42,513 bases of DNA from a virus, in IMG/VR virus record IMGVR_UViG_3300021467_000011, positions 1-42,513 of that record; one strand, written 5' to 3'. The translations under genes and the position numbers were made by a program. Below, one piece after another: positions 1-42,513 of this stretch. The notes under the pieces were generated by a model that ran no database searches, was not told the DNA's origin, and saw only the letters and a program-made list of their open reading frames with translations. Numbering within the stretch: the first letter of the stretch is position 1; every line of letters begins with the position of its first letter.

Positions 1-137
1 GCGCTATTCGGTGGCAATAACCGCTTCGATGGAGCGGTTTTCTTCGTCGAGGGTTTTCAAGTCAATCTGATAGGCCCGGACGGTAAGGTCGGATTGGAAT
101 CGCGGGATTGTTTCCGTGTCGAATCCGTCGTAGAAAT
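1..137. repeat. Terminal overlap, left copy (circular contig)
   Basis: This stretch repeats 42377-42513 with two substitutions, at positions 5 (T here, G in the other copy) and 132 (A here, T in the other copy). Each mismatch lies within 6 bases of one physical end of the sequence, which is what end-of-contig base errors look like. The overlap closes the sequence into a circle of about 42,376 bp. The T at position 5 creates an artificial stop codon in the gene crossing the junction. Confidence 0.93.
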
Positions 138-384
138 TTCTGCCATTCTTTTTGGCAGCTGGCTCAAAGAAACCTTTGTGGAGTTTGCAGTGAGTCCGCG
201 CCGCCGATTCCGTCCAGACCGATTTCGGGTATCGCAGTGCCTGAATCTCTGATTTGCCGCCCTTGATGCCGTAGATAACGTCGATGCACTTGCCGTCGGA
301 TTTCTGCGCACAATTCTTTCGCGCAAAACGGTCGTATTTGTCTGGGTCTTCTAATCTGCAACTGTGTTCGTTGGGGTAGGGCAT
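1..384 (-). CDS. Prohead protease-major capsid fusion, N-terminal part (continues at 42513)
   Basis: These are the first 127 or so codons of a gene that crosses the contig junction and ends at 40385, giving about 791 residues in total. The start at 384 lies 3 nt after the portal stop. The N-terminus (MPYPNEHSCRLEDPD) resembles a small Cys-containing domain often found ahead of phage head proteases; the protease core follows after the junction. The apparent stop at 4-6 comes only from the end mismatch at base 5. In the other copy the codon is Ser and the frame continues as ATESRIAVFD. Read alone, this piece would be called a 126-residue orphan, which would be wrong. Confidence 0.88.
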
Positions 385-387
385 AGA

Positions 388-1860
388 CTATCCTTTCGCT
401 ACATTTGGTAGATTCTGGCCGCCCTTCGTTGCCGCAGGTTCCGGCAGGCCGAGTTCCTTGAGCAGTTCGCGCTCCTTCGCCAACTGCCTCAATTCGCGCT
501 CGTAATCCCTGCCCTGGGCCGCATACTCAGCCGCTAACGTAGTAGTCAGATTCGTCAGGCGAGTCTTTTGGGCCACCGCCTCCTTGACCGGATCGACGTG
601 TTCAGCGCCAGGCCAAAACCATTGGATCATCAGCCGGTCAGTATCTATCGGCGGTAATTGCATCGAGCGGATAAGCTGAGCCTCACGCAGCCAGGCGAAA
701 AACACGCGATCAAGGAAATGTTCCTCCAGCCACGCGCGCACGGTACGGATGAAACGGAAATATATCTGCCAGTCGAGCCGGCCAGAGGCATAGTTATAGT
801 CGGCGCTGTTCGCGGCGGCGACGTTGAACGGCATATTCAGACAGCGGGCGATCTCGTTGATTAGCTCCCGCTTGAAATCACTGTACGTGCTGCTGGGTTG
901 CTCCGGTTTGAACTGATTCATCCGGCGCCCGGGCGGTAGGGTAAGCATCGCATTGCGCGCGATCTCGACCTCATCCATCACGTCGATTTCATCCTCCCAT
1001 TCCGCTCCGGTGGGGTCGGACTCGATCGTCGCCGATATGTTTGCGGCCGTTTCCGCCGCCGAGACCGTCGCTAACGTGAAGCGCCGCAATTGGGCAAAAA
1101 GCGGGATCGCCGGCGTTATCCACGGCACACCACGTGATTGCCCAGGCCGGTCTTGTCGGTAGAGGTGGATTACGTGGTTGGCATCTACGATGTTATACTC
1201 GTAAGCGCCGACAATATCGATCCGGTCTGAGCCGGGGTGGGCCTTGAGCACGTAGTAGCGCGCCGGCCGACCGTCCTCATCGTATTCGATTCCGTCCCGG
1301 ACATTGTCCCGGTCGAACAAGCCGGGACTCGCTATGCGATCGGGCTCGACTACCCGCAAGCGCAGAGATACGTCCGGTCGGTTCGCCCGAAAGTTCAGCC
1401 AATGTGCCCTCGGGCGCTTGTTCTCCAGGATGACGAATGCCTCGCCGCTTTCGTCTTGTTGCAGGCTGCCGACGAGACGCAGAATCTCATTGAATTTCAG
1501 TCGGCCCTCAATATCGCAGTCTTCGGCCCACAAGCCGAATAAGTCTTCGACTCGACGATTAAAACCGGGGTCATCGCTGAGCACTTGCAGCCGAGGCCCC
1601 GTGCCGACTATGTCATTCGCCTTCGTCTCAACGATGCCTTTCGCGTAACAATTGTTGCGGATTTCATATCTCGCCCGATTGCGCAGGGTCGCCAGATCGG
1701 CCCTGATAAGGCTGTCTGCGTCGCGTCCGTCGGCGTAAAGCCAGTGGTTTTCGGTGTGCCGCGTAGTGGCCGCCGCATCGTAGCTTCGCCATCGAAATCG
1801 CGGCTGGTCTGATAAGCGAATTATCGTCGGTTGCTTAGACTGTTTTTTGGCTTTGGCCAT
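388..1860 (-). CDS. Portal protein (lambda gpB-like)
   Basis: The product is 490 residues and matches the lambda portal family: a basic N-terminus (MAKAKKQSK), a long segment rich in DPGFNRRVEDLF-type helices, the ESGEAFVILE strand, and the conserved stretch around INEIARCLNMPFNVAAANSA and YNYASGRLDW. It forms the dodecameric ring at the capsid vertex through which DNA is packaged and the tail attaches. The start at 1860 was chosen over an upstream in-frame ATG at 2019 because it begins 2 nt after the gpW-like stop and has a purine-rich GGCGGGGG leader. Order and spacing (W, portal, head protease) are those of lambda. Confidence 0.93.
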   Translation of the reverse strand: MAKAKKQSKQPTIIRLSDQPRFRWRSYDAAATTRHTENHWLYADGRDADSLIRADLATLRNRARYEIRNNCYAKGIVETKANDIVGTGPRLQVLSDDPGFNRRVEDLFGLWAEDCDIEGRLKFNEILRLVGSLQQDESGEAFVILENKRPRAHWLNFRANRPDVSLRLRVVEPDRIASPGLFDRDNVRDGIEYDEDGRPARYYVLKAHPGSDRIDIVGAYEYNIVDANHVIHLYRQDRPGQSRGVPWITPAIPLFAQLRRFTLATVSAAETAANISATIESDPTGAEWEDEIDVMDEVEIARNAMLTLPPGRRMNQFKPEQPSSTYSDFKRELINEIARCLNMPFNVAAANSADYNYASGRLDWQIYFRFIRTVRAWLEEHFLDRVFFAWLREAQLIRSMQLPPIDTDRLMIQWFWPGAEHVDPVKEAVAQKTRLTNLTTTLAAEYAAQGRDYERELRQLAKERELLKELGLPEPAATKGGQNLPNVAKG

Positions 1861-1862
1861 AT

Positions 1863-2069
1863 CTATCGAGGCCCCCCCGCCTTGAGGTTCGTGATTTTGA
1901 ATCCGCGTCCGGTGGCGTTCAGGCCGGCGTAATATCTCCGTGCGGCTATAAGTTCGCTCAACGCACGATAAGTGATGCTGCGACCGCCAATTGAAAGCGA
2001 AACCGGTTTGCCTGCCCAATTTTCGATTGCAGTATCAAGTGCAGCGATTATCAAGTCGTATTGCCCCAT
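1863..2069 (-). CDS. gpW-like head-tail connector
   Basis: At 68 residues it has exactly the length of lambda gpW, with the same layout: an N-terminal helix (LIIAALDTAIENWAG), a short beta hairpin (KPVSLSIGGRSITYRAL), a second helix (LSELIAARRYYAGLN) and a basic tail. gpW-family proteins complete the filled head so that FII and the tail can join. Its position directly before the portal gene is conserved in lambda-like phages. A terminator lies just upstream, so it is probably the first gene of its own transcript or depends on antitermination. Confidence 0.85.
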   Translation of the reverse strand: MGQYDLIIAALDTAIENWAGKPVSLSIGGRSITYRALSELIAARRYYAGLNATGRGFKITNLKAGGPR

Positions 2070-2083
2070 ATTCGCAAAGCAAT

Positions 2084-2128
2084 AAAAAAACGCGCCGCCC
2101 GGATTCCCGGTTCGCTACGGCGCGTTAG
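2084..2128 (-). terminator. Intrinsic terminator, copy 1 of a repeated pair
   Basis: On the minus strand the arms AACGCGCCG (2126-2118) and CGGCGCGTT (2097-2089) pair perfectly over 9 bp, enclose an inner CCGGG/CCCGG hairpin, and run into seven Ts. It lies between the terminase block and the gpW-portal block. A nearly identical element sits at 33256-33297. Confidence 0.85.
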
Positions 2129-2284
2129 CCTATACCACCCCAATTGTGTTTTAGTTAAAGATGCTTATCCGGCGGGATTTGTCCAGAAAAAATGCCGAAG
2201 AATTGCCGCCTTTGCCAAAAAAGGTACATATATAGACCAAAATATTTATCGCAATACATCTTCACCGTGAAAACATTCTGAAAA
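2129..2284. other. Intergenic gap between two minus-strand terminators
   Basis: No convincing gene is seen. A 34-codon minus-strand frame starting MYCDKYFGLY has no ribosome-binding site of note. The sequence is AT-rich with TATATATG on the minus strand around 2231-2238, a possible -10 region for the gpW-portal operon, but no good -35 is found at the right distance. Confidence 0.4.
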
Positions 2285-2320
2285 AAAGGTGTTGACAACA
2301 GTGCGCTCAGCGTTGTCAAA
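2285..2320 (-). terminator. Intrinsic terminator after the terminase block
   Basis: On the minus strand TTGACAAC (2320-2313) and GTTGTCAA (2300-2293) form an 8-bp stem with a 12-nt loop, followed by CACC and seven Ts. It overlaps the stop of the zinc-ribbon gene that ends at 2316. The same perfect inverted repeat could also be an operator, but the T-run favours a terminator. Confidence 0.75.
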
Positions 2321-2522
2321 TCATAGTTTCTTTGGTCCGAATCCGCTTGCCGCAATATCTGCATATCCTATAGCGGCGTATCGCGCCTGGCAGGCTAACG
2401 GTCTTGAGCACTCTCCACGGCCGGCCCAATTCGTCCCGGAAATCGCGGCAGCCGCAGCGAGGGCATCTGATTCCCTTCGGCGGCGATTCTTCGCTTTTCG
2501 GTTTCTTTCCACCAGCCGTCAT
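2316..2522 (-). CDS. Small zinc-ribbon protein
   Basis: The 68-residue product has a CPRCGC motif at residues 20-25 and a CRYCGK motif near 53-58, so four cysteines suitable for one zinc ion, in a basic protein. Its ATG overlaps the large terminase stop in an ATGA, indicating coupled translation. Small zinc-ribbon proteins of this type (for example Mu Com) can act as nucleic-acid-binding regulators, but no function can be assigned here beyond nucleic-acid binding as a likely role. It is the last gene before a terminator. Confidence 0.75.
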   Translation of the reverse strand: MTAGGKKPKSEESPPKGIRCPRCGCRDFRDELGRPWRVLKTVSLPGAIRRYRICRYCGKRIRTKETMI

Positions 2523-4522
2523 AGCAGCCCCCGTTTTGCGGCCTGCAATTCGGACAATTTGATTTTTCGCTTTCGCGCTGCCGGCCTGGCTGTCGTCGCC
2601 GGAGTATTACGGTCTCGCAAGCGCCAGACGCCCTTATAATACGCGGCGGCCGCGGCCAGAACCGCAGTATCAAGCGAATGGGTCGGTGCGCCGCTTCGAA
2701 CCGGTCGCCAGGCATAGCGGACATTACCGTTGCGATCCCGGACTTTCACCTTCTGCTCGTTGCTGAATTCGCGCATATAATATTCCGGCAACTCGTCATA
2801 AAACTGGGTTTTCGCCTCTGAGACGATCTTGCCGTCCTGGTCCCGCTCCGGCATCACCCACGAGGTGACTTGGTTCTTGAAATATGAGGTATCCACGATT
2901 AACAGTTGCAGACCCCGGAAATGACGGCGCCTGGCACGGTTCAGCCGTCTTTGGGTGGCCACCTCAAGGTCGGATGCCTGTAACGGTCGTAAGCGCGGCC
3001 CGGGCTCGCCTTTCGTCGGGAAAACTAAACCTGGATGGCGCAGACAAAACTCGTAGACATCATCAGGCTCAAAGCCCGAATCAATCAGCAGCGCTGTAAC
3101 CGCCAACCAGGGCCGCTTCTCATTATCCGTCCCATCCGCCCAGGGCAAAGCCGGCTGCAAAACGTCACGTTCCAGTTCCTCGAAGCTCGCCAATGAACCA
3201 GAATCGACAACCCAATTGCGCAACTCAGGCCCGAATCCGCGAATCTCGTAATCAATTCGCACAATGCCTCGCGCCCGGCTCTTGTGATAATCGGCCCCAG
3301 CGACGAGTAGTTTACATTCGACCGGGACGGTCCGCTTATTATAACCGCCTTTTAACTGGATTAGAGATTCCGGCTTTATGCGCAGGCCGGTCTCTTCGAA
3401 CGGTTCTCCAAGAGTTTCGTTGAAAAAAATGATGATTTTTCCCTGGGCTTTACCTTCCTCGCTGCTTGCGGCAAACCAATCGGCCATTATGTTCGGCCAA
3501 GATGCGCCCGGGAATGGACTCAACAAGCCGCTTATGTGGTAGCCGCTATGCCGCTTGCTTCGCGCTGGCTGGCCGTGTATATTCCCATCGGCGTCAATTG
3601 TCTGGCCTTCCGGAACCCAAACGCCGGCCGCCACACATTCTTCCTTGTCTGCCTCGCGTATCTTGTGCGCGCAATAGACACATTCGTACCATACATCAGC
3701 CGATGCCTTGATTTCGTCCGGCTCGCGAAGCGATTTCGGTACTTTTAGCTGTGCGAACACCCAGACCTGATATTCTCCGCATCGCGGACAAGGCACGTAA
3801 TACTTGCGCATATCACTTTGGGCGTAATGCGCGGCGATAAAGCCGGTTTTGCTCGTCGGTGTACAGACGTTGACGATCTTGCGGTCCCAAAAGGCTTGTG
3901 TGCGTTTCTCCGCGAGGTCTGCCGGCGGGCCACCGCGTCCCGTGAACGCCGGATATTTATCCGGCTCGTCGCGAAAGAGGTATCGTATCGTCCGGCTCGC
4001 CAGCGCCGAGGGCGAACCTGCCCAGCCAAAAAACAGGTCCATAGTGTCGTAGCGATGATGATGCGCTTTGAGGGCCCGCTTACCGTGCCAATGACGCCGC
4101 AGAATCGGCGATTCGGTGACCATATTTTTGATGCGCTTCTGGGCGACGTATTCGACCGCCTCCTCGGTGGGCACGATATAGAGCGCCGGGCCCGGTTCGC
4201 GGTCTATCGCCCAACCGATCATATTCTCGATGCTGCGGCTCTTGCCGACCTGCGCCGAAGCCATTACGCTGATTTCCGTCACCTCAGGATCGCAGAAGGC
4301 GTTCATCACCTCGCGCATATACGGCGTGCGGCTGGTTTGATAGGGCCCTGGTTCGGCGCTGGTCTCCGCATCCAGGATGCGAAACGCATCGGCCCAATCG
4401 GCGACCTTGAGCGTTTCCGGCAGAATCCAGGCCCGGCGCTCGGCCTCCGACCAGAGCGGATCAAACAGCGGCTCTTCAACTTGCTGCGAATTTGCTGATT
4501 GCCCTTTTGATTTCATCATCAA
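2519..4522 (-). CDS. Terminase large subunit (lambda gpA family)
   Basis: The 667-residue protein is the ATP-driven DNA-packaging motor and nuclease. The Walker A-like loop is SAQVGKS at about residues 89-95, a Walker B-like acidic strand is YLFRDEPDKYP, and the nuclease half contains AGADYHKSRARG, LLIDSGFEPDDVY and HSLDTAVLAA, in the order expected of GpA proteins. A CPRCGEYQVWV segment is also typical of this family. Three consecutive Met codons begin the gene; the first overlaps the small-subunit gene by 47 bp. It follows the small subunit as in lambda, which predicts a cos-type packaging strategy. Confidence 0.95.
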   Translation of the reverse strand: MMMKSKGQSANSQQVEEPLFDPLWSEAERRAWILPETLKVADWADAFRILDAETSAEPGPYQTSRTPYMREVMNAFCDPEVTEISVMASAQVGKSRSIENMIGWAIDREPGPALYIVPTEEAVEYVAQKRIKNMVTESPILRRHWHGKRALKAHHHRYDTMDLFFGWAGSPSALASRTIRYLFRDEPDKYPAFTGRGGPPADLAEKRTQAFWDRKIVNVCTPTSKTGFIAAHYAQSDMRKYYVPCPRCGEYQVWVFAQLKVPKSLREPDEIKASADVWYECVYCAHKIREADKEECVAAGVWVPEGQTIDADGNIHGQPARSKRHSGYHISGLLSPFPGASWPNIMADWFAASSEEGKAQGKIIIFFNETLGEPFEETGLRIKPESLIQLKGGYNKRTVPVECKLLVAGADYHKSRARGIVRIDYEIRGFGPELRNWVVDSGSLASFEELERDVLQPALPWADGTDNEKRPWLAVTALLIDSGFEPDDVYEFCLRHPGLVFPTKGEPGPRLRPLQASDLEVATQRRLNRARRRHFRGLQLLIVDTSYFKNQVTSWVMPERDQDGKIVSEAKTQFYDELPEYYMREFSNEQKVKVRDRNGNVRYAWRPVRSGAPTHSLDTAVLAAAAAYYKGVWRLRDRNTPATTARPAARKRKIKLSELQAAKRGLL

Positions 4523-4946
4523 TCATTTGTCGAATCGCGCTTTCTTTTTTGCCGACCAATCGCGGCGCAAGTTTGCGCCCAAGACCAATCAGCGTCCGTC
4601 GCAGGACGACTACCTTACGGACGTTTTGTTCTTCCATCTCATCACGTGCGATATATTTGCCTTGCCGAATCGCAAGTTCCAATTTAGCCAATTGTGTGCG
4701 AGTCTCGCGAAATTCGGCCTCGGCGATTTCCTTGCGGGACGAATCGAGTGGGCGCTCGTTATCGTTGTTGCGTTTGAAGGCGTCTAAAATGGACTTGGCG
4801 TAATATACCTTGCCGTCCAGGATGACGGTGGGCATATTGCGCTCGTCAATCCAGCGGCGGATAGTTCTGCGGCTTACGCCGGCATAGGCTGCCGCTGCGG
4901 TTTGTGTGGGCAGTAATTGGTCGTGATCACGGACATCTGATTTCAT
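4476..4946 (-). CDS. Terminase small subunit (Nu1-like)
   Basis: The 156-residue product starts with a MerR or excisionase-type winged helix (TQTAAAAYAGVSRRTIRRWI then DGKVYYAKSILDAF) that would bind the packaging site, followed by a long charged helix (about residues 68-125) for oligomer formation and contact with the large subunit. This is the plan of lambda Nu1. It overlaps the large subunit gene by 47 bp. The 63-bp gap upstream, before the XRE gene, is the natural place to look for cos. Confidence 0.85.
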   Translation of the reverse strand: MKSDVRDHDQLLPTQTAAAAYAGVSRRTIRRWIDERNMPTVILDGKVYYAKSILDAFKRNNDNERPLDSSRKEIAEAEFRETRTQLAKLELAIRQGKYIARDEMEEQNVRKVVVLRRTLIGLGRKLAPRLVGKKESAIRQMIDDEIKRAISKFAAS

Positions 4947-5009
4947 AACTTACGCAAAGAAGCTGTCCTGCGTTCTTCTTAGTGTCCCCCCGAATGTAAA
5001 CAAACAGAC

Positions 5010-5270
5010 TTAGTCCCCCTTGTTCGCCGCTTTCTTATGTCTGCCGCACCAGAGCATCACCTGGGTTGAAGGTAAGGATTCCGCGAAGAAAAACTCTAAC
5101 GGCTTGCTATAGATGTCGGCCAATCCATTCAGGCGGGAGCATTTCGGCTCGCTCTTGCCGTTCTCGAAATCACGGAGTAACGATGCTCTTATCCCCGCTT
5201 TTTTGGCCGCTTGTTTCAGCGTCAGCCCAACGGCTTCACGTGCAATCCTGAGTCTTTCTCCAATTTGCAT
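5010..5270 (-). CDS. XRE-family helix-turn-helix regulator
   Basis: The 86-residue protein has a classic five-helix HTH at residues 4-62: GERLRIAREAVGLTLKQAAK, then AGIRASLLRDFENGKSEP, then LNGLADIYSKPLEFFF. The tail beginning LPSTQVMLWCGR resembles the linker of XRE regulators that are fused to an ImmA/IrrE protease, but here the protein stops, so this is a stand-alone or shortened version. It sits immediately upstream of the terminase genes and in the same direction, so it may act as a late-gene regulator rather than the immunity repressor. Confidence 0.8.
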   Translation of the reverse strand: MQIGERLRIAREAVGLTLKQAAKKAGIRASLLRDFENGKSEPKCSRLNGLADIYSKPLEFFFAESLPSTQVMLWCGRHKKAANKGD

Positions 5271-5427
5271 AATGCTCCTTTAGAACCCGATATGCCTCAA
5301 CCGCCAGGTCGCTGGCGTGTCTCTCAACCCGGAACCAGTTAGCATCGTCGGGCGCCTGGATGCGGGCGATAAGAACAATGCTCTTGTCCTCGTCAACCGT
5401 AAGCACTTGGCAGGCTTTGCAAATCAT
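5236..5427 (-). CDS. Hypothetical small protein
   Basis: A 63-residue product not recognised. It has a CKAC pair at residues 3-6, then a strand-rich centre (SIVLIARIQAPDD) and an amphipathic C-terminal helix. It overlaps the XRE gene by 35 bp and the preceding gene by an ATGA, so it belongs to a tightly packed operon. Confidence 0.6.
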   Translation of the reverse strand: MICKACQVLTVDEDKSIVLIARIQAPDDANWFRVERHASDLAVEAYRVLKEHYANWRKTQDCT

Positions 5428-5699
5428 TTCTTGGTTTTCTTGATCGGGCCACTATAACGCTTCTTGAGCGCCGTTGCAATCGCAGTCAAAATCGCGCCAA
5501 TAGCTATCAGTTTCCCGTACCCTATCGCAATGCCTACCTGCGTGACGGTCTGCGCCGCAGCCTCCAGGGCAGCCAGGGCGTTCGGATCGAGGACCACCGG
5601 ATTGTTCGGGTCTCCAGGGTTTACCTGCGCGTACTGGCAGCCGGCACACGCCAGTAGAATCACTAACGTCCATTTTGCCGTCTTCACGTAGTCCAACAT
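5424..5699 (-). CDS. Putative membrane lipoprotein (lysis-related candidate)
   Basis: The 91-residue protein has an N-terminal hydrophobic signal (TLVILLACAGC) with Cys18 and Cys21, either of which could be the lipidated residue (LLAC or CAGC), then a spacer, then a second hydrophobic segment at about residues 56-77 (IAIGYGKLIAIGAILTAIAT) ending in a basic tail (KKRYSGPIKKTKK). Two membrane-active segments and a basic C-terminus would suit a holin or spanin-like accessory, but sequence alone does not decide. The gene carries an AAGGAG-type site upstream and overlaps the next gene by ATGA. Confidence 0.6.
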   Translation of the reverse strand: MLDYVKTAKWTLVILLACAGCQYAQVNPGDPNNPVVLDPNALAALEAAAQTVTQVGIAIGYGKLIAIGAILTAIATALKKRYSGPIKKTKK

Positions 5700-5752
5700 C
5701 TCTTCGACTCCTTACCAGATGACGTTATATCTCTTCTTACTCTTCATCGGTT

Positions 5753-5986
5753 TTACTCTTTCAGCTGCACGCGCCCACGTTCATCCAACTTAAACCCGAA
5801 GCCAGGCCATAGTCCTTCACATCGCTTCACACATCCGTCTGGCGTGATAACCAACACGGTAGAAGCGGACCGTACACGACCGTCCGCATCAGCAACGCCC
5901 AATTCCACGTAGCCATCTTCGGCTTTTGTCAATGTCAGATACGTTGGCTTCTCTTCTACTTTTCCTGACCAAATTTCAAGTCTCAT
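5753..5986 (-). CDS. Hypothetical protein, tandem paralogue 1
   Basis: The 77-residue product is clearly related to the next gene (6010-6240): both start with a hydrophobic-basic MxLxxW strand, share PTYL, a central VDADG/VDAQG, the block ITPDGCVKR/ITSDGCLKR and the identical ending GFKLDERGRV. The start at 5986 was chosen for its AAGGAAGG site; an earlier in-frame ATG at 6025 would overlap the neighbour. Function is not recognised; the fold is probably a small all-beta domain. Confidence 0.7.
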   Translation of the reverse strand: MRLEIWSGKVEEKPTYLTLTKAEDGYVELGVADADGRVRSASTVLVITPDGCVKRCEGLWPGFGFKLDERGRVQLKE

Positions 5987-6009
5987 TATCCTTCCTTTCT
6001 TCTTTGGTT

Positions 6010-6240
6010 TTACTCTACCTGCCACACGCGCCCACGTTCATCCAATTTGAATCCTAACCGGGAGCTTACTTCAGGGTATCGCTTCAAACACCCGTCTGAA
6101 GTAATCGCTAAAAGCTTGCAACCTAAACATAGAACGCCTTGTGCATCAACAGCGTATAATTCTATATCTCCATCGTTTTCTACCAACCTAAGATAGGTCG
6201 GCTCCTTCCCTAATTTTTCTGGCCAAACTTTAAGTTCCAT
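6010..6240 (-). CDS. Hypothetical protein, tandem paralogue 2
   Basis: The 76-residue product is the upstream copy of the tandem pair. It has the same residues listed for its partner (PTYLRL, ITSDGCLKR, GFKLDERGRV) but diverges in the middle (CLGCKLL in place of RSASTVLV). The start at 6240 has an AAAGGAAAG site 5 nt upstream. Divergence between the copies shows that the duplication is not recent and that both are probably kept by selection. Confidence 0.7.
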   Translation of the reverse strand: MELKVWPEKLGKEPTYLRLVENDGDIELYAVDAQGVLCLGCKLLAITSDGCLKRYPEVSSRLGFKLDERGRVWQVE

Positions 6241-6380
6241 TGCCTTTCCTTTCACAACTCGCACTTTTTGCAAAACCCCATACACGCCATCCCAATTACG
6301 CCTGATTTGCCGGAAAGGTTGTGCCTCGCTTTTGGCAAATAATAAAAGTTGTTATCCGGCCTTTTTCATTGATTCCACTT

Positions 6381-6590
6381 TTACTTTTTCAACTCTCCAT
6401 CTTCGTCGTAGTCGTCCTCGTTCGCTAAATTGCTCCAATAATCAGGGGGCACTTTCAGTGCTGGTCGATCCTTCATCTCCGTATGCCGAATACCGTGCTG
6501 TCGGCAGAATCTGCACACTCCGTATTTGCTTTCCGTATCGCGACCGCAAATATAGCAAGGATGTATCTCTTTCTCAGCCATTGCATTCAT
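6381..6590 (-). CDS. Small zinc-finger protein
   Basis: The product has CYICGRD near the N-terminus followed by CRFCRQH about a dozen residues later, a compact four-Cys zinc site, and an acidic tail (NEDDYDEDGELKK). The exact start is ambiguous: ATG codons lie at 6590 and 6581, both overlapping the end of the upstream gene. Such small zinc proteins in phages are often anti-host or DNA-binding factors; no specific role is claimed. Confidence 0.6.
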   Translation of the reverse strand: MNAMAEKEIHPCYICGRDTESKYGVCRFCRQHGIRHTEMKDRPALKVPPDYWSNLANEDDYDEDGELKK

Positions 6591-6762
6591 TAACGCATCG
6601 CACTATCTCTTTGGCATCAGACTCGGCTACGTGTGCCGCCACCACCCGGCCACGCTGAGTATACACGTTGAAATAGCGCGTTCGGTAATCTCGCAGCGGC
6701 TTGCCGTCGATTATCACCGGCGTAGCCCGTAGCCTCTCAAGGTTCTTCACCTGTGTCTTCAC
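6574..6762 (-). CDS. Hypothetical small basic protein
   Basis: The 62-residue product contains TPVIIDGKPLRDYRTRYFNVY and ends in a short helix with a Cys (IVRCVNECNG). No family is recognised. It overlaps the holin candidate stop by an ATGA and the zinc-finger gene at its 3' end, so translation is coupled on both sides. Confidence 0.6.
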   Translation of the reverse strand: MKTQVKNLERLRATPVIIDGKPLRDYRTRYFNVYTQRGRVVAAHVAESDAKEIVRCVNECNG

Positions 6763-7127
6763 AACTTGATTTCCTTCTTCGCTTTAACTCTACCAATCAA
6801 GGCCAGGACTCCAGAGGCCAACAACACCAGTTGGACAATCAAATCGGTTATCGTATCCTCTTCGCCGCTCAGGTCAATGACGCCAAGCCAGGCAAGGAAG
6901 ATGACGACGATCGTTACGAATCCGCCCCATACACCACGACTAAGCCAGGGTTTTTTTGTTTCTTGTTTTGGCGGATCGCTGCTTAATTCTTGCAAGCGAG
7001 AAGCAATGGCCTTCATTCGGTCTTTGTCCTCTTCAGTCGTTGCACTCAACATTGCGCCGAGATTTTGGATTTCTTCTGTTTTGGTTAGTAATCTGGAGTT
7101 TTCCCTGGGTTCTTTTGTTTCGTCCAT
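6759..7127 (-). CDS. Holin candidate (two transmembrane segments)
   Basis: The 122-residue product has a charged N-terminal helix, a transmembrane segment at about residues 68-86 (GFVTIVVIFLAWLGVI), a short acidic loop (DLSGEEDT), a second segment at about 92-112 (DLIVQLVLLASGVLALIG) and a basic tail (RVKAKKEIKL). This layout fits a class II holin that oligomerises in the inner membrane and opens it to the lysis enzyme. The start at 7127 was chosen because of a good AAGGAG site; an earlier ATG at 7187 lacks one. Confidence 0.65.
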   Translation of the reverse strand: MDETKEPRENSRLLTKTEEIQNLGAMLSATTEEDKDRMKAIASRLQELSSDPPKQETKKPWLSRGVWGGFVTIVVIFLAWLGVIDLSGEEDTITDLIVQLVLLASGVLALIGRVKAKKEIKL

Positions 7128-7326
7128 CTCGTATCTCCTTATTTGTGGTAGTAACATACTCCAACGGCAAACCCATTGTCTCTGCAATCGCTTCGGCAGT
7201 TTTCAAAGTACATATATCTATGACCCGTTCAGTAGAGCGTTCCTCGTAATCTTCGATAACAATTTTGAGAAGCGGTGGGCCATATTGGTCGCCTGGCACA
7301 TATCTAATCTTCTTTACTTTCCGCAT
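7033..7326 (-). CDS. Hypothetical protein overlapping the holin gene
   Basis: The 97-residue product from 7326 (MRKVKKIRYVPGD) has a strand-rich first half and a helix (TAEAIAETMGLPLEY). Its last 31 codons lie inside the holin candidate in another frame and are extremely basic and low in structure, as expected where one of two overlapping frames is poorly constrained. An AGGAAAAG site lies about 11 nt before the ATG. Confidence 0.5.
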   Translation of the reverse strand: MRKVKKIRYVPGDQYGPPLLKIVIEDYEERSTERVIDICTLKTAEAIAETMGLPLEYVTTTNKEIRDGRNKRTQGKLQITNQNRRNPKSRRNVECND

Positions 7327-7354
7327 TTTAATTCTGGTACTTTTCCTGTCATTT

Positions 7355-7477
7355 TTATCTCTCACAGTTAGGACATCTACAATACTCACAAAGACCACGA
7401 CCACATTTACACCAACGAACTATGGGTCACCCACATCGACATTTCAGAAGTGCTAATAGTTCTCTTAATCTTCTCAT
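7355..7477 (-). pseudogene. Cys-rich small ORF interrupted by an in-frame TGA
   Basis: From the ATG at 7477 the frame reads MRRLRELLALLKCRCG, then TGA (7429-7427), then continues open as PIVRWCKCGRGLCEYCRC plus PNCER to a TAA at 7355. Eight cysteines in CxC and CxxC spacing on both sides of the stop suggest one 40-residue zinc protein. The ATG is 4 nt after the upstream stop and has a strong AAGGTGAG site. The stop could be a TGG-to-TGA mutation, a sequencing error, or read-through. TGA is used as a normal stop elsewhere in this genome. Confidence 0.5.
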
Positions 7478-7481
7478 CTTC

Positions 7482-7676
7482 TCACCTTCTTGGTTTTGCG
7501 CGCAATGGTGTATTTGTAGAGGGGGTTTGATAGACAGCAGTTACCATCCCCGCTTCATCCAGTTTCGTCAGCACGAATCGCCGGAAACTTTCCTCGTCGA
7601 GGTCAAGGACATCAACAGTATCCCATTTGCCCTGTGCGTTGAGTGCCCTTACAAAAACCTGGTCGCGCTCAAGCAT
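7482..7676 (-). CDS. Hypothetical small protein
   Basis: The 64-residue product has a clear alpha-beta character (VFVRALNAQGKWDTVDVLDL then DEESFRRFVLTKLDEAG) and a basic tail. An AAAAGGAAAA site precedes the ATG. It is not recognised. Confidence 0.65.
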   Translation of the reverse strand: MLERDQVFVRALNAQGKWDTVDVLDLDEESFRRFVLTKLDEAGMVTAVYQTPSTNTPLRAKPRR

Positions 7677-7688
7677 TTCGTTTTCCTT

Positions 7689-7798
7689 TTAGCTGTCTTT
7701 TTCGCGCTTCAATTCGTCTCGCTTTTCCTTGAGCACCTCTTCTATCCGCTCCAGATCGCTATCTTGAAATTCGCTTTTCGTGCTTCCTTAGCAATCAT
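7689..7798 (-). pseudogene. Frameshifted short charged-helix ORF
   Basis: An ATG at 7798, 5 nt after the upstream stop, opens MIAKEARKANFK and soon ends at TAG. The neighbouring frame is open over the next part and reads QDSDLERIEEVLKEKRDE then LKREKDS to a TAA at 7689. The two halves join naturally (MIAKEARKANF-QDSDLERIEE), and the span of 110 bp is not a multiple of three, so a single-base indel or a recoding event separates them. Confidence 0.4.
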
Positions 7799-7803
7799 CG
7801 TTC

Positions 7804-8187
7804 TCAGACTGTTTCGTCGAATTCGAGATTCATCTGCTTTTCCTCGTCCGTCATCGGTCGCTCCTCAATCACTTCGTTTGTGTCCAGCCGAATCAACCTC
7901 ACTCGCTGCTTTGAGTAGTTAAGTTGCAACTGACATTCAACCGACTGGAGTTTAGTGCCTTCGCGCACCTGCCGGCCAAGAGCAAGGACTTGGGCTTGCA
8001 AGTTCTCCTTCTTACTTTTGAATTCACTCATTGTTGCCTTGCGTGTTTCCTCCAGCGCCTCAAGTTGGTCGATCTTCTCGGCAAGCTCTTTGGCTGCTTG
8101 TGCCTTTTCGTCCTTTGTCAGCTTGCACGGCAACGTGTGCAGTTCCGTGCTTCGGTGGATGAGGTCATTATCTTCCTTCTTTGTCAT
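7804..8187 (-). CDS. Coiled-coil hypothetical protein
   Basis: The 127-residue product is dominated by a long charged helix (about residues 24-80, EKAQAAKELAEKIDQLEALE onward) with heptad leucines, followed by a short beta region (QRVRLIRLDTNEVIEERP) and an acidic end. An AAAGGAAAAC site precedes the ATG. The family is not recognised; it may be an oligomeric accessory protein of the replication-lysis region. Confidence 0.65.
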   Translation of the reverse strand: MTKKEDNDLIHRSTELHTLPCKLTKDEKAQAAKELAEKIDQLEALEETRKATMSEFKSKKENLQAQVLALGRQVREGTKLQSVECQLQLNYSKQRVRLIRLDTNEVIEERPMTDEEKQMNLEFDETV

Positions 8188-8204
8188 TTTGTTTTCCTTT
8201 CAAT

Positions 8205-8975
8205 TTACTTCCTTGCGTCTTCTTTGTATCTCGTTTCGGTATTGTGATACTCGATGCCTTCAAGGTGCTTCGCCAAGTCAGTCTTGATATAGTACCGCTT
8301 CCCGAAGCGCTCCATCAGGTGGATAAATCTAACTCCGAAGTCCCGCAAATCGAATTGCGGACGACCGAAATGGTTCAAGGGGCCGACCTTGTACACGTCC
8401 GTATATTCGTGCGTATAACGCACTACCCCAATCGCCTCGTCGGGGTCAATTACCGGCTCAAGGCTCACGTGCGTCTCTATGTGCGGATAATCCCGCTTCG
8501 CAATCTTCATCGCCTCATAACGCCAGTAGGGCGGCGCCGCTCCAGGTTCGCGTAAATGGGCAATCATCGGATCGCGGGTTGTTAATGTTACACTGAACAC
8601 GTCCCCCGGAGTGTATAAATCGAAATCGTCCACAGCCTGAGTACCCGCTTTAGTCAACACCATTATCGGCAAGTCGTACCTTTTGAGGGCCTTGATGACT
8701 TTCCGCGTGTATCGAACGCCGGCATCTATCAACGGATACGGGTCGCTCATAAAACTGAGCAGAATTCGCTTTGTCGTCCCACTCAGCTTCTGGGCCTCTT
8801 TCTCCAACTCGTCCACATTGACGTGAGGCTCCGGTTCATCGCAATCCCACTTGAAGCGTTGCGCTAACTTGCGGACGTAGCAGTACGCACAACCGTGTGC
8901 ACAACCTCGGTAGTGGTTAATTGCCAGTAGTGCGTATTCCTTCGCCCGGCCTTTCGGTTCGTAGATGATGCTCAT
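8205..8975 (-). CDS. Radical SAM protein, spore photoproduct lyase-like family
   Basis: The 256-residue protein carries the radical SAM cluster motif C25-AHG-C29-AY-C32, preceded by NHYRG, and the downstream features of the SplB-like group (LLSFMSDPYPLID, MVLTKAG, THVSLEPVIDPDEAI). Such enzymes bind a 4Fe-4S cluster and S-adenosylmethionine and generate a 5'-deoxyadenosyl radical. The substrate here is unknown; repair or modification of nucleic acid is a reasonable guess because its ATG overlaps the stop of the RuvC-like resolvase (ATGA). Confidence 0.85.
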   Translation of the reverse strand: MSIIYEPKGRAKEYALLAINHYRGCAHGCAYCYVRKLAQRFKWDCDEPEPHVNVDELEKEAQKLSGTTKRILLSFMSDPYPLIDAGVRYTRKVIKALKRYDLPIMVLTKAGTQAVDDFDLYTPGDVFSVTLTTRDPMIAHLREPGAAPPYWRYEAMKIAKRDYPHIETHVSLEPVIDPDEAIGVVRYTHEYTDVYKVGPLNHFGRPQFDLRDFGVRFIHLMERFGKRYYIKTDLAKHLEGIEYHNTETRYKEDARK

Positions 8976-9529
8976 ATCTTAACAGCCCTTTCTTTTTGTC
9001 TTTCTGCATAAGTTACGGCCAGAGCCAACGCGCTCCATATATCTCTCGCGATGCCGTATAATGGGCCCGGATTTGCTTTCGTTCCAATCTGCGGAACCTT
9101 GCCCCCACCGCTCGGCTCGAATCGGTCGATAAGGGCCTGGCGGATATTGCTATCTTTGGCGCAGGTGCTGTTGCACAGATGCATCTTGACATCGCGCCGA
9201 TAGAGCAACGACCACTCGGCCTGCGTTTGACATACCGCTTCGATGAAGCGCCCTGTCCAGACGCAGGTCTGAAATATGTCTTTGCCAACCGGCATACCAA
9301 ATGATTGCACCATCTCGATGACATAGTTGGTCTTCCTGGCGTTCCCGCCGCGGGCATAGATGATATGCAATAATTCAGGATTCGGCACGATACCGAAGCC
9401 CTTTGGAATCTGGCGATATAAGTCAAATTCCAACCACGCGCTTTGTGCCGGTCCTGGGTCAATCGCAAATATTTCCGACGCTATTTCCGCCAATCCTATC
9501 ACGTTTGTTTCCATCTCTGTTTTCACCAT
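8972..9529 (-). CDS. RuvC-like Holliday junction resolvase
   Basis: The 185-residue product starts with a RuvC-type strand and first catalytic aspartate (FAIDPGPAQSAW), and ends with the last motif (GIARDIWSALALAVTYAE), whose aspartate matches the C-terminal D/DA motif of the resolvase fold. It would cut recombination or replication junctions before packaging. The start at 9529 was chosen for an AAGGAT site 9 nt upstream; a longer in-frame extension would lie inside the neighbouring gene in another frame. Translation is coupled to the radical SAM gene. Confidence 0.75.
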   Translation of the reverse strand: MVKTEMETNVIGLAEIASEIFAIDPGPAQSAWLEFDLYRQIPKGFGIVPNPELLHIIYARGGNARKTNYVIEMVQSFGMPVGKDIFQTCVWTGRFIEAVCQTQAEWSLLYRRDVKMHLCNSTCAKDSNIRQALIDRFEPSGGGKVPQIGTKANPGPLYGIARDIWSALALAVTYAERQKERAVKI

Positions 9530-9548
9530 TGTTTTTATCCTTGAGTTG

Positions 9549-10241
9549 TCAAAACGGAATGTCATCGTCCCCTTTTCCCGGCACGTTCGCCTCGACCAGC
9601 TTCTGCAGCTGTCGGCCGCGCTCGCCGTTCGTATTAGTGGGTCTGATAGCCTCATCAACAGTCTTGAGTACGGGCGCATCCTTGCCAGACCGAAGTCGCT
9701 GAAGAAATCGCTTACCGGGACTATCTGGCCCCGAGAGAATCTGGGCCTCGGCTTCCCACCGCGCATCGTCGCCTCGCAAACCGTCGTCAATAGTTGGCCC
9801 CTCTGGTTTGTCGATAACAATCCAATGCCCGCCGTAAACTTGAGCGTGCTTCTCCGCCAAAAGATGCCCGGCCCGCTTGCGGTTATCAAGATCACCGTGC
9901 AATTTCGGCGGATCTACAAAAACCGGAACGCAGCGGCCAACAAGGCAAGGTTTCTGTTCGTGCGAAATGCACTTGATGTAGGTGTCGGTTTTCAGGTCAT
10001 CATACGCGCCGCTGCTTGATTTTGGCCGCCGCATTGCAGCCCTAACTTTGTTCACGACTGGCCGGCGTGAACGACTGCCTCCCTCAGCATAATACGTTTG
10101 GATGGCGCATTTCGCCTCAAGCCAATCGTAATCGGCGAGCGCATTGAGCCAAACCTCAATTTCGCCCTCACTTGGTTTCCAATTCTGCCAGAGCGCTTGG
10201 ATTTCTTCTTGGACGAATTGTCTTGCTTCACTGCTATCCAA
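9549..10241 (-). CDS. Helicase-loader-like protein with SSB-type C-terminal tail
   Basis: The product (about 230 residues) has an N-terminal helical domain (EARQFVQEEIQALWQNWKPS to RPVVNKVRAAMRR) that resembles G39P-type replicative helicase loaders, then a middle domain with three Cys, and a flexible end that finishes exactly DDDIPF. That hexapeptide is the protein-interaction tail of bacterial SSB. A TTG at 10241 has GGGAG 7 nt upstream and overlaps the initiator stop by 8 bp, so it is the preferred start; a GTG at 10307 is the alternative. It follows the initiator gene, fitting a loader role. Confidence 0.65.
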   Translation of the reverse strand: MDSSEARQFVQEEIQALWQNWKPSEGEIEVWLNALADYDWLEAKCAIQTYYAEGGSRSRRPVVNKVRAAMRRPKSSSGAYDDLKTDTYIKCISHEQKPCLVGRCVPVFVDPPKLHGDLDNRKRAGHLLAEKHAQVYGGHWIVIDKPEGPTIDDGLRGDDARWEAEAQILSGPDSPGKRFLQRLRSGKDAPVLKTVDEAIRPTNTNGERGRQLQKLVEANVPGKGDDDIPF

Positions 10242-10860
10242 TCTCAGTCTCCCAACAACGGTGCTTGATATACTGTTGGAAATGTTTCCACGCTGGCACA
10301 AATTCACCCTTAGCTTTCATCGCCTTACGGTTGTCGATCTGCATTTGGATTACGTCAGCCAAGATAGGCACGATGTCGCGCCAGTCTTTGTGCCTGCGCT
10401 TGAGGTTTTCAAACTCGGTTCGGCCTCCACGTTTTACGCCTGGATAAAGACAGCGCGCTTGCTCAAACAAATCAAAAAAATTGTCTTTTATATCTCTTCT
10501 CTGTCTCTCCTCTGTCTCTGTCTCTGCGCCCCCAGTATGCGGAGCATCTTGCAAGCATCTTGCAAGCATTGTGCTATCATCTTGGTAGATTTCTATAAAG
10601 CCTGCATCGACAAGGGGTTGCAACGATGGAATTTTTGATAGAGGCAATTTCCGGGCGAGATATTTGCGGTCAGCGGGGATTTTCCCATTGTGTTTCCGCG
10701 CCCTATACAACCACAAGCATATCAATAGCAACTTGCAAGCATCTTGCAAGCATTCAAAATCATCGTCATCAAGCAATTCCGTGTGCAACTTAATCCAAGG
10801 TGGATTGCGCTTCTTATAATGTTGGAAGCGTTCCCAATTATGTATGCGAATATACTTCAT
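10234..10860 (-). CDS. Replication initiator / replisome organiser
   Basis: The 208-residue product begins with a winged-helix type domain (YIRIHNWERFQHYKKRNPPW, LLLICLWLYRARKHNGKIP, YLARKLPLSKI, LVDAGFIEIY) as in phage replication-organiser proteins, followed by a charged linker (AETETEERQRRD) and a C-terminal helical domain (FVPAWKHFQQYIKHRCW). It would bind the origin and recruit the loader encoded next. The gene itself contains two clusters of 11-bp iterons and an AT-rich stretch, as in lambda O. The start at 10860 has AAGTGAG upstream. Confidence 0.75.
   Translation of the reverse strand: MKYIRIHNWERFQHYKKRNPPWIKLHTELLDDDDFECLQDACKLLLICLWLYRARKHNGKIPADRKYLARKLPLSKIPSLQPLVDAGFIEIYQDDSTMLARCLQDAPHTGGAETETEERQRRDIKDNFFDLFEQARCLYPGVKRGGRTEFENLKRRHKDWRDIVPILADVIQMQIDNRKAMKAKGEFVPAWKHFQQYIKHRCWETEIG
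10543..10570. repeat. Iteron cluster 1 (11-bp tandem repeats)
   Basis: Two full copies of AGCATCTTGCA followed by a partial third. Each unit contains the palindrome CTTGCAAG, and the 11-bp period places units on one face of the helix. Confidence 0.75.
10732..10754. repeat. Iteron cluster 2 (11-bp tandem repeats)
   Basis: This 23-bp stretch is identical to 10548-10570 and lies 184 bp away. In the protein the two clusters are read as a repeated CLQDA motif in different surroundings, so the DNA rather than the peptide seems to be what is conserved. Confidence 0.75.
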
Positions 10861-10861
10861 C

Positions 10862-10939
10862 TCACTTGTAGCGCTCGAAAAAGACCGGTGAAGAATTGAT
10901 TGAAGCACAGATAGAACAAGGCTTACCGATCTCCATCAT
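10862..10939 (-). CDS. Very small CxxC protein
   Basis: A 25-codon frame (MMEIGKPCSICASIN, ending FFERYK) fills the gap between two genes. Its ATG overlaps the upstream stop (AATGATG), it has a good AAGGAAAAG site, and its TGA is one base from the initiator ATG. The KPCSIC start is like many phage zinc-knuckle proteins, so it may be a short or truncated member. Too small for certainty. Confidence 0.4.
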   Translation of the reverse strand: MMEIGKPCSICASINSSPVFFERYK

Positions 10940-11163
10940 TCTTTTCCTTCTTCAAGCAACGTATCTGCTATCCCTGCCGGTACTTGAGTAGGGTCAAGGC
11001 CCATTGCCCTCAGCTTGGCTTCGGCCAGGCGGATGCGGTGCGCGTGAGCCTTCAACTGGACCTCGCGCCGAGGGTCTTTCTCATTATCGCGCGTGCCTGA
11101 CCACGTTGAAGCCTTGCTTGGCAGTACCAGTGGTTGAGTTTTCAAATTCGTATCGTACCGCAT
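10936..11163 (-). CDS. Hypothetical helical protein
   Basis: The 75-residue product has a disordered start and an Arg/Ala-rich helix (VQLKAHAHRIRLAEAKLRAMG) ending in an acidic helix (LLEEGKE). It overlaps the upstream Cys-cluster gene by 80 bp. No family is recognised. Confidence 0.55.
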   Translation of the reverse strand: MRYDTNLKTQPLVLPSKASTWSGTRDNEKDPRREVQLKAHAHRIRLAEAKLRAMGLDPTQVPAGIADTLLEEGKE

Positions 11164-11437
11164 CGGTTTCGGTCCTGATTTCCGGTGGACAAAAATGACC
11201 GCCCAGTTCGTAATTTCGACAGACGTCGGGTCGGGTCGGGTAAATCTCGCAGAGGTTATCCTTGCCGAGAAATGGGCAGGGGGTCAGAAGCATATAGCGA
11301 CCCGGTTCGGTCGTGAATTCCTCCACGACGGCCTTGAGTCGCGGTTCTCTAATCAGGTCAACTTGATAGATGTCGTCAATAATCGCCTGGCGGCAACAGC
11401 GGCCGCATTTTTGACACTTGTTTGGTTGGTTGTCCAT
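11084..11437 (-). CDS. YkgJ-type Cys-cluster protein (UPF0153-like)
   Basis: The 117-residue product has the CxxCxxCC motif near the N-terminus (CQKCGRCCR), then PCPFLGKDNLCEIYPTRPDVC and a final HFC. These are the metal-binding residues of the YkgJ/UPF0153 family (zinc or iron-chelating, possibly Fe-S). The family is widespread in bacteria and turns up in phages; its biochemical role is not settled. Its last 27 codons overlap the next gene, where the sequence becomes Asn/Thr-rich and probably disordered. Confidence 0.8.
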   Translation of the reverse strand: MDNQPNKCQKCGRCCRQAIIDDIYQVDLIREPRLKAVVEEFTTEPGRYMLLTPCPFLGKDNLCEIYPTRPDVCRNYELGGHFCPPEIRTETDAVRYEFENSTTGTAKQGFNVVRHAR

Positions 11438-11449
11438 CCGCTTAATCGC

Positions 11450-11683
11450 TCACTTAAGTTGTGCATTAACAGCACGCAGAATTTCATCCTTGGCAGCATC
11501 CCAAATAACGTCGAAGGCGCTCACAAATTGGTCATCGTGGTATACTTGATGCACCTTATATTCCTTGCAACCTCTGCCGGTGCTCACTCTTACCGTTATT
11601 TCGTATTCGATGCAGTCGGGCCAAAAGCTATGTGGCTCTATCTCGACCAGTAATCTGTTAATCGTTCGGAAAAGGTTTTTCAT
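11450..11683 (-). CDS. Hypothetical small protein
   Basis: The 77-residue product has an N-terminal helix (MKNLFRTINRLLVEIE), strands (CIEYEITVRVS, KEYKVHQVYHDD) and a C-terminal helix (DVIWDAAKDEILRAVNAQLK). Not recognised. It overlaps the exonuclease gene end by 26 bp. Confidence 0.6.
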   Translation of the reverse strand: MKNLFRTINRLLVEIEPHSFWPDCIEYEITVRVSTGRGCKEYKVHQVYHDDQFVSAFDVIWDAAKDEILRAVNAQLK

Positions 11684-12731
11684 TGTCCTGCATCTCCTTC
11701 AGGCTTATCCGCCTGGGCGATTTTCGTTTCGGCATATCGTCGAAGTAACATTTCGTCCCGTATATCCGCCGGCCGTCGCGTGTGGCATTGCTGAATGTTT
11801 CCTCCATTTGCTTGAGCCGCGCCGATAAAGCGACGTAGCTATCGACGTAACCCTTAGGGTCTTTAGCAAACTCGGCCGGCTCGCTGTTGCACAATTCGCA
11901 CCACCGCAGCACGGGACAGATCGCACACTTGCCCGGCTCGGGCCAAGCGTCGTCGCGGCCGCTTTGCCATATCTGCACGGTTTCGGCGATCCGCGCCTCG
12001 AAGGCTTGCTCCTGCGTCAAGTCATTCGGGCCTATGACCTGGTGCCGTTCGAGCCAGACATCAGTTTGCGTGTGTCTGCGCGTATTCAGATAAATCCATC
12101 TGACGCGCTCCACATCGGGATATTTGCCCCACAGACACCAGGTGCCGACGCAGGTCTGAAAGTCATCGAGCGCCTGTTGCTTCGTGCGCTCCAGCCAGCC
12201 GGTCTTGTAATCGAGGACGACAATCAAATCCTGCTTTCGTGTCGCCAGCACCAGGTCAGGGACACAGACGATAAGCACGTCCCCCCGGTCGCCGGTGGCG
12301 GGAAAAAGACAGCGCGTCACTGTCTCCTCGGCGAGCAGCACAGCGTTGGCTGAATATCTGCGGAGTTCATTGGCGAGGTGTTTGCCAGCCCGCAGGACTT
12401 CCGGTTGTAAGTCCGGGCGCTCCAAAGCCTTAGGTAGTTCTTCGGCGAAGTAATCCGCAGCGGCTTGCAAGTCTCTGTCGGCCCATTCTATCGCTTCTTT
12501 GGCGATCGCGTGAACGATTCGGCCTGCTTCGGGCAGGACATCGTGCGTCTCGATCTCATTCTTGTGCACCTCACACAGGTGCGCCTGATGGGGACATTCT
12601 GCGTATCGGCCGAGCTCGGTACGTTGGATATAGACGGGCTTTGGCCTCTCGTAAAGGTCGGCGAGAAGGTTATCAATGTAGTTATGATTATTTTGATTGC
12701 TTATTGTTTTGTTGCGATGTGTAGTTTGCAT
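11658..12731 (-). CDS. PD-(D/E)XK exonuclease with Fe-S cluster (Cas4/AddB-like)
   Basis: The 357-residue product has the RecB-family nuclease core: His74 (RIVHAIA), Asp159 in VPDLVLA, and Asp174-Tyr-Lys176 in VVLDYKTG. Cys46 near the N-terminus and a C-terminal cluster Cys269, Cys272, Cys278, Cys281 would hold a 4Fe-4S centre, as in Cas4 and AddB. In a phage beside a RecT-like annealing protein it is the expected 5'-3' exonuclease of a two-component recombination system. The N-terminal 20 residues are Asn/His-rich and overlap the neighbouring gene by 44 bp. Confidence 0.85.
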   Translation of the reverse strand: MQTTHRNKTISNQNNHNYIDNLLADLYERPKPVYIQRTELGRYAECPHQAHLCEVHKNEIETHDVLPEAGRIVHAIAKEAIEWADRDLQAAADYFAEELPKALERPDLQPEVLRAGKHLANELRRYSANAVLLAEETVTRCLFPATGDRGDVLIVCVPDLVLATRKQDLIVVLDYKTGWLERTKQQALDDFQTCVGTWCLWGKYPDVERVRWIYLNTRRHTQTDVWLERHQVIGPNDLTQEQAFEARIAETVQIWQSGRDDAWPEPGKCAICPVLRWCELCNSEPAEFAKDPKGYVDSYVALSARLKQMEETFSNATRDGRRIYGTKCYFDDMPKRKSPRRISLKEMQDNEKPFPND

Positions 12732-13107
12732 AGACTTCGAATGTGGAAAATGCTGCGCTGCAACGCATCTTGCCTCGGCGAGGGAATATCCGGAGGAGTT
12801 TACTTTTCGGCAGACAGTCTATTGAGAAACCGATGTTGCTATTATGAAACGATGAGTGGCCGGTAAAAACAAAGGCAGTGCCGCCCAATTCGAGAACATC
12901 ACTGCAGCCGGATAGCCGGCAAACCGGATGGTGTTCGACGCAAGCAACAAAATCCATCAGGGCATAACCGCTATCGTGCAAATGCCGCATCGGCAAAACA
13001 ATAATGCTATCGAACCATCCGATGTCTTCGTTCCATTTACGCTTCGGTAAGGCGAGAAAATCCTTGCGCGTCATCTTTTCGATGTTGAGTTCCATTAGTG
13101 GGTTCAT
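12688..13107 (-). CDS. Conserved phage hypothetical in the recombination operon
   Basis: The 139-residue product has the signature MTRKDFLALPKRKWNEDIGW followed by a strand (DSIIVLP), HDSGYALMDFV and several Cys. Proteins beginning in this way are common in phage replication and recombination clusters, but I know no function for them. The last 15 or so residues are Asn/Gln/Lys-rich and lie over the start of the exonuclease gene. Start coupled to the RecT-like stop by ATGA. Confidence 0.7.
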   Translation of the reverse strand: MNPLMELNIEKMTRKDFLALPKRKWNEDIGWFDSIIVLPMRHLHDSGYALMDFVACVEHHPVCRLSGCSDVLELGGTAFVFTGHSSFHNSNIGFSIDCLPKSKLLRIFPRRGKMRCSAAFSTFEVYANYTSQQNNKQSK

Positions 13108-14090
13108 CCGAACAACTCCTTTGCTCTTGCGGTTGCTTGCTCTTCGGCTTCTGGATTCTCTTCTCCCTCGTAAACGTTTTCTGGTGGAGGTGGTGGGGGT
13201 GGGGGTTCGTCGCCGCTGAGGTCTTGGTCGATTTCTTCTTGGTCAAGCTCCCGCTCCAACAAATCGAAGTCGTCTGACTGGAGTAGCAGCAGGTCTTTCC
13301 ATTCGGCGAATTGTATTTCAGCGGAAAGCGTCGATTGGACGAACTGTAGGAACTCTTCGCGAAGCGTCTCACCGTCTTTCAAGTCGCGTAATTCCGCAAA
13401 GCGTTGGAGCAGCGTTTTGAAACGCTCCTCGTCGAACTGCTCGCGCGCGATGTCGGTCGTATCTTTAACGGCCACGTCCTGGGCCTCGTGTCGTGCAGGT
13501 GCTTGCGGAGTCGGGACTTCTTCGGGCGGCTGAATGTCGGCAAGTTCTTCGGCGGCATAGAATCCGCAGGTTACGTCGCTATAGTACCGCCTGCCGTGAC
13601 GCGAGATTGCCCTGGCCCACAGCATATCGTCGGTGTAATGCTTCCAATTGTCTTTGCCGAGCAAACCCGCCTGCTTGGCGTCGGCAAGCGAAAAGGTTGT
13701 GACCTTCAATTCCGAATCGTCTTTTCGTTTGCTTTCGACAATGCAGCATCGTTCCGGCGTGCCGGGCTCGCCCTCGAACCGGTCTTTCAGATACGCCGCC
13801 TTGCCGCTTCTGCGTATCAGGCCAGCGATTGCTTGTGCCCGCATTCCAAGTTGGCCGTTGACAAGTTGGAAATTCTGAAGGGCTTGAACCGGCTTGAAGC
13901 CCAACTCCTGACCGGCCTCGATGACATACGCCGCCTGGGCAGGATTCTGGCACCATTGCGGAACAAGGCCGCTACGCGAAAATAACTCGGCCGCAAGTTT
14001 CAATTCCGTTGCACTCCGCAGCACCAGGCCGCCGCGCACGGCCATATTAGCCGCCACGATTGCGTTCTGTTGTTTTTCCGTGTCAGTCAT
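13104..14090 (-). CDS. RecT-like single-strand annealing protein
   Basis: The 328-residue product has the RecT-type core: LAAELFSRSGLVPQWCQNP, AAYVIEAGQELGFKPVQALQ, NGQLGMRAQAIAGLI, then CIVESKRKDDSELKVTTFSLADA and DMLWARAISRHGRRY. It would coat single strands produced by the neighbouring exonuclease and pair them. The C-terminal third is acidic with an eight-proline run (GDEPPPPPPPPEN) and a final Glu/Ala-rich helix, probably a flexible interaction tail. AAGGAGG precedes the start. Confidence 0.75.
   Translation of the reverse strand: MTDTEKQQNAIVAANMAVRGGLVLRSATELKLAAELFSRSGLVPQWCQNPAQAAYVIEAGQELGFKPVQALQNFQLVNGQLGMRAQAIAGLIRRSGKAAYLKDRFEGEPGTPERCCIVESKRKDDSELKVTTFSLADAKQAGLLGKDNWKHYTDDMLWARAISRHGRRYYSDVTCGFYAAEELADIQPPEEVPTPQAPARHEAQDVAVKDTTDIAREQFDEERFKTLLQRFAELRDLKDGETLREEFLQFVQSTLSAEIQFAEWKDLLLLQSDDFDLLERELDQEEIDQDLSGDEPPPPPPPPENVYEGEENPEAEEQATARAKELFG
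13180..13208. repeat. Polyproline-coding repeat, copy in the RecT-like gene
   Basis: This 29-bp segment matches 16252-16280 at nearly every base and encodes the same EPPPPPPPPEN peptide in an otherwise unrelated protein. Confidence 0.75.
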
Positions 14091-14103
14091 CGCTTGGCCT
14101 CCT

Positions 14104-14709
14104 TCACAGCAGAGAGCTATAGAAAGGTTCGTGTCGCATATCAGCCAACGTACTCACGTCGATTTGACCGTCGTCCAGCTTCTTCAATTCCTCAAGATAA
14201 ACACGATCACGGGCCAAGCGTCGCTGTGTCTCCATCAACTTTGCCTCGATCTTCACCTTCCAAGCCGCAATAGCCTTTTTCACGAGTACGGGCCATTCAT
14301 CCAATTCTTCCGCCCAACGGGCCAGGAGGTACGCGGTCTCCGTGTACTCTTTGCCTGTATAACCAACAAGCAGCGGGTCTTTCGGGTCGGTGCGCGCGGC
14401 CCATACCTTGAACGATGAGAAGAAATTCAGATTTTTGGCGTGTGCTAATACTTGAAGCACTCGCACCGGAATCGGGCCGCCAGCATACGCTTCAACTGAT
14501 GTTTTTTGAGGGCACAATTGTTCAAAAACAAACCTCTCAACCTGCGTCATTTCACGATAAGGACAACGACTGATTTCGCCCCTTTGGGTTTTCTGGAGCA
14601 GGCTCTTTTGTCCATCCAATCCCAAGTTCTCGATAAGTTCCTTCGCCTCGTTCGTCATTTCGACGGTCTCTTGGGCCACTTCTTCGATTTCATAGGTTTC
14701 AACTTGCAT
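14104..14709 (-). CDS. Hypothetical helical protein of the recombination operon
   Basis: The 201-residue product is largely helical with an acidic N-terminus (VETYEIEEVAQETVEM), a central GGPIPVRVLQVLAHAK and a charged C-terminal helix (IEAKLMETQRRLARDRVYLE). It lies upstream of the RecT-like gene and has a GGAG site. Not recognised. A role as a single-strand-binding or nuclease accessory is possible from position only. Confidence 0.6.
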   Translation of the reverse strand: MQVETYEIEEVAQETVEMTNEAKELIENLGLDGQKSLLQKTQRGEISRCPYREMTQVERFVFEQLCPQKTSVEAYAGGPIPVRVLQVLAHAKNLNFFSSFKVWAARTDPKDPLLVGYTGKEYTETAYLLARWAEELDEWPVLVKKAIAAWKVKIEAKLMETQRRLARDRVYLEELKKLDDGQIDVSTLADMRHEPFYSSLL

Positions 14710-14726
14710 TGCCTTTTCTCCTTAAA

Positions 14727-14951
14727 TTATTCCTCCGCTTGTGTATGTGCTTCCAAACAGTCCTCACAGCAGAACCAGTCGCCTTCATCTTCTATGAAAC
14801 ATTTCGGGCACCCGAGTCGGCCGCAAGCCTCGCAAGAAACAATGCAATCCGTGCAGATTTCGGCCAGACAGTCAGGGCAGGTCGTTGCTTGGTAACTGTA
14901 CATCTCCTCCTGGCAACACGAACACTCGCCAACGGTTTTCCACCTATTCAT
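14727..14951 (-). CDS. Cys-rich zinc-binding protein
   Basis: The 74-residue product has twelve or more cysteines in paired spacing (CSCC, CPDC, CTDC, CEAC, CPKC, CCEDC), enough for two or three zinc sites, like a RING or double zinc-ribbon module. It could be a protein-protein adaptor; no specific family is claimed. Confidence 0.7.
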   Translation of the reverse strand: MNRWKTVGECSCCQEEMYSYQATTCPDCLAEICTDCIVSCEACGRLGCPKCFIEDEGDWFCCEDCLEAHTQAEE

Positions 14952-15267
14952 TGTTGTCCTCGCCTGATTTAGCCTCGTCGAGGCGTTTCAATCTCAGTAC
15001 CCAATCAGGTAACTCACCTCTGAGCCATTTTTCCGCTTCTGCAAACATCGCTGCTGGTGCGGGTTTATTCGGATCATCATCAGCCGAGCGTTTTGGGTCC
15101 TCGTACCATTTCGGGCCATAGACTGCACGGCAGAGAGCCTGTCCCACGTCCCAAGTCCGACCGGCCTCCTTGTCGTAAAACATTCCGCCATATTTATCAC
15201 CGACGGCCACAACCAAACGGCTTAACATAGACCAGGTTGGGTGTCGTTCATCTCTGATACTTTTCAT
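14944..15267 (-). CDS. Hypothetical protein
   Basis: The 107-residue product begins basic, has a Gly/Asp-rich middle (VGDKYGGMFYDKEAGRTWDV), a helix containing FAEAEKWLRGELPDWVLRL, and an acidic tail. Not recognised; overlaps both neighbours by a few bases. Confidence 0.6.
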   Translation of the reverse strand: MKSIRDERHPTWSMLSRLVVAVGDKYGGMFYDKEAGRTWDVGQALCRAVYGPKWYEDPKRSADDDPNKPAPAAMFAEAEKWLRGELPDWVLRLKRLDEAKSGEDNNE

Positions 15268-15451
15268 CTCTCAACTGTTGTGCAAATTTCCTGACAGCCT
15301 CATCGAGGCGTTTGATACGCTTTTCTATTTCCTTCAATTGACAGTTAGCACATAGGTCCGCCTTGCAAGCGCTTCTGTAGTATTCTTCTGTGTAATCGGC
15401 GCCGCACGATGGGCAATACTCACGCACCAGGTGAATGCCCCGCTTATTCAT
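15248..15451 (-). CDS. Small zinc-ribbon protein with coiled tail
   Basis: The 67-residue product has CPSCGADY, then CKADLCANC, giving a four to five Cys zinc site, followed by a charged helix (LKEIEKRIKRLDEAVRKFAQ). The combination suggests a dimeric nucleic-acid-binding protein. Function unknown. Confidence 0.65.
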   Translation of the reverse strand: MNKRGIHLVREYCPSCGADYTEEYYRSACKADLCANCQLKEIEKRIKRLDEAVRKFAQQLRDEKYQR

Positions 15452-15749
15452 TTCTTATCTCCTTTTGTCTTCTCTGATGGGCCTCAACCAATGCTGCAGC
15501 CGCATCTCCAAACGCACGTTGAGCGCTGGCCAGTCTTGGGTCGGAACTCTCTTCATACTCCAGGTCGGACATCGCCTCTGCTAAAATCAATGGGGTCCAA
15601 AAATCTGCCAGAGGCTTAAGGCAACAACCTAAAGCGCAGCCCATTTCCGAAACCCAATCGGTGCAAATGGAGAAAGTAACCTCGTGGCCAGTTCTTATCT
15701 CGGCCTCGTCGTGCACTATCGAAACTTTGACAAAGTTCTTGTCAGTCAT
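15444..15749 (-). CDS. Hypothetical protein
   Basis: The 101-residue product has a beta-rich first half (VKVSIVHDEAEIRTGHEVTF), a Cys-containing turn (MGCALGCCL) and a helical, acidic second half. Coupled to the sigma-like gene upstream by an 8-bp overlap. Not recognised. Confidence 0.6.
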   Translation of the reverse strand: MTDKNFVKVSIVHDEAEIRTGHEVTFSICTDWVSEMGCALGCCLKPLADFWTPLILAEAMSDLEYEESSDPRLASAQRAFGDAAAALVEAHQRRQKEIRNE

Positions 15750-16227
15750 TGCTGTTCTCCTTCAATTTCAAAAACAGCGCCGCCCGTAACTGGCGTGCTC
15801 GCTCCTTCGTTATGCCTAAGGCGGCGCCGATCTGGGGCGTCCGTGCCCCCTGCAAACATAGGTCAAATACTTCTCGCTCGCGTCCGGTCAACTGTTCCCT
15901 GAGCGTTTCGATTTCATCCTGGCGTATTACCTCTTCATCCGCCTCTGGCACGGTTCGCCCCCAAACGGCCCTCGCGTACTCTCGCTCAATCTCCCTGTCG
16001 CGGCGGGCCCGTCTCGCGTAGTACCACAACCACGTCGCCAGCGTCCTCTTGCAGTTCACGTAATCAGCCTTCCGCGTATATCTGCCCTGTATCAACCAGG
16101 TGATATTCGCCAGCTCTTGCTTCTCGTAATGCCAATATCCTCGCTCTATCGCCCACGCAGCGACCGCCTGGCACACCCTCCAAATATCAGGGCTAAAATG
16201 AGCGCTCTTGTTTCGCAGGGGCCTCAT
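15742..16227 (-). CDS. Sigma-70 region 4-like HTH protein
   Basis: The 161-residue product ends in a helix-turn-helix typical of sigma region 4 and LuxR-type proteins (LTGREREVFDLCLQGARTPQ, IGAALGITKERARQLRAALF). The N-terminal two thirds are helical and rich in Trp and Arg (DIWRVCQAVAAWAIERGYWH). It may be a phage transcription factor for middle or late genes. The start at 16227 overlaps the upstream stop as ATGA; an earlier ATG at 16245 is possible. Confidence 0.7.
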   Translation of the reverse strand: MRPLRNKSAHFSPDIWRVCQAVAAWAIERGYWHYEKQELANITWLIQGRYTRKADYVNCKRTLATWLWYYARRARRDREIEREYARAVWGRTVPEADEEVIRQDEIETLREQLTGREREVFDLCLQGARTPQIGAALGITKERARQLRAALFLKLKENSND

Positions 16228-16460
16228 TTGTGTTCTGACTCGCAAATATTCTCTGGTGGAGGTGGTGGGGGCGGTGGTTCAGGGCTTGGCCGCCAATCCC
16301 AACTGGCGATTGCCATAAGTTGCAAACTCTCCGGCGGCCCTGTTGCCTCACAACGCTCGCACCTTACCCAGTATCTGCCAGAATAATCACTCGTTACGTA
16401 GGTCTTGCGTGACCCACAAAACGGGCACGGCTGCTCGATTTTGCGCTCCGTATCTTTCAT
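16224..16460 (-). CDS. Lar-like restriction alleviation zinc-ribbon protein
   Basis: The 78-residue product has the Lar-family plan: CPFCGSRKTYVTSD, YWVRCERCEATGP, then an aromatic helix AIASWDWRP. Lar of the Rac prophage reduces type I restriction by enhancing modification. Here the domain is followed by an eight-proline tail (EPPPPPPPPEN) that also occurs in the RecT-like protein. A DNA methyltransferase gene is nearby, so both may belong to defence evasion. Confidence 0.75.
   Translation of the reverse strand: MKDTERKIEQPCPFCGSRKTYVTSDYSGRYWVRCERCEATGPPESLQLMAIASWDWRPSPEPPPPPPPPENICESEHK
16252..16280. repeat. Polyproline-coding repeat, copy in the Lar-like gene
   Basis: Partner of 13180-13208; the two 29-bp segments differ at only a few third-position bases and end the Lar-like protein with the same proline tail. 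Confidence 0.75.
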
Positions 16461-16672
16461 CTTTGCTCCAGCACCTCGACGATGTGATGCGTGACCCTAT
16501 TAGGGTCCACCTGGTCTGGCTCAAACCAGGACCGGATTTCCACGACCTTCAGTTCCGCCCGTGCCGTCAACGCCACTGTGTTCGGGTCGGCGATGATAAA
16601 CAACTGGCGGCCAGCGACGTAAACCGTTGCTATGGTGAGCATAATCAGCAGGCTAACTATTAAGGTTCGCAT
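16457..16672 (-). CDS. Small membrane-anchored protein
   Basis: The 71-residue product has one N-terminal transmembrane segment (TLIVSLLIMLTIATVYVAG) and a soluble, probably periplasmic tail (ELKVVEIRSWFEPDQVDPN, HHIVEVLEQ). The start at 16672 has a strong AAGGAG site; longer in-frame starts lack one. A spanin-like or superinfection role is possible, but nothing in the sequence proves it. Confidence 0.65.
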   Translation of the reverse strand: MRTLIVSLLIMLTIATVYVAGRQLFIIADPNTVALTARAELKVVEIRSWFEPDQVDPNRVTHHIVEVLEQR

Positions 16673-16686
16673 CGTATGTCTCCTTC

Positions 16687-16920
16687 TCATCTTTCGCCTC
16701 TCGCATAGCTGTCGCATATCGCCCGTTCCCATTTGGCTTGAGTCTCAGGCCCTAAAATCCCGTCGGGCTTTGCGCCTATACGGCGCTGGATTTCCTCGAT
16801 TGTGGGCAGCGGCGCAGGCGGGTCGGGCCGTGCATCCCTGCACAGCCAACCGACCCAACCCGCAATCAGTAGGGCGACTGCAAGACCGGCAATTTGAGCG
16901 ATAGACTTGATTGCTTGCAT
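16687..16920 (-). CDS. Membrane protein with peptidoglycan-binding-like motif
   Basis: The 77-residue product has an N-terminal transmembrane helix (IAGLAVALLIAGWVGWLC), a Pro-rich linker and a short segment that follows the PG_binding_1 pattern (IEEIQRRIGAKPDGILGPET, then QAKWERAI). It probably sits in the inner membrane and touches the wall. No catalytic domain is present. It is the only recognisable cell-wall-directed protein in the genome, so it may take part in lysis or exclusion. Confidence 0.65.
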   Translation of the reverse strand: MQAIKSIAQIAGLAVALLIAGWVGWLCRDARPDPPAPLPTIEEIQRRIGAKPDGILGPETQAKWERAICDSYARGER

Positions 16921-16952
16921 TGCGGTTCAATCCTTTCTGTTTCCCAAACAAA

Positions 16953-17504
16953 TCACGGGTTTGCTTCAAAGAACGCCTTTGCGAAACCTGGTGGTGTTTT
17001 GGCTCTGTTAATGGTGCGCTTCTCGCCCGATATTTCATCCCAAGTACGTAATAATGCTGGTGGTTTAGTATATTTGCGTTTTGGCTCCCTGAAATACCCC
17101 CATAAGTCCGTTGGTTTTCCAATGTCGTCGCCGAATTCCCAGTATCGGATTGTCATTGCTGGCTTGCCCAGGAATTGGCGCAAAAAACCTCTCGGATTCT
17201 CCAAGCACCAGAAAGCCAAAGGTGCTCGGACGCGGCATTTCCACACAATGTGGAGGCAAGCCTCAACGAGTTCCATCCCCGAACGAAAGTCGCGGGCGGC
17301 ATTTCTCTTGGCAAGGCTGAATTCGGTGCAAGGCGGGGCGGCCAGAATCCCATAAACATTTTCGGGTGGTTCGTAATCACGTACATCGTACTCTGGCAGC
17401 GTAATAAGTCTCACGTCGTACCCGTGTTCTGCATAGGGACGCGACCACGCCCCTGTCCCGCCGCATAAATCAAGGATTATTTTGTTTTTGTTCGTCGATT
17501 CCAT
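16953..17504 (-). CDS. DNA cytosine-5 methyltransferase-like protein
   Basis: The 183-residue product has the SAM-binding motif I (ILDLCGGTGAWSRPYAEHGY) and the catalytic motif IV with PPC (LAAPPCTEFS, Cys59), plus the ENPRG motif near residue 112. It would methylate cytosine in phage DNA, probably to avoid host restriction. It is shorter than free-standing host enzymes and has no obvious separate target-recognition domain, a form found in other phages. The start at 17504 is the best ATG; GTG and TTG codons upstream are alternatives. Confidence 0.8.
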   Translation of the reverse strand: MESTNKNKIILDLCGGTGAWSRPYAEHGYDVRLITLPEYDVRDYEPPENVYGILAAPPCTEFSLAKRNAARDFRSGMELVEACLHIVWKCRVRAPLAFWCLENPRGFLRQFLGKPAMTIRYWEFGDDIGKPTDLWGYFREPKRKYTKPPALLRTWDEISGEKRTINRAKTPPGFAKAFFEANP

Positions 17505-17643
17505 TCCCTTCACGTTTCCAACCAAGCCCGCTCGGCCGGTCCTGCCCCGGCTCCGGTATTACGGTCAACGTCGTTTGGGCGCCACGTGTATCGCCCCCGG
17601 ACAACCCGACGCTTTCCCCAAGTTTTTTCGGTCTGCACGTCAT
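17470..17643 (-). CDS. Candidate small hypothetical protein
   Basis: A 57-codon frame reads MTCRPKKLGESVGLSGGDTR, AQTTLTVIPEPGQDRPSG and so on, with protein-like composition, and overlaps the methyltransferase start by 35 bp. A second frame over the same DNA (ending at 17510) is also open, so the coding frame is uncertain. Confidence 0.4.
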   Translation of the reverse strand: MTCRPKKLGESVGLSGGDTRGAQTTLTVIPEPGQDRPSGLGWKREGNGIDEQKQNNP

Positions 17644-17918
17644 CTCGCCGTGCCGCGAGCGGGCCTGGTTTATCAATCAAGTAATATGGGTTAAAAAGGG
17701 GCAGGGCACGCAACCTGGCGTTTTCTCGGCAGCGGCGTTAGTCAAGTTCCGCCCCGCCCCGGATTGTCATATATGCGGCGACCTGGCGAACCTTATCGCA
17801 GGCCGCCCACGACATAGAGACTGGTCAATGCTGCGCCGTAACAGAGAGTGGTAAGTGGTGAGTGGTGCGCCGCGTGTAGCCTCGATGTAGGTCGCCGCAG
17901 AAAGGAGACGCTATCAGC
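17644..17918. other. Mostly non-coding stretch left of attP
   Basis: No gene with a convincing start is seen on either strand. The sequence is GC-rich with short GTGG repeats near 17850. It probably contains the left integrase arm-binding sites, but none can be defined by eye. Confidence 0.35.
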
Positions 17919-18095
17919 TTGACAGTGCAGTTCAATAAAAAGGGCCGTACTTGGCTTGCCGCTTTTCCGGCCCCTTCGGAGGAGGGTGATGAAACGATTC
18001 ACATCAAAACAGGTGACTTATTACTGTGTTTTCGTTCATCCTGTTTTACACGCAGGAGGTCAGAGGTTCAAGTCCTCTACCGCCCAGCGGTGTGA
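17919..18095 (+). CDS. Candidate short plus-strand gene running into attP
   Basis: A 58-codon frame begins at a TTG (LTVQFNKKGRTWLAAFPAPS, EEGDETIHIKTGDLLLCF) with an AAAGGAG site about 11 nt upstream. Its first 38 residues look like a real protein; the rest is encoded by the tRNA-derived attP core, so the natural C-terminus would change on integration. The non-ATG start and opposite orientation keep confidence low. Confidence 0.35.
   Translation: MTVQFNKKGRTWLAAFPAPSEEGDETIHIKTGDLLLCFRSSCFTRRRSEVQVLYRPAV
17935..17976 (-). terminator. Possible intrinsic terminator downstream of integrase
   Basis: On the minus strand GGGGCCG (17974-17968) and CGGCCC (17947-17942) can pair and are followed by five Ts. 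The loop is about 20 nt, which is long. It lies 84 bp after the integrase stop. Confidence 0.35.
18040..18086 (+). other. attP core: 3' half of tRNA-Val(UAC)
   Basis: The 47 bases match the tRNA from the anticodon stem to the discriminator: CCTGT, loop TTTACAC with anticodon TAC, GCAGG; variable loop AGGTC; T stem AGAGG, loop TTCAAGT, CCTCT; acceptor strand ACCGCCC and discriminator A. No matching 5' half (GGGCGGT) lies upstream, so it is not a tRNA gene but the identity segment that restores the host tRNA after integration. It overlaps the integrase 3' end. No CCA follows. Confidence 0.88.
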
Positions 18096-19058
18096 AGCGT
18101 TTAACGCTTCAGTCTTCGGGGGGGTGCTGTAACCCAGCATCCCCCTATTTACACCACAGGATGCGATTTTGCGGGCATCAGAGTACATTGACTCCCTGCA
18201 CGCCGTGTAATAAGTCCTCATCGTCCTACTGCTTGAATGACCCGAAAGCCGTAAGACGAAGTATTCGGGCAGATTGTTGGCCATCTCCGTGATGTATGTT
18301 TTCCGCAAGCTGTGGAAGTCACCAATCTGCCGACCAAAGGCCCGTCGCTGGATCGCAACGAAGGTCCGTCGGAAATTCGGATCGGGGCATTTGCACCGGT
18401 CCTCGTCGAGCATCCGGGCATCCTTGAGCCGCAGCATATTGCGGTAGATGTGCAGCGTCAGCAGCGGATAGTAACAATCGCTGAGCCGCTGGACTAATGT
18501 CCGGAGCTCGTCTATTATCGGGACCTTTCGGATCTCCCGGTCCTTCGGTTCCCAGGGCCACGTCCGCTTTGTCTCCCGTTTCGGTTCGACGTAGATGAAG
18601 TCACCCCGGATGTTATCGAGCGTCAGGTTCAACAACTCCCCGCGACGCAATCCGGTCGTCCTGGCAGCCAGGAGTATAGCCCGCCATCTCTCGTTCGGCG
18701 CGAATCTATACATCCGTTCAAACTCCCAGTCCTCGTACACCCGGATAGGCTTTTGCGTTACCCGGAAAGGCTTGATGTCCGCGGCAGGATTAACGCGGAT
18801 GAGTTTCTGCTGCACTGCCCATTGGAGGACGGGGCGGATCGCCCGAAGATAGATGTTCGCTGTATTCTTCGAGCGCCCGGTCCGCAGCAGGTAATTCCGG
18901 AACTTCTCGCAACCGCAGGCATCGAGCCGGTCAACGTTGATGTTGCCGACCACTTCCGCGAGGTAACGAAACGCACGGGTCGCATTTTCTTTGGTCTTTT
19001 TTGCGTACCAGAAGTTTTCGTCGAAGTACCTCTGGCACAACGTCAGAATCTTCAGCAT
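18060..19058 (-). CDS. int: Tyrosine recombinase (phage integrase)
   Basis: The 332-residue product has a core-binding SAM-like domain (residues 1-95) and a catalytic domain with Arg138 in TGLRRGELL, His249 and Arg252 in FHSLRKT, His274 in LSGHSSSRT and the nucleophile Tyr in TMRTYYT (283 or 284). A four-Cys stretch (CKCPDPN region) is included. It would recombine attP with the host tRNA-Val gene. AAAGGAGG precedes the start. The tail beyond the tyrosine (about 48 residues) runs through hairpin-rich DNA and ends inside the attP core. Confidence 0.95.
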   Translation of the reverse strand: MLKILTLCQRYFDENFWYAKKTKENATRAFRYLAEVVGNINVDRLDACGCEKFRNYLLRTGRSKNTANIYLRAIRPVLQWAVQQKLIRVNPAADIKPFRVTQKPIRVYEDWEFERMYRFAPNERWRAILLAARTTGLRRGELLNLTLDNIRGDFIYVEPKRETKRTWPWEPKDREIRKVPIIDELRTLVQRLSDCYYPLLTLHIYRNMLRLKDARMLDEDRCKCPDPNFRRTFVAIQRRAFGRQIGDFHSLRKTYITEMANNLPEYFVLRLSGHSSSRTMRTYYTACRESMYSDARKIASCGVNRGMLGYSTPPKTEALNASHRWAVEDLNL

Positions 19059-19311
19059 AAGCGCCTCCTTTCTGCCCCATTGTGGGGTCGAGATGTGCGA
19101 ACCGGTTCATCAACACCTCACCGGCTCGCATTCTACCAAAAAGGCAGGCGCTCTGCCAACGCGAAAGCCCGATTAAGTTGTCAAAGAGCCGCTTAAATTG
19201 GCCAATCTAACCGCGTTTATAGGGGGGTTGGGGCCTCTATCTTGGACGAACTCCGAGTATCGGGGTCTATGATAGGTCATTTCGCTGTTTCGGCGATTAA
19301 ACCCCATTTTT
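19059..19311. other. Gap upstream of integrase with a tRNA-like fragment
   Basis: Minus-strand sequence near 19105-19165 has a D-arm-like GTTGGCAGAGC and a CTGCC/GGTAG stem with a T-rich loop, but no matching acceptor stem or T arm. A TTGACA on the minus strand at about 19171-19176 has no -10 box at the right distance. No gene is seen. Confidence 0.35.
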
Positions 19312-19488
19312 TCAGCCTTTTTCTCTATACCGCCACAACGGGCAAGTGGTATCCGTGCACCGCTCGACTTCCTCTGCTACCCACCCGCAGCATTCAAGGC
19401 AAAAGCAGCGGATCGCTGCTTTCCGGCTCTTTTTGGCCATCGCCCGGCGATACAGTCCTTCGTATCTGGCTGGAATCAACCGTTCCAT
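19312..19488 (-). CDS. Small Cys-rich conserved phage protein
   Basis: The 58-residue product reads MERLIPARYEGLYRRAMAKK, then SRKAAIRCFCLECCGWVAEE, then VERCTDTTCPLWRYREKG. The pattern KAAI.xFCLECxGW..EEV..CT..xCPLxxYR is one I know from many small phage proteins of unknown function, probably zinc-binding. It has a perfect AAAGGAGT site 5 nt before the ATG and would be the first gene of the leftward early transcript. Confidence 0.8.
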   Translation of the reverse strand: MERLIPARYEGLYRRAMAKKSRKAAIRCFCLECCGWVAEEVERCTDTTCPLWRYREKG

Positions 19489-19863
19489 CGTTACTCCTTT
19501 TTATGGCCTCAGAGATTTTTTCCTTGCAATCCGCCGCAAATTCGCATAAAAGAGGGTATGCCCATCGCGCTAACAGCCGCGGGTAGGAGGCCCCCTATTG
19601 AGAAAAATAACCGCGGGAACCGTTTGGATTTGAGGCGCCGTTTGGACACCTGGAGGGGGATATTGCCGATTCCCGCGGCCTTTCGCTTGCTGTGATTTTT
19701 CACGCTGCTGTCCATTTCAGCGACCTCAAATCCATTTGTTAATCGACTACAGGGTATTATCGGCAATCGGGCCGTAGAAGTCAATGAAAAAATACGGAAA
19801 GCAATGGAAAAAAATTGTTAAAAATGGTTTTGGAGAGCCTAACCGTAGTCCAGTACTATAGTT
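19489..19863. promoter_or_regulatory. Divergent control region with three inverted repeats
   Basis: No firm gene lies here. Three perfect inverted repeats interleave: CCGCGGGAA (19611-19619) with TTCCCGCGG (19670-19678), GGATTTGAGG (19626-19635) with CCTCAAATCC (19724-19733), and ATTGCCGAT (19662-19670) with ATCGGCAAT (19759-19767). A direct repeat CCGTTTGGA occurs at about 19620 and 19639. The region separates leftward early genes from the rightward regulator, so these are candidate operators. Confidence 0.5.
19830..19859 (+). promoter_or_regulatory. Candidate sigma70-type promoter for the RHH gene
   Basis: TTGGAG, an 18-bp spacer and TACTAT. The predicted start of transcription falls at about 19866, next to the start codon, so the message would be leaderless. 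Confidence 0.45.
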
Positions 19864-20157
19864 GTGAATATGTCGGAAGAGGTAAAAAATTTGCTGCACA
19901 TCGGCGCTGATCTGGACTACGAGTTTGTGTCTCAGTTCCGCGCATACTGCCGGGCTAATGATTTCAAACAGAAGGCCCTGCTCAAAAGGCTGATAGAGTG
20001 GTGGCTTTCGCAAGATTTCGCCGTTCAGACCGCTGTCTATCACGGCAATTGGATAGGCCCGTTGTCTCCCGCTGCAGTCGATGACCAAACCGCTGCCGCA
20101 CGCAATGCCGCAAAGAAGCGACGTAATCAGCGTCAGCGACCCGCAGCAACGTTATGA
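19864..20157 (+). CDS. Ribbon-helix-helix-like regulator
   Basis: The 97-residue product contains a short strand followed by two helices (LDYEFVSQFRAYCRAND, FKQKALLKRLIEWWLS), the plan of Arc/CopG/MetJ-type DNA-binding proteins, and a basic disordered tail (NAAKKRRNQRQRPAA). There is no Shine-Dalgarno site before either GTG 19864 or ATG 19870. As the first plus-strand gene at a divergent junction it is a good candidate for the lysogeny switch repressor, though family membership is inferred from pattern only. Confidence 0.55.
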   Translation: MNMSEEVKNLLHIGADLDYEFVSQFRAYCRANDFKQKALLKRLIEWWLSQDFAVQTAVYHGNWIGPLSPAAVDDQTAAARNAAKKRRNQRQRPAATL

Positions 20158-20397
20158 TTTCGGCAATGTTCCGCTCTTTGGTGAAATTGATAAATCGTGG
20201 CATTTGCATAACCCCCGCGTCGCCAAAGGGTTATTACCGCTCCGACGGTTTCCGCATCCTGGCTTCGTTTGTATCGCCGGAGCGGCTATCATAATTGTAA
20301 ATCGGAAGTTCAGAATTGTCAAGCAACGCGGAGCCAAAAAAATTAACAGAAGGGGTGTTAAGAATTATCCGCGCGAATTGGGGAAGGAGGCAAAAAA
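20158..20397. other. Intergenic gap containing an antisense promoter
   Basis: Frames are open on both strands here but none has a good start. The main feature is the minus-strand promoter listed separately. An AAGGAGG site for the next plus-strand gene lies at about 20384-20390. Confidence 0.4.
20294..20322 (-). promoter_or_regulatory. Strong leftward promoter
   Basis: On the minus strand TTGACA (20322-20317), a 17-bp spacer and TACAAT (20299-20294) give a near-consensus sigma70 promoter. Its transcript would run antisense through the RHH gene and then into the 58-residue gene, integrase and early operon, so it is the best candidate for the main early promoter. Confidence 0.65.
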
Positions 20398-21027
20398 ATG
20401 CTCGGTACAATGCTTAGTCGAATCATCGCAGTAGGACTGTGCACGGCAATGCTCGGAATCTATAGCCAGTATGGCCGATGGAGCGCACGCACGCGAAAGC
20501 GGCCCAACAATGACAGTGCGACCTATCAGGGCTTCACAGTTTACGGGCGGTCGAGCACGCAAAGCGCAAACCGCCAGGCAACACAATACCGGGAACGTAT
20601 CAATAGATTGGAGTCGAAGATTTCGTCCCTTGAGAAAAAGGTCGATCTTTTGACCGAACGCTACGCGGACTTGCGTTTTGGCGTCGTCAAGGCCCTCGCA
20701 GGCGGAAAGAACGTACAACCGCTGAAATACCCACTCAAAGTCGGGCAGATATTTTATTTTAGCGATGAAGATAGAATACGTGTACTCCAGATCATCGACC
20801 CGACCAATATGCTCGTCGAGCTTCAATTCGGCCATTCCCGCGATGAATATGGATATCCGCGCAAGGAAACCGTTTTGATTGCGGGTGTGAGCACAAAGGA
20901 CTTTACGGATAACAAGCTGCTTGCGCTGCCGCCCTATTCGTTTTGGCGTGTGGCCGAAACCACGACATATCCAACCGTGTTGGGTGGGTCCAATACAGTT
21001 TTTGTGCTAATCCCCGAGGAACTGTAG
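20398..21027 (+). CDS. Membrane-anchored coiled-coil protein
   Basis: The 209-residue product has an N-terminal hydrophobic helix (MLSRIIAVGLCTAMLGIYS), a Ser/Arg-rich linker, a coiled coil (INRLESKISSLEKKVDLLTE) and a beta-rich C-terminal domain of about 100 residues (GQIFYFSDEDRIRVLQIIDP, NMLVELQFG, FVLIPEE). It has a strong AAGGAGG site. It might be exported to the periplasm while anchored, like superinfection-exclusion or lysogenic-conversion proteins, but the family is not recognised. Confidence 0.7.
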   Translation: MLGTMLSRIIAVGLCTAMLGIYSQYGRWSARTRKRPNNDSATYQGFTVYGRSSTQSANRQATQYRERINRLESKISSLEKKVDLLTERYADLRFGVVKALAGGKNVQPLKYPLKVGQIFYFSDEDRIRVLQIIDPTNMLVELQFGHSRDEYGYPRKETVLIAGVSTKDFTDNKLLALPPYSFWRVAETTTYPTVLGGSNTVFVLIPEEL

Positions 21028-21192
21028 CTTATCAGCCACAGCCATTGCGCAATGACCTGGTGCACCAACTGCGGGGCAATCTTTGAGAGGGTTTGAGAGG
21101 ATAGGCCACAGTGCGTAACAGCGGCGATCCGTCCAGGTAGGCGCGAATCGCTAACTCCAGTGCACCCAGGAACTTACGAAAATTTTATCCGC
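21028..21192. other. Gap with a zinc-ribbon-like micro-ORF
   Basis: A 14-codon plus-strand frame at 21052-21096 reads MTWCTNCGAIFERV and then stops inside a tandem repeat (TTTGAGAGG twice, 21082-21100). It may be a remnant of a zinc-ribbon gene. Nothing else is seen. Confidence 0.3.
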
Positions 21193-21293
21193 GGGCTTGC
21201 GAAATGCCGATAACAAGATATGCTGGCTTATTGGCACAGCAAAAGCCAGCTCTTGTGTTTGTGCGTTGGATTGGTTATAATCTATAAGGGTTG
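21193..21293 (+). repeat. Duplicated upstream region, copy 1 (before hicBA)
   Basis: From GGGCTTGCGAA through the promoter this segment aligns with 22002-22105: GGGCTTGCGAAnTGCnGATAA is shared, as are the -35 and -10 boxes and GGATTG before the -10. The duplication included the hicB gene that follows. Confidence 0.7.
21253..21281 (+). promoter_or_regulatory. hicBA promoter
   Basis: TTGTGT (21253-21258), a 17-bp spacer and a perfect TATAAT (21276-21281) stand 86 bp before the hicB start. Confidence 0.75.
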
Positions 21294-21366
21294 GAAATAA
21301 GGGTTGAGGATGGTACACAGGTCGCCGCTGAGAGCTCAGTGGCGGGATGATGAGGAGGTATGTGAT

Positions 21367-21756
21367 ATGGGGCGCAGAGCGATTCCAAGGTCGATGTTAT
21401 TGCGGGTCTGCGTATATCAGCCTGCCGATGAGCTGGGCATCTTTATCGCCCATTGTTTAGAGCTCGATCTTATGGGGCAGGGTACTTGCGTAGAATCTGC
21501 CCTCGATGAGTTACTTGAGGTGATTGATAGTCAAATCGAGACTTGCAAGAAAACCGGGGCCAATTTTTGGTTCTATGCCCCAGCGCGCGTATGGCAAATA
21601 TATGCGCAAGCCAAGAAGGCCAACCGCAAAATTGCGAGTGAACTCGTTGAGCGAGTCGTTGAGCGAGCCAATAGACGTCGTGGACACCCGGCCCCTGATT
21701 TGGAAAACATCGCAGCTTCTAAGGATGTCCCCAAGAAATACTTGGCGCCAATCTAA
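21367..21756 (+). CDS. hicB: HicB-family antitoxin
   Basis: The 129-residue product has the partial RNase H-like HicB fold: strand LLRVCVYQPADELGIFIAHC, LELDLMGQGTCVESALDELL, EVIDSQIE helix. HicB binds and blocks HicA and usually represses its own promoter. A C-terminal helical extension (APARVWQIYAQAKKANRKIA) would hold the DNA-binding or oligomer part. The start at 21367 has GAGGAGGT upstream; earlier frames lack it. Its stop overlaps the toxin start (TAATG). The order antitoxin first is the reverse of E. coli hicAB. Confidence 0.8.
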   Translation: MGRRAIPRSMLLRVCVYQPADELGIFIAHCLELDLMGQGTCVESALDELLEVIDSQIETCKKTGANFWFYAPARVWQIYAQAKKANRKIASELVERVVERANRRRGHPAPDLENIAASKDVPKKYLAPI

Positions 21757-21992
21757 TGGCAATTCCCAGGAGCTATCCTTTTCGGGAGCTAAAACGAAAA
21801 CTCCTCGCTTATCGAATACAATGGCTCCCACGAAGGGGGAAGGGAAGTCACGGTGCCTTTGTTGGCCCCGACAAACGAGGGAATAAGCAAAGTTATACTT
21901 TGCCACAGCGCCAACAAAGAGAAGTCAGAAAATGGTATCTCAGGGATATTTGCCGTCGTTTCTTGTTGGACCCTGATGATTTATTTGGTTGA
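21756..21992 (+). CDS. hicA: HicA-family mRNA interferase toxin
   Basis: The 78-residue product has the HicA double-stranded RNA-binding-like fold: PFRELKRKLLAYRIQWLPRR, the catalytic GSH motif with His32, a FVGPDKRGNKQSYTLPQ strand region and a C-terminal helix (LRDICRRFLLDPDDLFG). HicA cleaves mRNA and stops translation when antitoxin is lost. In a temperate phage it could stabilise the prophage or act in exclusion. Confidence 0.8.
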   Translation: MAIPRSYPFRELKRKLLAYRIQWLPRRGKGSHGAFVGPDKRGNKQSYTLPQRQQREVRKWYLRDICRRFLLDPDDLFG

Positions 21993-22001
21993 TGCATCAC
22001 T

Positions 22002-22105
22002 GGGCTTGCGAAGTGCTGATAAGAAGATAGACTGCAATAGGGCCATTTGGAGAAGCGATTCGCCTTGTATTTGCAGACGGGATTGACTATAATATGTGAG
22101 GATTC
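22002..22105 (+). repeat. Duplicated upstream region, copy 2 (before orphan hicB)
   Basis: Partner of 21193-21293. It starts 10 bp after the hicA stop, so the original cassette seems to have been copied in tandem. Confidence 0.7.
22065..22093 (+). promoter_or_regulatory. Promoter of the second hicB
   Basis: TTGTAT (22065-22070), a 17-bp spacer and TATAAT (22088-22093), matching the hicBA promoter in both boxes and spacing. Confidence 0.75.
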
Positions 22106-22165
22106 GGGTTCGGGGCAAATGTGCCCGAAATCAACACCAAGAGCCGGAAAGGAAGGAGGATAACT

Positions 22166-22549
22166 ATGGGCCGGGGCGCTCGGAATCGTCGGCATCGCGC
22201 GTTTCGCTGTGTTATCTATTATTCACGCAAAGACAAATGCTGGGTTGCTCACAGCCTTGATTTGGATCAGATTGGCACCGGAGATTGTGTGCTTGATGCC
22301 CTCGTTGGATTACTTCGGGCCGTTGATCACGTTTATCATTACGCCCAGAAGGACCCCAGTCTTTGCATATATCGCGATGCGCCCGATTCTGTTTGGGATA
22401 TGTTCAAAACGGCGCAGCAGTTGCCGGGCGAGATTTTCGAGATCGCCCACAAGATAGTGCATCATACTTGGCCGGAGGATATACACGCCGATTTCGATAC
22501 CAAGAAAAACCAGAAATTCAAACATCAGCTTAAACCGGCAATGGCATAA
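22166..22549 (+). CDS. Orphan HicB-like protein (paralogue)
   Basis: The 127-residue product parallels the first HicB throughout: FRCVIYYSRKDKCWVAHSLD, LDQIGTGDCVLDALVGLLRA, then APDSVWDMFKTAQQLPGEIF in place of APARVWQIYAQAKKANRKIA. No HicA follows; the next 118 bp are non-coding. It may cross-regulate the hicBA promoter or neutralise toxins of other elements. The start at 22166 has an AAGGAGG site. Confidence 0.75.
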   Translation: MGRGARNRRHRAFRCVIYYSRKDKCWVAHSLDLDQIGTGDCVLDALVGLLRAVDHVYHYAQKDPSLCIYRDAPDSVWDMFKTAQQLPGEIFEIAHKIVHHTWPEDIHADFDTKKNQKFKHQLKPAMA

Positions 22550-22667
22550 GGACTCGCCCAATGATAACTTGGGCACAGGTCCGGCCCTGCGCTGCTGTTA
22601 TTTTTTTTAATTACAGCATCGCTATTCAAAATCTGGGTGCCAAAATTTAGTAAGGTCTATCGGCGAA
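22550..22667. terminator. Convergent intergenic region, probable terminator
   Basis: Plus-strand hicB2 and minus-strand genes end facing each other here. On the plus strand CCCAA/TTGGG and CAGG/CCTG hairpins are followed by GCTGTTA and a run of eight Ts (about 22602-22610). Confidence 0.45.
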
Positions 22668-22772
22668 TCAATCCCGCCGCCAATCTCGGCCCACCAGGTA
22701 GCGATACGCCTCCCAGGGCGTCGGAAAGGCGATATGCTCGAATCGGTCCGGGTGATAGACGACTGTTGGCAC
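22668..22772 (-). CDS. Candidate 34-residue protein
   Basis: A GTG-started frame reads VPTVVYHPDRFEHIAFPTPW, EAYRYLVGRDWRRD, a protein-like composition. An AAGGAGG lies 20 or so nt upstream, nearer to an out-of-frame ATG, so a small indel near the start is possible. Low certainty. Confidence 0.35.
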   Translation of the reverse strand: MPTVVYHPDRFEHIAFPTPWEAYRYLVGRDWRRD

Positions 22773-22788
22773 GCCGATCGGTGCACAT

Positions 22789-23028
22789 TTAGACCTCCTT
22801 CGGGAATTCCCCAATAGCCTTTTTAAGCCCGTCAAGGCATTCCTTAAGGTCCAGGATATAAGTCCGAATGTCCCGTGGAGATTGAGCGAGCATCACGCAT
22901 CGTATGGAGTTTTCCAACTCCAGCCCGAAATCACGCAATTGCTTCTGAGCCTCGGCCACCTGCCCCTGCAACGCAATCAGTTTCACTAACAAGCTGTCCT
23001 TGTAGTGATTATTGATGACCATAGTCAT
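22789..23028 (-). CDS. Hypothetical helical protein
   Basis: The 79-residue product from 23028 is helical (LVKLIALQGQVAEAQKQLRD, then DIRTYILDLKECLDGLKKAI). It overlaps the upstream membrane protein stop by ATGA. As the last pair of genes of the tail transcript, the two may form a small membrane-linked complex, possibly for lysis, but this is a guess. Confidence 0.6.
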   Translation of the reverse strand: MTMVINNHYKDSLLVKLIALQGQVAEAQKQLRDFGLELENSIRCVMLAQSPRDIRTYILDLKECLDGLKKAIGEFPKEV

Positions 23029-23231
23029 ATCTTCGCAAGAGACCTGATAAGCGCATATACCGCCCCACCGCCACCGATGCCGCTGCCGATACACAGCCCG
23101 ATTAAGAGCATTCGGCTGCGCATCAAGAACTGGCCGTGCGGGCAGGACTTAATATGCTCGATTAGCACTTCTTTGACAATCTCCCGCGCAATCTCGCGGC
23201 ATTCGGCCTTATCGCTTTCTGAAAGAGCCAT
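23025..23231 (-). CDS. Small membrane protein
   Basis: The 68-residue product starts with a charged amphipathic helix (ESDKAECREIAREIVKEVLI), continues IKSCPHGQFL and ends with one transmembrane segment (LLIGLCIGSGIGGGGAVYAL). The start at 23231 has a GGGGA site; longer starts lack one. A single C-terminal membrane anchor with a cytoplasmic domain is found in some lysis regulators. Confidence 0.6.
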   Translation of the reverse strand: MALSESDKAECREIAREIVKEVLIEHIKSCPHGQFLMRSRMLLIGLCIGSGIGGGGAVYALIRSLAKI

Positions 23232-23405
23232 AGCTGATAATCCCCGATACATCATTTCTACAGTGTAGATTAAGCCATACAAGCGGGATGCTCACTACCT
23301 GGGCTGGGCGGGAAAAAATGGGCACAAAAATTTCTCGCTGCGCGCCGTGCCGAGATGACCGCATTCGCCGATGTTTTTGGAAGGACCCGCATTTAATTCG
23401 CATTA
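23232..23405. other. Short gap after the tail genes
   Basis: Several open frames exist on both strands, but none has both a start site and a convincing composition. No terminator is seen. Confidence 0.3.
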
Positions 23406-24395
23406 TCAGTTCCCCGTCGTAAACGCTGTTATTTTGGTTCCATTTGGCAGGTCGAGCGAACCGCCCTTTACAAGAATTGCACACCCGCTCGTAAGCGTCA
23501 GGTTGCCGGCCTGAGCGGTTGCATCGAAGGTTCCGCCATATAGCTTCCAAGTTTCGGATGCGTTGCCGATAGTCTTATCGCCGGTTCCTGTGACGGTAAT
23601 CGTTCCGCCGTGCATAGTGCAGTCGGTTATCTTGCCCGGCGCCCGCCAGGTGAAGTTGCCGCCCCATAGTTTCAACGTAGCCAGGTCAATTGATGCGGCA
23701 GAAGGCGCTTCGGTGAGCAGGGACCCGAACGCTGCCGTCCCGCCGTAGAGTTCAAGTAGGGTCAATGGGCTGTCCGCCGTAAATGAGCCGCCGTATTGAT
23801 AGATACTGCAGGCCGGGCAGTCCTCGCCGATAGTTATCGTTGCCGTGCCGAAGTTGTAGATGTCCGTAACCTTCGTATCGTCTTCTATTTCCAACGTGCC
23901 GCCGCCGAATAGCTCTATCAATTCCCACGTTGCATTAGTATCGTTGACGCCGGAGATTTTCAGCAGGCCGCTGGTTGAATTGTGCACGACGGCCGGGACA
24001 GTCTTACTTGCCGTCTTAATCTTCAGGAGGCACGGCTCATCACCCTGGTAGATAATACGCTTGCCGGAGGCCACGGATAGCTGTAGCGCACCTTCGATGT
24101 CGTCTGAAGTTATACCGATGCGGCCGGTGAAATCGCTCGCTATAACGACCCCCTGGCAATCGTCCGGCCCACTGGCCATATTGTGGTAGCAATTGTAATG
24201 CTTGCCGGCTGTGTGTTTTGTTCCGCTGTAATCGGACGGCACTGTTGCGGCTCGTCCGTCAAAGACAATCACATCAGAACTTGTCGGCACAGAACCGGCG
24301 CCGCCCGTCGCCGTTTGCCAGTTGCTGGCATTGTTGAAATCACCGTAATCATCGTCGTCCGATCCGGCGCCGCCTTTCCAATACAAAGTCGCCAT
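23406..24395 (-). CDS. Beta-structured virion protein (tail tip or fibre)
   Basis: The 329-residue product is nearly all beta, with repeated short strands and GG turns (ELFGGGTLEIEDD, IYQYGGSFTADS, LELYGGTAAFGS, KLWGGNFTWRA, MHGGTITVTG, KLYGGTFDA). About seven such LxGGTxxx units suggest a beta-helix. The N-terminus (MATLYWKGGAGSDDDDYGDF NNASNW region) resembles the starts of surface proteins with a parallel repeat. It is the most distal structural gene, so a receptor-binding role is likely. Confidence 0.65.
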   Translation of the reverse strand: MATLYWKGGAGSDDDDYGDFNNASNWQTATGGAGSVPTSSDVIVFDGRAATVPSDYSGTKHTAGKHYNCYHNMASGPDDCQGVVIASDFTGRIGITSDDIEGALQLSVASGKRIIYQGDEPCLLKIKTASKTVPAVVHNSTSGLLKISGVNDTNATWELIELFGGGTLEIEDDTKVTDIYNFGTATITIGEDCPACSIYQYGGSFTADSPLTLLELYGGTAAFGSLLTEAPSAASIDLATLKLWGGNFTWRAPGKITDCTMHGGTITVTGTGDKTIGNASETWKLYGGTFDATAQAGNLTLTSGCAILVKGGSLDLPNGTKITAFTTGN

Positions 24396-24409
24396 AAATC
24401 ACCTCACAA

Positions 24410-27013
24410 TTACAGGTCAATTTGAACGAAGTTGTTCGGGTCATCTTCAAAAACGGATTCCGGTACTTTATCCCAGTCGATTTCCAAAACACACCACCGA
24501 TCCATATCATCGCCCGCTGCATCTACGGCTGTTGCAATCCCTAGCAGCGTATCTCGTTCGGGCAAAAATTCGTTCGGTTCGGGCCAGGGTGTCAAAAGAT
24601 GGGAATCGAAATAGCACGTGTATTTCCAACACGACTCAGAAGAATCGTACCACCAATAATCTTCTCCGTCCGCAAAGAAGCAGCGCGTATAGCCTATGCG
24701 CTCGGCTGCCCCTGGCTCGGCATAGATTATCAAATCGCCGAATCCGATTTCGCAACCTCGCGTGAATGAGGTGAGTATAGGATACCCTTCAGGTTCACCT
24801 TTGTAGGCTACGCGGACAAGGAGGTTTGAGATTCCCATCGGCTCGTCGATTTCGAGCGGGCCGTCGGAGCCAATTGCTTTGGCGACATCCAGATAGAAAT
24901 GTTGCCGCCACATATTATAATATGTCGGGCTACACGGGCTATAGTAGGGCGCCGTAAGCTCATATTGCACGCCCGTGCCATAACCATAATTCTGATAACC
25001 GCTTATTTCCCCATAAGTTGGCTCATCCGCAAGCACGCCAGCCCGACCGGCGCAGTAAGCATCTTTTGCAGTTGAGAATTGATTCCAGAAGGCAATGTCA
25101 TCTTGTTGGGCAGCTGACCCGGCCGTAATTTCAAGGCCGCTGGTATCGACGATTCGCAACTGCAGCAGCACATTGCGCATATCGTTGACAATATCGTGGT
25201 GCAGCTCATAAACCGGATGATGTGCCCATTTAGATTGGCCAGCTTTCTCGTCGTAATATCTAATGTGCCGCGTATGTACCGGGTCGTGTCGCTTGGCTAT
25301 CAACCGCTCTGCGCTATCGCCGTATGCGGCAGCGTGTAGTGCTTCTACATCAGGGCAAGCGTAATATTTGCGATTGGCAACCGGTATTTGGGCGTAAACC
25401 GCTGGCGAGACGATAAACTTCATCGGCTCATATCCCGGCGGATCGCCGTATTCGCCTGGCCACATCAAATCGCCCAGTCGACCTGGTGAATGTTTCCACG
25501 TTCGCCTCCAGCACCCACGCGGCAAAGGCCAGTCGCCGGGATTCTCGTTCTCGCGCTTCTTTCGCAACCAGTAGGGAATTGCCGGGTGGGCTGTATCCCA
25601 CCACCAATCATATTGCACGACCTTGCCCCAAAAAGCCGCGTTATCTGGGCTGCGATCCGGGTGCGATTCGTGCTCAACGAGGCATCTCTTGCAAGAATCG
25701 CCATATTGAACGACTTCGCCCTTATAATACAACCCGTGATCCGCTGCCCAGGTTGGATAAACGCTTTCGTTTTTGCCGAGGTCGCGCAAACAAAGCTCGA
25801 AGGCCGAATCGTTGCAGCCCCACATCCAGCTGTAACTCGTTTCCGGTTGAGTGCTCGCCTTGCGCCCTAATTCCACATATACCGGGTGGCTGCGTATGTA
25901 TTCCGGGTTGTATGCGGGTGTCGCCCAGTATTCTTGCCAGTTTTCGCCTTCGCCGGGCTCGTTGGTTGCGCTCGAGGTGTGGGCTACTTTCGCTACGTAC
26001 AGAATTTCATCGTCCGGCGTCTCCTTGTAGACAATATCGCCGACGGCATAATTGTAGCTCAACGTCCATAGTAATTTCGGTTGCAATGCTGTCCAGGTAG
26101 CGATCCATTCGGCATCGACTTTCTTCAGATACTTGGAGCCCTGTGATTCCACGATATGGATGATATGTGCTTGATAGCTGCCGTTGAGTTTTGGGTCCTG
26201 GGGACACTGGTTCGAGCGATTGCATTCGCTGTCGGGGTCATCGCAGTCTCCTTTCCACGGCACGCCGTCGCTGAGAATGTACTCGCTCGTCCTTTGGGGC
26301 CTCGTGCAAGAATCGTCGTTGTCCGTCATATCCCATTCGGTTTGCAGGCGATTTGCGATGATGTCTTTGCAGATTTCGACGTGTTGGTACCGTTTATGCA
26401 ACGGCCCGCTCTTGCCGTAACGAATCGGTGATAATTGGCTTGACGGGTCAACCTGTCGCGGCAACCAGGCCCGGGTCCGGCACCAATAGACATATTCCTG
26501 GAAATTGCAAGGATTTGGCGGGCCGGGCTTCTCGTAATATCGCACGTCCCACCGGCCGCCGGCGTTTATCTCCGGTCGGTCCGCGTTATACGCATAGGTG
26601 GCGTATAAATTCGGATTTTCAGCGAGCCGCCAATGTGCATCAAGCGTACCGTCAGCGCGTAAGGGCGGATGCTTGTTTACGGTGGCGCCGGTCATTTCGG
26701 CCATATTGATATAAAGGTCCTCGACGCCGTCCGCGCCGCGAAATAACACCGTAATCTTTCCTGGGCGATAGAGTTTGCTCGTATCCCAGTTCGCCCAATT
26801 GAATCGAGTATAAGGGACGAATTGACGTTCGCTCCCAGTCCATATCTGTTTGCCATAACCACGCACCAGGTCGATGAATCCTGCGTCTGGTTGTCTGATA
26901 AGGAATATCCGTTTGCGAATGTCCTCCAAGTGTGCAGAATCTATTTCGTCGGCCCTATTGACCGGCCATTCGCCCTTCTCCCACCAGCATTTTTCCCGCG
27001 GATCGAGTGCCAT
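24410..27013 (-). CDS. Large tail-tip protein with carbohydrate-binding-like modules
   Basis: At 867 residues this is the longest product. It is rich in Trp and Tyr and has two segments like CBM5/12 chitin-binding modules: AVGDIVYKETPDDEILYVAK followed by HTSSATNEPGEGENWQEYW, and YKGEVVQYGDSCKRCLVEHE followed by DRSPDNAAFWG. Three Cys-rich loops are present. It probably forms the host-recognition hub. It lies between distal tail genes in the late operon. No catalytic motif is recognised. Confidence 0.65.
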   Translation of the reverse strand: MALDPREKCWWEKGEWPVNRADEIDSAHLEDIRKRIFLIRQPDAGFIDLVRGYGKQIWTGSERQFVPYTRFNWANWDTSKLYRPGKITVLFRGADGVEDLYINMAEMTGATVNKHPPLRADGTLDAHWRLAENPNLYATYAYNADRPEINAGGRWDVRYYEKPGPPNPCNFQEYVYWCRTRAWLPRQVDPSSQLSPIRYGKSGPLHKRYQHVEICKDIIANRLQTEWDMTDNDDSCTRPQRTSEYILSDGVPWKGDCDDPDSECNRSNQCPQDPKLNGSYQAHIIHIVESQGSKYLKKVDAEWIATWTALQPKLLWTLSYNYAVGDIVYKETPDDEILYVAKVAHTSSATNEPGEGENWQEYWATPAYNPEYIRSHPVYVELGRKASTQPETSYSWMWGCNDSAFELCLRDLGKNESVYPTWAADHGLYYKGEVVQYGDSCKRCLVEHESHPDRSPDNAAFWGKVVQYDWWWDTAHPAIPYWLRKKRENENPGDWPLPRGCWRRTWKHSPGRLGDLMWPGEYGDPPGYEPMKFIVSPAVYAQIPVANRKYYACPDVEALHAAAYGDSAERLIAKRHDPVHTRHIRYYDEKAGQSKWAHHPVYELHHDIVNDMRNVLLQLRIVDTSGLEITAGSAAQQDDIAFWNQFSTAKDAYCAGRAGVLADEPTYGEISGYQNYGYGTGVQYELTAPYYSPCSPTYYNMWRQHFYLDVAKAIGSDGPLEIDEPMGISNLLVRVAYKGEPEGYPILTSFTRGCEIGFGDLIIYAEPGAAERIGYTRCFFADGEDYWWYDSSESCWKYTCYFDSHLLTPWPEPNEFLPERDTLLGIATAVDAAGDDMDRWCVLEIDWDKVPESVFEDDPNNFVQIDL

Positions 27014-27014
27014 T

Positions 27015-27623
27015 CTATTTGTACACCGCCATTATCCGTTTGTCCTGGTCGTTCCATTGCAACGAGGTTAAGAGCTTTTCCTCGTCGTGTTTTTCGACCT
27101 TGCCGACCGTCGCTACGATGTACCAATCATTGGGTTTCGGGAGACTGTCGTGTTTTATCACCTCGACAATGTCGTTCGCCTGAAGCCAGGGGGCGGTTTG
27201 AGTCAAATCATTGTTGTATTGATAGCCGAAAACATAGGCGTCGGGATTCAGAATCGTCCAGTACGTCTCGTTAGTGGGGCTGCGTGAATCGTGTGAGATA
27301 TGCCCCTTAGTGCATTGGTAATCAATGCCCTTGTAGGTTACCTTATCACCGGTCTTGTATTCGCCGTGCGTTGCCGACCAATCGTCGTAGGCCGCCTCGC
27401 TCAGCAGCTTGATTTTGTATGCGGTATGTGCTTCGGTGGGGGGGTCTGTCGTGGGGTCGGCTCTTCTTAGACCCCGGACTATGCGGGCATAACGCTTGGT
27501 GAGTCCGCCGCCGGCTTGTCGGCGCCTGCGCAGGTATTCCGGTGGCGCATAACGTTCCATCTGCCGCAGCAGCCGCTCCAGCCTTTCGGCGTCCCTCTCC
27601 GACAATATGTATCCAGTAGCCAC
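27015..27623 (-). CDS. Distal tail protein with a CBM5/12-like module
   Basis: The 202-residue product has a basic helical N-terminus (ERDAERLERLLRQMERY, YLRRRRQAGG) and one carbohydrate-binding-like module (GEYKTGDKVTYKGIDYQCTK, then SPTNETYWTIL) followed by a small beta domain. It shares the module with the 867-residue neighbour, whose start lies 2 nt after its stop. Confidence 0.6.
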   Translation of the reverse strand: MATGYILSERDAERLERLLRQMERYAPPEYLRRRRQAGGGLTKRYARIVRGLRRADPTTDPPTEAHTAYKIKLLSEAAYDDWSATHGEYKTGDKVTYKGIDYQCTKGHISHDSRSPTNETYWTILNPDAYVFGYQYNNDLTQTAPWLQANDIVEVIKHDSLPKPNDWYIVATVGKVEKHDEEKLLTSLQWNDQDKRIMAVYK

Positions 27624-27625
27624 AA

Positions 27626-28489
27626 TTAGCCTAACCCCAATTTACTGAAAGGCAATTTGCGCCGAACATCGAATTCAAGAAAAACGGCGCTTGCCCCGTC
27701 ATCCAATTTCTTGCCATTCCCGTTGAGTAAAGTCGGCTCGGTCAGCGGATTGCCTTCGTTGTCAGTGAATTGTTTATAAAGGGGCGCGCCATCCGTGCCC
27801 GTGCCCACGTATTCCCGGAAACCCTGGTCCAGCACCCGGCGCTTCCAGCCATCGAAGCGCACCTGAAATTCGTATGTCACTCTATAATACTTCATATACG
27901 GCGTATAAACCTCGTCGCCCGTGAAAACCCGGCAAAGAACCGTTTCAGGTGGAAAGCCCCGAAAAGAATCGCTGTTGATAGAGCCGATATATTCGTATGC
28001 CATCACTGGATTGTATGCGACCTGATTCTTGATGATTCGCCCGACCAGGTCGTGAAACTCGCGCGTCAGCGGCGGGTCAAATGATTCTCCGGCCGAATTG
28101 GTCAGAGGATTGCCTTCAATGTCCCTGTCTATCGGCTCGTTCGTAGTGGCGAAATACCAATTCTCTTCCGGCGGCATTGCAAGGGGTGATACGGGCGTAT
28201 CGTCCCGGCCTATTTTTGATTTGGTTTCCGCCTTGTAGGTAACGGTCACCTTGTACAGGATCGGGCTTATCGTTTCGACGTGCTTTGCCTGCACCGTCAT
28301 CCATCGGTGATATGGGTGACTTGCCCAGGGCCGAGGTATGCCTGGTGCACTACGGGCCAGAAGAGGACGGGCGGCCGGATCGTCTTCTTCGTCGAAAAGA
28401 ACGGTGAAGACGCGCACGGCGATTATTCGGCCCGGCTCTTCTTCGACCGTTCTGGCCGACCAATCCTCTTTTACGTCCACTACGCTCAT
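27626..28489 (-). CDS. Tail structural protein, family unknown
   Basis: The 287-residue product is mostly beta (RIIAVRVFTVLFDEEDD, YKVTVTYKAETKS, YYRVTYEFQVRFDGWKRRVL). Its place right after the tape measure gene is where distal tail or baseplate hub genes lie in siphoviruses, so such a role is likely. No enzymatic motif is seen. Confidence 0.6.
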   Translation of the reverse strand: MSVVDVKEDWSARTVEEEPGRIIAVRVFTVLFDEEDDPAARPLLARSAPGIPRPWASHPYHRWMTVQAKHVETISPILYKVTVTYKAETKSKIGRDDTPVSPLAMPPEENWYFATTNEPIDRDIEGNPLTNSAGESFDPPLTREFHDLVGRIIKNQVAYNPVMAYEYIGSINSDSFRGFPPETVLCRVFTGDEVYTPYMKYYRVTYEFQVRFDGWKRRVLDQGFREYVGTGTDGAPLYKQFTDNEGNPLTEPTLLNGNGKKLDDGASAVFLEFDVRRKLPFSKLGLG

Positions 28490-28512
28490 ATTGCATTACT
28501 CTCGTAACCGCA

Positions 28513-29991
28513 TTAGCTAAACGCGGTAATTGCCAATTCGGGCATTATTGCCGGCGCGACCTTGAACCGGCCTTCCAATCTTTCCCAGGCCATCTCAAGG
28601 GCAGTCAGAGAATCTTTCATTTTTTCCTGGAGCTTCGTTTGCCGTTCGGCGTTCCGCGCCATTTTCTGGGTCAAATCAAATTCGCGCCCAGGCGCAAAGG
28701 TGAGAAAGCGTGCCTCTATGGGATGCAACGTCCGCTTGACACTCGCAACCAATTGCTGAATAGCATCGGCTACGCCACCTGCTGCGCCACCTGGCGCCTC
28801 GCCTGGTGCGCTTGGCACTCGCGGGCCTCCGGCAATTGCGGCAAGCCTGGCTTCAAGTTTGGCAAAGGCTTCGTCGGCTTTTTTTGCCAAATCTTCGGGC
28901 ATCAACCTACGTATTTTGGCGAAGGTCTGGGCTCGTATTAGTTCAAGTTCTGCGCGGTAATCAATTGGGGCCGCAAACCGACTTGATGAGTCGAACCCCC
29001 ACTTTTCCTTAAATGCGAGCCAAAATGCCTTTGGCCAAATCATTGCCGCCGAATCCCGGAATCCACCAAGCCATTTATCGGCAGCCATCTGGCCAAGTAT
29101 CTTCATACTTCGGGCAAAACCGATCATTAGCTCAGTTGCCGCGTCCAGCGCAAAAGATAGACCGGATTTCCAATCAATTTTGAGGTAGTCGATAAAGGCG
29201 ACAAATACATCCTTAATCAGCCCCATATATGCTACGGCTTTTTGCGCCCATATCCCGATTTGTTCTTTATTGTCTATCGCCCATTGCTTTACTCGCTCGG
29301 CCCAGTCCTTGAAGACCGGCATAAGGGCTGCGCCGATCTCCTCTTTGATGTCCCCGAGAACATTTCGCATTTGTGTGACGGTGCCGACATAGGTTTTCGT
29401 CTCGCCCTCGGCCAGCTTGAAGTTGCGCGCCCCTATTTCTAATACCTTGTTGAATTTCTGCTGGGCATCGAGGCCCTCTTCGAGTTTGATGCCATAGCGA
29501 GTCAGGGTGCTTGTATCACCGACTGCGGCACGAGCCACCAATCGCATCGCGCCGGCAAGTTCTATCTTGTATGCTTTTGAAAGACCGATCGCCGCTTTAA
29601 CGCCCTTCTTGAGCATTTCGCCGTGCAGCTTGCCCATTGCCGCGCCCATCGCCGCAAGTTCGAGGACCTGCTCGTCGCCGAGCGTCGTAATTTTCTGGAT
29701 TTCCCCGGCCCATTCCTGCATATCGCGAACGTTCTCGGTCGTCGCTTGGCCGATAAGCGCATAGGCATCGACAAGCGACTGCACCGCTTGTTCTTGGCGA
29801 CCAAAGGCCGCAAGGGATTCCTGGACGAAATTCTTGACGGCTCGCGCCGAAAAATACACCGCTGCCATCGCAGCAGCCTTGCGAATCATTGACCCCATAG
29901 ACAAGGCGCTCGAGCCAATCAGTTTGAATTTCTTGCTCGCATCATCCCTGGCCTTGATAGCAACGTTGACCGTATTTCTTGTTGCTGCCAT
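28513..29991 (-). CDS. Tail tape measure protein
   Basis: The 492-residue product is highly helical with an N-terminal hydrophobic block (AAAMAAVYFSARAVKNFVQE), AVGDTSTLTRYGIKLEEG (a sequence typical of tape measure proteins) and TYVGTVTQMRNVLGDIKEEI, an inner membrane-like stretch and an Ala/Gly-rich hinge (PGEAPGGAAGGVADA). It sets tail length and runs through the tube. At the usual 0.15 nm per residue the tail would be about 70-75 nm, at the short end for siphoviruses. It follows the G/GT genes as expected. Confidence 0.88.
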   Translation of the reverse strand: MAATRNTVNVAIKARDDASKKFKLIGSSALSMGSMIRKAAAMAAVYFSARAVKNFVQESLAAFGRQEQAVQSLVDAYALIGQATTENVRDMQEWAGEIQKITTLGDEQVLELAAMGAAMGKLHGEMLKKGVKAAIGLSKAYKIELAGAMRLVARAAVGDTSTLTRYGIKLEEGLDAQQKFNKVLEIGARNFKLAEGETKTYVGTVTQMRNVLGDIKEEIGAALMPVFKDWAERVKQWAIDNKEQIGIWAQKAVAYMGLIKDVFVAFIDYLKIDWKSGLSFALDAATELMIGFARSMKILGQMAADKWLGGFRDSAAMIWPKAFWLAFKEKWGFDSSSRFAAPIDYRAELELIRAQTFAKIRRLMPEDLAKKADEAFAKLEARLAAIAGGPRVPSAPGEAPGGAAGGVADAIQQLVASVKRTLHPIEARFLTFAPGREFDLTQKMARNAERQTKLQEKMKDSLTALEMAWERLEGRFKVAPAIMPELAITAFS

Positions 29992-29992
29992 T

Positions 29993-30262
29993 TCAGTTCA
30001 GAATCCCCAATTTACTCTTCCAATATCTTTCTTCCGCCCATATGAATTGACACGCCGCCAGAAAAATCTGTGCCTGGTCGAGCACTCCGCCCATAATGGG
30101 AGGCAGTCCCTTCTCGTATAACGCCGCATACTCGATGACCTGCCAGACGTCGCGCGTCACGTATTGCTGTGGGCACATAGTTACGTCTAAATATCCCTTG
30201 CCATCGCACTGCTCGCATCCGGCGCCGTTGCAATCGAGGCAATCCATTTGAATCGGTTGCAT
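29993..30262 (-). CDS. Tail assembly chaperone T domain (reached by -1 frameshift)
   Basis: From ATG 30262 the frame has a DnaJ-like zinc motif (CLDCNGAGCEQCDGKGY) and a helical domain (DVWQVIEYAALYEKG, AQIFLAACQFIWAEERY). The same frame is open upstream to the A9 run at 30354-30346, so ribosomes that slip back one base in the G gene enter it and make a 237-residue GT fusion: 120 residues of G, then IRVGVALKYGQLCKQCRG and on. Whether the internal ATG is ever used is unknown. Confidence 0.8.
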   Translation of the reverse strand: MQPIQMDCLDCNGAGCEQCDGKGYLDVTMCPQQYVTRDVWQVIEYAALYEKGLPPIMGGVLDQAQIFLAACQFIWAEERYWKSKLGILN

Positions 30263-30288
30263 CTTGTCCGGGACGTCCTTGCATCTTT

Positions 30289-30705
30289 TTATTCCTCTGC
30301 ATTGTTTGCAGAGTTGCCCGTACTTGAGAGCGACGCCGACTCGGATTTTTTTTTGTCCTCTAATGTCGGATACTGGCCCGCATATAGCTGCTGCGCCAAT
30401 TCCATCGCCTCTTGCATACTCATCACTTCAGGCAAGCGCTGCGGATCGAAAGGTATCGGGTTGCCGTCCCGGTCTCGGATGTTCTTCCAATCGACCAGTC
30501 CAGTTGCTGCGGCCTCGAAAATGCGCTTGATTGCCTCCGAACCGCTCGATGATTGCTCCAGTCGGTCGAGCAAGTCCGCGAGTCCCATCTGTTGCAAGCC
30601 GGTCAAATAGTGGTAGATGAATACTGGCCGCTCGGCCTCCGGGCGATCGGCGTCGCTTGTCAGGCTCAATTCAAATTTTGCGTTTGGATTTGTCGCCAGC
30701 GGCAT
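30289..30705 (-). CDS. Tail assembly chaperone G
   Basis: The 138-residue product lies between the tail tube and tape measure genes, the canonical place for lambda G. It is helical (HYLTGLQQMGLADLLDRLEQ, SEAIKRIFEAAATGLVDWKN) with a Ser-rich end after LEDKKKSES. The three Lys codons (118-120) form the A9 slippery run. G and the GT fusion together cover the tape measure protein during assembly. The start overlaps the upstream small gene by 35 bp. Confidence 0.8.
   Translation of the reverse strand: MPLATNPNAKFELSLTSDADRPEAERPVFIYHYLTGLQQMGLADLLDRLEQSSSGSEAIKRIFEAAATGLVDWKNIRDRDGNPIPFDPQRLPEVMSMQEAMELAQQLYAGQYPTLEDKKKSESASLSSTGNSANNAEE
30346..30354 (-). other. Slippery A9 run for -1 programmed frameshifting
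   Basis: Nine consecutive A on the sense strand (GAC AAA AAA AAA TCC) include the heptamer A AAA AAA. After a -1 slip the frame stays open with no stop for 117 codons and joins the T frame. Confidence 0.82.
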
Positions 30706-30841
30706 CTTTGACTTTCTCCAGGTATTTCTTCTGTGTCTCGTCGTCCAACGACCGCCAGATCGTCAATATCTGGTCGTCCGTAGCATTCTTCAGGGCGCCG
30801 CGATGTTTAAGGATTGCCTTGCGTATTTTGCTTGTCTGCAT
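30671..30841 (-). CDS. Small helical tail-module protein
   Basis: A 56-residue gene in the gap between tail tube and chaperone G: MQTSKIRKAILKHRGALKNA, TDDQILTIWRSLDDETQKKY, LEKVKDAAGDKSKRKI. An AAGGGG site lies 5 nt upstream. The sequence looks like a folded two- or three-helix protein with a basic tail. Function unknown; it may be an extra chaperone partner. Confidence 0.7.
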   Translation of the reverse strand: MQTSKIRKAILKHRGALKNATDDQILTIWRSLDDETQKKYLEKVKDAAGDKSKRKI

Positions 30842-30851
30842 TTCTTGCCCC

Positions 30852-31769
30852 TTACATCACTTCCACTTTGATTTTGAGTGCATCGTCACCGCTGTCATTG
30901 TTAAGTTGTCCGGTGACATCGTAGATGAGTATCCCATCGCGGTCGCCTTCCGGGACCTCGCGGTACTGGAGTTTCGGTGCCGAAATAGTTATCTGCTTGC
31001 CGGCCCCACTGCCGACAACGATGCTGAGGGCCGCCTCCGTACCTGCAAGCCATATCCCGTTGATGTCGTAATTGGCGACCAGATCGGCCTCCAGGTCGCA
31101 GCCGAAGGTCGGCTCGTAATCTACTATTTCGGCGTGGGCGATTCCGCTGTTCGCGGTCATATCTTCGCGCAGCTTTACGCTGGCGCCGAGGTCGATTGTA
31201 AATCGGCTGACTTTCCGGGCCACGCCACCGATTGTGAATGTTGCGCCAATCAACAGCGGCGGAGGTTCAGTCCCCGGTGAAAACGATGGCAGAGCCACGT
31301 CTGTAGGGGTCGCCCAAATACCCTGAAAATCGAAATTGCAGATAATGCGCCGGGCTGATGCGCTCTCCAGGGTTACATTTCCCATCGCCCCGTAGAGAAC
31401 CTTGCGAACGCCGTCCTCGTAGACGTGAATCGTGATGGATTTGTGGTCACTCACATCCGAACTTGGGGCGTATGTCTCGGAGCTATTCTTCAGCCCGCAA
31501 CCCTGAAGCAGAATCGCCAGGCCCTCGTCCATTTTATTTGTGCCATTGCCGCGCAGCTCGGCTGAGCACGTGAATGTTCCGGTTCTTTCGCCGACGATGC
31601 CGGCCACTGCGTTACCGAGGTAATTACCCGACCCTCGCCGAGGCTCAAAAGGCGCGGTCGGTCGGATTTCAGGGTCGAACACAAGTACGTCAGTGAAGCC
31701 GGTAGTTTCGGCCGTGCCTTTCGTGGCCTCCAGCTTCACCTGAACAACTTTTTTACGAGTAAGCAACAT
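30852..31769 (-). CDS. Major tail tube protein
   Basis: The 305-residue product has the start usual for tail tube proteins (LLTRKKVVQVKLEATKGTAE, then VLVFDPEIRP), an immunoglobulin-like beta-rich body and a gpV-type position between the completion protein and G. Tubes made of hexameric rings of this protein carry DNA to the cell. An AAGGAG site contributed by the adjoining 22-bp repeat precedes the start. Confidence 0.82.
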   Translation of the reverse strand: MLLTRKKVVQVKLEATKGTAETTGFTDVLVFDPEIRPTAPFEPRRGSGNYLGNAVAGIVGERTGTFTCSAELRGNGTNKMDEGLAILLQGCGLKNSSETYAPSSDVSDHKSITIHVYEDGVRKVLYGAMGNVTLESASARRIICNFDFQGIWATPTDVALPSFSPGTEPPPLLIGATFTIGGVARKVSRFTIDLGASVKLREDMTANSGIAHAEIVDYEPTFGCDLEADLVANYDINGIWLAGTEAALSIVVGSGAGKQITISAPKLQYREVPEGDRDGILIYDVTGQLNNDSGDDALKIKVEVM

Positions 31770-31782
31770 TTCAATACTCCTT

Positions 31783-31826
31783 ATATCTGTGTATATGGGT
31801 CATCATATCTGCGTATATGGGTCATC
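31783..31826. repeat. 22-bp tandem duplication at a gene end
   Basis: Two copies of a 22-bp unit, 31783-31804 and 31805-31826, differing at one base. The duplication covers the last codons of the tail completion gene (DDPYTQI) and its TGA; the second copy lies outside the gene in a different frame. Confidence 0.9.
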
Positions 31827-32267
31827 ATCTTTCGTGCGATAATGCACCGTTATCTCTAAGGCGATGCCGGAAAAGCCTCGACCGTCGCTGATAATGTCGC
31901 TGCCGACCAATTCCGTATCGAGGGCATAACCGCCGCGTTGCGGGTCTTCCATCAGCTTTTTGTGGATGTCGGCGCGGACCTGGTTGATTCGGGTATCTAT
32001 CGAATTCGTGGCCTGGTCACTATCAAGAACCAGGGCCCACAATATGAACGTCTGCGCCCAACTTTCGCCGCCGGTCGCCCTGGTCTCTTTGGCCTCGGCG
32101 CCCTGCATCACCAGCACGTGCCCGTCTCGGGGCGTCAAATCCTGCCCATAGTCGAGTCGTTTCGGGCGAATCGCAACGAGGTCCTGGTTGAAGCCGTTCG
32201 CGACCGTTACCTGGCCGATTGCGGTTGCGATGTTCGCTGCAATATGTTCGACTATCGGCGTACTCAT
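31803..32267 (-). CDS. Tail terminator / completion protein (gpU-like position)
   Basis: The 154-residue product has the pattern of tail completion proteins: N-terminal helix (IVEHIAANIATAIGQV), strands (HVLVMQGAEAKET, WAQTFILWALVLDSD), helix (INQVRADIHKKLMEDPQRGG) and a final ALEITVHYRTKDDDPY. In lambda, gpU caps the tube end that joins the head. Its place between Z-like and tube genes agrees. Confidence 0.75.
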   Translation of the reverse strand: MSTPIVEHIAANIATAIGQVTVANGFNQDLVAIRPKRLDYGQDLTPRDGHVLVMQGAEAKETRATGGESWAQTFILWALVLDSDQATNSIDTRINQVRADIHKKLMEDPQRGGYALDTELVGSDIISDGRGFSGIALEITVHYRTKDDDPYTQI

Positions 32268-32896
32268 TTCAGTCCGTGTTTGCTCAACACGTAATCAATC
32301 TGGCTCTCGATGTTCTTTCGCAGAGCGTTTGTCGCTTCTGCGTTCATTCGCCTGGCTTGCGGGTCAAGCTGTGCATAAATTTCGCCGAGACCAGGACCGT
32401 ATAGCTCGACGATTGGAAGGCGTTTCGTCTCCGCGGTCTTGCGGCGGAAAATGCCACGATGTCCCCGAACAGTAGTAATGAAAGGTGCCGGCGGCCCCGT
32501 GATTCGCTGACGGCCGGCGCCAACTCGCGCAATCACATCGCCACCTCGCGTCGTGATTACAGAGCTAACGCTTGTCGAAATCGTAAATGAAACACCCTTT
32601 TTGATTTGTCGGGCGCCACGGTAATCAATGAGCGGAATGCGCCGGCCGAAGATGCTGATTACCGCCTTGAGGCGCCTGCGCGTTGCCTTGCTGATTTTGA
32701 TGTGGCTTCGAATCGTCTTTGCCCTGAGCTTGACCGTGCCCATCAAGCGCTTCACCAGCGCAGCGCGTATCGTCGTAGCCGTGCGGTTAATCGCACGCGA
32801 CATTACTCCTGGTGCGGCCTTCGGCACCTCGCTCAGGCGCCGTCGTATGTCCGCCAGCTTGTGCTTATCGAATTTTATGTCTACTTGCACCGGCAT
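32264..32896 (-). CDS. Minor tail protein Z-like
   Basis: The 210-residue product starts VQVDIKFDKHKLADIRRRLS and has SRAINRTATTIRAALVKRLM, then KAKTIRSHIKISKA-like basic segments and a C-terminal region typical of gpZ proteins. gpZ positions the tape measure and DNA end at the connector. TAATG overlap with the FII-like gene. Confidence 0.78.
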   Translation of the reverse strand: MPVQVDIKFDKHKLADIRRRLSEVPKAAPGVMSRAINRTATTIRAALVKRLMGTVKLRAKTIRSHIKISKATRRRLKAVISIFGRRIPLIDYRGARQIKKGVSFTISTSVSSVITTRGGDVIARVGAGRQRITGPPAPFITTVRGHRGIFRRKTAETKRLPIVELYGPGLGEIYAQLDPQARRMNAEATNALRKNIESQIDYVLSKHGLK

Positions 32897-33240
32897 TATC
32901 GCAGTTCCAATTCGAGCATTCCGGCATCTTGGTTTCGGATTTGGGTGATCCGTCTGCGCGAGGACGTATCCCCGACGCGCAGTGGTACCTGGATTTCGTC
33001 ACCTCCGATGTCTATTTCCGTGCTCGCAATACCTGTCGTCGCGTCATTTTCGACGAACACGATAAGGACCGGAGAATGTCCCCGGATCGACCCTTCAAGG
33101 ATTTCTGGCGGTTGTCGCTTTACGACCGCAGTAATCTCGCGGCTGCCTCCACTGGCCGGATAATAGGTGACGGTCTCCCCGAAGGTATCGGTAAAATCCG
33201 ATGCGCTGTTGGCCAGTAATGTGTCGAATTCGCTTGTCAT
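32896..33240 (-). CDS. Head-tail joining protein (gpFII-like)
   Basis: The 114-residue product has the beta-barrel pattern of FII-type connectors (DFTDTFGETVTYYPASGG then REITAVVKRQ, VLIVFVENDATTGI, VPLRVGDTSSRRRITQI). It sits on the completed head and receives the tail. An AGGGC site precedes the ATG, and a terminator lies just upstream, so it starts the tail transcription unit. Confidence 0.75.
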   Translation of the reverse strand: MTSEFDTLLANSASDFTDTFGETVTYYPASGGSREITAVVKRQPPEILEGSIRGHSPVLIVFVENDATTGIASTEIDIGGDEIQVPLRVGDTSSRRRITQIRNQDAGMLELELR

Positions 33241-33255
33241 ATACGCCCTGCAAAC

Positions 33256-33297
33256 AAAAACGCGCCGCCCGGACTCCCGGCCCGCTACGGCGCGTTA
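33256..33297 (-). terminator. Intrinsic terminator, copy 2 of a repeated pair
   Basis: Arms AACGCGCCG (33296-33288 on the minus strand) and CGGCGCGTT (33267-33259) with an inner CCGGGAGTCCGGG hairpin and five Ts. It is nearly identical to 2084-2128 and separates the adhesion block from the tail block. Confidence 0.85.
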
Positions 33298-33342
33298 ACT
33301 TCTGCCTTCAATTTGTTTTGTCAGTCGCTGTTTGTTTTGACG

Positions 33343-34230
33343 CTAATCTCCGTCGAGATACACTGCGTGCGCATCAATCCTATCTGTGCGCTTTGTCGTG
33401 TCTTTCGTAATAATGATGTACAACTCGTAGGTCCCTATCGTATTCGTACCGCGGCTGGTTTCGACTTCGGCATATTCGATAATTCCTTTTAGCGTATCGG
33501 GCAAGATGCCTGAATATCCGCCTGTGCCTTCGCCGTCACTGGTTAACGTGATGTCTATGCCGTTTTCGATGCCGACAAGTAACGATTCGCGCCCGCTCAT
33601 AGTTTCGGCCGTGTATGCGGATTCGACGACGATTTCATCTTCGCTCGTCGTTGCATCGACCGTATATGTGCCGTCATAATTCTTCGTTCCCTCGATTCGG
33701 ATGTGGTCGCCGGCCGAGACCTCGTGAGCTATAACCGGGATTCCCACCTTGTTCGGCACGCCCCCTTTGTTTACGACATCGCCCCGGAATAGATTACGCG
33801 TCTTGATGACCAGGGTTGAATTGGCGTTTGTCGGCCCGGTCAGATTTGAAAAATCGAAATCGAACGAAGGTGCATCAACGAACGTTTCGGCCCACGTAAA
33901 TTTCAAACCATTGATACCCTCGTCGAGCGGTTGACCGCTTACGGTCACGTCGCCGGTAGTCACGTTATTGAGCGCTTCGAGCTCTGATTGAATCCGCCAC
34001 AAATCCGCATCATAGGGAATTGCACCCGTCGTTTCTCCGCTGTAGGTGAGCGTCCAGGTTCCGGCCGTTGTTACAGCGTTCGGCGTCAGAATCGCGAGCT
34101 TGGGCCGGCCAAGCCGTTTGTACAAGGTCATCAAGACGGTGGCATCGTTGATGTAATTGCCTGTCTCAGCGTCTCTGAGTTCTGTGCATTTGACTAATGT
34201 ATCTGTGTCGATGTTTATGTTGATGGTCAT
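33343..34230 (-). CDS. Virion structural protein with an adhesin-like layout
   Basis: The 295-residue product has an N-terminal domain (TLVKCTELRDAETGNYINDA, TVLMTLYKRLG) of a kind often found in phage fibre-type proteins, and then Ig- or Cal-X-like beta segments (TLTYSGETTGAIPYDADLWR, then HEVSAGDHIRIEGTKNYDGT). It ends with strands ELYIIITKDTTKR. It is probably a decoration or adhesion protein. Confidence 0.6.
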   Translation of the reverse strand: MTININIDTDTLVKCTELRDAETGNYINDATVLMTLYKRLGRPKLAILTPNAVTTAGTWTLTYSGETTGAIPYDADLWRIQSELEALNNVTTGDVTVSGQPLDEGINGLKFTWAETFVDAPSFDFDFSNLTGPTNANSTLVIKTRNLFRGDVVNKGGVPNKVGIPVIAHEVSAGDHIRIEGTKNYDGTYTVDATTSEDEIVVESAYTAETMSGRESLLVGIENGIDITLTSDGEGTGGYSGILPDTLKGIIEYAEVETSRGTNTIGTYELYIIITKDTTKRTDRIDAHAVYLDGD

Positions 34231-34439
34231 TTTGGAATATGTGTCATTGAATATGCCAGCTTTGGCTCAGCAGTAATGTCGGCACTTAATTTAGAAACGC
34301 CGGCGCTACTGAGCCTGTATTTGCTCTTAGTTATTATTCTGTCTATGGTCAATGCAATGCACGTCTGACTTTCCTTTGGCAGAAATTCTACATATTGTTG
34401 GGCTAAACCATATAAGCTGATATTTGTCTTTTTGCTCAT
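34227..34439 (-). CDS. Hypothetical small protein in the adhesion block
   Basis: A 70-residue basic product (ISLYGLAQQYVEFLPKESQT then IALTIDRIITKSKYRLSSAG). Coupled by ATGA to the next gene and by TAATG to the previous one. Not recognised. Confidence 0.6.
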   Translation of the reverse strand: MSKKTNISLYGLAQQYVEFLPKESQTCIALTIDRIITKSKYRLSSAGVSKLSADITAEPKLAYSMTHIPK

Positions 34440-35812
34440 TATTGTATGACGAATGTGTCCCCATTTGAGGGAGCTTCAGTTAATGCCGTCACCGTGAAAT
34501 GTCCCTTGCCACCGGTGCCCGTTGTGTAGTCTGTAATATCTGTTTGCTGCCCAGCCAAACTCCCAGAAGTAAAAGTAATCAATCGTCCATTAAAATGGTC
34601 ATCTGTTGATTCCGTTATGTCATTAGCTTCAAACTCAGTCATAGTAGGCGTGAAATCAGCACTACTAACCGTGCCCGTTATCAATTGCCCGACCGCCGGA
34701 GAAAGACTATCCGTGATGGTCTTGATAGCGTCTATCTTAGTTTCGTTGGCATCAACCTCCGTAATAATTTCATTCTTAGTCGAAGTTAGTTCTGAACTTG
34801 TCGCGTGCGCTTGTACTTCTTCACCGAAAGAACCAGCCGAGGTGTGACCAGACTTGGCTTCGTCCCAAACGGCACCAGCAACGTCTGCAGCCGAATGCGT
34901 TGAGAACCCAGTCGCAGTCAAACACTGCGGCAACGAATGCGTGTCTTTGACAAAGCCAGTGCCCTTTATGTCCGTTAGATGCGTTGTAATCGTGGAGAGT
35001 TGATTGTCTATGTCAGAGTCATCGGCTGGGTCCTCAGGCAGATTATCAGTCTTGGCCTTGATTGCAGCTACATCCGCACCTGCAAACGGAGTGGCATCAC
35101 TCAAGATGTCGCTTTGTGCCAAGTCGTTCAAATCACTTATAGACTTGGTGCCATCTCCGAGAACATCCCAGATTCCTTTGTTCGTTGGAGGCGTTATGTC
35201 TCCGCTACCATTAACGAGGTGTTGCTTCTGGGCTACTTCTGCTGGCACACGTGCCAACAACGTGTCTACGTCTGCAGGAATGTTCGAAGCATCAAGTTCA
35301 GACAAACGTTCTTCCGTACAAACCGAAGCTAAGGCTGCATTGTCTGTTCCTCTCATATCGGTATTGGTCATACAATTTCCGATAGACGAGTTCGCTTTGG
35401 TGTAACCTGTCCCATCATAATCGGCTTCCAAGTTATCAGCTGCAGTCGAATCACCACTAACTTCTGCAACATCAACCTGAAGTTTGTCTGAGCCGAACAA
35501 AGAATCAAACACATTAGCAGGGACAACCATAAACTCGTGCCAAACTGGTAACGCCCCAGAAATTTGCACAGAGATTTGGAGGCGTCCCAATGTGCCTGTA
35601 TCCATCCCATTCAGAAAACAAGAATACCAACCGTTTTCATTGTGCGTACAACCAGAAGTGTTATTCTTCTGAGCGAAAGAACCTCCATTCTTGGAAAGTC
35701 GTACATCTGCTTGGTTGATAGTTAGACCTGTTTCCGGAGTAACTCCATCCGTAGAATCCAAGAACGGTCCTATCATCACGGTTGAAATTGAGTTTTGTTT
35801 CAGATAGAGCAT
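34439..35812 (-). CDS. Fibre-like protein (BppU-type N-terminal domain)
   Basis: The 457-residue product begins LYLKQNSISTVMIGPFLDST, then TINQADVRLSKNGGSFAQ and YSCFLNGMDTGTLGRLQISV, a layout of N-terminal baseplate or decoration domains that attach fibres. The middle is an Asp/Ala-rich helical stalk (DVAAIKAKTDNLPEDPADDS, HLTDIKGTGF) followed by a small C-terminal beta domain (FNGRLITFTSGSLAGQQTDI). It probably forms a trimeric fibre. Confidence 0.7.
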   Translation of the reverse strand: MLYLKQNSISTVMIGPFLDSTDGVTPETGLTINQADVRLSKNGGSFAQKNNTSGCTHNENGWYSCFLNGMDTGTLGRLQISVQISGALPVWHEFMVVPANVFDSLFGSDKLQVDVAEVSGDSTAADNLEADYDGTGYTKANSSIGNCMTNTDMRGTDNAALASVCTEERLSELDASNIPADVDTLLARVPAEVAQKQHLVNGSGDITPPTNKGIWDVLGDGTKSISDLNDLAQSDILSDATPFAGADVAAIKAKTDNLPEDPADDSDIDNQLSTITTHLTDIKGTGFVKDTHSLPQCLTATGFSTHSAADVAGAVWDEAKSGHTSAGSFGEEVQAHATSSELTSTKNEIITEVDANETKIDAIKTITDSLSPAVGQLITGTVSSADFTPTMTEFEANDITESTDDHFNGRLITFTSGSLAGQQTDITDYTTGTGGKGHFTVTALTEAPSNGDTFVIQ

Positions 35813-36564
35813 TACGCAACCCTCATATTGCGATAACTTCTCATAGCTACGGGAATTGAAAGTCCAGGTGGTAACTCAACTGGAAAGTAGGATATTCTCT
35901 TCTCGCGAATCATCGCAAACGGCTCACGATAGAGCCAAGCGATTTCGGAGGCGGAGAGGGCCCTGTTGAAAATTATTACGTGGTCGATTAATGCGTCTGG
36001 AGAGAAAGCATCACTTGTTTCGCGACCAATATAGTTAGCTGTCAAAGGAATAGAACCCGTTGATAGAGTATCCTCTAAAACAGCATCACCATATACGTAA
36101 ACTTTTGAGTCAACGCCTATCAACACCACCTGAGCCCAGGTGTTAAGTGGCGCACTATAAGTTGATGTATAACCCTCACTAAACCCTCTGCGATTGATAC
36201 CTATTTTGTACGTATTAGAATATTCTTCAAGCCGGATAGTCCAGTCGCCTGGAATGTCACAGCCAATTAGGCTTGAGTATTGTTTATTGCTTCGCCTCTT
36301 AACCCACGCCAATACAGTCCAGGGTTCCGGAATCGTGCCCGCATTTATGTCGATATAATCACCATCACCATCAAAATCCAGGGCAGACCCAAACTTGCCC
36401 GGTACGAAATGAGTATCGCCATAGAACGTGCCGTGATTGCCATTCCCACTCAAGTCAAAAACTTTGCCACCTGCCCCCTCATTCAACAACCAATAAGCCA
36501 TTACCCCACGCGCAAGCGGGTGAGATGGATTCAATACTGCTCCACGTGTCGGCTTAACCAACAT
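35812..36564 (-). CDS. LamG / concanavalin A-like lectin protein
   Basis: The 250-residue product carries a LamG-type jelly roll: GVMAYWLLNEGAGGKVFDLS, NGNHGTFYGDTHFVPGKFGS, ALDFDGDGDYIDI, TVLAWVKRRSN, and the terminal ALIDHVIIFNRALSASEIAW. This fold binds carbohydrates. In a phage late operon it is likely to decorate the capsid or tail and attach to cell-surface sugars. The last 40 residues (LPPGLSIPVAMRSYRNMRVA) are an unusual extension. Confidence 0.85.
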   Translation of the reverse strand: MLVKPTRGAVLNPSHPLARGVMAYWLLNEGAGGKVFDLSGNGNHGTFYGDTHFVPGKFGSALDFDGDGDYIDINAGTIPEPWTVLAWVKRRSNKQYSSLIGCDIPGDWTIRLEEYSNTYKIGINRRGFSEGYTSTYSAPLNTWAQVVLIGVDSKVYVYGDAVLEDTLSTGSIPLTANYIGRETSDAFSPDALIDHVIIFNRALSASEIAWLYREPFAMIREKRISYFPVELPPGLSIPVAMRSYRNMRVA

Positions 36565-36886
36565 TTATCGTGTTCCCGAAAAACTTGTACTTGAAGTTAT
36601 ACTTCTCGTTGTAATCGGTCTTGATGTTCTGCCAGTCATTACGCAAGGCCGCAACAATGTCCGACTGGCTCGTCGTCCTATCGACCGCGACAGTCCTGGT
36701 TACCTCCGCCAACTCGCCCGACGCTAATGCCGCAATCTCGGACGCATCTAATATGTCCTCTATGCTGCTCGTCGGGGTCGGGACGATACCGGCCTTCGGT
36801 GAGTCGATAGGGATATGATACACCAGCCTGACCTTGCCTCTGGCCTGACCTGCCTCGGTGATTTCCCCGATATGTATATCAGCCAT
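36554..36886 (-). CDS. Hypothetical virion-block protein
   Basis: The 110-residue product has a beta-rich start (ADIHIGEITEAGQARGKVRL, YHIPIDSPKAG) and a helical second half (LDASEIAALASGELAEVTRT, AALRNDWQNIKTDYNEKYN). Not recognised, but it recurs in structural blocks of this kind. TAGGAGT precedes the start. Confidence 0.6.
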   Translation of the reverse strand: MADIHIGEITEAGQARGKVRLVYHIPIDSPKAGIVPTPTSSIEDILDASEIAALASGELAEVTRTVAVDRTTSQSDIVAALRNDWQNIKTDYNEKYNFKYKFFGNTINVG

Positions 36887-36895
36887 TGTATACTC

Positions 36896-37288
36896 CTATG
36901 AAGATTGATGGTTCCACAGTTTGACGTAAGCACGTACTTGGTGATTGTTGGTTGTGCCTGTTTGCTGCACACCTACACGGAAATACGCGAAATCCCGCAC
37001 GATGAAACTCAACTGTTGAGTTTCAACGCTTTTGTCTCCTTGCATCTCCCAGACTGGAGTATTGTCAAAATTTGTTCCATCCAACGAGCCGTACAGTTTT
37101 ATCTTCACCTCGTCTGTTGGAGACTCGTCGTGCTCTATCTCTACGATAAGATGTGCACCTTCATAGCCATTAGTAACCAAATCCACCGCCGAGGAATAAG
37201 ACTCCGTCGTGCCCGACAGGGTAACATAGTTGTCGTTGCTGCCTATAATCTGGCTCGTACTTGCCCAATTTTTGCTTATCGTCGCCAT
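36896..37288 (-). CDS. Virion beta-sandwich protein
   Basis: The 130-residue product is an all-beta domain (NYVTLSGTTESYSSAVDLVT, GAHLIVEIEHDESPTDEVKI, LYGSLDGTNFDNTPVW, FAYFRVGVQQTG). The pattern is like small phage capsid-decoration or adhesin domains. It has no signal peptide, unlike its two upstream neighbours. Confidence 0.65.
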   Translation of the reverse strand: MATISKNWASTSQIIGSNDNYVTLSGTTESYSSAVDLVTNGYEGAHLIVEIEHDESPTDEVKIKLYGSLDGTNFDNTPVWEMQGDKSVETQQLSFIVRDFAYFRVGVQQTGTTNNHQVRAYVKLWNHQSS

Positions 37289-37297
37289 AATCTCACC

Positions 37298-38653
37298 TCA
37301 GAAACTACAAGTCGCATCTATCGTTACCCACTCATCGCCAGACCACGCCAAAATCCAGTAATCCGTCGTGGCGTCGAACGTTCCGACTTCGGGGTCGCTC
37401 GTTTTGTGATCTGTCACGGTGACGGTCGAAGAATTCGTCGCATCGCTCATCCGGATAATCTTAATATCACCAGGCATAAAGCCATCCGGTAATGTTGCCG
37501 TTACAGCACCGCCTGACGAGTCAAGATATGACGTACCGAACCGCTGAAGGGTAACCGTACCTGTTACTGTCTCATCATCACCAATGTTGCCTTTGATTGA
37601 TATAGGAGCAACCGCATTGGGCACAGTAATGGCCCGTTGACCGGACTCTCGCCCATAAAAAAGGTTATTGGCTATTACTACATCAGAAATAACTAAATCG
37701 TTGTCCCATATAGCTGGCGCTCCGTTCGTGTTCGGAAACAAAAAATAATTATTAGCAATTATAATCCTACGTGCACCCTCACCTTGAAATTCAATAGCAG
37801 CAAAATTAGACGATTGTTGATTCCAAGTTTCAAACGAACCATTCGCTATAACCGCCTCTGATGAAGATAGGTATATCTGATTCTGCTGTGTATCGTAAAA
37901 CCGGCAATTGATTATTCGCTGCTCCGTTGATGCAGAGTAGAGATCCTCTTTATTGCCTCTAAAATAACAATTGACAACCCAATTACGATGGCTTGAAACA
38001 TACAATGCCCCATTTGCTTTGACGCAATCTTCTATATCGCAGTTGTATATCCACGACCCGTGGCAATTAAGTTTAATAACGAAATCATAAGGGAGATAAA
38101 AGAAACCACAATTAGAAATGATAAAGTCGCCCCTACTATCAATTAAAATGGCGGGTACACCACGATAATTTTGGATAGTAGGTACACCACAAAATCCTAT
38201 TTCATAAAGACCTCCAAAATACATATTTCCTCTATACTTAAAAAGCGTCTTGTCTTGGTCGGCCATAGTATCTGAGGGACGAATTGTCGTACCGACGTAA
38301 TTGTCGCCAGGGTAACCCGCCCAATACCAGTTCTTACCTATGCCTCTAAATGTTATAGGCTTATCGACTACATCAATGGTGTCATCTATTACGAAGACGC
38401 CGTGCAGGTAAATCTCGCCGCCCTCGCTGTCGATTTTGTCTATAGCCGCTTGTATCTCAACATTGTCAGCCACACCATCGCAAACGAAGTCCGATTGAGC
38501 CTTGACGTGTGCCGGTGCATTCGAGGCCGCCACCACGTATGTCGCCGTCCTGGCCTTGCGCGTAAAATCGTATCGTCCTCGCAGATTCAAATCCGCCCGC
38601 ACGAAGGCAGGTGGAAGCAGCAAAAACAAGATACACAATAGTCGCGTTTTCAT
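37298..38653 (-). CDS. Beta-helix protein with a Sec signal peptide
   Basis: The 451-residue product begins with a clear signal peptide (MKTRLLCILFLLLPPAFVRA, cleavage after VRA) and continues as a right-handed beta-helix of the pectate-lyase or tailspike kind (ADNVEIQAAIDKIDSEGGEI, NWVVNCYFRGN, RIINCRFYDTQQ, RIIIANNYFLFPNTNG, VVIANNLFYGRESG). The C-terminus is a small beta domain (FDATTDYWILAWSGDEWVTI). A signal peptide on a structural-looking phage protein is unusual because virions assemble in the cytoplasm. It may be a secreted depolymerase or a protein picked up from a host. Confidence 0.8.
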   Translation of the reverse strand: MKTRLLCILFLLLPPAFVRADLNLRGRYDFTRKARTATYVVAASNAPAHVKAQSDFVCDGVADNVEIQAAIDKIDSEGGEIYLHGVFVIDDTIDVVDKPITFRGIGKNWYWAGYPGDNYVGTTIRPSDTMADQDKTLFKYRGNMYFGGLYEIGFCGVPTIQNYRGVPAILIDSRGDFIISNCGFFYLPYDFVIKLNCHGSWIYNCDIEDCVKANGALYVSSHRNWVVNCYFRGNKEDLYSASTEQRIINCRFYDTQQNQIYLSSSEAVIANGSFETWNQQSSNFAAIEFQGEGARRIIIANNYFLFPNTNGAPAIWDNDLVISDVVIANNLFYGRESGQRAITVPNAVAPISIKGNIGDDETVTGTVTLQRFGTSYLDSSGGAVTATLPDGFMPGDIKIIRMSDATNSSTVTVTDHKTSDPEVGTFDATTDYWILAWSGDEWVTIDATCSF

Positions 38654-38663
38654 TTTCGCACCT

Positions 38664-39308
38664 CTAATTGAAATTGCTTATCAACGCGCCTGCACTGGTA
38701 GCTTCTGCGCCACCACCGCCAATGTCACGAATCACGATTTTGAAAAACTGGTATTCGCACGAATCAAAAACGAGTTTCGCAATGCCTCCACCGCTGACTA
38801 TCGCATCCGGTGCGCCGTTGATGACGCTGACAGGCTGATACCATTGCTGGTCGGTGATTGTGATGGTGTCGCAATAGTATTGATTGGTGACCCCGGTTTG
38901 CGTCGCACCGGTTACGGCGGTGCCGTGGGCGACATACTCGGCAGGACTGCTGCCGCTCTTGTACGCCCAGATCGTCCAACTTAAAGTCTTGTTCGCTGCC
39001 AAAGAACCGATAAAGGCCACCTGGACTGCGCCGACCGGCAATTGGAAATACACTGTGCCGTCGGCGGTTATATCGGGCGCGTTCTTTTGGGTGCTGCCCG
39101 TCAGCTGGCTGTCTTCCGTTGTTTTCACCGTCCGCCACGTCACCCAACCGGTAGTCGTGCCGGGGCCGACCGGCCTGGTCGTCAACGCGATACTTGTACC
39201 CGCCAGAATAATGCAGACTATCGCGATAGTGAGCCATCGCAGAGTAAGCCATCGCAGAGTGAGCCGTCGCAGCCCACGCTCGCTGTACGTTTGGACTGGA
39301 AACCCCAT
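38664..39308 (-). CDS. Signal-anchored beta-rich protein
   Basis: The 214-residue product has a basic N-terminus with a repeated LTLRWLTLRWL element and one hydrophobic segment (TIAIVCIILAGTSIAL), which may be a signal anchor or signal peptide, followed by an all-beta domain (GTVYFQLPVGAVQVAFIGSL, KTLSWTIWAYKSG, YYCDTITITDQQW). An AAAGGGTGGG site precedes the start. Together with the next gene it makes a pair of exported-type proteins inside the late operon. Confidence 0.7.
   Translation of the reverse strand: MGFPVQTYSERGLRRLTLRWLTLRWLTIAIVCIILAGTSIALTTRPVGPGTTTGWVTWRTVKTTEDSQLTGSTQKNAPDITADGTVYFQLPVGAVQVAFIGSLAANKTLSWTIWAYKSGSSPAEYVAHGTAVTGATQTGVTNQYYCDTITITDQQWYQPVSVINGAPDAIVSGGGIAKLVFDSCEYQFFKIVIRDIGGGGAEATSAGALISNFN
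39232..39274. repeat. 15-bp tandem repeat in the signal-anchor coding sequence
   Basis: Units AGCCATCGCAGAGTA (39232-39246), AGCCATCGCAGAGTG (39247-39261) and a diverged third copy. It encodes the LTLRW repeat before the membrane segment. Confidence 0.85.
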
Positions 39309-39405
39309 TATCCCACCCTTTCATATCTTCTGATTGCGATTTTTGAAGGCGAGGCCGGCGCAAACGCAACCGGCCCCGCGCCGTAGCGGCTGTTGTCAGG
39401 ACCGA

Positions 39406-40131
39406 TTACGTCTCGGTCTCCCAGATACCGCGCATAGCATCAACGCTCCAGCCGTTGCCAGCGACATCCGGACGTATAATCACATAATCCCAGTGAACGG
39501 CCGTCGCCTTTGTGTTGATCAGGTCCTTGTTGTCGGTGCCCGCTATATCCGGCCCCATAATCTTGTCGTTGGAGTTCGGGCTGATGTTGATTCCGACGGT
39601 ACCGTCGGCGCCGCCGTTGATGACGGCGACCGGGCCGAGGCCCGAAGCCGTAGCTGGCAGCGTAATCGTCTTGGCATCAGCGGTCACGATAAAGGCTTTG
39701 CCACAATCCTGGGCATCCAGCGTCTTGTTGGCATCAACGGTCTCGAAAGTGAAACCGTCGAACGTCGGCTGCGTCGGGACAAATTCGTTGAGCGCAACCA
39801 GGGCCGTCGAATCGCCTGTCCCAACGTCTTCGATGAGTGAACCGACCAGAAAATCGGCATCGGTCAGAATTGTAGTTACGACGCCCGAACCATCAATGGG
39901 ATTGCCATCTTCGTCCCAGCCGACAGGATCACCTGCATTGCCGGCTACCGCAGCCTTTGCCATCTTGACAATGCCCTTGACCTGAACCGACCCTTTCTCG
40001 CTGGCGGCCAAATCCGTCGTGCAAATGCCAGCTCGACCGCCCACTTGAACTACTTCCCCGGCGGTACGGGCCGCAGCGGGCGTGTAGTCCAGATAATTAC
40101 CCGTCTGGTAATTCATAGCTTCAGTGTTCAT
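39406..40131 (-). CDS. DUF2190-like capsid decoration protein
   Basis: The 241-residue product has an N-terminal domain with the DUF2190 pattern (NYQTGNYLDYTPAAARTAGE, VVQVGGRAGICTTDLAASEK, GSVQVKGIVKMAKA), found in proteins next to major capsid genes of lambda-like phages, fused to a C-terminal beta domain (GPVAVINGGADGTVGINISP, then AVHWDYVIIRPDVAGNGW). It probably caps or decorates the capsid, as gpD does in lambda. A GTAGGAGC site precedes the start. Confidence 0.75.
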   Translation of the reverse strand: MNTEAMNYQTGNYLDYTPAAARTAGEVVQVGGRAGICTTDLAASEKGSVQVKGIVKMAKAAVAGNAGDPVGWDEDGNPIDGSGVVTTILTDADFLVGSLIEDVGTGDSTALVALNEFVPTQPTFDGFTFETVDANKTLDAQDCGKAFIVTADAKTITLPATASGLGPVAVINGGADGTVGINISPNSNDKIMGPDIAGTDNKDLINTKATAVHWDYVIIRPDVAGNGWSVDAMRGIWETET

Positions 40132-40134
40132 AGC

Positions 40135-40371
40135 TTAGCTCCTACTTTTGGATTTCTTCTTGCTCTTTTTCGTTTGAACTGCCTTTGGTGCCGGTGATTT
40201 CACCGGTTCCGGCTCTATCGCGAGCGGCGCGTGGCAATTGAAACATCTATCGCCAGGCGCACTGCAGCCGTGTCGCGCTGCATCCAGAACCCAACCGTCG
40301 GCAGTCTTGACCAATTCGTTATCTTGCCCGCAGGGGCACTTGACATTTTTCGTTTTGGGTTGCTCGTTCAT
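40135..40371 (-). CDS. Small zinc-binding protein of the head block
   Basis: The 78-residue product has CPCGQDNELVKTADGW, HGCSAPGDRCFNCHAPL and a Lys/Pro-rich tail (KSPAPKAVQTKKSKKKSKS). It resembles small zinc proteins next to capsid genes; role unknown. GGGAG precedes the start. Confidence 0.65.
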   Translation of the reverse strand: MNEQPKTKNVKCPCGQDNELVKTADGWVLDAARHGCSAPGDRCFNCHAPLAIEPEPVKSPAPKAVQTKKSKKKSKSRS

Positions 40372-40384
40372 TCTTGCGCTCCCG

Positions 40385-42513
40385 TTACGCCGTATTCTTC
40401 TGCATCGTGCGGAAATCGAGGGCCTTGACGCCGACGTCGTGATAGATGCGGTAAATCACACCAAGCACGTCGGGCCCTGGGTTGAAGCGCTCGAGCGTCG
40501 GCTGCTGTCGGCCGTTCAGGAATGCCACTTCAAGGGTGTCGGCCACGTTGGGGTCGGCGACCAGATACCAGGTCGTCGTCGAATAGCCAGTGAGGTTCGC
40601 ATTGCTTAACCGCCGCTCCATCACCAGCTGCAGCGTCCCTTTATGTATGTTTTTCGACGGCCTCGTGCTGTCAGTGGACCCGGCCATAATCAGGTAATCC
40701 GATTGGAGGATTTCCTTCGCCGTCGCCTCAAGGTCGGGTGGCACGAGCAGATATGCAGGGTCTACAGCGATCGACCGGCCTGTTTTGTCGGTCTGCTTGT
40801 AGAAGGCGATTTTCGCCGTACTTAGATTCGCATACGACAGACCGTTGCTTGTATTCAGATTGCTGTGACTTGCGTGGAAAAGTACCGTGCCGTCTTGCAT
40901 AGTGCCGTTCGCCAGAAGATGCGCATAGACCAGGTCGGCAATTTTGCGTTTGGCGACCGTGCCCCATTTCTGCGGGATGCGCGTCAAGGCACGCAGGTCA
41001 TCGTTGATGATGTCCCGGCGCGTCACGGCGAACTGCTTGGCGTATGTCGAGACGCTGAACTGCTCGTATTCCTCTTCAGCCCCGCCGTGCTTGACTTCTC
41101 CGCCGGCTCCGACCTCTTCGAGTTCGCCCGTATCCGTCAGTCGTGCCCTGGTCTGCGTCTTGAAGTCCGTCACCGAGCCGATAACGCACCATTGCCGCCA
41201 GGTCTCGTCGGGATAGTTATACCCGCGAAGCATACTCTTGTTGGCAACGTTGCCAAGGATAATCGGCAGGCTTGTCGTCGAGAAGGCCGCCCGAATCAAG
41301 TCCTCACGGCCTGTCGGCACATCCCTGCCGTCCAATTGGAGCGCGTGACGGCAGATGTCGATGAGAGACATATCGCGATAACGGTCTGCCTTTTCGGCCC
41401 GCTGCTCACCGTTTTGCTTGTCCTCCAGAATGGCATCTTCCATCCCCGCGCGCAACAGAATAGCGTCCTCAAGCACCGTGCGCTCGGTTATCCCTTCGCG
41501 TACAATGCCCCCCGGCACACTGACTTTCGGTCGATTGCGCCGGATAGCCTTGAGAACCTCGGCCCGAGCCTCGTCGACCGTCAGACCCTCGCTGATGCAG
41601 CGCTCGATGACTTCCGGCTCTACATCGTCGCCGGCTAATTCCCGGATCGCGTTCACGCGCTCGCGCTCCTTGCGGACGGCATCCTGCGCCACTTTCTCCG
41701 GGTCGATTGTCGGCTCATTTCGTTTCGCCTGTGTGGCGGCCTCGTCCGGCTGGTCTGCCGTATCTTTACGCTGAGCCGGGACAGCATCCCCCCCATTGGT
41801 CTGCTGTCGAGTGGTCTCCGCGTCGAATTCGGCCCGGAGCTTCTCGCGCTCCTCGTCGCCGAGCTCGGCCGGCACAAGGCCACGCTGTTCCAACCATTTT
41901 TCGAAATCCATAGTGCTTTCCTTTCTTTTTGAGTTAATCAACCTGTCTTCTCTCATTTTCGCCTGCCTGTCGGCGCCGATAGGCAGCACGCTGTTTTCGA
42001 CGATTTCCCAATCGGTAACGATCCGCAGGTCTCGCGCCTTTGTGGCCTTGAAAGTGCGGCCTGCGTATTCAAGTTGTTCTCCACGCTCGACAATCTTCGA
42101 TTGGTAAATGCGATAGCCGATGGAATTATCCGTCAGATGTCCCTCGCGCGTTAATGTCCAGGCGTGTTCGGCTACCGGTGATTTGCTGTAATAGTTGCGG
42201 GCAATGAGCTTGTTGCCTTCAACGCGGAAATCCCGCGTAGAACCGTATTGCTTCTGGACGCTCGTCCGATCGTGGGAATCAAGAAGGGGAACCTGGCCGT
42301 TTTTTGGCATCCGCAATCCGCCCAGCAAAACTATCTCGTCGATGACCCGCCAACTTGACAAATCAAAGACTGCGATGCGCGATTCGGTGGCAATAACCGC
42401 TTCGATGGAGCGGTTTTCTTCGTCGAGGGTTTTCAAGTCAATCTGATAGGCCCGGACGGTAAGGTCGGATTGGAATCGCGGGATTGTTTCCGTGTCGAAT
42501 CCGTCGTTGAAAT
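40385..42513 (-). CDS. Prohead protease-major capsid fusion, main part (begins at 384)
   Basis: Joined across the junction, the product is about 791 residues. The protease section (to about residue 280) has the HK97-type signatures PLLDSHDRTS with the catalytic His and TDNSIGYRI with the catalytic Ser. A charged linker or scaffold-like helix (EEREKLRAEFDAETTRQQT, VRKERERVNAIRELA) follows, then the capsid domain (AKQFAVTRRDIINDDLRALT, LANGTMQDGTVLFHASHSN, KNIHKGTLQLVMERRL) of the Mu gpT-like group. An in-frame ATG at 41911 has an AAAGGAAAG site, so a separate 508-residue capsid precursor could also be made. Confidence 0.88.
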   Translation of the reverse strand, partial: FNDGFDTETIPRFQSDLTVRAYQIDLKTLDEENRSIEAVIATESRIAVFDLSSWRVIDEIVLLGGLRMPKNGQVPLLDSHDRTSVQKQYGSTRDFRVEGNKLIARNYYSKSPVAEHAWTLTREGHLTDNSIGYRIYQSKIVERGEQLEYAGRTFKATKARDLRIVTDWEIVENSVLPIGADRQAKMREDRLINSKRKESTMDFEKWLEQRGLVPAELGDEEREKLRAEFDAETTRQQTNGGDAVPAQRKDTADQPDEAATQAKRNEPTIDPEKVAQDAVRKERERVNAIRELAGDDVEPEVIERCISEGLTVDEARAEVLKAIRRNRPKVSVPGGIVREGITERTVLEDAILLRAGMEDAILEDKQNGEQRAEKADRYRDMSLIDICRHALQLDGRDVPTGREDLIRAAFSTTSLPIILGNVANKSMLRGYNYPDETWRQWCVIGSVTDFKTQTRARLTDTGELEEVGAGGEVKHGGAEEEYEQFSVSTYAKQFAVTRRDIINDDLRALTRIPQKWGTVAKRKIADLVYAHLLANGTMQDGTVLFHASHSNLNTSNGLSYANLSTAKIAFYKQTDKTGRSIAVDPAYLLVPPDLEATAKEILQSDYLIMAGSTDSTRPSKNIHKGTLQLVMERRLSNANLTGYSTTTWYLVADPNVADTLEVAFLNGRQQPTLERFNPGPDVLGVIYRIYHDVGVKALDFRTMQKNTA
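42377..42513. repeat. Terminal overlap, right copy (circular contig)
   Basis: Same sequence as 1-137 with G at 42381 and T at 42508. The G keeps the head gene open, so it is the trustworthy base; the T replaces a Tyr codon with Asn close to the contig end and is probably wrong. Confidence 0.93.

Follow-up and report, generated by a model that had tools for sequence, protein, structure and literature searches.

Replication from the lambda origin proceeds by binding of the initiator to iterons, opening of the flanking tract and loading of the helicase (PMC7466680). The lambda ori sits centrally within the coding sequence of gene O, where four iterons of 18 bp, spaced about 20-24 bp, are followed by a purine-asymmetric, A-rich tract at the boundary between two domains. 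Replication modules of initiator and helicase loader with the ori inside the initiator gene were reportedly described by Weigel and Seitz in 2006. Nesting of an origin in this way is an established principle.

The window analysed in this study, the whole stretch of a 42.5-kb virus record, carries terminase, portal, head, tail, integrase, RecT-like and PD-(D/E)XK nuclease genes, which identify it as a temperate tailed phage. Its gene at 10234-10860 is very probably a phage replication initiator whose own coding sequence holds the origin on which it acts. An origin nested in this gene had been proposed in the initial annotation, and it is supported as a prediction by the match to PHROG_26426 and by conservation of iterons and tract at the DNA level. 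The suggested likeness to lambda O and its ori was borne out in the layout: the predicted origin lies mid-coding sequence, with iterons followed by an asymmetric purine tract at a domain boundary. The next gene encodes a helicase loader in lambda and a DnaB-like helicase or a loader in many relatives; the next ORF of the window gives only a weak hint of one. Unlike the lambda iterons, those of the window family are 11 bp long, with TGCTAGCA, TGATATCA or TGCTTGCA cores and often a second, upstream cluster, and the tract is (AGAGAC)n, about 50% AT, instead of A-rich. The protein itself, noted initially to have little visible similarity to lambda O, shows none in sequence: it gave no match to the Pfam profile Phage_rep_O (PF04492) at E<=1, against 6e-36 for lambda O itself, and hhalign gave a probability of 0.1% for the pair.

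Compared with the Weigel and Seitz modules, the principle of a self-carried origin is common, whereas the initiator families and iterons differ. The PHROG_26426 members Iodobacter phage phiPLPE gp04, Vibrio phage phiV208 gp43 and Xanthomonas phage PBR31 gp04 are homologous to the window protein and show the same nested iterons and GA tract. The searched literature, in which most subscription papers were missing, nowhere describes an origin in any of the three genes, nor this family's version of the principle, with two iteron classes and a codon-locked GA tract. The features of the window are as follows.

10234-10860, minus strand: initiator (replication protein) gene, assigned from PHROG_26426, homologue N-termini and AlphaFold2 models
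10731-10754, minus strand: upstream iteron cluster, two 11-bp units TGCTTGCAAGA / TGCTTGCAAGT
10539-10579, minus strand: downstream iteron array, four units at exact 11-bp steps
10493-10526, minus strand: purine tract of AGAGAC / AGAGGAGAGA type on the coding strand (pyrimidine on the plus strand)
10464-10492, no strand given: AT-rich stretch adjoining the purine tract
9549-10307, minus strand: downstream ORF of 252 aa in the helicase/loader slot of relatives, weak 'helicase loader' hint (E 0.32)
aa 1-95 of the initiator (AlphaFold2): N-terminal winged-helix-like helix/hairpin domain
about aa 100-115 (AlphaFold2): low-confidence linker, encoded by the GA tract
aa 116-208 (AlphaFold2): C-terminal helical domain

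Probable initiator gene and predicted protein

The initiator comprises 208 amino acids counted from ATG 10860, and the ORF can also be read from GTG 10908. Since homologues start with the consensus MxYxxxKNWxxFQHYKDR, ATG 10860 is probably the true start. A profile match to the PHROG_26426 'replication protein' (E 4e-21) covers residues 7-119, the N-terminal half, and the same family was matched by all 74 aligned relatives scanned. Weaker profile matches pointed to DnaD-like or initiation families. The Pfam profiles DnaD_N and Phage_rep_org_N gave no match with the window initiator, and each weakly matched a single protein (E 0.005 and 0.006) among the 74 relatives.

AlphaFold2 modelled the whole protein with a mean pLDDT of 82, and the N-terminal domain alone, composed of helices and beta hairpins, with a mean of 88. 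PDB fold searches with both models found no convincing relative, the best match of the N-terminal model being a methionine-aminopeptidase insert domain (Z 5.5); among PDB sequences, phmmer and profile searches yielded chance-level matches only, two of them MarR-type winged helices. The term winged helix therefore leans on secondary structure, on these weak MarR-type and methionine-aminopeptidase-insert matches and on the names of related PHROGs. Among viral structure models a match was phiPLPE gp04. The C-terminal halves vary among family members, with Phg_2220_C in five and many PHROG families represented, which suggests that the DNA-binding domain and the predicted origin travel together as a cassette.

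Iterons of the window

Analysis of the window revealed a perfect 23-bp block, CTTGCAAGCATCTTGCAAGCATT, at 10548-10570 and 10732-10754, as originally described. Exactly two copies of its 21-bp core are present in the window, and 100 dinucleotide shuffles gave no match to it, even with three mismatches allowed. Matching units of the two clusters are 184 bp apart. The upstream 8-mers occupy 10745-10752 and 10734-10741, in reading frames 0 and 2. The downstream units are TGATAGCA (10572-10579), TGCTTGCA (10561-10568), TGCTTGCA (10550-10557) and a degenerate TGCTCCGC (10539-10546), in reading frames 2, 1, 0 and 2 in gene order; TGATAGCA and TGCTCCGC are two further degenerate units in register, beyond those listed initially. 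The 11-bp period also stood: no 44-nt stretch in the entire 42.5 kb is more strongly 11-periodic than 10544-10587, and when the codons of the gene were shuffled synonymously, the periodicity of the array stood above that of the shuffles (P = 0.002).

The claim of a palindromic core held in part. The iterons are near-palindromic, but the core first chosen, CTTGCAAG, was slightly mis-framed; by comparison across the family the repeat unit is TGCTTGCA+3, with TGCTTGCA as the variant of TGCTAGCA used here. No other 8-bp palindrome of the window is as over-represented as CTTGCAAG (10 copies against 0.69 expected), of which six single copies without iteron context lie outside the initiator gene, at 6989, 7995, 12464, 15362, 21542 and 25688. 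It was dropped as iteron core in favour of TGCTTGCA on account of the family register and these six copies; TGCTTGCA has a single copy outside the gene in the window.

Iteron-binding initiators often autoregulate, and the sites lie within the transcribed region, so the iterons could instead be an operator for the initiator gene, acting by autorepression or as a transcriptional roadblock, and not the origin itself. This reading is improbable: the sites lie 100-320 nt into the gene, away from a promoter, the same layout is found in the proven origin of lambda, and the codon-biased purine tract alongside and the neighbouring helicase or loader gene of relatives suit an origin.

Purine tract and AT-rich stretch

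In gene order, the upstream iterons are followed by the downstream array, the purine tract and the AT-rich stretch. The asymmetric pyrimidine tract of the initial annotation was recovered at 10493-10526, and the GA tract of the coding strand is conserved in the family. It encodes an E/T/R-rich linker between the N- and C-terminal domains, and on sequence grounds it is proposed as the strand-opening or helicase-loading element. The AT-rich stretch is present in the window as described, at about 10464-10492, but the family AT profile is flat at this position and gives no family feature there. It was rejected as a conserved element, the GA tract, only about 50% AT, being what the family keeps; the AT-rich stretch may aid melting in the window phage.

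Relatives and conserved layout

A Blast search of phage records found ten distant relatives, including phiPLPE, phiV208, Cr-LKS3 and PBR31. With the window protein as the only query, scans of viral contigs and of genome contigs gave no matches; alignment-based scans succeeded, with 80+80 viral loci and 24 bacterial-genome loci, the latter including Planctomycetes (Limnoglobus, Zavarzinella), Mesorhizobium, Sinorhizobium, Bradyrhizobium and Variovorax. In total 189 genes from IMG/VR, isolated phages and bacterial genomes were reduced to 141 by dropping those at least 85% identical, a set of distantly related phages and prophages. The N-terminal domains of the homologues are about 32-52% identical to that of the window.

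Conservation of the repeats against synonymous change had been set beforehand as a test, with loss of the repeats from a conserved protein as the refuting outcome. The contrary was observed: iterons and GA tract are kept at one and the same place in the gene in most of the 141 genes. Inspection by eye showed, in nearly all, 11-bp iterons whose last degenerate copy abuts an (AGAGAC)n tract on the coding strand, and this tract begins at almost the same codon from gene to gene. Some recombination and packaging sites sit inside phage coding regions, and an array of this kind could in principle be a recombination or packaging (pac/cos-like) signal. Such a role is very improbable here, the terminase genes being about 6 kb off and the signal tracking the initiator family across phages of different virion types.

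Three database records among the relatives deserve comment. Limnohabitans phage DC33 (PQ492659.1, our locus L008), a 39-kb circular record filed under Inoviridae, has a tailed-phage-type initiator, and its taxonomy looks wrong. The initiator gene is left unannotated in L005 (MW202640.1) and L006 (MW202462.1); in L005 a 'homing endonuclease' ORF in another frame overlaps no more than its first bases.

Selection at the DNA level

Synonymous-codon shuffles with the protein fixed were compared with the real genes by autocorrelation over gene nt 230-330. Only lag 11 (mean z 1.85, with z>2 in half of the genes) and lag 22 (1.55) stood out from the shuffles. In 116 of the 141 loci, against 7.9 expected, the initiator gene contains the strongest 11-periodic stretch of the entire locus, and the same test gave 7-16 loci for lags 7, 9, 13, 15 and 17; even lags are inflated in this test by the GA tract itself. 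The 141 sequences are interrelated and do not constitute 141 independent trials.

GCTAGC and GATATC cores, pooled over both iteron classes, number 3.22 per gene against 0.75 under synonymous shuffle. Class A cores form two clusters, at nt 120-180 (153 against 19 expected) and nt 270-330 (136 against 14.5), and class B cores one (127 against 22 expected). Class labels were taken from the downstream cores, so the independent evidence lies in the label-free counts, the upstream cluster and the depletion outside the gene. There, in loci L010-L193, cores fall below expectation (GCTAGC 66 against 96, GATATC 19 against 35), perhaps through selection against stray initiator sites or through general palindrome avoidance.

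Codon use was compared in linkers delimited by protein sequence only, as a tract defined by purine content biases such a test. Threonine is encoded by ACA in 97% of linker positions against 27% elsewhere, glutamic acid by GAG in 90% against 37%, and arginine by AGA in 84% against 19%. The test of purine-tract length alone was weaker (P<0.05 in 44% of genes). Taken as sequence comparison, two clusters of near-palindromic 11-bp (one helical turn) iterons within the predicted winged-helix-like part, and a coding-strand (AGAGAC)n tract within the predicted linker part, are kept at the DNA level across a very diverse family, the upstream cluster chiefly in class A.

The least probable alternative, rejected by the frame and codon tests, is that a low-complexity linker (CLQDA/ETETE) with ordinary codon use produced the repeats and the tract as a side effect of repetition in the protein: ETETE/ERERE linkers are of low complexity and could expand by slippage, and the tract keeps to one main reading frame, but the linker codon choice is extreme, the signal exceeds synonymous shuffles, GATATC cores occur about equally in all three frames, and consecutive 11-bp units fall in different frames because 11 mod 3 = 2, so that a peptide repeat cannot explain the iterons.

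Iteron classes and overlap with the genetic code

The iterons form two classes, TGCTAGCA (class A, GCTAGC core) and TGATATCA (class B, GATATC core). Class A is represented by phiPLPE and phiV208 and class B by PBR31; the window, with the minority form TGCTTGCA, is among seven of the 141 genes with neither majority core. The upstream cluster is present in 73 of 83 class A genes against 2 of 51 genes of the GATATC class. On the tree the two classes need only one switch. Loci L121 and L130 contain both TGCTAGCA-type and TGATATCA-type cores and are possible intermediates of a switch in specificity.

Degenerate units arise where the consensus would put a stop codon in frame. In class A a frame-0 unit would read TGC TAG CA, with a stop, and mostly TGCAAGCA, TGCTTGCA or TGCTATCA is found instead; in class B frame-0 units G or C precedes GATATC, so that TGA is avoided. 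In the window TGCTTGCA occurs in all three frames, and this form never yields a stop; the initiator of the window may prefer it.

Predicted initiation mechanism

We infer origin function, binding by the initiator and melting at the GA tract from these sequence patterns. In the initiator-carried origin that we favour, modelled on lambda, the N-terminal domain would bind iterons lined up on a single face of the helix to form an O-some-like complex. This complex would open the adjoining asymmetric purine/pyrimidine tract or keep it single-stranded, and the variable C-terminal domain would recruit the replicative helicase, either directly or via a loader often encoded next door. Nesting would hold initiator and origin together during exchange of replication modules.

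A more specific model is advanced tentatively, as somewhat short of an even chance: the opener would be a codon-locked homopurine (AGAGAC)n that is not AT-rich and is read by its sequence or strand asymmetry, specificity would have been switched by one symmetric change from TGCTAGCA to TGATATCA, and iteron degeneracy would be set by stop-codon avoidance in the overlapping frame. If a homopurine opener and a one-step switch are true, the family would document how a DNA-binding protein and a site in its own gene have co-evolved in nature.

For a large phage family of Proteobacteria, Planctomycetes and other hosts, annotated so far only as 'replication protein' or 'hypothetical', an origin can now be predicted, with its boundaries placed to the base. 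As site and protein are contained in one sequence, the family is a ready set for deciphering how a phage initiator domain recognises its sites. It is also suited to asking whether a GA tract can substitute for an AT-rich unwinding element, and to measuring how far a DNA signal written through a protein can bend that protein.

Neighbouring genes and GC skew

No homologue was found in a search with the 252-aa ORF downstream of the window initiator. The neighbouring gene in 60 relatives is DnaB-like in 12, a DnaC-like loader in seven and a P-like loader in three. GC skew, suggested initially as a check, gave no support in the window: the minimum lies about 7 kb from the predicted ori and is confounded by transcription direction. 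In phiPLPE, phiV208 and PBR31 the skew is compatible with the prediction, the minima of detrended cumulative GC skew lying within 1.2-2.3 kb of the predicted ori; here it is confounded by divergent early operons.

Elsewhere in the replication/recombination region of the window, a radical SAM protein gene (8205-8975, minus strand) adjoins a Holliday-junction resolvase gene. Tandem repeats of the window occur at 31783-31828 (22 bp, 2.1 copies) and 39228-39272 (15 bp, three copies).
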